Source: a virus. Taken from it: DNA of 37,364 nucleotides. A model generated the notes under the pieces. The model searched no databases. It was not told the DNA's origin and saw only the letters and a program-made list of their open reading frames with translations. The stretch lies in IMG/VR virus record IMGVR_UViG_3300044638_004252, positions 1 to 37,364 of that record. One strand, given 5' to 3'. Position numbers and translations under genes: made by a program. Position 1 is the stretch's first letter. Every line of letters begins with the position of its first letter. This document shows, piece after piece, positions 1-37,364 of the stretch.

Positions 1-116
1 TAGACAAATACAGATGCTATTTTTTAATGCAAACTTTAAAGGGCGAAATGCACAGACAAATATTTAAAACTGCATCTTTAAGCAAACACATAAATTATAT
101 AAATGCCAAAGTGTAA
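1..116 (+). CDS. Hypothetical protein, C-terminal part (cut by window edge)
   Basis: This is the last 37 codons of a gene that enters from the left; the reading frame is set by codons starting at position 3 and stops at 114-116. The encoded peptide is identical to the end of the 66-residue protein at 35570-35770, so the missing 5' part is probably like that gene. The family is not recognised. The stop lies 14 bases inside the next gene (NinG-like), and the same overlap is kept in the right-hand copy. Confidence 0.7.
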   Translation, partial: DKYRCYFLMQTLKGEMHRQIFKTASLSKHINYINAKV

Positions 117-133
117 AATCTGTAAAGAGCCAT
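1..133 (+). repeat. Direct repeat, left copy (partner 35655-35787)
   Basis: Bases 1-122 are identical to 35655-35776, and the match continues to 133 with two differences (positions 123 and 129) before it ends abruptly. The repeat begins at the first base of the window, so it may extend further left. It covers the end of the hypothetical gene and the first ten codons of ninG. Confidence 0.95.
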
Positions 134-732
134 TTGTTAAAATAAGACCAATACAGCCTACCTGTAAGAGTTATGACTGTATGGTAGCATTTGCAAAGAA
201 CGTAGCAGAAAAGGCTATTGTAAAAAAGAAAAAGGCACAAACTAAGGTGTTGAAGGAAAAGACTACTAATTGGAAAAATAAATTGCAAACTAAGGTTCAG
301 GAAATTGCAAGGCTAATTGACAAAGGATTGCCATGTCTAAGCAAAGGAACGGACAAATGTCAATTACAAGGGGGGCACGTGTTTGCTAAAGGTCGTGAAA
401 AGCAAATGAGATTTAATTTGCATAATATTCACAGGCAATCAGCACAATCTAATAAGTGGGAAAATGACGATGTGAATTTTAGAAAAGGCATTATTAACGA
501 ATACGGGCAACAATATTTTGATTTTATTGAAAACCTAAAGCAAACGCCACAGCCTAAACATGCTGAAATCGAATACATGGAATTTTACCAAAGTGCTTGT
601 AAGATTGCCAATGAACTAAAAAAACTAGGAAAAACTTATTTGCTTCAACAAAGGATTGAATTAAGAAATAAAATAAATTTAGAAATAGGAATTTACCAAG
701 AACAATATTGCATTTATGTTCAGCAGCCATAG
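103..732 (+). CDS. ninG: NinG/Rap-like recombination protein
   Basis: This 209-residue protein resembles the lambda NinG (Rap) family, which promotes phage recombination as a Holliday junction-processing nuclease. The N-terminus has a Cys pair (C4, C7) and further Cys around residues 21-26. A lysine-rich helical stretch follows, then a central segment with C78, C86, GGHVF and a His-containing NLHNIH motif, which matches the NinG metal-binding core. It overlaps the preceding gene by 14 bases, and its last codons overlap the next start at 716. In the right-hand homologous locus only its first ten codons remain and a rusA gene replaces it, which supports a resolvase role. The family call is by motif and length only. 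Confidence 0.75.
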   Translation: MPKCKICKEPFVKIRPIQPTCKSYDCMVAFAKNVAEKAIVKKKKAQTKVLKEKTTNWKNKLQTKVQEIARLIDKGLPCLSKGTDKCQLQGGHVFAKGREKQMRFNLHNIHRQSAQSNKWENDDVNFRKGIINEYGQQYFDFIENLKQTPQPKHAEIEYMEFYQSACKIANELKKLGKTYLLQQRIELRNKINLEIGIYQEQYCIYVQQP

Positions 733-742
733 ACACTTAGAC
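716..742 (+). repeat. 27-base direct repeat, copy 1 (copy 2 at 36568-36594)
   Basis: The first nine codons of the Y1 gene are base-for-base identical to the start of the Y2 gene, while the flanks on both sides differ. This is the right-hand border of the exchanged ninG versus rusA-HNH segment. Confidence 0.9.
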
Positions 743-943
743 AGAAAAGAGGGCAACCCTATTAAGGGAACAACAGTAGAAGTAATTGAAACCAAAGAAC
801 AGTTTAAAGTTATTTCACCTCTTTTTAATTCTAAATTTGAAGTAAGCGGATATAGGCTGCAATTAGCTAGTAGTACATTTGCACCAACTAAAGATGTTGA
901 TTTGGATTTGTTTTGGAAATATTTTAGAATAATTAAAAGATAA
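716..943 (+). CDS. Hypothetical protein (Y1), paralogue of 36568-36789
   Basis: A 75-residue protein of unknown function. Its start is embedded in the 3' end of ninG. It shares its first nine residues exactly, and later the pattern KFEV...Y..Q.AS and a C-terminal FW..F, with the 73-residue protein at 36568-36789. The two are therefore diverged alleles or paralogues at equivalent positions of the two window ends. No signal peptide or membrane segment is seen. Confidence 0.75.
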   Translation: MFSSHRHLDRKEGNPIKGTTVEVIETKEQFKVISPLFNSKFEVSGYRLQLASSTFAPTKDVDLDLFWKYFRIIKR

Positions 944-949
944 TTTAAA

Positions 950-1909
950 ATGAAAAATTTATTAGTATCATTTTCTGGTGGCGAAACATCTGCATTTATG
1001 GCTCAATGGTTATTGAATAATTATAAAAATTATGGTTATAAAGATATACTGTTTGTTTTTGCAAACACTGGAATAGAAAATGAAGAAACCTTAGAGTTCG
1101 TTGAAAAATGCGATAATAAATTAGGAATTAAAACACATTGGATTGAAGCATTTGTTAGAGAAGAAAGTGGGAAGGGTACATTTTATTCAATTACAGACTT
1201 CCAAAATGCTACTCGTAAAACACATTGGAAGTATAGAGACAATACGCCATTTGAGCAAGTAGTAAGAAAATATGGAGTTGCTAACATGGCATTTCCACAT
1301 TGCACTAGAGAATTAAAACAAGTTCCTATTAAAAAGTTTGCAAATGAGTATTTTGGAATAAATAATTATGACACTGCTATTGGCATTAGAGCAGACGAAT
1401 ATTCAAGAAGAAGTGATGTTGCTAAACAAAACAGAATTATTTATCCATTACAAGATTTTATAAAAGTAACTAAACCAATGATTAATTTTTTTTGGAAACA
1501 ACAATTATTTAGGTTAGATTTAAAAGGGTATCAGGGTAATTGCGTTTCATGTTGGAAAAAAGGAGATAATAAATTATTCAAATTGTGGCATGAAAATAAT
1601 GAGGTGTTTGATTTTTTTGAATATTTGGAAAATAAGTATGGCAATCCTAACGGAAGAGTTCCAAAACGCTCAATTGAAGTTGTTGAAAATGATTTTGGTG
1701 AACAAGAAATAAAAATAGTAACAGAAAATGTTCCCATAGAAGAATTAAAAATGGTTTTTTTTAGAGATAATAGAAGTGCAAAAGAAATGAGAGATTTAGC
1801 TAAGACATGGAAAGAAAAAGATATAAAAAATGATGCTGACTTTTATAATTTTCAAGTTGATTTGTTTGGTCAAGAAAGTTGTGATATTTTTTCAGATTGT
1901 CATTTATAG
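950..1909 (+). CDS. PAPS reductase / PP-loop family protein
   Basis: The 319-residue protein has a PP-loop motif SGGETS at residues 9-14, a conserved HCTRELK at 117-123 and a later C199-x2-C202 pair. This is the layout of phosphoadenosine phosphosulfate reductase-like (adenine nucleotide alpha-hydrolase) proteins. Family members bind ATP or PAPS; phage versions are common, and their role (sulfur metabolism, DNA or RNA modification) is generally unproven. It is present only in the left version of the duplicated locus. It starts 6 bases after Y1 and ends before the leader element at 1935. No Dnd partners are visible, so DNA phosphorothioation is only a possibility. Confidence 0.8.
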   Translation: MKNLLVSFSGGETSAFMAQWLLNNYKNYGYKDILFVFANTGIENEETLEFVEKCDNKLGIKTHWIEAFVREESGKGTFYSITDFQNATRKTHWKYRDNTPFEQVVRKYGVANMAFPHCTRELKQVPIKKFANEYFGINNYDTAIGIRADEYSRRSDVAKQNRIIYPLQDFIKVTKPMINFFWKQQLFRLDLKGYQGNCVSCWKKGDNKLFKLWHENNEVFDFFEYLENKYGNPNGRVPKRSIEVVENDFGEQEIKIVTENVPIEELKMVFFRDNRSAKEMRDLAKTWKEKDIKNDADFYNFQVDLFGQESCDIFSDCHL

Positions 1910-2066
1910 ATTTTAATTTCCCAAAATAAACCGCTATCTTAGCGTAGAAAATAGCTTTTGCTTAAAGTGCGAGAAATTGAGCAAAGTTTTTATAAACATT
2001 TATAGCCTTATTGATTTTAGACGGTACTCGCACTACCTGAAAAAATTGGTAGGGCTTTTTTAATTT
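1910..2066 (+). promoter_or_regulatory. Promoter plus leader with long-range helix and terminator hairpin
   Basis: A -7-like box TATCTTAG lies at 1935-1942. Downstream, AGTGCGAG (1966-1973) is a perfect complement of CTCGCACT (2027-2034). A second hairpin CTACC (2033-2037)/GGTAG (2048-2052) is followed by six T (2056-2061) and looks like an intrinsic terminator. The 3' arm of the first helix overlaps the 5' arm of the terminator by two bases, so the two folds compete at their border. The element sits directly before the replication module and its layout resembles 6135-6234. The -33 box is weak. A ligand or regulator is not known. Confidence 0.55.
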
Positions 2067-2339
2067 ATGACAATACTTAGAACAGATGGCACCGGCTCAT
2101 TTAAAGATGATAGCCGGTTACAAGAAATGAAAGAGTTGCTACATCATTTTAGCCTTAATAATAAAATAGACCATTTGCACGACCACAAAGGCAATTTAAC
2201 GGTTAATTGGAATGTTACGCCAACGGTAGGTGATTTAATTATTGTCAACCGGACATGGGCCGGATTTGGTGAAACTCAAATAGAACACTTATTTGATAAG
2301 ATGAATATTTTTATAGACACTAAAGAGTTTGACCGATGA
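2067..2339 (+). CDS. Hypothetical protein, first gene of the CCGG-rich replication module
   Basis: A 90-residue soluble protein of unknown family, rich in His and Asp in its middle (HLHDHKG). It overlaps the next gene's ATG by 4 bases, so it is probably cotranscribed with the initiator and primase-helicase. Its base use resembles those genes, with four CCGG words in 270 bases, and differs from the upstream PAPS-reductase-like gene. This marks the left edge of the module. Confidence 0.7.
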   Translation: MTILRTDGTGSFKDDSRLQEMKELLHHFSLNNKIDHLHDHKGNLTVNWNVTPTVGDLIIVNRTWAGFGETQIEHLFDKMNIFIDTKEFDR

Positions 2340-3082
2340 GCAAGAAATCATTTTACCTATTCCATGACAGTTTGGATATACTAAATGACCTTACAGATGA
2401 GCAGGCCGGCAAGTTATTTAAAGCAATTTATAACTTTAACATTGGTATTGATACTGAATTAGACCCGGTATTAAAAATGTGTTTTTTGCCATTTAGAAAT
2501 CAATTTGTAAGGGATTTAGATGCGTATAATAAGAAGTGTGAAAAAAACAAACTCAATGGTATCAATGGTGGCCGGCCATCAAAAACCGAAATAACCGAAC
2601 CGAACCGAAATAACCCAGTGGGTTTTTTAAAACCGAACCGAACCGAAATAACCCAAACGCCCCACGATACAGATACAGATACAGATACAGATACAGATAC
2701 AGATACAGATACGGATACGGAAAAGGATAATGATAAGAAAATAACTTTTGTACGTTTTTGGAATTTGTATGATAAAAAAGTAAGCAGGGATAAATGCGAA
2801 AAGATATGGGCCAAGCTATCAGAAAAAGATATTGAGAAAATATTTGAAACATTACCGGCATTTATTGCAAGCATAAAAGACAAACAGTTTCAGCCACACC
2901 CGGCCACATACTTAAACCAAAAGAGGTGGAATGATGAAATAGCTGGCCCGGCACCGGTAAAAAATGAAATTGATAAAATGCACAACCGGGACTTATACTA
3001 TTCTCATGTTGAATACGTAAACATTTGCCGTGCCAAGAAAGTAGAACCTATAATCACAATAGAGGAGTTTTATGCAAAGTAA
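2336..3082 (+). CDS. Replication initiator-like protein (DUF6291 N-terminus, DnaD/DnaT-like C-terminus)
   Basis: A 248-residue protein. The N-terminal part (about 1-75, with SFYLFHDSLDIL and a LFKAIYNFN segment) resembles DUF6291 proteins of Bacteroidota phages. A linker follows, containing a duplicated Pro-Asn-Arg-rich segment and nine Asp-Thr repeats coded by a hexamer repeat. The C-terminal part (about 135-215, FVRFWNLYDKK ... HPATYLNQKRW) matches the C-terminal segment of phage replisome organiser proteins. It lies directly upstream of the primase-helicase, with 11 bases of overlap, and probably helps load it. A similar protein begins at 37321. Confidence 0.7.
   Translation: MSKKSFYLFHDSLDILNDLTDEQAGKLFKAIYNFNIGIDTELDPVLKMCFLPFRNQFVRDLDAYNKKCEKNKLNGINGGRPSKTEITEPNRNNPVGFLKPNRTEITQTPHDTDTDTDTDTDTDTDTDTEKDNDKKITFVRFWNLYDKKVSRDKCEKIWAKLSEKDIEKIFETLPAFIASIKDKQFQPHPATYLNQKRWNDEIAGPAPVKNEIDKMHNRDLYYSHVEYVNICRAKKVEPIITIEEFYAK
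2596..2652 (+). repeat. Imperfect direct repeat of ACCGAAC-type units in the initiator linker
   Basis: The stretch before the hexamer array repeats AACCGAACCGAAATAACCCA-type sequence twice, separated by a short T/A-rich piece, coding a repeated Pro-Asn-Arg/Thr-Glu-Ile pattern. It lies in the variable linker and probably expands and contracts by slippage. Confidence 0.7.
2666..2719 (+). repeat. Hexanucleotide microsatellite (GATACA)7(GATACG)2
   Basis: Nine consecutive 6-base units code nine Asp-Thr pairs in the linker of the initiator. Unit length is a multiple of three, so copy-number change alters linker length without breaking the frame. Confidence 0.95.
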
Positions 3083-4979
3083 TAAATTAGTTTCAGTCTT
3101 TGGCTCAATGTATGAGAAAACCGGCAAAATCATTCCGGCCGGCAAAGTATTAGAGGCCATTCGAACCGGTGGCACAATAAAAGAATTAATAGCCGATATT
3201 AGGCAATGCCAACAAAAAGAGGCCAAGACTAAACTTAAGCACCGGTTGCCGGCTATACGTTTTAGTGGAACGTTTGAAACAAACACCGATAATTCCTTAA
3301 AAGAACATTCCGGCTTAGCTATATTAGATTTTGACCACGTTGAAGATTTGGCCCAAAAGAAAGCCGAACTAATGGCCCTACCGTTTATTTATTCAATTTT
3401 TATTTCACCAAGCGGAGATGGCATAAAGGCCATTGCAGTAATTAAGGATGGCAAAAAGCATCGGGAGCATTATTCGGCTTTAATGCAAGAAATACCAAAA
3501 CTTGATGAAAAGAATATAAACCCATCCCGGATATGTTTTGCAAGTTATGACCCGGACATTTACATAAACGAAAACGCAACAACCTATAATAAGGTGGCCG
3601 AACCGGTACAAGTTAAAAATGAAATACCGGTAACAGAAAGCACTGAAATATTTATGAAACTTGAAAAGTGGTTAGCCGGCCGGATGGACACGTTTACCTC
3701 TGGGAACCGAAACGCTTATATTTTCAAATTGGCTTCCGGATGCTGCCGGGCCGGAATAGATAAAAACGATGCTTACTATTTGATAAGGGCTCAATACCTA
3801 ACCTCAAATACAGACTTTAAAGTCCGGGAAATGGAACAGGCTATTGACAGCGCATACAAAAGAAGCCAATTTGCATCTGCTGTATTTACTAAAAACGAAT
3901 TTGTAAATAAAACCGGTGGCCCGGTTGAATTACCGGAAAATGTAGAAGATATTGAGGATATAATTATTGGCTATGATGTTATGGCCGGAGCCTTAGACCT
4001 TTATGACGATGGGTTTAAGACAGCAGAAGAAACCGGGATCCAAGAACTAAACGAACATTTTAGACTAAAAAAAGGCGAATTAAACGTTTTGACCGGCATA
4101 GGTAACGATGGAAAAAGTACCTTTTGGAATTACCTAATGATAAACAAAACAGTAAAGGATGGTACTAAGTGGGCCATATTTTCACCTGAAAGCGACCCGG
4201 CCGAAGAGTTTTATTTTGAGTTGGCCGAAATATTATTGGGCCAAGATTGCCTAAAAGAAAACCCGGCCCGGCCAAGTCGAGAAGATTTTATAAAAGCCTA
4301 CAATTTTGTTTGTGAGCATTTCTTTTATGTTTACCCTAAGAATATTTCACCCACACCGGAATACATAAAGGAGTTGTTTTTAAAATTGATTATAACAAAA
4401 AAAGCCGAGGGCGTAGTTATTGACCCATTCAACCAAATGAGTAATGACTATTCGACATCCGGTGGCCGGGATGACCGGTATCTTGAAACATTTTTAGCAG
4501 ACTGTAAAAGGTTTGCTCAACAAAATAGTGTTTACTTTACTATTGTGGCCCACCCTAAAACATTGCGAAAAGATGCTAATGCCGGTTACGCTTGCCCGGA
4601 TGTATTTGATATTGCCGGTGGCGGTATGTGGAATAATAAATGTGATAATGTTTTGGTTTATTACCGGCCCGAAAGACATAAGGATTTATCAAGCCCCGTA
4701 AGCGAATTACATATAAAAAAGATAAAAAAGCAAAAAGCAGTTGGTCGGCCCGGAATGATAACAATGAATTACATACGTAGAAGAAGAGGATATGACTTTA
4801 GTCATCCGGCCATTGAAAATATGAAATTTGACAGCCGGGAGAAAAAATATGTAGATTTTGTAGATAAAATAAAATCAATGCCTGCACCGGCAGCGGTTGA
4901 ATACGTAAACAAAAGAATAGAAAGCAAGGGAAGCGAGAAAGACTTTGAAGATGAAAAAGAGCCATTTGATTATTTTTAG
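3072..4979 (+). CDS. Bifunctional primase-helicase (BT4734-like N-terminus, RecA/DnaB-like C-terminus)
   Basis: A 635-residue protein. Residues about 55-165 have the BT4734/VirE-like primase-associated pattern: LDFDH (85-89), SPSGDGIK (112-119) and SRICFASYDP (152-161). A helical middle follows. Residues about 325-560 form a RecA-like ATPase with Walker A GIGNDGKST (342-350), Walker B VVIDPFNQ (448-455) and a His-Pro-Lys sensor-like motif near 494. It should prime and unwind DNA at the phage fork. It starts inside the end of the initiator gene and is the core of the CCGG-rich module. No phage polymerase is present, so host polymerase is presumably recruited. Confidence 0.85.
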   Translation: MQSNKLVSVFGSMYEKTGKIIPAGKVLEAIRTGGTIKELIADIRQCQQKEAKTKLKHRLPAIRFSGTFETNTDNSLKEHSGLAILDFDHVEDLAQKKAELMALPFIYSIFISPSGDGIKAIAVIKDGKKHREHYSALMQEIPKLDEKNINPSRICFASYDPDIYINENATTYNKVAEPVQVKNEIPVTESTEIFMKLEKWLAGRMDTFTSGNRNAYIFKLASGCCRAGIDKNDAYYLIRAQYLTSNTDFKVREMEQAIDSAYKRSQFASAVFTKNEFVNKTGGPVELPENVEDIEDIIIGYDVMAGALDLYDDGFKTAEETGIQELNEHFRLKKGELNVLTGIGNDGKSTFWNYLMINKTVKDGTKWAIFSPESDPAEEFYFELAEILLGQDCLKENPARPSREDFIKAYNFVCEHFFYVYPKNISPTPEYIKELFLKLIITKKAEGVVIDPFNQMSNDYSTSGGRDDRYLETFLADCKRFAQQNSVYFTIVAHPKTLRKDANAGYACPDVFDIAGGGMWNNKCDNVLVYYRPERHKDLSSPVSELHIKKIKKQKAVGRPGMITMNYIRRRRGYDFSHPAIENMKFDSREKKYVDFVDKIKSMPAPAAVEYVNKRIESKGSEKDFEDEKEPFDYF

Positions 4980-5026
4980 GCAGCGAAAAAGATTTTACAG
5001 ATTTTTAAAACCAAAAACAAATAAAT

Positions 5027-5467
5027 ATGAAAACACTAACACCTAACACAATTTTAAAGCAAGCCGATAAGACATTTACGGCAGTAGAAGTAGATGGCAA
5101 TATTATTTGGATAGACAAAAAAGAATTTGCAGATGAAACAATAGCCCAAACCTCGCCAATACTTAAAGACATACCAGTAATATCATTTGATAGTTATGTT
5201 AAAAGACTATCTTTAAATATTGGAAAGGAAAAATATATTGGAGGAAACTATGATTTTGAAAATGGAGTAAGAGTAGGGTATAAATCCAACCCTGCTAAAT
5301 GGACAGATGAAGATATGGAAAGAGCAATTGAAATGGCAAGAAAATTTCCATACGTTAAAAAAGGCGAAATCACTTACGATTTAACGGCAAAAGAAATAAT
5401 AAACAATCTCTCTGAAATATCAGTAATAGAAGTAGATAATGATTTTAACGTAATTACAATAAAATAA
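5027..5467 (+). CDS. Hypothetical protein
   Basis: A 146-residue protein that I do not recognise. The first 60 residues look like a beta-rich domain (TFTAVEVDGNIIWIDKKEF). The C-terminal half has WTDEDMERAIEMARK, an amphipathic helix. It follows the primase-helicase by 47 bases and precedes the SSB-like gene by 13, so a replication-linked role is likely but unproven. CCGG words are absent, unlike upstream. Confidence 0.6.
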   Translation: MKTLTPNTILKQADKTFTAVEVDGNIIWIDKKEFADETIAQTSPILKDIPVISFDSYVKRLSLNIGKEKYIGGNYDFENGVRVGYKSNPAKWTDEDMERAIEMARKFPYVKKGEITYDLTAKEIINNLSEISVIEVDNDFNVITIK

Positions 5468-5480
5468 CTAAATTTACACC

Positions 5481-5798
5481 ATGAGCGAAAAAATAAGAAT
5501 AGGAAACGGAACTAAGAAAAGCGACAAATGGCTTAAGAGTTCAATATGCTTAACCGATATACCAAAAGAGAATACCTTTGAGTACAACGGAAAAACTTAT
5601 GTAAAGGTAGATATTAACATTTTTGATAAGCCTAACAAGTTTGGCAAAGATGTAAGCATTTCAATTGATGAGTATAAGCCCGAAGAAAAGCAATACAGCG
5701 CGCCTGCTGAAAGAAAAACGGCAGGCGATACGATTGCAAGGAAAGTTCAAGAAAGTGATTTAGAAGCCGCTAATGACGATTTTAATCTTCCTTTTTAA
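5481..5798 (+). CDS. Possible small single-stranded DNA-binding protein
   Basis: A 105-residue protein. Residues about 18-70 form a strand-rich domain (SSICLTDIP, KTYVKVDINIF, KDVSISIDEY) compatible with an OB fold. A low-complexity linker follows, and the protein ends in an acidic tip, NDDFNLPF, which resembles the C-terminal tip of bacterial SSB that recruits partner proteins. Its position beside the primase-helicase fits. The SSB call is inference; sequence similarity to known SSB cores is not obvious. Confidence 0.5.
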   Translation: MSEKIRIGNGTKKSDKWLKSSICLTDIPKENTFEYNGKTYVKVDINIFDKPNKFGKDVSISIDEYKPEEKQYSAPAERKTAGDTIARKVQESDLEAANDDFNLPF

Positions 5799-5914
5799 TG
5801 AGAAAAGACACTAACCACGCTAAAACAAGTTTTGGCAAAAGAAAAGGCGGTAAAGCTAAAAAAAGATATTCGCCAAAGGATAAGCAAGTTAAAAAAAGCG
5901 TAGGGCAAGGATAA
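5798..5914 (+). CDS. Small basic protein
   Basis: A 38-residue open frame beginning with TAATG overlap with the preceding stop and ending at TAA 5912-5914. About 40 percent of residues are Lys or Arg (SFGKRKGGKAKKRYS), so it may bind nucleic acid. Tight coupling to the SSB-like gene supports it being real. Confidence 0.55.
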   Translation: MRKDTNHAKTSFGKRKGGKAKKRYSPKDKQVKKSVGQG

Positions 5915-5920
5915 AATAAT

Positions 5921-5928
5921 TATATTTG
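5921..5928 (+). promoter_or_regulatory. Bacteroidota -7 promoter box
   Basis: TATATTTG matches the TAnnTTTG consensus and lies 20 bases before the ATG at 5949. A clear -33 TTTG is not present at the usual distance. Confidence 0.5.
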
Positions 5929-5948
5929 AATTACAAAAAACAAAAACA

Positions 5949-6110
5949 ATGGAAAAAACATTAGGAGTTATCAGACACGTACTTACATTTGTAGGCGGTA
6001 TATTAGTTTCACAAGGCTTATTAAGCGAAGGATTGACTTCAGAAATCATTGGCGGTGTACTAACAATCGCTGGAACTGTATGGAGTATTGTTGCTAAGTT
6101 TAAGAAGTAA
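5949..6110 (+). CDS. Small membrane protein, Pam3-gp28 holin-like
   Basis: A 53-residue protein with two hydrophobic segments (about 9-24 and 32-49) around a short polar SEGLTSE turn, and a Lys-rich C-terminus. Length and pattern fit the Pam3-gp28 family of putative phage holins. It has its own -7 promoter box and is followed by another promoter and the non-coding region. The holin role is inferred from family resemblance. Two more holin-like genes lie at 27604 and 27979, so it may do something else. Confidence 0.6.
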   Translation: MEKTLGVIRHVLTFVGGILVSQGLLSEGLTSEIIGGVLTIAGTVWSIVAKFKK

Positions 6111-6111
6111 C

Positions 6112-6141
6112 TTTGCACAATAAAAAATAATTTCTATCTTG
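6112..6141 (+). promoter_or_regulatory. Consensus Bacteroidota promoter
   Basis: TTTG (6112-6115) and TATCTTG (6135-6141) are separated by 19 bases, the standard -33/-7 spacing. Transcription would begin near 6148 and run into the leader and the non-coding region before terS. Confidence 0.65.
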
Positions 6142-6144
6142 CAT

Positions 6145-6234
6145 TCGCATTTTAGCGGGTGCTGAAGAAACTAAAGTGGTAGGACTTTACCACATAAAAG
6201 CCTTGACAAGCCCGCTAACTTGTTAGGGTTTTTT
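6145..6234 (+). ncRNA. Leader RNA with closing helix, internal hairpin and T-run
   Basis: TTAGCGGG (6152-6159) is a perfect complement of CCCGCTAA (6211-6218). Inside lies a 6-bp hairpin GTGGTA (6176-6181)/TACCAC (6188-6193). The 3' arm of the outer helix can instead pair with the following TTAGGG (6223-6228), just before a six-T run (6229-6234). Alternative pairing next to a T-run is the layout of an attenuator or riboswitch. No known riboswitch class is recognised. The architecture parallels 1935-2061. Confidence 0.5.
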
Positions 6235-6240
6235 GCTTTT

Positions 6241-6560
6241 TAGCCCTTTACAAAGCAACGGAGAGGTTGTATAAGAGCATCGGAGTAGTGGTTTGGCTAA
6301 AAACGTTTACAGCTACTCTTAAAGCGTTATAAATGGGACTATGCAAAGCGCAACGGTGGTGCGAAAGTTACGAGCCGTAAGACATAGATGCAAGTTGAAT
6401 ATTGCAGACAGTGGGTAACAAGTAATCGGTAATCAACGACACGATTAACACTAAAGACGAGAGGCTCATTTCGACAAGCTAATTAAGTCTAAAGTGGTGC
6501 AACCAACTACTAATTAACTTTAGTAGGGGGACTTGCTATCACTTTAACTCAAGGTCTATT
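6241..6560 (+). ncRNA. Candidate structured non-coding RNA upstream of terS
   Basis: About 320 bases hold no reading frame of useful size but many complementary segments. These include GAGTAG (6283-6288)/CTACTC (6313-6318) and CTATG (6339-6343)/CATAG (6383-6387). Inside that lies a pseudoknot-like pair CGC (6349-6351)/GCG (6361-6363) with ACGG (6353-6356)/CCGT (6375-6378). Further 3' are TGCAA/TTGCA around 6389-6405, AATCG/CGATT around 6424-6445, a CTAAAGT/ACTTTAG helix and a competing CTACTAA/TTAGTAG hairpin in 6488-6524. It lies downstream of a consensus promoter. It could be a phage ncRNA or the folded DNA of a packaging site; no known RNA family is recognised. Confidence 0.5.
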
Positions 6561-6591
6561 TCTCTAAGCTAATAATAAAAGAAAAAAGTAT

Positions 6592-6599
6592 TAACTTTG
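6592..6599 (+). promoter_or_regulatory. -7 promoter box before terS
   Basis: TAACTTTG fits TAnnTTTG and lies 31 bases before the terS ATG. No good -33 box is seen, so this is a moderate candidate for the late packaging/tail operon. Confidence 0.45.
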
Positions 6600-6630
6600 A
6601 ATATCGTTAAATACGGAAAAATACGAAAGT

Positions 6631-6894
6631 ATGCCAAAGTTTGAAAAAGGAAATCCTGGCAAACCAAAAGGTGCAAAAAATAAACTAACTATTTCGGTTA
6701 AAGAAACAGTCATGTCTGCATTTGAAGATATGCAAAACGACCCAAAAGCAAACATTGTAACATGGGGCAAAGCAAATCCAACTGAATTTTATAAGTTGGC
6801 AGCTAAATTAATACCTACTGAAATAAATGCAAATTTAGAAATATCAAAAGCAGATTTACCTCCATTTATGCGAGCCAATGCAAAGCAATCCTAA
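6631..6894 (+). CDS. Terminase small subunit-like protein (DUF5681-like)
   Basis: An 87-residue protein with N-terminal KGNPGKPKGAKNK, typical of DUF5681-type proteins found just before phage terL genes, followed by a helical domain. Its end overlaps terL by 17 bases. It is short for a terminase small subunit but position supports a role in recognising phage DNA for packaging, probably binding near the adjacent non-coding segment. Confidence 0.65.
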   Translation: MPKFEKGNPGKPKGAKNKLTISVKETVMSAFEDMQNDPKANIVTWGKANPTEFYKLAAKLIPTEINANLEISKADLPPFMRANAKQS

Positions 6895-8041
6895 CTTTGA
6901 GTATTTACATGAAAGAGTAGAAAACCAACGCATAACCTTATTACAAGGTGGTACACGTTCGGGCAAGACTTATTCTACTATTTTATTTCTAATTGATTAC
7001 AGCCTATTGTATTCGGGCATGGAAATAGATATTGTAAGAGATACCTTTACAGCCTTAAAGTCAACCGCATGGAAAGATTTTAAAGACGTGCTAATGTCTT
7101 GTAATCTATACAACGAAAAGTACCACAACAAAACAGACCACCAATACGAATTAAACGGAAATATTATAAGCTATTATGGTGCGGACACTCCAGATAAAAT
7201 ACATGGCAGAAGTAGAGATATACTTTGGGTAAACGAAGCACATCAGTTCCCTGCCGAAACAATAGACCAATTATTCCCAAGAACAAGGCATAAGATAATA
7301 GCCGACTACAACCCTGCATTGGGGTTAGAGCATTGGTTAGATACTTACATAGACCAATACCCACCTTGCATTACTACCTATAAAGACAATCCACATTTAA
7401 CCGAAGCACAAATACAAGACATTGAAAGCAGAAAGAACAATCAATATTGGTGGCAGGTGTACGGAAGCGGACAAAGGGCAAATCGTGAGGGCGCAATCTT
7501 TACTAATTGGATAACAGGCGACTTTGACAATTCATTACCTTATTGTTACGGTCAAGATTATGGATTTAGTGTTGACCCAACAACTTTAGTAAGGGTAGCG
7601 GTAGATAAGAAAAATAAAAAGATTTACGTAGATGAATGTTTTTATAACAAGAACCAATTAGGAACAGACACCATTTTTCAGCTAAACAAATCACACTTAT
7701 TAAAGGCTAATGATTTAATAATAGCTGATAGTGCCGAACCAAGATTGATTGATGAACTAAGGCGCAAGGGTTTGAATATTCGAGGGGCTATCAAAGGTCA
7801 AGGCAGTGTAACGGCAGGCATAAGCCAAATGCAAGACTATCAGATTATAGTAACGGAACGGTCAAGTAATACAAGAAAAGAGATATCTAATTATTGTTGG
7901 TCAGATAAGAGGGCAGGCATACCGATTGATGACTATAATCACATTTTAGATGCGATTAGGTATGCCGTTTCTAACTTAAGTAATAATGTAGTAAATTCAC
8001 CAATACAAAACGTTAAACGAATAAACCATGATGCAGCTTAG
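6878..8041 (+). CDS. terL: Terminase large subunit
   Basis: A 387-residue packaging motor of the PBSX/Terminase_3 type. The ATPase has Walker A GGTRSGKT (24-31) and Walker B LWVNEA (116-121). The nuclease domain shows Asp near 227 (GQDYG), Asp284 (IADSAEPR) and Asp358 (HILDAIRY), matching the three acidic residues of the RNase H-like fold. It hydrolyses ATP to move DNA into the prohead and cuts the concatemer. The start ATG is chosen from the overlap with terS and the motif spacing. Confidence 0.95.
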   Translation: MQSNPNFEYLHERVENQRITLLQGGTRSGKTYSTILFLIDYSLLYSGMEIDIVRDTFTALKSTAWKDFKDVLMSCNLYNEKYHNKTDHQYELNGNIISYYGADTPDKIHGRSRDILWVNEAHQFPAETIDQLFPRTRHKIIADYNPALGLEHWLDTYIDQYPPCITTYKDNPHLTEAQIQDIESRKNNQYWWQVYGSGQRANREGAIFTNWITGDFDNSLPYCYGQDYGFSVDPTTLVRVAVDKKNKKIYVDECFYNKNQLGTDTIFQLNKSHLLKANDLIIADSAEPRLIDELRRKGLNIRGAIKGQGSVTAGISQMQDYQIIVTERSSNTRKEISNYCWSDKRAGIPIDDYNHILDAIRYAVSNLSNNVVNSPIQNVKRINHDAA

Positions 8042-8705
8042 TATTAATGGAAAGATTTATAATGTACCTACCAACTTCGATGAAGTAAGCTATAAAGACT
8101 ATTGCAGGTTATTGACAACAGAAAACACAGCAGAAAAAATAAACATACTCACTGAAATCCCAATTGAAACCATAAACGAATTATCAATATCAGATATTCA
8201 CTTTATTACTGAATGCCTTATGTTTGCTGATATTCTTTTTGTCGCTCAAAATTATGCCGGCTTAAGTGAACCTTTACACATTGACATAGGGGCTTCAACC
8301 TATGGACAATTAGAAGTAGCAAGACAAAACATAGTATCTAAGGGGTGGCTAAGAGCAGGTAATGAAGTAATGCAAGCCTACAACTTAATCGAAGTTAATG
8401 ATATGATGATACCTTTAGGAATGTCATATCTAAACGACATTTACGGAAAGATAAACACATTCTTAGAAAAGTATAAAAAACTATTTGAGGGCGAACCTGA
8501 TTTAGAAGAGGAGTTAGCAGGTGCGGAAGTGTTCGCCAAGTTTGGAAGTTTCCCGACTGTAGATAAATTAGCAATTGTTTATGGCATAACACACGATGAA
8601 GTGTTAAAGATGCCTGCCGAAATAGTTTATACTAAGTTGTTGTATGAGCATGAGAAAAACGAATTTGAAACCAAGCTACATAAAATAAAGTCAAAAAGTG
8701 TTTAA
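8028..8705 (+). CDS. Hypothetical structural/assembly protein
   Basis: A 225-residue, mostly helical acidic protein starting within the end of terL. The C-terminal part (VYGITHDEVLKMPAEIVYTKLLYE) resembles the pattern of tail assembly chaperones, but no frameshifted partner is visible and the position after terL is unusual for one. The function is uncertain. Confidence 0.5.
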   Translation: MMQLSINGKIYNVPTNFDEVSYKDYCRLLTTENTAEKINILTEIPIETINELSISDIHFITECLMFADILFVAQNYAGLSEPLHIDIGASTYGQLEVARQNIVSKGWLRAGNEVMQAYNLIEVNDMMIPLGMSYLNDIYGKINTFLEKYKKLFEGEPDLEEELAGAEVFAKFGSFPTVDKLAIVYGITHDEVLKMPAEIVYTKLLYEHEKNEFETKLHKIKSKSV

Positions 8706-9249
8706 GCAGCTATTAGATAATATCGGTAATAACTTAGTAACAAGGTTAAAGTTTAACATAACCCAAGTTAACTATAATGGCTTTGCTCCAGCTAACAACA
8801 CAGGCAAATTAGCTAATAGCATCAAGTACAATGCAACTGAATTTAGGTTAACAGTAGTTGGTGAAGATTATATCTATAATGTTTCAGAAGGGCGTAAAGC
8901 AGGTAAATATCCACCTTACAATCCAAACGATACTAGGTATGGTTACAAGGTTAAAGGCGTAAACAAAGGCAAGCCAAGAGGCACGTTCCCCAATATAGCC
9001 GATTGGTTAAGTACAAAGCAATCAGCACGTTCAAGGTTTAACTATGACAGCAAAAGTGATAGCGAAAAAGCAGGTTTAGTATTTATGGTAGCCAAAGGCA
9101 TAGCACAAAAAGGAACGGTAATAGCCCAAAAAGGTGGTAGCGATATGCTGCAAAGTGCATTCACAGAAGCAGAAAAAGAATTAGTAATGGCACAATTAAA
9201 CAATATATTTGTAGCAGAAGTAAAAACAATATTGAATGGCAAGCCTTAA
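8698..9249 (+). CDS. HK97 gp10-like tail completion protein
   Basis: A 183-residue protein starting with GTG inside the stop region of the preceding gene (8-base overlap). The pattern GKLANSI (about 36), a central SEGRKAGKYPP (about 64) and a Trp-containing IADWL segment fits the HK97 gp10 / neck-tail connector family, which caps the tail tube at the head. Overlap with the following ATG (9236) supports an operon. Confidence 0.65.
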   Translation: MFKQLLDNIGNNLVTRLKFNITQVNYNGFAPANNTGKLANSIKYNATEFRLTVVGEDYIYNVSEGRKAGKYPPYNPNDTRYGYKVKGVNKGKPRGTFPNIADWLSTKQSARSRFNYDSKSDSEKAGLVFMVAKGIAQKGTVIAQKGGSDMLQSAFTEAEKELVMAQLNNIFVAEVKTILNGKP

Positions 9250-10009
9250 CACTTATTTAGATAACATACAATATCCTAATGTGTGGAGTGCTGCTCACTA
9301 TCCTATAATATTCACAGCCGAACCACAAACACGAACTAATGTATTGATAGATAATTCAGCAGGTTACGCTAGGCTAACATTTAGTTCAGCGTTTACCCTG
9401 CCTTTAAATGCAGGTGCATTAATTTATATTAGCGATGGAGCGTATAAAGGCTTTCATTTAATTAAAAGCGTAAACACTACCATACAAGTAGTTTTAGAAA
9501 CTTTGTACACCGTAAACGACAACACAGCATATGATGTTAATTATTGCCCTACATTAAACTTTACACTATACAAAGGGTATGAGACAACCGAAGAGTTCCC
9601 CACTGAATTACCTTTAACTGAAGTAGCCAGTTTTAAAGTAGAAATAAACACCAAGACAATTAGTTATCGTTGGGACGTTTCGGGCTATCTTAAATCTATC
9701 TTTACCATTCAGCCACCAACTGAAGGTATTGATTTTAATATGTTTAATAGATGGCGGTTGTACTTCTTAGGTGAGGACATGGGACATTATCAGGTAGCCA
9801 ATGCTTCAATTCCTCAATCCGATTTTAACGAGTTTTACGTAAACACAGGCAAGATACTTAATTCACAAAATGCAATAGTCTTTAGTTGTGGTAAAACCAT
9901 CTACTCTAAGTTACAAAATAACGTAATAGTAAATGAAATAGTTGAAGATGCAGAAAGTGAACCAGAATTTACATTACAGTTTAACAATCAATTTAAAATA
10001 CAGATATGA
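9236..10009 (+). CDS. Putative tail structural protein
   Basis: A 257-residue beta-rich protein with many short strand patterns (TYLDNIQYPNVW, FKVEINTKTISYRWDVSGYL) and no membrane segment. It sits between the gp10-like gene and the distal tail genes, so it is most likely a tail component. No specific family is recognised. Confidence 0.6.
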   Translation: MASLNTYLDNIQYPNVWSAAHYPIIFTAEPQTRTNVLIDNSAGYARLTFSSAFTLPLNAGALIYISDGAYKGFHLIKSVNTTIQVVLETLYTVNDNTAYDVNYCPTLNFTLYKGYETTEEFPTELPLTEVASFKVEINTKTISYRWDVSGYLKSIFTIQPPTEGIDFNMFNRWRLYFLGEDMGHYQVANASIPQSDFNEFYVNTGKILNSQNAIVFSCGKTIYSKLQNNVIVNEIVEDAESEPEFTLQFNNQFKIQI

Positions 10010-10251
10010 TAAAGACAAACGGACAACTGTTAGCTGAAATAGCAGCACTACCAGACCCAATAGACCGAACCTCACTTACTAACCTATTAACTAATATTGT
10101 TGACAGTATGGTGAGCCAAGAAAGCGGTGTAACGTATGGTAAACAGATTTTACTAAAGGCTAATGGTAACACTAATATAGACACGCCACAGTCTAATGAT
10201 GGAACTATTAAAATGAATAATGAAGGAGTTGTAACAACCTCAATAGTATAA
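10006..10251 (+). CDS. Hypothetical tail-region protein
   Basis: An 81-residue protein with an N-terminal helical half and a C-terminal GT.KMNNEGVVTTS segment of the kind seen in phage fibre or tail proteins. It overlaps both neighbours by 1-4 bases, so it is translated as part of the tail operon. Function is not assigned. Confidence 0.55.
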   Translation: MIKTNGQLLAEIAALPDPIDRTSLTNLLTNIVDSMVSQESGVTYGKQILLKANGNTNIDTPQSNDGTIKMNNEGVVTTSIV

Positions 10252-10928
10252 TGGCACTTTACAAGTCATATCAATTATGTCAAGGTGACATTGTACAGGA
10301 AGCATTGCCAACAGGTAATCCAGTTGTAACTACTTACATTAATTTTGTAGGTGTGCCTTCATTTGTGATATTGGAAAACGGAGCAGCACCCGGCACATAT
10401 TCGGGGTGGGAAATAAACACCAACACGGCAACCAATGGCAGTTATTCGTTTAGCTTTCAAGAAACAACGGTAACAGGCAACATTCAATGGCAGGTTAATA
10501 TAGTAGTAGGTCAATGCGGAACTGTGAACTATACTTCATGCTGCAATAATCAAATTAACTTAGCGTGGTTAAATAGACAAGGCGGGTGGCAAAATTATAT
10601 CTTTACCGGTATTAAAACCTTTGAAGTACAGCAGAATAGCAGCGACTTATTTAAGACCTTTAATAAGGTTGCTAAGTACAGCGAAAAAACAAACGTGTAC
10701 AATGCAGTAATAGCTACAACAGGAAACATACCGAAAAGCCATGTAGATTATTTAGATGGTCTAAGATATTCGATACAAGCGTTTATGTTTAACGAGGTTA
10801 CTCACGCCTTTGATATTCCGATAGTATTAGATAGCGAAGATTTCACCAAGTACACGTCAAGACAAAAACTATTTGACATAACAATTAGATTTATTTATTC
10901 AACAGAGTTAGTAATTCAATCTCAATAA
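10251..10928 (+). CDS. Putative tail protein
   Basis: A 225-residue beta-rich protein with a Cys cluster (QCGTVNYTSCCNN, about 88-100) and a C-terminal DITIRFIYSTELVIQSQ strand segment. Single-base overlaps with both neighbours indicate translational coupling. Probably a tail or baseplate component by location. Confidence 0.55.
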   Translation: MALYKSYQLCQGDIVQEALPTGNPVVTTYINFVGVPSFVILENGAAPGTYSGWEINTNTATNGSYSFSFQETTVTGNIQWQVNIVVGQCGTVNYTSCCNNQINLAWLNRQGGWQNYIFTGIKTFEVQQNSSDLFKTFNKVAKYSEKTNVYNAVIATTGNIPKSHVDYLDGLRYSIQAFMFNEVTHAFDIPIVLDSEDFTKYTSRQKLFDITIRFIYSTELVIQSQ

Positions 10929-12922
10929 TGGCATTTGTAGAGTTATATATCGAAGATGAACTAATGGAATTGGGCGAAGTTGAAATCCAAACGGACTACT
11001 CTATTGCAGAAATTGGAAACTTTGAAACACGTAACGGATTTAGAGGCATTGACTTTGATTTACCACCTACCGCAAAAAATAAAGCAGTATTAAATAATCC
11101 ACAAGAAGTAAATAACTTATCGGTTAGACCTTATAGAACATTAAAAGCAAGGTTATATGTAAACGGCATAGACCAATTAATAAGATTTTGCAGTATTGAA
11201 AACACTAAAGACAATATCAATGTTAGATTATTTGGAGGAAACACTACGTTTTTTGAAGCCATCAAGAAAAAAGAATTAACAGAAACCGACTTAACACCAT
11301 TTAATCACAACTACACACTAAGCAATATCATTGCAAGTAGAATAAATACTAATCAATACGTTTATGCTTTAATAGATTTCCACGCTGACAGCCCTAACTT
11401 CATAATGAATAACAATAATATTTATGATGTTAGGTACACATTACCGATTTTTTCAGTAACACAACTATTAATAGCTATTTGTGCCGGCGCAGGTTATGGT
11501 ATTCAAAACAATATCTTTTTATCTGATTTACAATATCAGTCAGCAGAATTAATGCTTCCGATAATTACTAAAGACTATTCTAAGACGATTAACACACGAT
11601 TTAACTTAGATGCAGAAAATACAGTAGCAGAAGCACCGGTAACGGTATTAGCTGGAGTAGTAACAATAGACGTAGTATTTCCGAACTATGATACTATCAT
11701 TTACGATAATGACAACAGGGTAGCAAGTGAAACACTTAACTTTCAGATTAGCGGTGGCACACCAATAACAAGAACATTAAACGTTTACAACGTTGCAGCA
11801 ACAGGCTTTTATAACTTTGAGTTAGATGTTAATGTAAAATACGTAGGAACACCTTTATTTACTGTAGCAATCTGTAAAGTTCAAGGCGGTGTGTTAACTG
11901 TGTTAAAACAAAAGGAAATTACTTTGCCCTCGGTAGTAAGTATCACCGATTACACTATAACTTATAAAGATAAATTTGAAGCCTACCAAAACGACAAAGT
12001 AATTGTAATGGTTTATGTGGCTTCATCATTGGGCGGGTTTATTCAAGTAAATAATTCACAACTAAATATCATACCTAACAGCCTTAGAATAGAGTATGGC
12101 GAGTTTATGTACATTCAGTACCTATTACCAAAATTAAAGCAATCAGAACTATTCAAGGCATATCTACAAATGTATTGCGGGCTTGTTCAAGTAAACGAAT
12201 TTACCAAGCTAGTACAAATAAATAAGTTTGATGATATACTTGCTAACATCGGTAATGCCTACGATTGGAGCGATAAGTTAGACTATTCAGAAAACACTGA
12301 GATTGATTACGAGTTAGATGGATATGCTCAAAACAATTTACTACTTTATGAGGACGATGACAGCGTAATTAAGCCATTAGGTACAGATGGAAGCATAACT
12401 ATTGATGATGAAACCTTAGAGCAAGAAAACGAACTTATTGTACTTCCGTTTGCAGCCACCGAACAAGTGGAACGTTTGGGAAATTTGGAAATCTCACAAA
12501 TAAAACTGTTTACCACAAGCGATGACAGCCCACCCGAAACCGAACTAAGCGAAGATGTTGAACCACGAATACTATTGTTAGAAAGAATAAGCGGGGACGT
12601 AGATTATACCGATGGCACAACAACAACAACTGTTACTACTAATTTACCGATAACGTGGTTTATAAGAACCGATAAAACTTACAACTTAGGATTTGACAAC
12701 AACCTTAAAGAAAGCTACTACAACCTCTTAGAAGGTGCTTTAGATAAGACTAAGATTATAAACGAAAGCATAAGGCTAACACCTTTGGACATTGAAACCA
12801 TAGATTTTTTACGACCTGTATATTTAGATAAACATAATTCTTACTTTTATATCAGTAAGATTACAGGCTATGACTGTACGAATACATTAAGCACACAAGT
12901 TGAATTAGTTAAAATAAAATAG
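10928..12922 (+). CDS. Putative distal tail / baseplate protein
   Basis: A 664-residue protein directly upstream of the tape measure gene. The N-terminal 100 residues (ELYIEDELMELGEVEIQ, DFDLPPTAKN) look like a tail-associated beta domain; the remainder is beta-rich with an acidic region around 460-560. Bacteroidota phages often carry a large protein of this kind in the tail block. No enzyme motif is seen. Confidence 0.6.
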   Translation: MAFVELYIEDELMELGEVEIQTDYSIAEIGNFETRNGFRGIDFDLPPTAKNKAVLNNPQEVNNLSVRPYRTLKARLYVNGIDQLIRFCSIENTKDNINVRLFGGNTTFFEAIKKKELTETDLTPFNHNYTLSNIIASRINTNQYVYALIDFHADSPNFIMNNNNIYDVRYTLPIFSVTQLLIAICAGAGYGIQNNIFLSDLQYQSAELMLPIITKDYSKTINTRFNLDAENTVAEAPVTVLAGVVTIDVVFPNYDTIIYDNDNRVASETLNFQISGGTPITRTLNVYNVAATGFYNFELDVNVKYVGTPLFTVAICKVQGGVLTVLKQKEITLPSVVSITDYTITYKDKFEAYQNDKVIVMVYVASSLGGFIQVNNSQLNIIPNSLRIEYGEFMYIQYLLPKLKQSELFKAYLQMYCGLVQVNEFTKLVQINKFDDILANIGNAYDWSDKLDYSENTEIDYELDGYAQNNLLLYEDDDSVIKPLGTDGSITIDDETLEQENELIVLPFAATEQVERLGNLEISQIKLFTTSDDSPPETELSEDVEPRILLLERISGDVDYTDGTTTTTVTTNLPITWFIRTDKTYNLGFDNNLKESYYNLLEGALDKTKIINESIRLTPLDIETIDFLRPVYLDKHNSYFYISKITGYDCTNTLSTQVELVKIK

Positions 12923-15379
12923 ATGGCAGAGGTAGTAATATTTGATATAGACATTAAAGGAGCGGTAGATAAGCTAGTACAAATACGTGCGGATATAAAT
13001 GCGTATAAAGAACAGCAGAAACAACTAACGGAGGAAGTAAAAAAAGGCAACCAAGAAGCAGCCAGAAGCTATGAGGCCAACCAAGTAGTAATTAAAAACT
13101 TAGCCAACGAACAAAGGGTATTAAGTAGGGCGGTAGAGGGTTATTCAGCAGTACAAAAAAGCGCAACCGATACAAGTAATTTTTACAATAACTCTATTCA
13201 GCAAAATAGAGATTTACTAAAGCAGTTAACGGCAGAATATATCAACTTAAAAAAGCCTACTACAGAACAAACCGAACAAATCCGTAAACTATCAGACCAA
13301 TTAAAAGAGCAAGAAAGCGCAATAGGCAATAATGTTAGGAATGTTGGTAACTATCAAGGTGCTTTAAAAAATGCAGTAAGTGAAATAAACATATTCGGTG
13401 TATCATTAGGCACGTTAGAAACTACATTTAATGGTTATAATGATGCTTTAAAAGATGCAAAAACACAATTAGCAGCCTACATAACAGGGCAAAAAGCAGC
13501 CGATGGAGCAACTAAGTTATCCATAATATCTACAGGCGGGTTATCGGCAGCAATGAACGTGCTTAAATTGGCTTTAATTTCAACCGGTATAGGTGCGTTT
13601 GTGGTATTGTTGGGTTCACTTATAGCAGCATTAGCTACAACTGAAAAAGGTGTGGACTTATTAGAAGATGCGTTTGCAAATATATCAGGAGTTGTAAAGT
13701 CATTATTTGGCGAAGCGCAAAAGTTAGGAGTGCAATTAATTGACATATTTAGCAACCCGAAAAAAGCTATTAAAGACTTAGTAGATTTCTTGCAAGGCAA
13801 CTTATTAAATCGCTTAAAATCATTTGGAGTTATCCTTGATGGAATATTAGAAGGGGACACTAAAAAGATTACAAACGGAGTAGCCCAATTAGCAACAGGC
13901 GTAGAAAACTTAACAGATAAATTAGAAAACAGCGCAAAAGCAGCAGGGAAATTCTTAACCGATGCAGCTAAAAAAGGTCAAGAAATAATAAACATTCAAA
14001 GAGAAATAGAAGATTTAGAAGGTGCAATAAATAAACGCAGAGCAGAATTTGAAAGCAGAGAAAAAGAGTTATTAATTATTGCCAAGTCTGTTAAATCAAC
14101 AGCACAAGAAAGAAAGAAAGCAACCGATGAAATATTGGCAAACACTGCTAAACTTCAAAAGTTAGAAGAAGATATTATAAGTAAAAAGATACAAGAACTA
14201 AAACTTACGCAATCTCAAAACATAACAGACAGAGAGGGAAATAAGGAGCTACAAGACCTAGAAGCGCAATTAATTAAAGTTCGAGATGCTGGAAAAGATA
14301 AACAATTGCAATTGATTAAGTTGCTGAATAAAGAAAGTAAAGAACAACTACAAAATATTAAAAAAACCATACCAATAGTTGAGCAACAAATAGAAGGATA
14401 TGATGATTTTGAAAATAAAATAAAAAGCATTGAAAAACAATCTATTGACACACAAAAAGAATTAGAAAAATTATTACAAACTATTTATGAACCTGAAGAA
14501 TTCTTTGAAGAAGACCAAGATGTATTTGATAAAGTATTAAGCAACATAGATAAATTCAAAGCAGGAGTAATAGATAGCATAAGTGAAGAAGATGTAATTG
14601 CTCAAATAACAGGGTTAGATGAAAAAGGTGTAGAAAATGTAATAGGTTCAGTACAAGTAATTACAGGAGCATTAGAAGGCTTAAACGGCTTAGTAACACA
14701 AAACATTGCAAACAGACAAAACGAATTGCAGAATGCTTTAAAAGCAGGTGAGATATCAGAAGAAGAGTTTTATAAAAAATCAGAACAATTAGCATTAAGA
14801 GAATTTAATACACAAAAGTCATTTAATATTGTTAAGGCAACAATGGACACGATTACAGGTGCTATATCTGCTTATGCAAATACACCAGGAGGACCCGTTA
14901 TAAAAGGAGTTGCAGCAGGTGTAGCAACAGCATTTGGGTTAGCACAGGTAGCAGCAATATCAAGGCAAGAACCACCTAAATTTGAAGAGGGTGGTGCAAT
15001 TGATATAGATGGTAAATCTCATAGTCAAGGCGGTGAGAATGTATTTGTAGGTAATAGATTAGTAGCTAATGTAGAAGGTGGGGAAGGCTTATTTGTAATG
15101 AAGAAAAACGCTTATCAAGCAATAAATAAATTCTCAAACATAAACAAGGCATTTGGCGGTAATGCGTGGACAACAACAGGTACGCACTTAGCTAATGGTG
15201 GCGCAATCAATACTAATGTAGGCATGAGCGGAAGTGTTGCAGTAGTAAACGAAAACATAAGATTACAAAGGGCTTTAAATAATTCACTAATTAATTTACC
15301 CGCTCCAGAACTATCAATAGTTGAATACGAAAAAAAGACCGCAAAAAGAAATAGGTCTATAAGAATTAGTGAGATTTAG
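12923..15379 (+). CDS. Tape measure protein
   Basis: An 818-residue protein, alpha-helical and rich in Lys, Glu, Gln and Ala, with long coiled-coil regions (about 20-130 and 360-540). A hydrophobic segment (about 205-240, ALISTGIGAFVVLLGSLIAAL) is as expected for tape measure proteins that enter the cell envelope. The C-terminus has Gly-rich EEGGAIDIDGKSHSQGG and EGGEGLF motifs common in Bacteroidota phage tape measures. It sets tail length, and its size fits a long flexible tail. Confidence 0.85.
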   Translation: MAEVVIFDIDIKGAVDKLVQIRADINAYKEQQKQLTEEVKKGNQEAARSYEANQVVIKNLANEQRVLSRAVEGYSAVQKSATDTSNFYNNSIQQNRDLLKQLTAEYINLKKPTTEQTEQIRKLSDQLKEQESAIGNNVRNVGNYQGALKNAVSEINIFGVSLGTLETTFNGYNDALKDAKTQLAAYITGQKAADGATKLSIISTGGLSAAMNVLKLALISTGIGAFVVLLGSLIAALATTEKGVDLLEDAFANISGVVKSLFGEAQKLGVQLIDIFSNPKKAIKDLVDFLQGNLLNRLKSFGVILDGILEGDTKKITNGVAQLATGVENLTDKLENSAKAAGKFLTDAAKKGQEIINIQREIEDLEGAINKRRAEFESREKELLIIAKSVKSTAQERKKATDEILANTAKLQKLEEDIISKKIQELKLTQSQNITDREGNKELQDLEAQLIKVRDAGKDKQLQLIKLLNKESKEQLQNIKKTIPIVEQQIEGYDDFENKIKSIEKQSIDTQKELEKLLQTIYEPEEFFEEDQDVFDKVLSNIDKFKAGVIDSISEEDVIAQITGLDEKGVENVIGSVQVITGALEGLNGLVTQNIANRQNELQNALKAGEISEEEFYKKSEQLALREFNTQKSFNIVKATMDTITGAISAYANTPGGPVIKGVAAGVATAFGLAQVAAISRQEPPKFEEGGAIDIDGKSHSQGGENVFVGNRLVANVEGGEGLFVMKKNAYQAINKFSNINKAFGGNAWTTTGTHLANGGAINTNVGMSGSVAVVNENIRLQRALNNSLINLPAPELSIVEYEKKTAKRNRSIRISEI

Positions 15380-15696
15380 CCAAAAGGATTTCCTTTTTCA
15401 ATTATTTTACCCTCTTTAATTTGGTAATCAAATAAAGAAGGATTTATAAAATCAAGATTTGTTTCTTTATTTTCAGAAGCAATGAATAATAATTCTTCAA
15501 AATTAAATTTTTCCTTTTTAGCTAAATCATATACACGTGGCATTTGATTTAGGTTAAATGTAAATTCAGTTGAAGTATTAGGCGTAACAGTTTCGCCATT
15601 TAAATCAAAATAAAGAAACACATCTACTAGGTATTTTTTAGTTGTGTGTGTTGTATCAATTAATTCAATTTTAATTATTTCTGCTTGTACGTTCAT
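15376..15696 (-). CDS. Hypothetical protein, reverse-strand insert, second gene
   Basis: A 106-residue protein. I choose the Met at 15696 because it lies 4 bases after the preceding reverse gene's stop, whereas a longer version would overlap that gene. Strand-rich N-terminal half (AEIIKIELIDTTH, YLVDVFLYFDLNG) with no recognised family. Its stop overlaps the tape measure stop, so the two genes converge with almost no spacer. Likely an accessory (moron-type) gene. Confidence 0.6.
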   Translation of the reverse strand: MNVQAEIIKIELIDTTHTTKKYLVDVFLYFDLNGETVTPNTSTEFTFNLNQMPRVYDLAKKEKFNFEELLFIASENKETNLDFINPSLFDYQIKEGKIIEKGNPFG

Positions 15697-15700
15697 AATG

Positions 15701-15886
15701 TTACTTCTTATTTTGCAAAAACTGATTATACCTATGCTCATTAATATTCTGCATGGCTTTATTAACTAAATATCTTAGGGCTTCTGCTTCCCCCATGCTT
15801 TCGTCTTGTTGAAAAAATAAAAACCTCCGTAGCGTTTCGCCCTTCAAAGTGGTCATTACACGCTTCTTATAAAGTTTGTGCTGCAT
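15701..15886 (-). CDS. Small regulator-like protein, reverse-strand insert, first gene
   Basis: A 61-residue protein starting at Met 15886. A longer version reaching 16018 would run through the protease gene and is rejected. KGETLRRFLFFQQD and GEAEALRYLVNKAM suggest a short strand followed by two helices, like ribbon-helix-helix or related small DNA-binding proteins. It is divergent from the protease gene, with 49 bases between starts. A -7-like TATATTTA on the reverse strand lies just upstream. Confidence 0.5.
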   Translation of the reverse strand: MQHKLYKKRVMTTLKGETLRRFLFFQQDESMGEAEALRYLVNKAMQNINEHRYNQFLQNKK

Positions 15887-15935
15887 ATTGCTGTAAATAT
15901 AAACATAACCATCGAAATAATATAATTTTTGTTTC

Positions 15936-17072
15936 GTGAAGTTAAAAGTAAACATAGACGGGTATATTGGTAAAGAGGGATTTAATCTTTCTAAGCTAAA
16001 ATCTATTATAGAAAACAATAATGAAGCATCTGAAATTCATTTTAATATCAATTCAGAGGGCGGAGATGTATTTGAGGGTTGGGCAATTCACGATTATATT
16101 AAATCAATTTCAAAAGAAAAGAAAGTTACAGCCAAAGTAGAGGGCGTTGTTGCTTCAATTACAACAATAATCTTGGGTGCAATTGATAAAGACAATGTAA
16201 CAGCTTCTAAAAATGCAAGCGGTTATATCCATAACCCAATATGGACACCTAATTCCCCAACACCATTAGAAGCGAAGGAATTAGAACAGCTTTCATCTAG
16301 GCTAAAAGTAGAGCAAGATAAGATTTACAACTTCTATACAAGCTGGTTAACGGCTACTAAAGAGGAAATATTAGCACTAATGGAAAGTGCAGTCAAGCTA
16401 ACAGCCGAAAAGATGCTATCACTTGGAATGATTGGCAGCATTGAAGATAGTATGAGTTTAAATTTTAGAAACGAGTTACCAATTAAAGCACAAATAAACA
16501 TTGAAAACATGAAAGAATTTACACAAGAACAACAGTCATGGTTAGAGAGAAAGTTTTCTAACATCAAAGCCCTATTATTAGGCAGCATTAAGAACATGGT
16601 AGTTAAACTACAAGGTGGCAAAGAGGTATTTGTATTTACCGAAGATGGCGATTTAATGGGTAAGCGAGTAGTAACCGTTGAGAATGGCGAACCTACAGAA
16701 GTAGCACCTGAAAATGGCGAACACGCAACAGAAGATGGCAGAGTAATAGTTGTTGCTGATGGCGTGGTAACAGAAGTAAAAGAAGCAGCAGATGTTGAAG
16801 CAGCTAAGAAAAAAGAAGAAGAGTTAATGAATAAGGTAACAGCCTTAGAAACTCAATTAGCCGAAATGACAGCTAAGTTAACAGAAGCAGAAACATTAAA
16901 AGCACAAGCCGAAACCAATATCATAAACGCACAAAAAGAGTTTGACAACTTCAAAGCGCAATTATTGACAGGCAAAATAGAAGAGTTTCAAGACTTTTCA
17001 AAAGGTGCTGCACCACAAAAAACATTAACAGAAAAAGCATTAGAATTTCGTAACAAACAAAAACAAAAATAG
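15936..17072 (+). CDS. ClpP-like prohead protease fused to scaffold
   Basis: A 378-residue protein that starts with GTG. Residues 1-180 form a ClpP/S14 peptidase: NSEGGDVFEG (39-48), nucleophile Ser74 in VASIT and His99 in YIHNP. Residues about 260-378 form a helical, Lys/Glu/Gln-rich scaffold region (coiled coil). In such fusions the protease cleaves itself and the scaffold to mature the prohead. It lies directly before the capsid gene, with 2 bases between. Confidence 0.85.
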   Translation: MKLKVNIDGYIGKEGFNLSKLKSIIENNNEASEIHFNINSEGGDVFEGWAIHDYIKSISKEKKVTAKVEGVVASITTIILGAIDKDNVTASKNASGYIHNPIWTPNSPTPLEAKELEQLSSRLKVEQDKIYNFYTSWLTATKEEILALMESAVKLTAEKMLSLGMIGSIEDSMSLNFRNELPIKAQINIENMKEFTQEQQSWLERKFSNIKALLLGSIKNMVVKLQGGKEVFVFTEDGDLMGKRVVTVENGEPTEVAPENGEHATEDGRVIVVADGVVTEVKEAADVEAAKKKEEELMNKVTALETQLAEMTAKLTEAETLKAQAETNIINAQKEFDNFKAQLLTGKIEEFQDFSKGAAPQKTLTEKALEFRNKQKQK

Positions 17073-17074
17073 AA

Positions 17075-18088
17075 ATGGCAAATTTAATCGTTAGCGTACC
17101 AACGCAAGAAACCGCAGAATATGACTTATATCTTAAGCCATATTTGAACGACCCGCAAATTCAATCGTTACCGTTTGATTTCATGGTGGGAGCATTTAAA
17201 AACAGAGAATTGTACTTCAACACACAATTAGATAAAATTGCAAGTAAGAAAGTAGCTTGTGGTTGGAACTTTGTGGGTGGTACTAACTTCGCTAAGAAAA
17301 CACTTAGCCCTGTTGAAATTGAAGCAGCAACAGAACAATGTTACATACCGTTAATCAATACCATTTTTGCAGATGGTTTGCCGACAGGTTGGCAGCGTGG
17401 CGAATTAAGCCCAGAGGTTGTTAGCTACATGGCTGATATGCGTGGTTATGCTTTTAACAGAGATATGTTAACCATTGCGTTCTTAGGTGATGAAGCTAGT
17501 TCAAACCCTTACTATGCTATTAAAGATGGTATTTATAAGAAGTTAAAAGCGGGTTCAGTAACTCCATCATTTACTGGTGATGACTTAGTAGTAGATGCAG
17601 GCGCATTAAATGCGACTAACTTGAATGCTACTAATTTCTTTACTACTATGAAAGCGGTTTATGATGCTCAACCACGTTTGTTAAGAAACGTTCCTAAAGC
17701 TAATAAAGCGTGGATATGGACTGAAAGCGTTTATGACTTATACCTTAACTATTTGTATGTAACCACTCAAACAAATGCGGGTGTAATTCAACGTGAAAGC
17801 ATCACTGATGGCTTAGATGCAGCACAGTTCTTAGGTATTCCAATTGTAGTTGTGCCGATTGTAGATGAGAGATTAGAAGAGGACTTTACTCAATCAGGTA
17901 TTACTGAAGACCCTTACAGAGTAATTTTAACAGAACCTTCTAACCATAAGATTTTGATGGATGCAGATGGCATCTTGAAAACTAACTCATGGTATGAGAA
18001 GAAAGACGATAAGTATTACATGGCAGGTTCTTGTTTGTTCGACTACGAATTTGGGTACGGAGCATTAAACGTTATCGCAGGATTTTAA
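17075..18088 (+). CDS. Major capsid protein (HK97-like)
   Basis: A 337-residue protein with no paralogue in the window, placed immediately after the protease/scaffold, as is standard for HK97-fold capsid genes. The C-terminal part (PSNHKILMDADGILKTNSWY ... FGYGALNV) has the features of Bacteroidota phage capsid proteins. Codon use includes more GGT, CGT and AAC than in neighbours, consistent with high expression. It is followed by a G5/C5 hairpin. Confidence 0.8.
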   Translation: MANLIVSVPTQETAEYDLYLKPYLNDPQIQSLPFDFMVGAFKNRELYFNTQLDKIASKKVACGWNFVGGTNFAKKTLSPVEIEAATEQCYIPLINTIFADGLPTGWQRGELSPEVVSYMADMRGYAFNRDMLTIAFLGDEASSNPYYAIKDGIYKKLKAGSVTPSFTGDDLVVDAGALNATNLNATNFFTTMKAVYDAQPRLLRNVPKANKAWIWTESVYDLYLNYLYVTTQTNAGVIQRESITDGLDAAQFLGIPIVVVPIVDERLEEDFTQSGITEDPYRVILTEPSNHKILMDADGILKTNSWYEKKDDKYYMAGSCLFDYEFGYGALNVIAGF

Positions 18089-18094
18089 TTACAA

Positions 18095-18112
18095 GGGGGT
18101 GTAACAGCCCCC
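18095..18112 (+). terminator. G5/C5 hairpin after the capsid gene
   Basis: GGGGG (18095-18099) pairs with CCCCC (18108-18112) over an 8-base loop, 7 bases after the capsid stop. Only an AT-rich tract without a clean T-run follows, so it may act as a partial terminator or mRNA stabiliser. Confidence 0.6.
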
Positions 18113-18128
18113 ATAAATTTTATAAAAC

Positions 18129-18701
18129 ATGGCAACTTGTATTGAATTAATAAGAGGGGTAGACCCTTCATGTGCAGCCTTAAACAAAGTAGGCGGTATA
18201 GATAAAAGAGTATGGATAGGACAACTATCTATGTTAGATGAAGACGCAAAATACACTACCGATGTAAACGGATATGTAGATAGCTTAAATTTAACAGCAG
18301 TTGCTTCTATACCTTATACGCTTAAAAAGTTTATAGGAAAGAAATCTAAGCATTCAACAACGAATGAAGTAGTGCCTGGCGAAAACGTTAATACCGTTAA
18401 CCAATCAACTATCTTGGCTTTGTATTATTCTACCCCAACTGAAAGAGAAGCAATTGAAAGTTTGATTAATGCAGATGACGTATTTGTGGCGGTTCAGGGT
18501 CAGTATGGTGGAATTGAGGTTTACGGCTTAGACTTTGGGTTAAACTGTTCAGCAGGTACAGGCGGACTAGGTGCGTTGTTAAACGACAACACAGCGTTTG
18601 TTGTAACTTTAAGCGGTGAACAATTAGGTTTACCAAAGCAGATGTTAGTTAACGGAACGCTTGCAAATACGATCACTTATTTAAACGGTATTTCTCAATA
18701 A
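18129..18701 (+). CDS. Probable major tail (tube) protein
   Basis: A 190-residue protein with alternating strand patterns (KRVWIGQLSMLD, DVFVAVQGQYGGIEVYGLDFG) and a Gly/Ser-rich C-terminal TLANTITYLNGIS. Size and place after the capsid gene, with a terminator on each side, fit a highly expressed tail tube or decoration protein. The exact family is not recognised. Confidence 0.55.
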   Translation: MATCIELIRGVDPSCAALNKVGGIDKRVWIGQLSMLDEDAKYTTDVNGYVDSLNLTAVASIPYTLKKFIGKKSKHSTTNEVVPGENVNTVNQSTILALYYSTPTEREAIESLINADDVFVAVQGQYGGIEVYGLDFGLNCSAGTGGLGALLNDNTAFVVTLSGEQLGLPKQMLVNGTLANTITYLNGISQ

Positions 18702-18723
18702 GAAAAATTTAGTTAAATTCGTA

Positions 18724-18752
18724 GGGCAATCATAAACGGTTGCCCTTTTTTT
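18724..18752 (+). terminator. Intrinsic terminator
   Basis: GGGCAA (18724-18729) pairs with TTGCCC (18740-18745) and is followed by seven T. The next ATG (18753) comes directly after the T-run, so it could also attenuate the modification cluster. Confidence 0.8.
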
Positions 18753-18962
18753 ATGTACCTAAGTCAAGAACAAAAGAAAGAACTAGCTATTAAGATAAGG
18801 GCTGAAATAAACAACAGAGTATTTAGGGATATACACTCCAACGAATTAAAATCTTGGTACAAACAAATCTTTGCAAAAGACTTTAAAAACAATTGCGGTG
18901 CTTGTGAAATGGAAGCCCATTACGATATACTAAAATTTATTAGACACAATGAAAATGCTTAG
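18753..18962 (+). CDS. Hypothetical small protein
   Basis: A 69-residue protein of unknown family with a Cys pair (NCGACEMEAHYD) near residue 50 and helical N-terminus. Its ATG is immediately after the terminator T-run, which is unusual; it overlaps the following methyltransferase by 14 bases. Expression would need readthrough of the hairpin. Confidence 0.5.
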   Translation: MYLSQEQKKELAIKIRAEINNRVFRDIHSNELKSWYKQIFAKDFKNNCGACEMEAHYDILKFIRHNENA

Positions 18963-19560
18963 TGAAATAGCAGTTAAACACGAAACCGACAAAGGGTTAC
19001 AACATCATGGTTACACTGAAATTTACGACAAATACTTTCGTGAGTTCATAGATAAAGGAATAACGATGTTAGAAATAGGAGTAGGGGGTTATCATTTTAC
19101 CAATAGAGGTGGTGGTAGTTTAAATATGTGGGCTGAATACTTTGATAATGCCCGAATAATTGGAGTTGATTTATACGATAAAAGCGCAATTAAAAAAGAC
19201 GATAGAGTAGAGTTACATAAGTTTAGCCAAGACGATGGCATGGCTTTTTACAATCTCTTTCAGCAAGGTGTGCCAGATATTGTAATTGACGATGCAAGCC
19301 ACATAAACGACTTAACTATACAGACATTTAAGATAGTTTTCCCATATTTAAAAGAAGGTGCAATTTATGTTGTAGAAGATACACATACAAGTTATTGGAA
19401 AGAGAATTTTAGAGGCACAACCGATTTAGAAAGCAAAGAAACTGCAATAGGATTTTTTAGACATCAACTACACAGCCTACAAATAGAAAGCGGAGTAGAA
19501 AACTACTTTGGAATTAAGTCAATACATTTTTACCCTAAACAAATATTTATATTCAAATGA
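18949..19560 (+). CDS. SAM-dependent methyltransferase (MycE/macrocin-type)
   Basis: A 203-residue class I methyltransferase. Motif I LEIGVGGY (41-48), GVDLYDKS (72-79) and IDDASH (113-118) match the family of MycE-like O-methyltransferases that act on sugars of natural products and glycans. Next to two methyl/glycosyl transfer genes, it probably modifies a sugar. Met at 18949 or 18955 are both possible starts. ATGA overlap with the next gene. Confidence 0.75.
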   Translation: MKMLSEIAVKHETDKGLQHHGYTEIYDKYFREFIDKGITMLEIGVGGYHFTNRGGGSLNMWAEYFDNARIIGVDLYDKSAIKKDDRVELHKFSQDDGMAFYNLFQQGVPDIVIDDASHINDLTIQTFKIVFPYLKEGAIYVVEDTHTSYWKENFRGTTDLESKETAIGFFRHQLHSLQIESGVENYFGIKSIHFYPKQIFIFK

Positions 19561-20108
19561 TTTCAGAAACAGGAGTTTGGAGCGAAGAAGAACAACACGC
19601 TCATATTTTTAGCTATAATATTGCAAGGTTTGTGGCTTCACTTATAAAAACAGACCCAATAGATAGAATGATTTACGACATAGGGTGCGGTAATGGTAAA
19701 TACTTACAATACTTTGCCGATGTAACAATTTTAGCATGGGGATTTGATGGTTTTTGCCCTAAAAATTTGTATTCTAACATTAATCAACATGACTTAACCA
19801 CGCCTTTAAAATTAGAATTTTGTGCTAATATTTTGTGCCTTGAAGTTTGGGAACACATACCTGCTGAATATGAGGACGTGTTTGTAGATAACTTAGTGAA
19901 TAATCTTAAAGGATATTTAATTTTATCGGTAGCTGTTGAAGGTCAAGAGGGTTTAGGACACGTTAATTGTAGGAGTAACGAATATGTTATTAATAAGTTA
20001 CAAGAAAAAGGGTTAACCTATTTGCCGGAACTAACTGAACAAATAAGAAAAGAACCCGAACCCTACGTAAGTTATTTTAGAAACACCTTAATGATATTTC
20101 AAAAATGA
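19557..20108 (+). CDS. SAM-dependent methyltransferase
   Basis: A 183-residue class I methyltransferase with motif I YDIGCGNGKYL (40-50) and a later LEVWEHIP segment (about 102-109), typical of small-molecule or glycan methyltransferases of the Methyltransf_11/23 group. The substrate is unknown; the neighbours suggest sugar or glycan. ATGA overlaps on both sides make it part of the cluster operon. Confidence 0.75.
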   Translation: MISETGVWSEEEQHAHIFSYNIARFVASLIKTDPIDRMIYDIGCGNGKYLQYFADVTILAWGFDGFCPKNLYSNINQHDLTTPLKLEFCANILCLEVWEHIPAEYEDVFVDNLVNNLKGYLILSVAVEGQEGLGHVNCRSNEYVINKLQEKGLTYLPELTEQIRKEPEPYVSYFRNTLMIFQK

Positions 20109-21877
20109 TAACATTTAGTAAGTTAGGTAAGCATGGTAACTTAGGTAATCAGTTATTCCAAATTGCCTCATTGATGGGTTTGGGAAAATGGTTTAATCAT
20201 AAAGTCGTTATACCTAAATGGCAGTACCGTGAATACTTTGAAGGCTTGCCCGAACAAATAAACATAACTGGCAAGGTTATTAATGAAGTAAATTATCATT
20301 ATGACCTTAATCAGTTTAAAGAATTATACAATGATGGCAATTATGATATACTAGGGTGGTTGCAAAGTGAAGGATATTTTTATGAAAGATTATTTACACT
20401 AAAAGGCATTCAAAAGAATAATAAAATAGGCATATCGGTAAGGCGTGGAGACTATGTTGACAACCCAAACTATGTGCTTTTAGAAATCAATTACTACTTA
20501 AACGCTTTAATTAAATTAGGAATTGAACGTGAAGTAAATATTTACACCGATGATTTTGAATACTGTAAAATACACTTTGAAGGATTGCCTAATGTAACAT
20601 TTATACAAGGTAGCCCTATTGAACAGCTTATCTCAATGGCTTCATGTCAAGACGTTATAATAGCAAATAGTACGTTTAGTTGGTGGGGCGCATATCTAGG
20701 TAATTGTAACGTGATAAGACCAAATGCTTTGTTTGCGGGTAAATTGTTAGACAACAACGATAAAGACTTTTACCCCGAAAGATGGACAATCCAAGACCAC
20801 AAACAAAAGATTGATTTAAAAGATACCACGTTTATTATTCCTGTAAAATACGACCACCCACATAGGGAAGAAAATTTGCTTTTATGTATTGAGTTCATGC
20901 AAAAGTATTTCGACACCAATATTATCTTGGGTGAAATGGGTTCACATTTTAAATACCTTGAAAATAACGTAAGGCGTGTTGAATTTGATTTAAAATACTT
21001 TCACCGAACTAAGATGCTAAACGAATTGACTTGTTTAGCAGAAACGGACTATGTAATTAATTACGATGCAGATGTATTTGTTTCACCTGTACAGTTGTTT
21101 TTAGCAATTGATAAACTAAGAAAAGGTTCGGACTTTGTATATCCTTACGATGGCAGATTTGCAAGAGTACCACGAACAGAAATCAATACTATTTATAAAT
21201 ACAAAGACGTTGGGCAGCTTAAAAAGGAATATGTAGGCACACGCAAACAAGACTTCTTAAGTGTTGGCGGAGCTATTGCTTATAACAAAAAGTCATTTAT
21301 AGATGCAGGTGGTGAAAACGAAAACTTTATAAGCTACGGTGCAGAAGATTTAGAGCGCAAATACAGATTTGAAACACTAGGCTATAAAGTAGAACGAATA
21401 AAGGGTAAACTATTTCATTTAGACCACTATATTAGCTTAGACAGTTCTAATAGTCACCCACATTTTAAAGCCAATCAAAACGAATGGCAAAAAGTACAGA
21501 AGATGTCCAAAGCAGAACTACAAGAATATATTAGCAATTGGAACAACAGTAAATCAAATCTTAAATTAAACACAAATAAATTAGTTAATTTAGTTAATCA
21601 AAAATCAATCAAAATGTTAAAACCAAATCCACAATATTTCGGAGTTAAAGTAATCGGTGCAAATACAGTCATCACTATTAATAACAAGACCACGCAGCAG
21701 GAATTAGAATATATTGCAAGCCTACCAAAGTATGCACACTTGGTAATTGCGGAAGCAGAAATAAAAAAAAACGAACTGCCAAAATCGGAAACGTTGACAC
21801 CATCTACTATATCAACCTTGACCGAGCAACCGAAAGAAGAGAAGCATTTGAAAAAAACAAGACAGAAAAAAAGCTAG
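20105..21877 (+). CDS. Two-domain glycosyltransferase (GT11 + GT2-like), zero-frame product
   Basis: A 590-residue protein. Residues 1-235 are an alpha-1,2-fucosyltransferase-type GT11 domain: GNLGNQLFQ (11-19), RRGDY (113-117) and NSTFSWWGAYLG (188-199). Residues about 240-450 are a GT-A/galactosyltransferase-like domain with DAD at 321-323 and GAEDLE at 412-417. Residues about 500-555 form a small extra domain (FGVKVIGANTVIT). After the slippery A-run at 21763-21771 the zero frame continues for only 34 residues of low-complexity sequence, whereas the -1 frame enters a GT25 domain. Confidence 0.8.
   Translation: MITFSKLGKHGNLGNQLFQIASLMGLGKWFNHKVVIPKWQYREYFEGLPEQINITGKVINEVNYHYDLNQFKELYNDGNYDILGWLQSEGYFYERLFTLKGIQKNNKIGISVRRGDYVDNPNYVLLEINYYLNALIKLGIEREVNIYTDDFEYCKIHFEGLPNVTFIQGSPIEQLISMASCQDVIIANSTFSWWGAYLGNCNVIRPNALFAGKLLDNNDKDFYPERWTIQDHKQKIDLKDTTFIIPVKYDHPHREENLLLCIEFMQKYFDTNIILGEMGSHFKYLENNVRRVEFDLKYFHRTKMLNELTCLAETDYVINYDADVFVSPVQLFLAIDKLRKGSDFVYPYDGRFARVPRTEINTIYKYKDVGQLKKEYVGTRKQDFLSVGGAIAYNKKSFIDAGGENENFISYGAEDLERKYRFETLGYKVERIKGKLFHLDHYISLDSSNSHPHFKANQNEWQKVQKMSKAELQEYISNWNNSKSNLKLNTNKLVNLVNQKSIKMLKPNPQYFGVKVIGANTVITINNKTTQQELEYIASLPKYAHLVIAEAEIKKNELPKSETLTPSTISTLTEQPKEEKHLKKTRQKKS
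21766..21772 (+). other. Slippery heptamer A AAA AAC (candidate -1 frameshift site)
   Basis: A run of nine A (21763-21771) followed by C gives, in the zero frame, codons AAA AAC preceded by A: the classic -1 slippery heptamer. Slipping back one base moves ribosomes exactly into the reading frame of the GT25 domain, which has no ATG, GTG or TTG start of its own before its conserved N-terminus. A stimulatory stem-loop was not seen. A homopolymer sequencing error would look the same. Confidence 0.6.
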
Positions 21878-22374
21878 TAAGAATTGAAGCTGTTGATGGC
21901 TACGCCTTACCTTATAACAAAATGGGGCAAGGGGGTTTAGGCTGTGTACTTTCTCACATAAAAGTTTTACAGATGGCAAAAAAATTAATGTTGCCATACG
22001 TTCTAATTTTAGAGGACGATGTAGAATTAGTAAAAGACTTTGACAATAAATTACAACTGTGTTTAAATGAGTTGCCCGATAAATGGGATATATTTTATTT
22101 ATCTGGAACACCGGCACGTCCTACTAAATTTTATAGCAAACATCTTAACCGTTCATTCGGACATTGGGGGACGTTTGGCTATTTAGTTAATTCAAGCGTT
22201 TATGATATTATCTTAAATGAGTGGGAAAAATTACAACACACAGCAGATGCAGCATTGATAAAAATAAGTGCTGCAATGAATAACTACGTTGCAGCCAATA
22301 AATTAATTTTACATAGAGATGGTTATTCGTATATTACTAATAGTCATCGTAAAATCAAACATTTATCGGAATGA
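21772..22374 (+). CDS. GT25 glycosyltransferase domain, -1 frame extension
   Basis: In the -1 frame, codons from 21772 give a GT25 (LPS glycosyltransferase) domain. It begins with IYYINLDRATERRE, the family's N-terminal pattern, then GLGCVLSH, LILEDDVE (acidic metal site) and a GTFGYLVN segment. An ATG at 21922 would miss the first 40 conserved residues. With the frameshift, the fused protein is about 756 residues (GT11-GT2-GT25). Its stop overlaps the portal gene by 4 bases. Confidence 0.65.
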   Translation, partial: RTAKIGNVDTIYYINLDRATERREAFEKNKTEKKLVRIEAVDGYALPYNKMGQGGLGCVLSHIKVLQMAKKLMLPYVLILEDDVELVKDFDNKLQLCLNELPDKWDIFYLSGTPARPTKFYSKHLNRSFGHWGTFGYLVNSSVYDIILNEWEKLQHTADAALIKISAAMNNYVAANKLILHRDGYSYITNSHRKIKHLSE

Positions 22375-23558
22375 AATTAATGAGATTTCTAAATAGGTTT
22401 GTCGAAATCGTAAAAGATTTAGGAAGTAAGCCCTATATTTTTTATGGCAAAGACAATTATTTACCAAATAAGTTAGTAAAGTGGGTAAATGAAAGCGGAA
22501 CTGCTAAACTTGCACTCAATAAATACGCTCAATACATAGAAGCAGATGGCTTTGTAGATGAAACCACACAGCAATTTAAGTTTAATGAACATCAAACAGG
22601 CAATCAATTTCTTTATGATGTTAGTATTCAGCAATCATACTTCAAAGGTTTTGCTTTATTTATACAAAGAGATGGATTTAACAAGCCAAAAGCAAAGGTT
22701 TTAGCACTAGATAAATGCAGAAAAGACAAAGATGGTGAGGGAATTTGGTATAATCCTACGTTATTCACCGCTAAATATGAAGAAATTAAATGGAAACGAT
22801 ATCCTATTTACAAAAGAGAAAACACAATACTAACTGCACCCGATGGCGAAATAGCTTATTTCTTTAAAAAAAGTGCTGAAAATCCATACTACCCTATACC
22901 CGATTACTTTGCCGGCATTGAAGACATTATTACAAGTGCCGAACTAAGCAAAATGGATTTAGAAATTACATGGAATGGCTTTTTAACAAGCGGTTCAATG
23001 ACTTTTATCGGCAATCCAAACCAAGTTATTGAAGATGAAACAGGCAAGACTTATAAGCAACACATAGACGAATTATTAAGTGAGTTTACAGGAGCAAAAA
23101 AAGATGGCGATGGGCTAAGTACAAGATTTAGTTTACTTACATTTTTTGCAAACAATAAAGAAGAAGTGCCTATTTATCAACCATTTGATACAAAAGGAAT
23201 TATAGATGCTTCAAACGCTAAGAGGGAGTTGATAGATAGAAACGTATGTAGGTTAATGAAAGTACCACCTGTACTAATTGGATTTAGCGAAGCCACAGTT
23301 TTAGGCAATCAACAAGCATTAAGTAACTCTCAAAAAGAATTAATCAATACCGTTAATTCAGACCAAAGATTTATTACAGAATGTTTAAAAACTATATTCC
23401 CTGAATTAAAATTAGAGATTACACAGTTTCAGCCTGCATTAGTAGCTGACTCTGTGTTAATGAATTACTTAACAGAAGATGAAATAAGGAATATCTATTT
23501 TGGTTTACCACCGAAAGTATTAACTGCATTAAATCAAAACAACAATGTTAGTCAATAA
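22371..23558 (+). CDS. Portal protein
   Basis: A 395-residue protein. The region NVCRLMKVPPVLIGF (about 297-311) and the surrounding pattern (RELIDRNV, NQQALSNSQ) fit phage portal proteins, the dodecameric ring through which DNA is packaged and the tail attaches. It lies some 14 kb from terL, after the capsid and modification genes, which is an unusual order. It overlaps the GT25 stop by 4 bases. Confidence 0.75.
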   Translation: MKLMRFLNRFVEIVKDLGSKPYIFYGKDNYLPNKLVKWVNESGTAKLALNKYAQYIEADGFVDETTQQFKFNEHQTGNQFLYDVSIQQSYFKGFALFIQRDGFNKPKAKVLALDKCRKDKDGEGIWYNPTLFTAKYEEIKWKRYPIYKRENTILTAPDGEIAYFFKKSAENPYYPIPDYFAGIEDIITSAELSKMDLEITWNGFLTSGSMTFIGNPNQVIEDETGKTYKQHIDELLSEFTGAKKDGDGLSTRFSLLTFFANNKEEVPIYQPFDTKGIIDASNAKRELIDRNVCRLMKVPPVLIGFSEATVLGNQQALSNSQKELINTVNSDQRFITECLKTIFPELKLEITQFQPALVADSVLMNYLTEDEIRNIYFGLPPKVLTALNQNNNVSQ

Positions 23559-24081
23559 GCAAGATTTAGTTGATAAATGTCAATTCAGCAATAATATAGA
23601 GGATAGGTTAGTAAATCCAATTATAACCGATACCGAACAACTGCAAATTGAGCCTGTATTAAATGAAGATATGTACACCAATCTTCAAGCCATTGTTGGC
23701 GGTAGCGGTAACTTTCCCGAATTAGAAACATTTTTTGAAAATTATATTAAACAATGGATATGTTTTATTACTTGTTATCAGTTTTATTCAGTTCATGGTA
23801 TTAACGTAACACAATATGGTTTAAGGGTAATGAATGAAGATACAAGCGTACCGGTAGACCCAACAGACAGAGCAGCGTTCATGCAACATTACAAGAACAA
23901 CGGACAAGCCTATTTATTGAGAATGAATAAAGCACTTGACAAAGCAAATTATACTTTTGATGGCATAAAATACGAAAACCCTTGTGCTAAGAAAAACGGC
24001 AATAACTTAATAGTGGGTAGGGTAGGTGCTAAACGTACTAGATATTTTTACGAGGAAAGAGATTACAGACATGACTTATAA
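23545..24081 (+). CDS. Head-tail adaptor-like protein (DUF6712-like)
   Basis: A 178-residue helical protein directly after the portal gene with N-terminal KQDLVDKCQFS and an LQIEPVLNEDMYTNL segment, resembling DUF6712 proteins found after portals in Bacteroidota phages. Probably the connector ring below the portal. It overlaps both neighbours. Confidence 0.6.
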   Translation: MLVNKQDLVDKCQFSNNIEDRLVNPIITDTEQLQIEPVLNEDMYTNLQAIVGGSGNFPELETFFENYIKQWICFITCYQFYSVHGINVTQYGLRVMNEDTSVPVDPTDRAAFMQHYKNNGQAYLLRMNKALDKANYTFDGIKYENPCAKKNGNNLIVGRVGAKRTRYFYEERDYRHDL

Positions 24082-25963
24082 GGAGTTAGTAAATATAATA
24101 AGAGATGCAGCCGAATACGTTAACCCCAACGGAACGTTTTTACACGGCAGAAAAACCGATGCTTCATTAGATTATAACGAACCTAGCCCTTACATATTTC
24201 TTTTAGAGCCAAGACCATTACCACAATCGAACAACAGTAAGTACGTTATAAATATTTCTTTTCCTATAATTTTTGTAGGTCAAGACAGCCCCGAAAGCAC
24301 TGAGTTACAGCGTGAAGATTTAAAGCAAGAAATGAGCATTTTAGCAATGCAATTGCTTTCAAGAATAGACCAAAACGATAACTTAGAAAATGTACGATTT
24401 GAAAGCCCTGAACCCGAAATAAGGCAAATGGCGGGAACTTTAACAGGTTTTAGTTTTAGTTTAGCATTAACGTATAATACTAATGACTGTACCATAAATG
24501 TAGATTTACCACCTTCTATAAAGTTATTTGCAAACGAAACCAATGTAGCATCAGGCACTGAAATAGAATTAGCATGGATAGCAGAAAATGTAAACCAAGT
24601 TAATATAAGTGGTTTAGGAGTTTTACAAGGAAGTACAGGAGTTGTAAATGTAGTGGTTAATAATACAGAAACATTTGTAGGAAGCGCAACTAATTCAGCA
24701 GGAACATCCACCGATAGCATAACTATAACAGTAGGTTCAGCTTGCGAAGATACAACAGCCGTATTAAAAGATACAGCAGGTAATATTTTATCAACTACCG
24801 ATATACCAAGCGGAGATAGTGAGGATATTATTGCTCCCGATGGCAGTATAACCAATTCAAATAGCGATGCCAGCTATGTAAATAATGTAAGCGTAAGGAG
24901 TGGGCAACTGTTAAAGGCAAATGAATTACCAGATATTAATTTAATAGTAAACGACCAAAACGGAAATAATCTATTAAACGTAAATAGACCAAGCGTTAAA
25001 AATTTAACTGAAGTAGTAAATGTAGTGACGGCTTTAACAGTAGATTTCAGTGCAAACGATACTACACCCGAAACTAATCAGACTATTACTTTTAACGACT
25101 TAACAGTAGGTGCAAGTCAATGGCAATGGGATTTCGGAGATGGCAATACTTCAACTTTACAGAACCCAACTCATAGTTATAAATATGCGGGTAATTATAC
25201 AGTTACTTTATGCGCCACCAACGGTTCTATAAGTGGTAAAGAAGTAAAGTCCAATTACATAGCGGTTACATTACAAAGCATACCTACAACTACTTTACAG
25301 GCATGGTATAAAGCACCTGTTGGAGCAACACCAAGTAATTTAACATTGGTAAGCGGAGCAATATCGCAATGGAATGATGATAGTGGTAATGGTTATAATC
25401 TTGTACAAGGAACGGCAGTAAGCAGACCATTATATTCAGTAACAGAAATCACTTCACCCGATGGAACGGTATATGGTGGCGGTACATTTGATGGGACAAA
25501 CGATTTTCTAAGCAACATTTCGGCAGGCTTTACAAGGGGAACGACATCAACAATGTTTATGTTATTTAAACAGAATAGCATTGCTTCAGGCACAAGAGTT
25601 GTTTTTGCTGCACAAAATGGACTTCAAGGGGTTTCGAACTTAGCTAGTAATCCGCAGTTTAGAATGATTAGCGGTAGTAATATTGACACTTTAATTGCTT
25701 ATCCTTTAATGAATTACTTTGTAGTTAAATTTCAATATTCCAATGCAGGAAATGCAAGTATAAAGATTAATAACTTAATAGCAAGGGCAATAGTGAATAC
25801 AGGAGCAAGTACAGATGTTGGAATAGTAATAGGTGGCAATATAGCGGGAACGGCTCAAAGTAACATTACTTTTGTTGAGGGTGCTATTTATTCAACAGCG
25901 TTATCAGCGCCAAACGAAACAAGCATATTAAATTATTTCTCATCTAAATTTGGTTTATGGTAA
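24071..25963 (+). CDS. Neck-Ig-PKD-lectin multidomain adhesin-like protein
   Basis: The ATG at 24071 is chosen (630 residues); an upstream start at 24026 would overlap the adaptor gene far more. Residues about 1-145 look like a neck/tail connector domain, about 149-222 an Ig-like domain, and 225-285 a phage tail repeat-like segment. Residues 322-400 form a PKD domain with WDFGDG (353-358), and about 408-630 resemble a LamG/concanavalin-like lectin fold (LQAWYKAP, FDGTNDFLS). Such modules bind surface carbohydrates. It joins a structural protein to a receptor-binding or adhesion function. Confidence 0.7.
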   Translation: MTYKELVNIIRDAAEYVNPNGTFLHGRKTDASLDYNEPSPYIFLLEPRPLPQSNNSKYVINISFPIIFVGQDSPESTELQREDLKQEMSILAMQLLSRIDQNDNLENVRFESPEPEIRQMAGTLTGFSFSLALTYNTNDCTINVDLPPSIKLFANETNVASGTEIELAWIAENVNQVNISGLGVLQGSTGVVNVVVNNTETFVGSATNSAGTSTDSITITVGSACEDTTAVLKDTAGNILSTTDIPSGDSEDIIAPDGSITNSNSDASYVNNVSVRSGQLLKANELPDINLIVNDQNGNNLLNVNRPSVKNLTEVVNVVTALTVDFSANDTTPETNQTITFNDLTVGASQWQWDFGDGNTSTLQNPTHSYKYAGNYTVTLCATNGSISGKEVKSNYIAVTLQSIPTTTLQAWYKAPVGATPSNLTLVSGAISQWNDDSGNGYNLVQGTAVSRPLYSVTEITSPDGTVYGGGTFDGTNDFLSNISAGFTRGTTSTMFMLFKQNSIASGTRVVFAAQNGLQGVSNLASNPQFRMISGSNIDTLIAYPLMNYFVVKFQYSNAGNASIKINNLIARAIVNTGASTDVGIVIGGNIAGTAQSNITFVEGAIYSTALSAPNETSILNYFSSKFGLW

Positions 25964-26202
25964 TAGGCTTAGATTTAACAGAGTTAGAGTTTGACTTAAG
26001 AAACGCAGAAATAAGTGAACAGATAAAAGTGGATTTTCCAGAGGATACATTATTTACTGCTTATGCAAATAAAAATTGTCCTACAGAAAAAGGTTATTGG
26101 ATACAAATAGTCGAGGGATATGAAAAGTATTTTACCATTGAAGAAATAGTTGAAGCAGTGCCTTATATTCCTAAAGATGAAGAACTAACTATTGAGTTAT
26201 GA
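25957..26202 (+). CDS. Hypothetical protein
   Basis: An 81-residue acidic protein (many Glu and Asp) overlapping the preceding stop. The family is not recognised; location suggests a small virion or chaperone protein linked to the adhesin. Confidence 0.5.
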   Translation: MVIGLDLTELEFDLRNAEISEQIKVDFPEDTLFTAYANKNCPTEKGYWIQIVEGYEKYFTIEEIVEAVPYIPKDEELTIEL

Positions 26203-26393
26203 ACATACTAGTAAAAAATATAACCATTAATGAAGTGAAAAAAGTAGCTTTACTTTTGGGTAGAGATTTTAGTAAAATTGAAAAGGCACAAAAAGAAAAA
26301 GGCAAAAATATTAAAACAGATGATGAATTATTAGCCGAAATGAAAGCAGATACGGATAAAAAAGTAAACGATAAAAAGCCTAAAAAGAAATAA
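26199..26393 (+). CDS. Hypothetical small charged protein
   Basis: A 64-residue Lys-rich protein ending in KKPKKK, coupled by ATGA overlap to the previous gene. The N-terminal 25 residues look like a small helical or mixed domain; the C-terminal half is disordered-like. Function unknown. Confidence 0.5.
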   Translation: MNILVKNITINEVKKVALLLGRDFSKIEKAQKEKGKNIKTDDELLAEMKADTDKKVNDKKPKKK

Positions 26394-26420
26394 AAAATTA
26401 ACTTTACAAAAAATATAATT

Positions 26421-27599
26421 ATGAGATTATTAACGATTATTTTAGTGTTGTTTTCCTTTAGTGTTCAAGCGCAATTTACAGGAATTGGAAACAAAAAATT
26501 TAGACGATTAACGGATTTTAGTATGCCAACTAGAAACTTTGGTGCTGATACCGTTAAAGCAATTAGCATAATAGACACCTCACGTTCATCGGGGTTGATA
26601 TTGATAAGTAAAGATAGTACAGCGATGTACACCTATGCCGATACTATGAATATGTACACTACAGCTAAAGCATGGAAATTCACACCATCATTGCCTTGTT
26701 GTGTTCCTGATACCATTGATTTAAACTTTATAACGACACAATGTACAACCGTAACAAGTAATAGGTGGAGACCTGTAATTACAGATAGTTTAGGGCGTGC
26801 AAGCACAACAGCGTGTGATACTATATCATACTTGTATGTGGATAGTTTAGTTTCTGATTATATTAATGCAAATGGTGGCTCTTATGAAATTGCTTACTTT
26901 GATAGTTTAGGTAAATTAACAAGTAGTGGCGAAATATACAATTTACCTACTGAATTTGGCATTATAAAAACAGATAGTTCTTCTAATGCTCGAACTGAAT
27001 TTTTAATAACAAATGGTACTCTTTCGCTAAGTACTTTATCTTTAAATACAACCGACCAGTCTAATTTAGGCGCTACACCTTATTCTTTTTCTTTTGGAGT
27101 AAATAGCCAAAACAATACAACCAATAGGTTTTCTATTGATACTTTAACTGCTACTTTAACCGTTAATTATGATGGATATCAAAATTCCATTGTAATTGAT
27201 AGTACAATTAACTTTCAATCATCTGATAATGTTAATATTTACACTTATAGTTTCCCTATTTTAAATGGAGACGTAGGGCAATCTTTAACCGTTGTCAGTA
27301 ATGATGGTCTTGGCAATTCTATATTAGATTGGGGCAATCAAATACTAACCGATACAGCTACACTAAACTTTGGCAGCATAGGCGCACATGCTTACGAGGA
27401 TTTAACCCTAACAGTAACAGGCGCAACAGATGGCGATGTAGTAAGCATAGGCATACCTAATTCAGCAGCAGTAGCAGACGCTTCATATTTTGCATGGGTA
27501 AGTGCAAGCAATACAGTAACAATAAGATGTTTTAATATAAACGGTGGTACAGTTAACCCACCAAGCGCATTATTCAAAGTAAAAGTATTTAAAGATTAA
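26421..27599 (+). CDS. Putative tail fibre with signal peptide
   Basis: A 392-residue protein. Residues 1-18 form a Bacteroidota-type signal peptide ending in VQAQ. The rest is beta-rich and Ser/Thr/Asp-rich, with a C-terminal domain (about 305-392, LNFGSIGAHAYEDLTLTV ... INPPSALFKVKVF-like) typical of phage fibre tips. Export of a fibre to the periplasm is odd for a virion protein, so it could instead be displayed or secreted by the infected cell. A -7-like TAACTTTA lies shortly upstream. Confidence 0.6.
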   Translation: MRLLTIILVLFSFSVQAQFTGIGNKKFRRLTDFSMPTRNFGADTVKAISIIDTSRSSGLILISKDSTAMYTYADTMNMYTTAKAWKFTPSLPCCVPDTIDLNFITTQCTTVTSNRWRPVITDSLGRASTTACDTISYLYVDSLVSDYINANGGSYEIAYFDSLGKLTSSGEIYNLPTEFGIIKTDSSSNARTEFLITNGTLSLSTLSLNTTDQSNLGATPYSFSFGVNSQNNTTNRFSIDTLTATLTVNYDGYQNSIVIDSTINFQSSDNVNIYTYSFPILNGDVGQSLTVVSNDGLGNSILDWGNQILTDTATLNFGSIGAHAYEDLTLTVTGATDGDVVSIGIPNSAAVADASYFAWVSASNTVTIRCFNINGGTVNPPSALFKVKVFKD

Positions 27600-27603
27600 G
27601 ACG

Positions 27604-27948
27604 ATGGGAAAATTATTATTTACACAACTTTTTGGCTTAGAGCCTACACCCGAAAACATCGCTATAATTATTGTAGGTGGTGTATTTGCTTTATTAGGGT
27701 TAGCTGTAAACCGTTTAATATCGGTTAGAAAAGCAATTAAAGAAAATCCTCAAACACCAAGTAAATTCAGCCTAAAATACTTTATAACAGACAATTGGAC
27801 ATCAATAGTATTATCGCTGTTATTGTTGTTTGTAGGGCTTAGATTTACACAGGAATTATTAGGAGTTGATATAACTATGTGGGTAGCTTTTGGTATTGGG
27901 TTTGGACTAGACAAACTCACAAAAATTATAGAAGACAAAATACTTTAG
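27604..27948 (+). CDS. Holin-like membrane protein
   Basis: A 114-residue protein with three hydrophobic segments (about 19-38, 66-84 and 90-105) and charged ends. Position next to a second small membrane protein, a spanin and an endolysin supports a holin or antiholin role in timing lysis. No known holin family could be assigned. Confidence 0.65.
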   Translation: MGKLLFTQLFGLEPTPENIAIIIVGGVFALLGLAVNRLISVRKAIKENPQTPSKFSLKYFITDNWTSIVLSLLLLFVGLRFTQELLGVDITMWVAFGIGFGLDKLTKIIEDKIL

Positions 27949-27978
27949 GGAAAGATTAAAAGGGCAAAATTTAATCAA

Positions 27979-28173
27979 ATGAATATTTTTAGAATGGAAG
28001 ACAACCATGTAGGTCTATATAAGGTTTTAATTTTTAACTTTATAAGCATGTTATTTAGTTTTACTAATATAGAAAACATTTTAAAGCTAACCCTTTTAAT
28101 AATTTCTATTGCCTACACAGTATTTAAGTTTCACCAAGACTATAAAAAAAGCAAGAATGAAAACGATAATTAA
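27979..28173 (+). CDS. Second small membrane protein, holin/antiholin-like
   Basis: A 64-residue protein with two hydrophobic stretches (about 14-30 and 35-50) and a charged Lys/Asn/Asp C-terminus. It overlaps the spanin start by 17 bases and follows the 27604 gene by 30, so a lysis role is likely. Confidence 0.6.
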   Translation: MNIFRMEDNHVGLYKVLIFNFISMLFSFTNIENILKLTLLIISIAYTVFKFHQDYKKSKNENDN

Positions 28174-28744
28174 ACTTTGGTTATTAGTAATTTGGGTAAT
28201 GGCTATTACTAGCTGTTCAACAACAAGACAAATAAAAAAATGTGAAAAGTGTTTTAGTATGCTTGATACATCTTCATCTATAAGCATTAGAGACAGCATA
28301 GCAATAGTTTATGATACCATTGATTACGTTTATACGGTTAACGCAGATACTACTATACAGTATTTGTTAATCGAGTGTGATACACTAGGGAAAGCAAGTA
28401 TAAAAACATCTGAAAAGAAAAAAGGCAATAGAAGCGATTTAAGCCTTGAACTAAAAGACAATAGGTTAGTAGCTGTTAGCACTTGCGATAAGGTCGTGGA
28501 TAGCCTAGAATTAGTAATTAGCAATACTCAAAAGTTCAGAAGCGAAACAACATCTAATACTGTATTCGTACCAAAATTAGTTGAAGCTAACTTAAATTGG
28601 TGGGAAAAAGTGAAAATACGCTTTGGCGGTTGGGCTTTTCTAATTATAGCCATTTACATAGCCTATAAGGGGCTTAAAACATATTACAAGGTCAATACAC
28701 CTATGGGGCTTTTATTGACGATTAGAAGAAAGTTGTTAAACTAA
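28157..28744 (+). CDS. Probable unimolecular spanin (u-spanin)
   Basis: The ATG at 28157 (195 residues) is chosen because it starts the signal peptide; a start 16 codons upstream would bury it. Residues 1-20 are a lipoprotein signal with lipobox AITSC (Cys20) followed by STT. A periplasmic charged stretch follows, then a C-terminal membrane segment (about 157-171, WAFLIIAIYIAYKG). A lipid anchor at one end and an inner-membrane helix at the other is the u-spanin layout, which fuses outer and inner membranes in lysis. Context fits. Confidence 0.75.
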   Translation: MKTIIKLWLLVIWVMAITSCSTTRQIKKCEKCFSMLDTSSSISIRDSIAIVYDTIDYVYTVNADTTIQYLLIECDTLGKASIKTSEKKKGNRSDLSLELKDNRLVAVSTCDKVVDSLELVISNTQKFRSETTSNTVFVPKLVEANLNWWEKVKIRFGGWAFLIIAIYIAYKGLKTYYKVNTPMGLLLTIRRKLLN

Positions 28745-28813
28745 CCTAACATCTACAATTGTAGCATTTGATTTTATTGATACGTTTACACTTTGGTCAC
28801 GTGTATTAGGTAG
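28736..28813 (-). pseudogene. In-frame 25-codon extension after the stop of the 71-residue reverse gene
   Basis: Beyond the TAA at 28814-28816 the same reverse frame stays open for 25 codons to another TAA at 28736-28738. It codes a protein-like segment (RDQSVNVSIK, NATIVDVRL). No start codon is present, so it is either a former C-terminus cut by a nonsense change or a readthrough extension. It ends inside the converging u-spanin gene. Confidence 0.4.
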
Positions 28814-29029
28814 TTATACCTCATTTAAAGAAGCGACAATAAATGGCTTATTTTTAAACTTCCCGACATAAGCATCCCTAATTTCAACAGCATAATTATA
28901 ACTATCTATGCATTCTGCCAATATTTTATACTCATCTGTTCCAATTTGGACAAAGACAAAGAAAAAACGAGGCATAACAGCCGTTTGCTGCAATGGCGGG
29001 TTTTGTGGTAAATTGTTAGTTTCTTTCAT
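28814..29029 (-). CDS. Small cassette-like hypothetical protein 1
   Basis: A 71-residue reverse-strand protein. The first 19 residues are Asn/Pro/Gln-rich and the rest folds like a small alpha-beta domain (RFFFVFVQIGTDEYKILAECID). Unknown family. It is the last of three short reverse genes separated by hairpin repeats. An in-frame extension follows its stop. Confidence 0.55.
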   Translation of the reverse strand: MKETNNLPQNPPLQQTAVMPRFFFVFVQIGTDEYKILAECIDSYNYAVEIRDAYVGKFKNKPFIVASLNEV

Positions 29030-29070
29030 TTTATTAAATTTTGTGGTTAAACGAAAGTCAGTGCATTTAA

Positions 29071-29104
29071 GCCGCCACTGACAGCAAGCGGCAAAACGTT
29101 AGGC
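29071..29104. repeat. Cassette-border repeat A with GCCGC/GCGGC hairpin and GTTAGGC
   Basis: GCCGC (29071-29075) pairs with GCGGC (29088-29092). The next bases contain GTTAGGC (29098-29104), which fits the integron core-site form GTTRRRY. CCGCCAC...AAGCGGC recurs in repeat B. It lies between two reverse genes. Confidence 0.5.
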
Positions 29105-29307
29105 TAAGAAACAACCTCGTAAGTATCAACTTCGATATCTTTTATTTCTACTCCTTTACCAATTACAGGAAATGTTGTAAATCGGTAGTAAACTAAATCT
29201 TCAATCATTCCTTGTTCGCTGTCGTAATCTTTGACATAAGAACTTTCTGTATCTACTTCTAATTCGTAGATAAATGTTGCTTGTACTTTTACTGTTTTTT
29301 TTGACAT
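29104..29307 (-). CDS. Small cassette-like hypothetical protein 2
   Basis: A 67-residue acidic protein beginning MSKKTVKVQATFIYELEV, mixed strand and helix, unknown family. The reading frame has normal codon use and lies between repeat A and repeat B. Its stop shares bases with repeat A. Confidence 0.55.
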   Translation of the reverse strand: MSKKTVKVQATFIYELEVDTESSYVKDYDSEQGMIEDLVYYRFTTFPVIGKGVEIKDIEVDTYEVVS

Positions 29308-29339
29308 TTTTTTTGTTGTTTAAAATTTGGTATCCTTGT

Positions 29340-29484
29340 GAAAACAAGCCCGAACCGCTAACACTTGCTTTGCAAAATGGCGGGTGAAGTGCTAATTTGA
29401 ACCCTTGTGCCTTGAATAAACTTTAGTGCTTTAACGAACATTTGAGCCTTGAAACCGCCACATCGCAAAGCGGCTTCGGTTAAC
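29340..29484. repeat. Cassette-border repeat B, attC-like inverted-repeat region
   Basis: Two hairpins lie in about 145 non-coding bases: CCGC (29355-29358)/GCGG (29380-29383) with inner TTGC/GCAA, and CCGC (29455-29458)/GCGG (29470-29473) within AACCG/CGGTT (29453-29481). The second resembles repeat A. The outer parts of the region are also complementary to each other, which is like integron attC sites, but the core sites are imperfect, so the assignment is tentative. Confidence 0.45.
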
Positions 29485-29637
29485 CTACTTTAAATCCCCT
29501 CTTTCTTTTGCTAATTTTTGCACTGTTTTATCAATTTCTATTTTATAGATTAATTTGCTATCTTTCGGAACTCTAACACCTATAACAGATGTTTGCTGTT
29601 TAAATTTAAGGGGTCTACCTACTTTTTTATTTAACAT
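29485..29637 (-). CDS. Small DNA-binding-like protein (ribbon-helix-helix type)
   Basis: A 50-residue reverse frame from ATG 29637 to TAG 29485. KKVGRPLKF at the N-terminus, then SVIGVRVPKDSK (a strand typical of ribbon-helix-helix proteins) and a Lys-rich helix. It is the first gene of the reverse cassette-like set and may regulate it. It is divergent from the endolysin gene, whose promoter lies between. Confidence 0.6.
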   Translation of the reverse strand: MLNKKVGRPLKFKQQTSVIGVRVPKDSKLIYKIEIDKTVQKLAKERGDLK

Positions 29638-29699
29638 TCTATGTATTTCGTTTACAAAACTAAACTAAAATATTTAAAGCATCAAATAAAAAAAATAAT

Positions 29700-29707
29700 T
29701 ATTTTTG
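29700..29707 (+). promoter_or_regulatory. -7 promoter box directly before the endolysin start
   Basis: TATTTTTG fits TAnnTTTG and ends 3 bases before the ATG at 29711. A transcript from it would start at or inside the start codon, so it would be leaderless or use a later Met. Confidence 0.45.
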
Positions 29708-29710
29708 AGT

Positions 29711-30064
29711 ATGAGAAATAAGCAATCAATATTCATTCTAAACTTTGCCAAATTAATAGTTTGGGCATATCAACAAGGTTATGAATTAACAGCAGGTGAA
29801 TTATTCAGAACCGAAGAACAGCATCAATTTAACCTCAAAGCAGGAAAGTCTAAAGCAAAAAGAAGTAAGCATCAAGACCGATTAGCAGGGGACTTAAACC
29901 TATTTATAAATGGTGTTTATAGAACCGATACAGCAAGTTATAAGCCATTAGGCGATTATTGGGTAAGCCTACATAAAGATAATGTTTGGGGCGGTGATTT
30001 TAATAAAGATGGCAATAAGACCACTAATGATGCGTGGGACGGTAATCACTTCCAAATGAACTAA
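29711..30064 (+). CDS. M15-family peptidoglycan peptidase (endolysin)
   Basis: A 117-residue protein; ATG 29711 is preferred to the TTG two codons earlier. SKHQDRLAGDLNLF carries the SxHxxxxxxD metal site (His54, Asp61), and WDGNHFQM gives the second His (113), as in D-Ala-D-Ala carboxypeptidase/L-Ala-D-Glu endopeptidase endolysins. It should cut the peptide part of the cell wall after holin opening. No signal peptide is seen. Confidence 0.85.
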   Translation: MRNKQSIFILNFAKLIVWAYQQGYELTAGELFRTEEQHQFNLKAGKSKAKRSKHQDRLAGDLNLFINGVYRTDTASYKPLGDYWVSLHKDNVWGGDFNKDGNKTTNDAWDGNHFQMN

Positions 30065-30065
30065 T

Positions 30066-30254
30066 ATGCTAAAGCCTAAAACTTATCAGATATTACAAGA
30101 CTGCATAGACAGAGGATTAATTAATGGGCTAAACACCACAATAGATCATTCAGAGGATATAAGTAATATTGACGAAGAATTATTATTATCTAATCAAAAT
30201 CTCGCAATAATGAACGAGATTTGCGAATATTTTAATTTCGATGAAACCGAGTAA
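30066..30254 (+). CDS. Hypothetical protein
   Basis: A 62-residue acidic protein starting 1 base after the endolysin stop and overlapping the next gene by 14 bases. Helical prediction by eye; unknown function. It travels with the endolysin and HExxH genes. Confidence 0.5.
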   Translation: MLKPKTYQILQDCIDRGLINGLNTTIDHSEDISNIDEELLLSNQNLAIMNEICEYFNFDETE

Positions 30255-30513
30255 CGTTAAAGTCATTTACAAAAAATTAAAAGATGCAAGAGGTTATTGC
30301 TATAATAAGCCGGCTAAAATAGAAATTGACAGCACGTTAAAAGACATTGAATTATTAGATACATTAATACACGAATTTACACACCACATACAGCCATATT
30401 TAGATGAAGAAAAAGTAGAAAAGATAGGTAATGAAATGGCTGAATTCTTATGGAAACAAGGTTATCGTAAAACAAATATATGCCAAACAAATCCACAATT
30501 AAAGGCGAAATAG
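30241..30513 (+). CDS. Small HExxH metallopeptidase-like protein
   Basis: A 90-residue protein with HEFTH (44-48) followed by HIQPYLDE, the zinc-site pattern of SprT-like and related small metallopeptidases common in Bacteroidota phages. A target is unknown. It overlaps the phosphoesterase start by 34 bases, so the two are coexpressed. Confidence 0.65.
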   Translation: MKPSNVKVIYKKLKDARGYCYNKPAKIEIDSTLKDIELLDTLIHEFTHHIQPYLDEEKVEKIGNEMAEFLWKQGYRKTNICQTNPQLKAK

Positions 30514-31469
30514 TTAAGAGATATTTAGCTGAATTTCCAAAACTAAACCCTACTCAAATTGCTCACCGAATAATGAGTAATGATATTTCAAAAAATCATT
30601 TTAAAAATATTGAAGATGCTCGAAATATAGTGCGGTGTTACATGGGTAAATTGGGACAAAAAAATAGACAAAAAATGGCATCTAATCAGTTTTATAGAGA
30701 TAAGCTAAATATTCCATACGGTGAGAAGAACGAAATTAAACACTATAAGATACCAAGTAAGGTAAAAAAGATATTATTACTATCAGATATTCACGTACCT
30801 TATCACGATGAAGTAGCTTTGCAAACCGCTTTAGAATATGGAATAGAACAAGAAATAGACTGTATTATTTTGAACGGAGATTTTATTGATTTCTACGCTG
30901 TTTCACGATGGGAAACCGATTACCGTAAGAGAAACTTTGCCAACGAAATAATGATTGCTAAAAACATCTTACAAGTTATAAGAGATGTTTTTCCTTTGGC
31001 TCATATTGTTTATAAAATTGGAAACCATGACGATAGATGGAGCCAATTTCTGTTAAAAAACGAACTTAAAGGAATAGACGATATTGAGCTATCGGGGCTT
31101 TTAAAGTTTCAAGAATTAGGAATAACGGAAGTTAAAAGTATGGCTACAATATGGGCTAATAAATTGGCGATTATTCACGGACACGAACATAAATACGGCA
31201 TGATAGCACCTGTAAATCCAGCAAGGGGGCTTTTTCTCAGGACCAAACAAAGCGCATTAATGAGCCACGTTCATAGAGTTTCAGAACACACTGAAAAGAC
31301 ACACGATGGAAAATTAATAGGTTGTTGGTCTACTGGATGTCTTTGCGAGCTCACGCCTGAATATATGCCTTACAATAATCATAATCACGGCTTTGCATTG
31401 ATTGAATTACACGACAAAGAAATGTTTACAGTTTATAACAAGAAAATAATAAACGGCAAAGTCTATTAA
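30480..31469 (+). CDS. Calcineurin-like metallophosphoesterase
   Basis: A 329-residue protein. Residues 1-90 form a helical N-terminal domain with a possible HTH (PTQIAHRIMS). Residues 95-329 carry the two-metal motifs SDIH (102-105), NGDF (132-135), GNHD (181-184), HGHE (233-236) and SHVHR (262-266). It should hydrolyse phosphoesters, possibly nucleotides or DNA ends. The early-region border follows, with a terminator-like hairpin. Confidence 0.8.
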   Translation: MPNKSTIKGEIVKRYLAEFPKLNPTQIAHRIMSNDISKNHFKNIEDARNIVRCYMGKLGQKNRQKMASNQFYRDKLNIPYGEKNEIKHYKIPSKVKKILLLSDIHVPYHDEVALQTALEYGIEQEIDCIILNGDFIDFYAVSRWETDYRKRNFANEIMIAKNILQVIRDVFPLAHIVYKIGNHDDRWSQFLLKNELKGIDDIELSGLLKFQELGITEVKSMATIWANKLAIIHGHEHKYGMIAPVNPARGLFLRTKQSALMSHVHRVSEHTEKTHDGKLIGCWSTGCLCELTPEYMPYNNHNHGFALIELHDKEMFTVYNKKIINGKVY

Positions 31470-31475
31470 TATTAT

Positions 31476-31559
31476 TATCTTAGCACTTTCATATTGATTT
31501 TGGTTGGTTGTTTTTAGTTAATTACAAGCCTGTTGCTGTGAGGCATCGGGCTTTTTTGT
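31476..31559 (+). promoter_or_regulatory. -7-like box followed by terminator hairpin (leader element 3)
   Basis: TATCTTAG (31476-31483) is the same -7 variant as at 1935. AAGCC (31526-31530) pairs with GGCTT (31549-31553), with inner TGC/GCA, followed by a T-run. It could end transcription of the phosphoesterase operon or yield a short RNA. Confidence 0.5.
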
Positions 31560-31573
31560 TTGTAAAACATTTG

Positions 31574-31652
31574 TATATTTGCATTATTCCGTTTTGCAAA
31601 AAAACATTAGACATTAAGCCCCGATACTGAATTAAGTTAATCGGGGTTTTTT
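31574..31652 (+). promoter_or_regulatory. Promoter TATATTTG plus intrinsic terminator, possible short RNA
   Basis: TATATTTG (31574-31581) is a good -7 box. About 40 bases later CCCCGAT (31619-31625) pairs with ATCGGGG (31640-31646) and six T follow. The pair would define a transcript of about 65 nt. Confidence 0.6.
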
Positions 31653-31668
31653 ATTTCAGAATGTTTAC

Positions 31669-31676
31669 TATATTTG
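31669..31676 (+). promoter_or_regulatory. Promoter TATATTTG just before the secreted-protein gene
   Basis: The -7 box ends 4 bases before the ATG at 31681, suggesting a leaderless mRNA or a start slightly downstream. Confidence 0.5.
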
Positions 31677-31680
31677 TTCT

Positions 31681-32076
31681 ATGAAATTAAAAACACTCTT
31701 CTCATTTTTGCTATTCGGAGTATTAGCATTTTTGAGCGTTGGCAATTCGTTACATGCACAGGAAAGCGATGAAACGCCTACCTCTGAAACTGTGGCGCAA
31801 ATTGTTATCGAAAATCAATCTACTGTTGCAGCACCGGTAGTATTAGAAAGCAATGCTGTTAATGATTATGCCTATAATGGCGAATTAAAAATGGAAAGTG
31901 TATGTAATGATGTAAATGCAACACTTGAATGCTCGGCTAAAAGTAAACACGCTCTAAAATTTGCAGACACACATAGACGAACGCAAGGCTGCTTTACAAA
32001 TTCTACATTATATACTAAATCATTTTCAGTTCCGGTAAAGCAAATAAGCCATAATATTGTGGCGTATAGTTGCTAA
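31681..32076 (+). CDS. Secreted hypothetical protein
   Basis: A 131-residue protein with a signal peptide (residues 1-27, hydrophobic FLLFGVLAFLSVG, ending SLHAQ) and five Cys in the mature part, which suit disulphides. Its own promoter and terminator make it a stand-alone accessory gene (moron-like). A role at the cell surface, such as blocking superinfection, is possible but unproven. Confidence 0.6.
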   Translation: MKLKTLFSFLLFGVLAFLSVGNSLHAQESDETPTSETVAQIVIENQSTVAAPVVLESNAVNDYAYNGELKMESVCNDVNATLECSAKSKHALKFADTHRRTQGCFTNSTLYTKSFSVPVKQISHNIVAYSC

Positions 32077-32096
32077 AAAAATAATTCTAAATTAGG

Positions 32097-32128
32097 AAGC
32101 CCTTGCATTAATTTGTAAGGGCTTTTTT
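32097..32128 (+). terminator. Intrinsic terminator
   Basis: AAGCCCTT (32097-32104) pairs perfectly with AAGGGCTT (32117-32124), followed by T residues. It ends the secreted-protein transcript. Confidence 0.85.
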
Positions 32129-32291
32129 ATTGCCATTTACCCACCAAATAAAAAATATTTCAAAAATAATTACACGCTGAAAGCCTATATTTTATTAGCA
32201 TAGAAAAATAAATAAAAAATAATTGCTAAAATATTTCTTTTTATAAAGACTATTTCCGAACTTTGATTTCGTAAACAAAAACAACAACGAT

Positions 32292-32432
32292 ATGAAAGCA
32301 AAACTAAAGCAATATGCAATTAATACACATGATGGATTGCTTACTTATTATGCTACATCTGCAATAGCAGCTATGTATTACTTTCATAGAGAAGGGCATA
32401 ATGTTTCTCTTAAAGATATTATTGTTTTATAA
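32292..32432 (+). CDS. Small protein, 46 residues
   Basis: An open frame from ATG 32292 to TAA 32430-32432 with a weakly hydrophobic middle (TYYATSAIAAMYYF). It opens the early block after about 160 AT-rich bases that hold a possible promoter but no gene. Unknown function. Confidence 0.45.
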   Translation: MKAKLKQYAINTHDGLLTYYATSAIAAMYYFHREGHNVSLKDIIVL

Positions 32433-32452
32433 CTAACCCAAAACAACACACA

Positions 32453-32692
32453 ATGGAAAAATTAAACATTACTAAAGAACAATTAATAGAAGGGGAATTG
32501 TACGCAGATGCAAAAGACACCTACAACACCGCTCCAATACTACCAAGCGAGTTATTAAAGCAGCGTAATGAGTTGTTAAATGTTTTAGAAATGTGTGCCC
32601 AAGACTTTTGCAATGGCAATATACAAAATAACCCATCATCACAGACACGAATAAAAGTATTTGATGTTTTAAACAACTGTACCAATGCTTAA
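32453..32692 (+). CDS. Hypothetical protein
   Basis: A 79-residue acidic helical protein (ILPSELLKQRNELLNVLEM) of unknown family, typical of small early phage genes. It overlaps the next frame at ATG 32685. Confidence 0.5.
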   Translation: MEKLNITKEQLIEGELYADAKDTYNTAPILPSELLKQRNELLNVLEMCAQDFCNGNIQNNPSSQTRIKVFDVLNNCTNA

Positions 32693-32816
32693 AGAAGAAC
32701 TGCAAATGGCTAAAGAAGAAACTATAAAGTTTTGGAATAGCAACAAAGACTATCTTATTACGATAGCATTAACAGCCCTTTTTATCTGGGCTTCAAGAAA
32801 CGGATTTTTTAACTAA
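32685..32816 (+). CDS. Small membrane protein, 43 residues
   Basis: An open frame from ATG 32685 to TAA 32814-32816. The C-terminal half is a single hydrophobic segment (DYLITIALTALFIWA) after a charged N-terminus. Eight-base overlap with the preceding stop supports expression. Confidence 0.5.
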   Translation: MLKEELQMAKEETIKFWNSNKDYLITIALTALFIWASRNGFFN

Positions 32817-32829
32817 ACCAATAAATAAA

Positions 32830-33009
32830 ATGGTACTCAATCAAATTACGTTCGCATTGCTTAACAAATGGAAAAAGTTAAGCCACAAAGAAAAGACCGC
32901 TATTGCAAGGCAAGTAGGCGTATCTGCAAACAGGATAAACGGATTTTTCATCAACCAAAACGACATGACCTTTACTAAGGTTGTAGAGTTAGAAAGACTA
33001 TTAGCATGA
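32830..33009 (+). CDS. Helix-turn-helix protein
   Basis: A 59-residue protein with KTAIARQVGVSANRINGFF (about 22-40), a clear HTH pattern of the Cro/C1 or XRE kind. It is a likely regulator of early genes. The stop TGA overlaps the next ATG. Confidence 0.65.
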   Translation: MVLNQITFALLNKWKKLSHKEKTAIARQVGVSANRINGFFINQNDMTFTKVVELERLLA

Positions 33010-33191
33010 CACACTACACTAAAAGAATATTGCGAGATTTAGGCTTATTGTTGCTTTTAACGGCTGTTTGTTATTCGTTTGTAGTTATAGCCCAACACTT
33101 AGAAAACAAGCCTAAGAATAGCCCAAAAGCTAATTTAACAACTATTTATAATTTTAACCCAAAAACACACCAGTATGAAAACAACTATTAA
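33006..33191 (+). CDS. Small membrane protein
   Basis: A 61-residue protein with a single hydrophobic segment (about 12-29, LGLLLLLTAVCYSFVVIA) after a basic N-terminus, then a polar Asn/Lys-rich tail. Unknown function. Confidence 0.55.
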   Translation: MTHYTKRILRDLGLLLLLTAVCYSFVVIAQHLENKPKNSPKANLTTIYNFNPKTHQYENNY

Positions 33192-33528
33192 AGTAAAAAC
33201 AATTACTACTCAAGAAGTAGAAGTATCATTGCCACAGTTCAGAAGAAATGATACAATAGCAAGCACAGAGTTCATTGCTTATTACGGTGAGAAAGATGAT
33301 GACAACATTTACTTTCGTGTAAAAGATGGCAAGCTATCATGCTTTATGGGATGGTATAATATTAACAGAGTATTAGAAGGCACGCCAATAAGCCAAACCG
33401 AATTTGTGCAGGCTTTAAATGATGCCAAAGAAACTATCAATACTTACGGTGTTTCTTCTTCTGTTACCAACGATGAACAAGGTGAGTATTACATTGAACA
33501 AACACAACTATTAAACAGCCATGAGTAA
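33175..33528 (+). CDS. Hypothetical protein
   Basis: A 117-residue mixed alpha-beta protein (YFRVKDGKLSCFMGWYN) overlapping neighbours at both ends. The family is not recognised. It lies just upstream of the recombination genes. Confidence 0.5.
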   Translation: MKTTIKVKTITTQEVEVSLPQFRRNDTIASTEFIAYYGEKDDDNIYFRVKDGKLSCFMGWYNINRVLEGTPISQTEFVQALNDAKETINTYGVSSSVTNDEQGEYYIEQTQLLNSHE

Positions 33529-33766
33529 AAACTATCTTTCAGAAATGGACTACGTTAGCGACTGCTGCGGAGTTCCGCCAAGAGGTAACGGCGATAGTGA
33601 TACTTCAGATATTGGTATTTGTCCAGAATGTGGAGATCATTGCGAATATGTAGACTATTCAGAAGAAGAACCGGAATTGACAGATGAGCAAAAAGCAGAT
33701 GCCGGCAGTACAGCAAATGAACAAACAGACGATTTAGGGTTTCAAGAATTTATAAAAACTAACTAA
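33521..33766 (+). CDS. Zinc-ribbon-like protein
   Basis: An 81-residue protein with DCCGVPP and CPECGDHC, two Cys clusters that can bind zinc, and an acidic C-terminus. Probably an early regulator or adaptor in the recombination operon. It ends 2 bases before the annealing protein gene. Confidence 0.55.
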   Translation: MSKNYLSEMDYVSDCCGVPPRGNGDSDTSDIGICPECGDHCEYVDYSEEEPELTDEQKADAGSTANEQTDDLGFQEFIKTN

Positions 33767-33768
33767 CA

Positions 33769-34320
33769 ATGGAAAGCAGAACACTCCCAACTATTGCCGA
33801 ACTAACTGGCGATATAGAATTGGCTTACAAAAATGACCAATTGAATTTATTACTTAACCAACCACCGCCTGTTAAGTGGGTAAAAGAACACCCATTTATT
33901 AAGAATTACAAATACCTACCTATTGATAAAATAGAGTTGCTATTAAAAAAGATTTTTAAAGAATACCGAATTGAAATATTAGGTCAAGGCACTGCGTTTA
34001 ATGGAGTATGGGTAACTGTTAGAGTTCATTATGTAAGCCCAGTTACAAATGAATGGAGTTACCACGATGGTATAGGTGCAGCGCAACTGCAAACAGCCAA
34101 AGGAACTTCGCCTGCCGACCTTATAAATATCAATAATGGTGCTTTACAAATGGCTTTCCCGATTGCTAAGACAGTAGCGATAAAAGATGCCTGCGATATG
34201 TTTGGTAATTTGTTCGGTGCTAATTTAAACCGTAAAGATGTAGTTGAGTACACAACCGATAATAAGTTAGAAATATTAGTTAACCAATCAAATAAAGAAA
34301 AACTAAATGGAAGCAAGTAA
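33769..34320 (+). CDS. Rad52-family single-strand annealing protein (Sak-like)
   Basis: A 183-residue protein. The run VWVTVRVHY, DGIGAAQLQ, then AFPIAKTVAIKDACDMFGNLFG (about 125-150) follows the Rad52/Sak pattern, in which a beta sheet and a conserved helix build the DNA-binding ring. It should anneal complementary single strands during phage recombination. Directly upstream of the exonuclease with a 14-base overlap, as in other phage recombinase pairs. Confidence 0.7.
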   Translation: MESRTLPTIAELTGDIELAYKNDQLNLLLNQPPPVKWVKEHPFIKNYKYLPIDKIELLLKKIFKEYRIEILGQGTAFNGVWVTVRVHYVSPVTNEWSYHDGIGAAQLQTAKGTSPADLININNGALQMAFPIAKTVAIKDACDMFGNLFGANLNRKDVVEYTTDNKLEILVNQSNKEKLNGSK

Positions 34321-34987
34321 AATAGTTAGACAGGTTTTTGAAACACAAGAAGATTGGAAAGATTTTAGAAAAGGTCTTTTTACTTCAAGTCAAATTAATA
34401 GGCTAATGGCTAAACCGACCAAGAAAGAAATTGAAGCAGGCGAAGTATTAAGCAAAGGGGCAAAGGCTTATGTGTTGGAATTAATAAGCAACGTAAAAGC
34501 AAAGCCTAAAGAACAATATTACTCACCTGCTATGGAGTGGGGAAACGACCAAGAACCACAGGCGGTGTTAAGATTAGCTGAATTGCTTGGTAAAGATGTA
34601 ACCGATAACGATTTCATTTATACTTCGATTGGCGGGTTTGTATTTTTTACCTATGATAATAAAAGCGGTGGCACTCCAGATGTTATTATAAGTGATTGCA
34701 TTGCTGAAATTAAATGCCCTGAGAGCCATACACATTTATATTACAGACTGTATGTAAATTCAGATAATATTTTTGATGAATTGCCTGATTACTACGACCA
34801 AATGCAACATAACATGATGCTTTGTCAGCGTGAAAAATGTATTTTTCTTTCGTATGACCCACGATTTAAAGAAGCAAGCGAGCAAATACACGTTGTTGAA
34901 GTGTTAGCTAATAAAGAAAGGCAACAAGAAATATTGCAAAAGATTGAACTTGCACACGATTTAAAAAATAACCTACAGCTATTATAA
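34307..34987 (+). CDS. YqaJ / lambda exonuclease-type nuclease
   Basis: A 226-residue PD-(D/E)XK nuclease. GGTPDVI (Asp125), AEIKCPE (Glu134, Lys136), QMQHNM (165-170) and MEWGN (76-80) are the YqaJ family motifs. It degrades one strand from DNA ends to make tails for the annealing protein. The last base overlaps the next ATG. Confidence 0.85.
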   Translation: MEASKIVRQVFETQEDWKDFRKGLFTSSQINRLMAKPTKKEIEAGEVLSKGAKAYVLELISNVKAKPKEQYYSPAMEWGNDQEPQAVLRLAELLGKDVTDNDFIYTSIGGFVFFTYDNKSGGTPDVIISDCIAEIKCPESHTHLYYRLYVNSDNIFDELPDYYDQMQHNMMLCQREKCIFLSYDPRFKEASEQIHVVEVLANKERQQEILQKIELAHDLKNNLQLL

Positions 34988-35355
34988 TGGACATACAATG
35001 TAATAACTGCCAATCCTACTTAAACATTAGAGAAGTAGTTACAAGTTGTACTGAGTGCAAAGAAATAATTAAACCTAAAACAAACAATATGACAGCAAAA
35101 ATACTTAAACAACTAGAAACGGCATTAGCTGAAACATGGGGCTTATCTTTAGACGTTCTTAAAGGCGCAAATAACGAACACTCTTACATAAGAGGGTGTA
35201 TGTCTTATTGGCTATACAAAAACGGTTGCCATGTTTTAGAAATAGCGGAATTATTTGAAATATCTAAAGGCACTATTTATGATTACATTGAAAAGCACAC
35301 AAAAGAATTACAACATCAAAAAAGTATTTTCTTTGATTTAAAAATAGACTTATGA
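34987..35355 (+). CDS. DnaA-C-terminal-like HTH protein with zinc ribbon
   Basis: A 122-residue protein with four Cys in the first 25 residues (CNNC, CTEC; a zinc ribbon) and a C-terminal domain. YIRGCMSYWLYKNG then ISKGTIYDYIEKH resembles the DnaA domain IV origin-binding fold. It may bind phage DNA in replication or transcription control. Confidence 0.6.
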   Translation: MDIQCNNCQSYLNIREVVTSCTECKEIIKPKTNNMTAKILKQLETALAETWGLSLDVLKGANNEHSYIRGCMSYWLYKNGCHVLEIAELFEISKGTIYDYIEKHTKELQHQKSIFFDLKIDL

Positions 35356-35573
35356 GTATTGAGCAACAATTAATAGACTGCAACTGTAACGACTGTAAAT
35401 TTATGGTTAGAGATTTAGAAATGTTAAACAAGCATAAAAAAACGTTTGCCGGTACAGGAATAATGGATAAATTAAATTTTGGCAATTGCACTAAGTTTAA
35501 TAAATCTGTTACATTTATACCTAATACCTGCCAATTAGAAACACAAAATTGCTTTGAACACCGTAAACTATGA
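35352..35573 (+). CDS. Hypothetical Cys-rich protein
   Basis: A 73-residue protein with several Cys (CNCNDCK, NCTKF, NTCQ) that may coordinate metal. Overlaps both neighbours by 4 bases. Unknown family. Confidence 0.55.
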   Translation: MSIEQQLIDCNCNDCKFMVRDLEMLNKHKKTFAGTGIMDKLNFGNCTKFNKSVTFIPNTCQLETQNCFEHRKL

Positions 35574-35770
35574 ATGAAATAATAGGTACATTAAATAGAG
35601 ATTACGGCTATAATGGTTATTGCCTAATTGAGAAAGAAACACCAATATATCAGTTAGACAAATACAGATGCTATTTTTTAATGCAAACTTTAAAGGGCGA
35701 AATGCACAGACAAATATTTAAAACTGCATCTTTAAGCAAACACATAAATTATATAAATGCCAAAGTGTAA
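35570..35770 (+). CDS. Hypothetical protein, complete copy of the gene cut at window start
   Basis: A 66-residue protein whose last 37 codons are identical to window bases 3-116. Unknown function. It is the fixed left neighbour of the resolvase gene (NinG on one side, RusA on the other). Confidence 0.65.
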   Translation: MNEIIGTLNRDYGYNGYCLIEKETPIYQLDKYRCYFLMQTLKGEMHRQIFKTASLSKHINYINAKV

Positions 35771-35787
35771 AATCTGCAAAGAACCAT
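35655..35787 (+). repeat. Direct repeat, right copy (partner 1-133)
   Basis: Bases 35655-35776 are identical to 1-122, then two differences before divergence at 35788. Spacing between copies is 35,654 bases. Confidence 0.95.
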
Positions 35788-35789
35788 GA
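35757..35789 (+). pseudogene. ninG remnant of ten codons
   Basis: ATG at 35757 begins MPKCKICKEP and then hits TGA at 35787-35789. This is the exact start of the left-hand NinG-like protein. The remnant overlaps the rusA start at 35786 by 4 bases, as if a recombination joined rusA to the first codons of ninG. Confidence 0.85.
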
Positions 35790-36124
35790 GATATAAACTA
35801 AACATAAAGCCATTATCAGTTAACCAAGCATGGCAGGGCAAACGGTTTAAAACACCTTTATACAAAAAGTATGAGCAAGATTGCCTATTTATGTTGCCAA
35901 ATTTAAAGTTAGGCTTACCGCCTTATCAAATAAATATTGAAGTAGCTTATAGCACTATTGCAGCAGATTTAGATAACTGCATAAAGCCAATGATAGATAT
36001 TTTACAAAAGAAGTATAACTTTGATGATAAACACGTTTATAGGCTAGTGGTTGAAAAGAAAGTAGTAAAAAAGGGTAATGAGTACATAGTAATAGAAATA
36101 AGCGGATATGAAGCCCTATACTAA
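35786..36124 (+). CDS. rusA: RusA-family Holliday junction resolvase
   Basis: A 112-residue protein with ADLDNCIKPMID (60-71) and YNFDDKHV (77-84), giving the acidic residues Asp61, Asp63, Asp71 and Asp80/81 that bind metal in RusA. It cuts four-way junctions in phage recombination and packaging. It occupies the place held by ninG at the left end. Overlaps the HNH gene by 17 bases. Confidence 0.85.
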   Translation: MRYKLNIKPLSVNQAWQGKRFKTPLYKKYEQDCLFMLPNLKLGLPPYQINIEVAYSTIAADLDNCIKPMIDILQKKYNFDDKHVYRLVVEKKVVKKGNEYIVIEISGYEALY

Positions 36125-36362
36125 AACTTACTTGAATTATTTTGGTTACGATGTAAGCGATTTTATTCCTTGTGAGGTGTGCGGAAAAAAAGCAGTCGAC
36201 ATAAATCACCTTGAAGCACGTAGTAGAAGAAAAGATTTGCTTAATGATATTAATAACCTTATGGCAATGTGTAGGCAGTGCCACATTGATTTAGGGGATA
36301 AGAAGCAGTATAAAGAATTTTTGCAAAATAGGCATAATGAAGTATTAAACAACCTTAAATAA
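36108..36362 (+). CDS. HNH nuclease-like protein
   Basis: An 84-residue protein with CEVCG (22-26), DINH (31-34), an Asn at about 49-50 and CRQCH (55-59). These fit the Cys4-type HNH fold that cuts DNA. It may help the adjacent RusA or act as a small homing-type nuclease. Present only in the right-hand version of the locus. Confidence 0.75.
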   Translation: MKPYTKTYLNYFGYDVSDFIPCEVCGKKAVDINHLEARSRRKDLLNDINNLMAMCRQCHIDLGDKKQYKEFLQNRHNEVLNNLK

Positions 36363-36368
36363 ACAAAC

Positions 36369-36584
36369 ATGACAGCAGTAAAATGGTTTTTTATCGAATT
36401 AACAAAGCGTGGACTTCCGCCACATAAAGAAATTATTAAATGCTATGAACAGGCAAAAGAAATGCACAAGCAACAAATAATAGATGCAGTAACGCACGGT
36501 AATAGACAAAAGGTTTATGATGCTACTGAAACGATAGGTCAAAATTACTACAACGAAACCTACAACAATGTTCAGCAGCCATAG
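36369..36584 (+). CDS. Hypothetical protein
   Basis: A 71-residue helical protein of unknown family. Its last residues (VQQP) and the final bases match the end of ninG because both overlap the same downstream gene start. Confidence 0.5.
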   Translation: MTAVKWFFIELTKRGLPPHKEIIKCYEQAKEMHKQQIIDAVTHGNRQKVYDATETIGQNYYNETYNNVQQP

Positions 36585-36789
36585 ACACTTAGACCGCCAC
36601 GAACTAAACCCCATAAAGGGAAGTATAGTAACCTCTTTAAATACAGGTAATAGGTTCAGAATAGTAAATATAGGGTATAACACAAAATTTGAGGTCATTA
36701 AATACTATTTTCAAACAGCATCTTCTAAAGATGGACAAATACACGAATTAGATTTAAAAGATTTTTGGGAAACATTTACAACTAGATAA
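36568..36789 (+). CDS. Hypothetical protein (Y2), paralogue of 716-943
   Basis: A 73-residue protein related to the 75-residue protein at 716-943. The first 27 bases (36568-36594) are identical, and the proteins stay alike in pattern but diverge strongly after that, which points to different strains or an old duplication. Unknown function. Confidence 0.7.
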   Translation: MFSSHRHLDRHELNPIKGSIVTSLNTGNRFRIVNIGYNTKFEVIKYYFQTASSKDGQIHELDLKDFWETFTTR

Positions 36790-36794
36790 ATTTG
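36764..36794 (+). promoter_or_regulatory. Consensus Bacteroidota promoter
   Basis: TTTG (36764-36767) and TAAATTTG (36787-36794) are 19 bases apart, an excellent match to TTTG-N19-TAnnTTTG. It reads into the HTH gene at 36831. Confidence 0.7.
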
Positions 36795-36830
36795 CACAGT
36801 TTAATTTTTTAAACTAAATTTACAATCAAT

Positions 36831-36995
36831 ATGGAAGCAGCAAGTATTAAATCAACAGCTTTTGATAATAAGTTAGTGCCTGTTAAAGACTTTGCAGATA
36901 AGCATGGCATAACAGTTCAAGCGGTTTATCAGGGAATTAAACGAGGGAAATATCAATCAACTAAGATTGGTACATTTACCTTAGTTAAGGTATAA
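36831..36995 (+). CDS. Helix-turn-helix protein
   Basis: A 54-residue protein from ATG 36831 to TAA 36993-36995. VKDFADKHGITVQAVYQGIKRG (about 18-39) is a MerR/excisionase-like HTH and the last residues form a short strand. With its own consensus promoter, it is a candidate regulator of the right-hand replication operon. It has no counterpart at the left end. Confidence 0.65.
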   Translation: MEAASIKSTAFDNKLVPVKDFADKHGITVQAVYQGIKRGKYQSTKIGTFTLVKV

Positions 36996-37028
36996 TTTTT
37001 TTTATTTAAAAAGTTTAAAATAGTAAAC

Positions 37029-37328
37029 ATGACATATTTTATTTACGACAAGGAAACAGACACATTAGAAGTGAAAAATAGCGGTGGCTATTGGTTTGCT
37101 AAAGATGAATTAAGCAAATTAGGTGAAGGCTGTATGCTTTTGCACCTTTGCGGTAAAAGATGGTTTACAGAGGAGATGTTTTGGGAACTGATTAACTATG
37201 CTAAATCAATCTATACCTTAGACTATTCATCTGTTATTTTTAAGGCAGGCATGGAGTTTCAAATAAGACTATTTTGGGATAATAAAGATTTTTACAAGGC
37301 AATTTTAAATCATAAAATAAATGAGTGA
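37029..37328 (+). CDS. Hypothetical protein
   Basis: A 99-residue protein with aromatic-rich N-terminus (YFIYDKETD, GGYWFAKDEL). Unknown family. Its end overlaps the next ATG at 37321 by 8 bases. Confidence 0.55.
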   Translation: MTYFIYDKETDTLEVKNSGGYWFAKDELSKLGEGCMLLHLCGKRWFTEEMFWELINYAKSIYTLDYSSVIFKAGMEFQIRLFWDNKDFYKAILNHKINE

Positions 37329-37364
37329 TAAAAAATCTTTTGTTCTTTATAAGGACACATTAGA
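37321..37364 (+). CDS. Start of a DUF6291-like initiator (cut by window edge)
   Basis: The last 44 bases give MSDKKSFVLYKDTL, which resembles the first residues of the 2336 initiator (MSKKSFYLFHDSLD). This supports the right end entering a second version of the replication module. Confidence 0.5.
   Translation, partial: MSDKKSFVLYKDTL

Follow-up and report, generated by a model that had tools for sequence, protein, structure and literature searches.

Why should one 2.9-kb segment of a phage genome, coding for three replication genes, be packed with the word CCGG when the other 34 kb holds few copies, and did this signal arise in place? The window analysed here, one IMG/VR virus record of 37,364 bases, is a tailed phage of Bacteroidota, as judged by its large terminase subunit and by the relatives of its primase-helicase. 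An earlier note on this DNA had estimated by eye roughly 50 CCGG in the segment and about 16 elsewhere, an excess of about 35-fold with sharp borders and in all codon phases. It was read there as selection on DNA (a modification or binding site, an origin-linked signal or a Chi-like word) or as import from a genome with that habit, and codon-shuffled controls and a scan of primase-helicase homologues were named as checks.

Extent of the block and its genes

Exact counts bear the estimate out. There are 50 CCGG at positions 2067-4979 and 16 across the remaining 34 kb, a density ratio of 35.9-fold. Within the segment CCGG occurs first at 2092 and last at 4887; none is found in 1-2066, and the nearest one downstream is at 8257. 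A second word, GGCC, which is absent from the earlier note, displays a larger contrast still, with 29 copies inside 2067-4979 and one outside. The saturated block, to which no strand is assigned, is at 2092-4890.

Three genes, all on the plus strand, form the segment, here termed the cassette. Gene 1 (2067-2339) encodes a 90-aa protein without a known family and has 4 CCGG at 6 possible sites; its counterpart at this position in L106, a sister phage described below, shares 50% identity with it. Gene 2 (2336-3082, 8 CCGG) encodes a replication initiation protein with a DUF6291 N-terminus (Pfam PF19808, E 2.3e-19; PHROG 270, replication initiation protein, E 1.8e-15). Gene 3 (3072-4979, 38 CCGG) encodes a fused primase-helicase with BT4734-like_N (PF08800), PriCT_1 (PF08708) and DnaB_C (PF03796) domains, the last at E 2.2e-4 and below the gathering score; its PHROG match is 18375, DNA primase/helicase (E 5.4e-58). 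The order small gene, initiator and primase-helicase is also found in Maribacter phage Panino and Tenacibaculum phage JQ.

Within the initiator gene are two perfect 25-bp direct repeats, AACCGAACCGAACCGAAATAACCCA, at 2593-2655 on the plus strand, which are candidate origin iterons, and beside them is a GATACA tandem array (2660-2720). Together they form a possible lambda-like origin inside the initiator gene. No CCGG is present in the repeats. A profile search of a subset of the window's open reading frames detected no methyltransferase, and none is tied to the cassette.

Codon-level controls

In the shuffle null, synonymous codons were permuted without change to any protein or to the codon usage of the cassette itself. 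Shuffled cassettes are expected to have 22.5 ± 3.1 CCGG and 12.6 ± 2.6 GGCC, versus 50 (z 8.9) and 29 (z 6.4) observed, and the excess thus survives this control; the two words are the top two enriched among the 256 tetramers. Neighbours that differ by one base are depleted by the same comparison (CCAG, 1 vs 9.0 expected; ACGG, 4 vs 11.5). Recoding the cassette proteins by the codon usage found elsewhere in the phage gives an expectation of 4.9 CCGG and 3.6 GGCC.

Saturation, defined as the share of places where some synonymous choice could create the word and does, is independent of GC content. In the cassette it is 60% for CCGG (50/83) and 52% for GGCC (29/56); in the rest of the phage it is 3% (10/319) and 0.3% (1/393). 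None of the 31 possible CCGG and 34 possible GGCC sites is realised in the four flanking genes tested. The excess of both words in the cassette is real and strong.

The independence from codon phase that had been noted by eye is borne out, with CCGG realised at 18/24, 18/22 and 14/37 possible sites in the three phases; all three genes and all three phases contribute to the CCGG/GGCC bias. The reported choice of CGG for arginine after C is likewise seen in gene 3, at 10 of 11 arginine codons after C and 2 of 17 after another base. Realised sites are distributed like a random draw from the possible sites (runs test, P 0.29 and 0.65). This even spread over genes and phases is the pattern of a genome-wide habit and not of clustered functional sites. 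A search for a longer motif around CCGG in the cassette found none: the flanks are mixed and the context rCCGGy is dispensable. GGCC in the cassette never has T as the next base.

The rest of the phage has a bias of its own. By codon shuffling, GGCC occurs once against 21.5 expected and GATC once against 39.2, and there are 16 CCGG where a Markov model gives 37. Part of the 35-fold contrast is therefore avoidance of CCGG outside the cassette. GATC and CCAG are avoided in the cassette as they are in the rest of the phage, and thus the cassette is not foreign in every respect.

Borders and sister phages

A search with the terminase led to close sister phages (75-84% aa identity). L106 is 88-97% identical to the window on both flanks of the block, and between them the two phages are unrelated at the DNA level. 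The L106 alignments break off at 2089 and set in again at 4898, and CCGG runs from 2092 to 4887; the sharp borders claimed earlier thus coincide with the limits of homology. The alignment with L107 shows the same gap. The left flank common to the sister phages (1906-2089, no strand) is an intergenic leader with a terminator-like hairpin that continues into the first codons of gene 1 and ends 3 bases ahead of the first CCGG. By blastn, L106 matches it at 97% over 1906-1964 and 89% over 2055-2089, and L107 at 80% over 1910-2077. The right flank (4898-5036, no strand) is common to L106 at 88% identity and starts 8 bases past the last CCGG word. A second contig, G001, overlaps the window at 100% identity from base 2284 onward. 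Two assemblies thus cover the right junction and the greater part of the cassette, and only one covers the left junction.

The replication modules found at this locus differ in kind. By Pfam, the module of L106 contains a Zn-finger/Toprim primase-helicase and that of L107 a DnaB helicase together with a C5-methylase-like gene; a Prim-Pol protein is found in L105, and in the window a BT4734-like primase carries a helicase domain of DnaB_C-like type. These are four primase/helicase types in four phages, and as different replication genes lie between common flanks, the locus is a swap site for replication modules. In L105, L106 and L107 the modules have 1-2 CCGG each, at 2-5% of the possible sites, and 0% of the possible GGCC sites. 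Outside the cassette, and in the sisters, GGCC and GATC are nearly absent and CCGG is scarce.

Directly behind the stop codon of gene 3, and sharing its last base as the first G, is the sequence GGCAGCGAAAAAGATTTTACAGATTTTTAA (4979-5008, plus strand). This stretch matches the 3' end of the DnaB coding sequence in L107, where it reads GSEKDFTDF and a stop; in L106 this DnaB tail is non-coding as well. It is a fossil of a DnaB C-terminus and the scar of a module replacement.

Two further observations concern these loci. The otherwise unrelated replicative helicases have a common tail, in which KGSEKDF precedes acidic residues and an aromatic end (window 4900-4979; L106 7480-7563; L107 6660-6690). 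It resembles the SSB C-terminus and may be a docking tag kept through module swaps. Upstream of the module the window has a PAPS-reductase-like gene (950-1909); in L107, at 1365-3690, a longer homologue has a ParB-like gene two genes on, a combination that we take to resemble the IbrA/IbrB pair of other phages.

A second word-marked import in terminase genes

An intein insert in the terminase gene of L107 (9080-11122) carries all 15 GGCC of that 16-kb locus, and its nested HNH gene realises 12 of 19 possible GGCC and 1 of 12 possible CCGG sites. The L339 terminase has an insert at about 8740-9840 that is 76% identical in DNA to that of L107 and is likewise GGCC-saturated (GGCC 10/14, CCGG 0/12). 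Thus foreign pieces with a word habit enter these GGCC-avoiding phages more than once. The nested genes encode NUMOD4/HNH homing endonucleases (192 aa in L107, 188 aa in L339) in a frame different from that of the intein; the intein's own frame stays open through the nested gene, which amounts to dual coding.

Homologues and the search for a donor

Among 66 homologous primase-helicases, the observed/expected ratio of CCGG is 14.3 in the window, 6.8 in L012 and at most 3.2 in the rest. About 65 relatives are thus without the CCGG bias, as are the sister modules, and the bias is a trait of neither the gene family nor the site. Related primase-helicases are found on contigs of Bacteroidota genomes. 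The closest, from genomes G002 and G006, share 48-50% aa identity, and the protein search yielded no donor. These two genomes lean towards the word signature of the cassette, with CCGG at 31-33%, GGCC at 20% and GATC at 2-5% of possible sites. No DNA match to the cassette was found in phage and plasmid collections.

Genomes were also screened by the density of CCGG pairs, using four overlapping sets (30, 395, 398 and 396) that amount to about 1,190 distinct Bacteroidota genomes; 80 stretches were then sampled, of which a few proved masked or too short. As a screen, the pattern GGCCGGCC told little, since it follows GC content. No low-GC donor with both words was found among the approximately 1,190 genomes, a statement that combines pair density with GC sampled for the genomes of high pair count only. 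None of the samples at 38% GC is close to the cassette, and no sampled genome has both words above 50% of possible sites. The donor is for these reasons inferred and not found. For each word the saturation of the cassette is above that of every sampled genome.

The pair screen does show that tetramer habits vary by orders of magnitude among related Bacteroidota genomes. In G045, CCGG is realised at 46% of possible sites and reaches 13-20 per kb in four of five 20-kb samples. This Bacteroidota genome (L289-L292) has 47-51% GC, with CGCG and CTAG near zero. In a clade formed by G644, G722, G700 and G712 (L309-L312), GGCC is realised at 35% and CCGG at 7% of possible sites; GGCC is present at 9-13 per kb and CCGG is depleted. 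By analogy, the GGCC of this clade is possibly a genome-wide word habit like that of the cyanobacterial HIPs, here outside cyanobacteria. HIPs comprise HIP1 (GCGATCGC) and variants such as rCCGGy in Oscillatoria PCC 10802; they are associated with orphan methyltransferases, and one proposal for their build-up is a mismatch-repair ratchet (PMC4390886).

Alternative explanations

A function in the present phage should be considered, with the words selected inside the module as methylation sites, as primase or initiator binding sites or as an extended origin. The marked segment coincides exactly with the replication module, the excess is greater than in any genome-wide habit sampled and it spans all codon phases, all of which would suit such a role. 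However, primase-helicases of other phages do without the bias, as do the sister modules at the very same locus, the realised sites are unclustered, the candidate origin repeats are devoid of CCGG, and two different words are raised together with no longer context in common. A local function is thus very unlikely, and the origin-linked, Chi-like and binding-site readings of the earlier note are not supported. Selection on DNA, as the note had it, is retained in part, in that selection or mutation bias is needed, but in the donor genome and not here.

An effect from outside the cassette would reverse the argument: host restriction would have purged CCGG and GGCC from the rest of the phage and left the cassette at the unpurged level. 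The strong avoidance of GGCC and GATC in the rest of the phage and in the sisters is in line with this, but the cassette itself lies far above its own codon shuffles and above mononucleotide expectation (13.6-fold for CCGG, 7.9-fold for GGCC). In other phage loci the realised share reaches at most 37% for CCGG and 30% for GGCC, and mostly lies far lower, versus 50-60% in the cassette; GATC is avoided inside the cassette too. Purging alone is therefore very improbable. Capture from a bacterial chromosome instead of from another phage is given only a very small chance. Related primase-helicases do lie on Bacteroidota contigs, and such word habits are seen in host chromosomes; however the cassette consists of three phage-type replication genes in the order of phages Panino and JQ, and gene 1 has its counterpart at the same place in L106. 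A prophage donor would satisfy both the phage-origin and the chromosome-origin readings.

Origin of the cassette

Most probably the CCGG block came in by horizontal exchange, as a replication module of a Bacteroidota tailed phage taken from a donor genome with a HIP-like CCGG/GGCC habit. Of the readings in the earlier note, import from a habit-bearing genome is the one that stands, on account of borders that are breakpoints and of about 65 homologues without the bias. The homology of gene 1 to the L106 gene at the same place points to a donor phage of similar layout and, with the gene order shared with Panino and JQ, makes a phage or prophage the most likely donor.

The exchange probably proceeded as follows. 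A phage of the lineage of the window, which avoids GGCC, CCGG and GATC, would have recombined at a hot spot common to its sisters, and its own replication module would have been replaced by that of another phage or prophage. The donor would have had a genome-wide HIP-like habit, with CCGG and GGCC at over half of the positions that its proteins permit; we infer that the whole donor genome carried it. The high residual saturation suggests a recent import and a present host that exerts no strong restriction at CCGG and GGCC sites. The two words are standard and common targets of m5C methyltransferases. Conceivably the donor habit arose in the manner proposed for cyanobacterial HIPs, via cognate orphan m5C methyltransferases. 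The depletion of one-off neighbours in the cassette fits a mismatch-repair ratchet and direct selection alike.

There is about an even chance that an unsampled low-GC Bacteroidota lineage, host or phage, has CCGG and GGCC each at more than half of the synonymously possible sites genome-wide. This would be a double HIP-like habit outside cyanobacteria, stronger than in any genome examined and possibly tied to paired m5C methyltransferases. Bacteroidota do include CCGG-rich and GGCC-rich clades. If HIP-like words are common outside cyanobacteria, their drivers, whether methyltransferases with mismatch repair or selection, become testable in many independent lineages. In addition, word usage here delimits an imported phage module to within about 10 bases at each end without a reference genome, and such marking would serve as a precise means of finding phage recombination.

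Comparison with known systems

Mosaic tailed phages exchange replication modules, the lambdoid O/P and DnaB modules being examples. The locus described here is similar in that non-homologous modules swap at one site, with near-identical flanks and breakpoints at gene ends. It differs from classic module exchange, where sequence and GC differences are the main marks, in that the import is delimited precisely by an extreme signature of two words. Restriction-site avoidance, known in phages, fits the rest of the phage and its sisters, in which GGCC and GATC are nearly absent and CCGG is infrequent; it accounts for this background but not for the excess in the cassette. There is also a parallel with HIPs, as in both cases a short palindrome with a methyltransferase-type core is present far above codon-aware expectation and in all codon phases. 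However HIPs are genome-wide and cyanobacterial, while the cassette is a phage segment of 2.9 kb, presumably from Bacteroidota, in which two words of 4 bases are raised, and unlike the Oscillatoria HIP it does not require the rCCGGy context.
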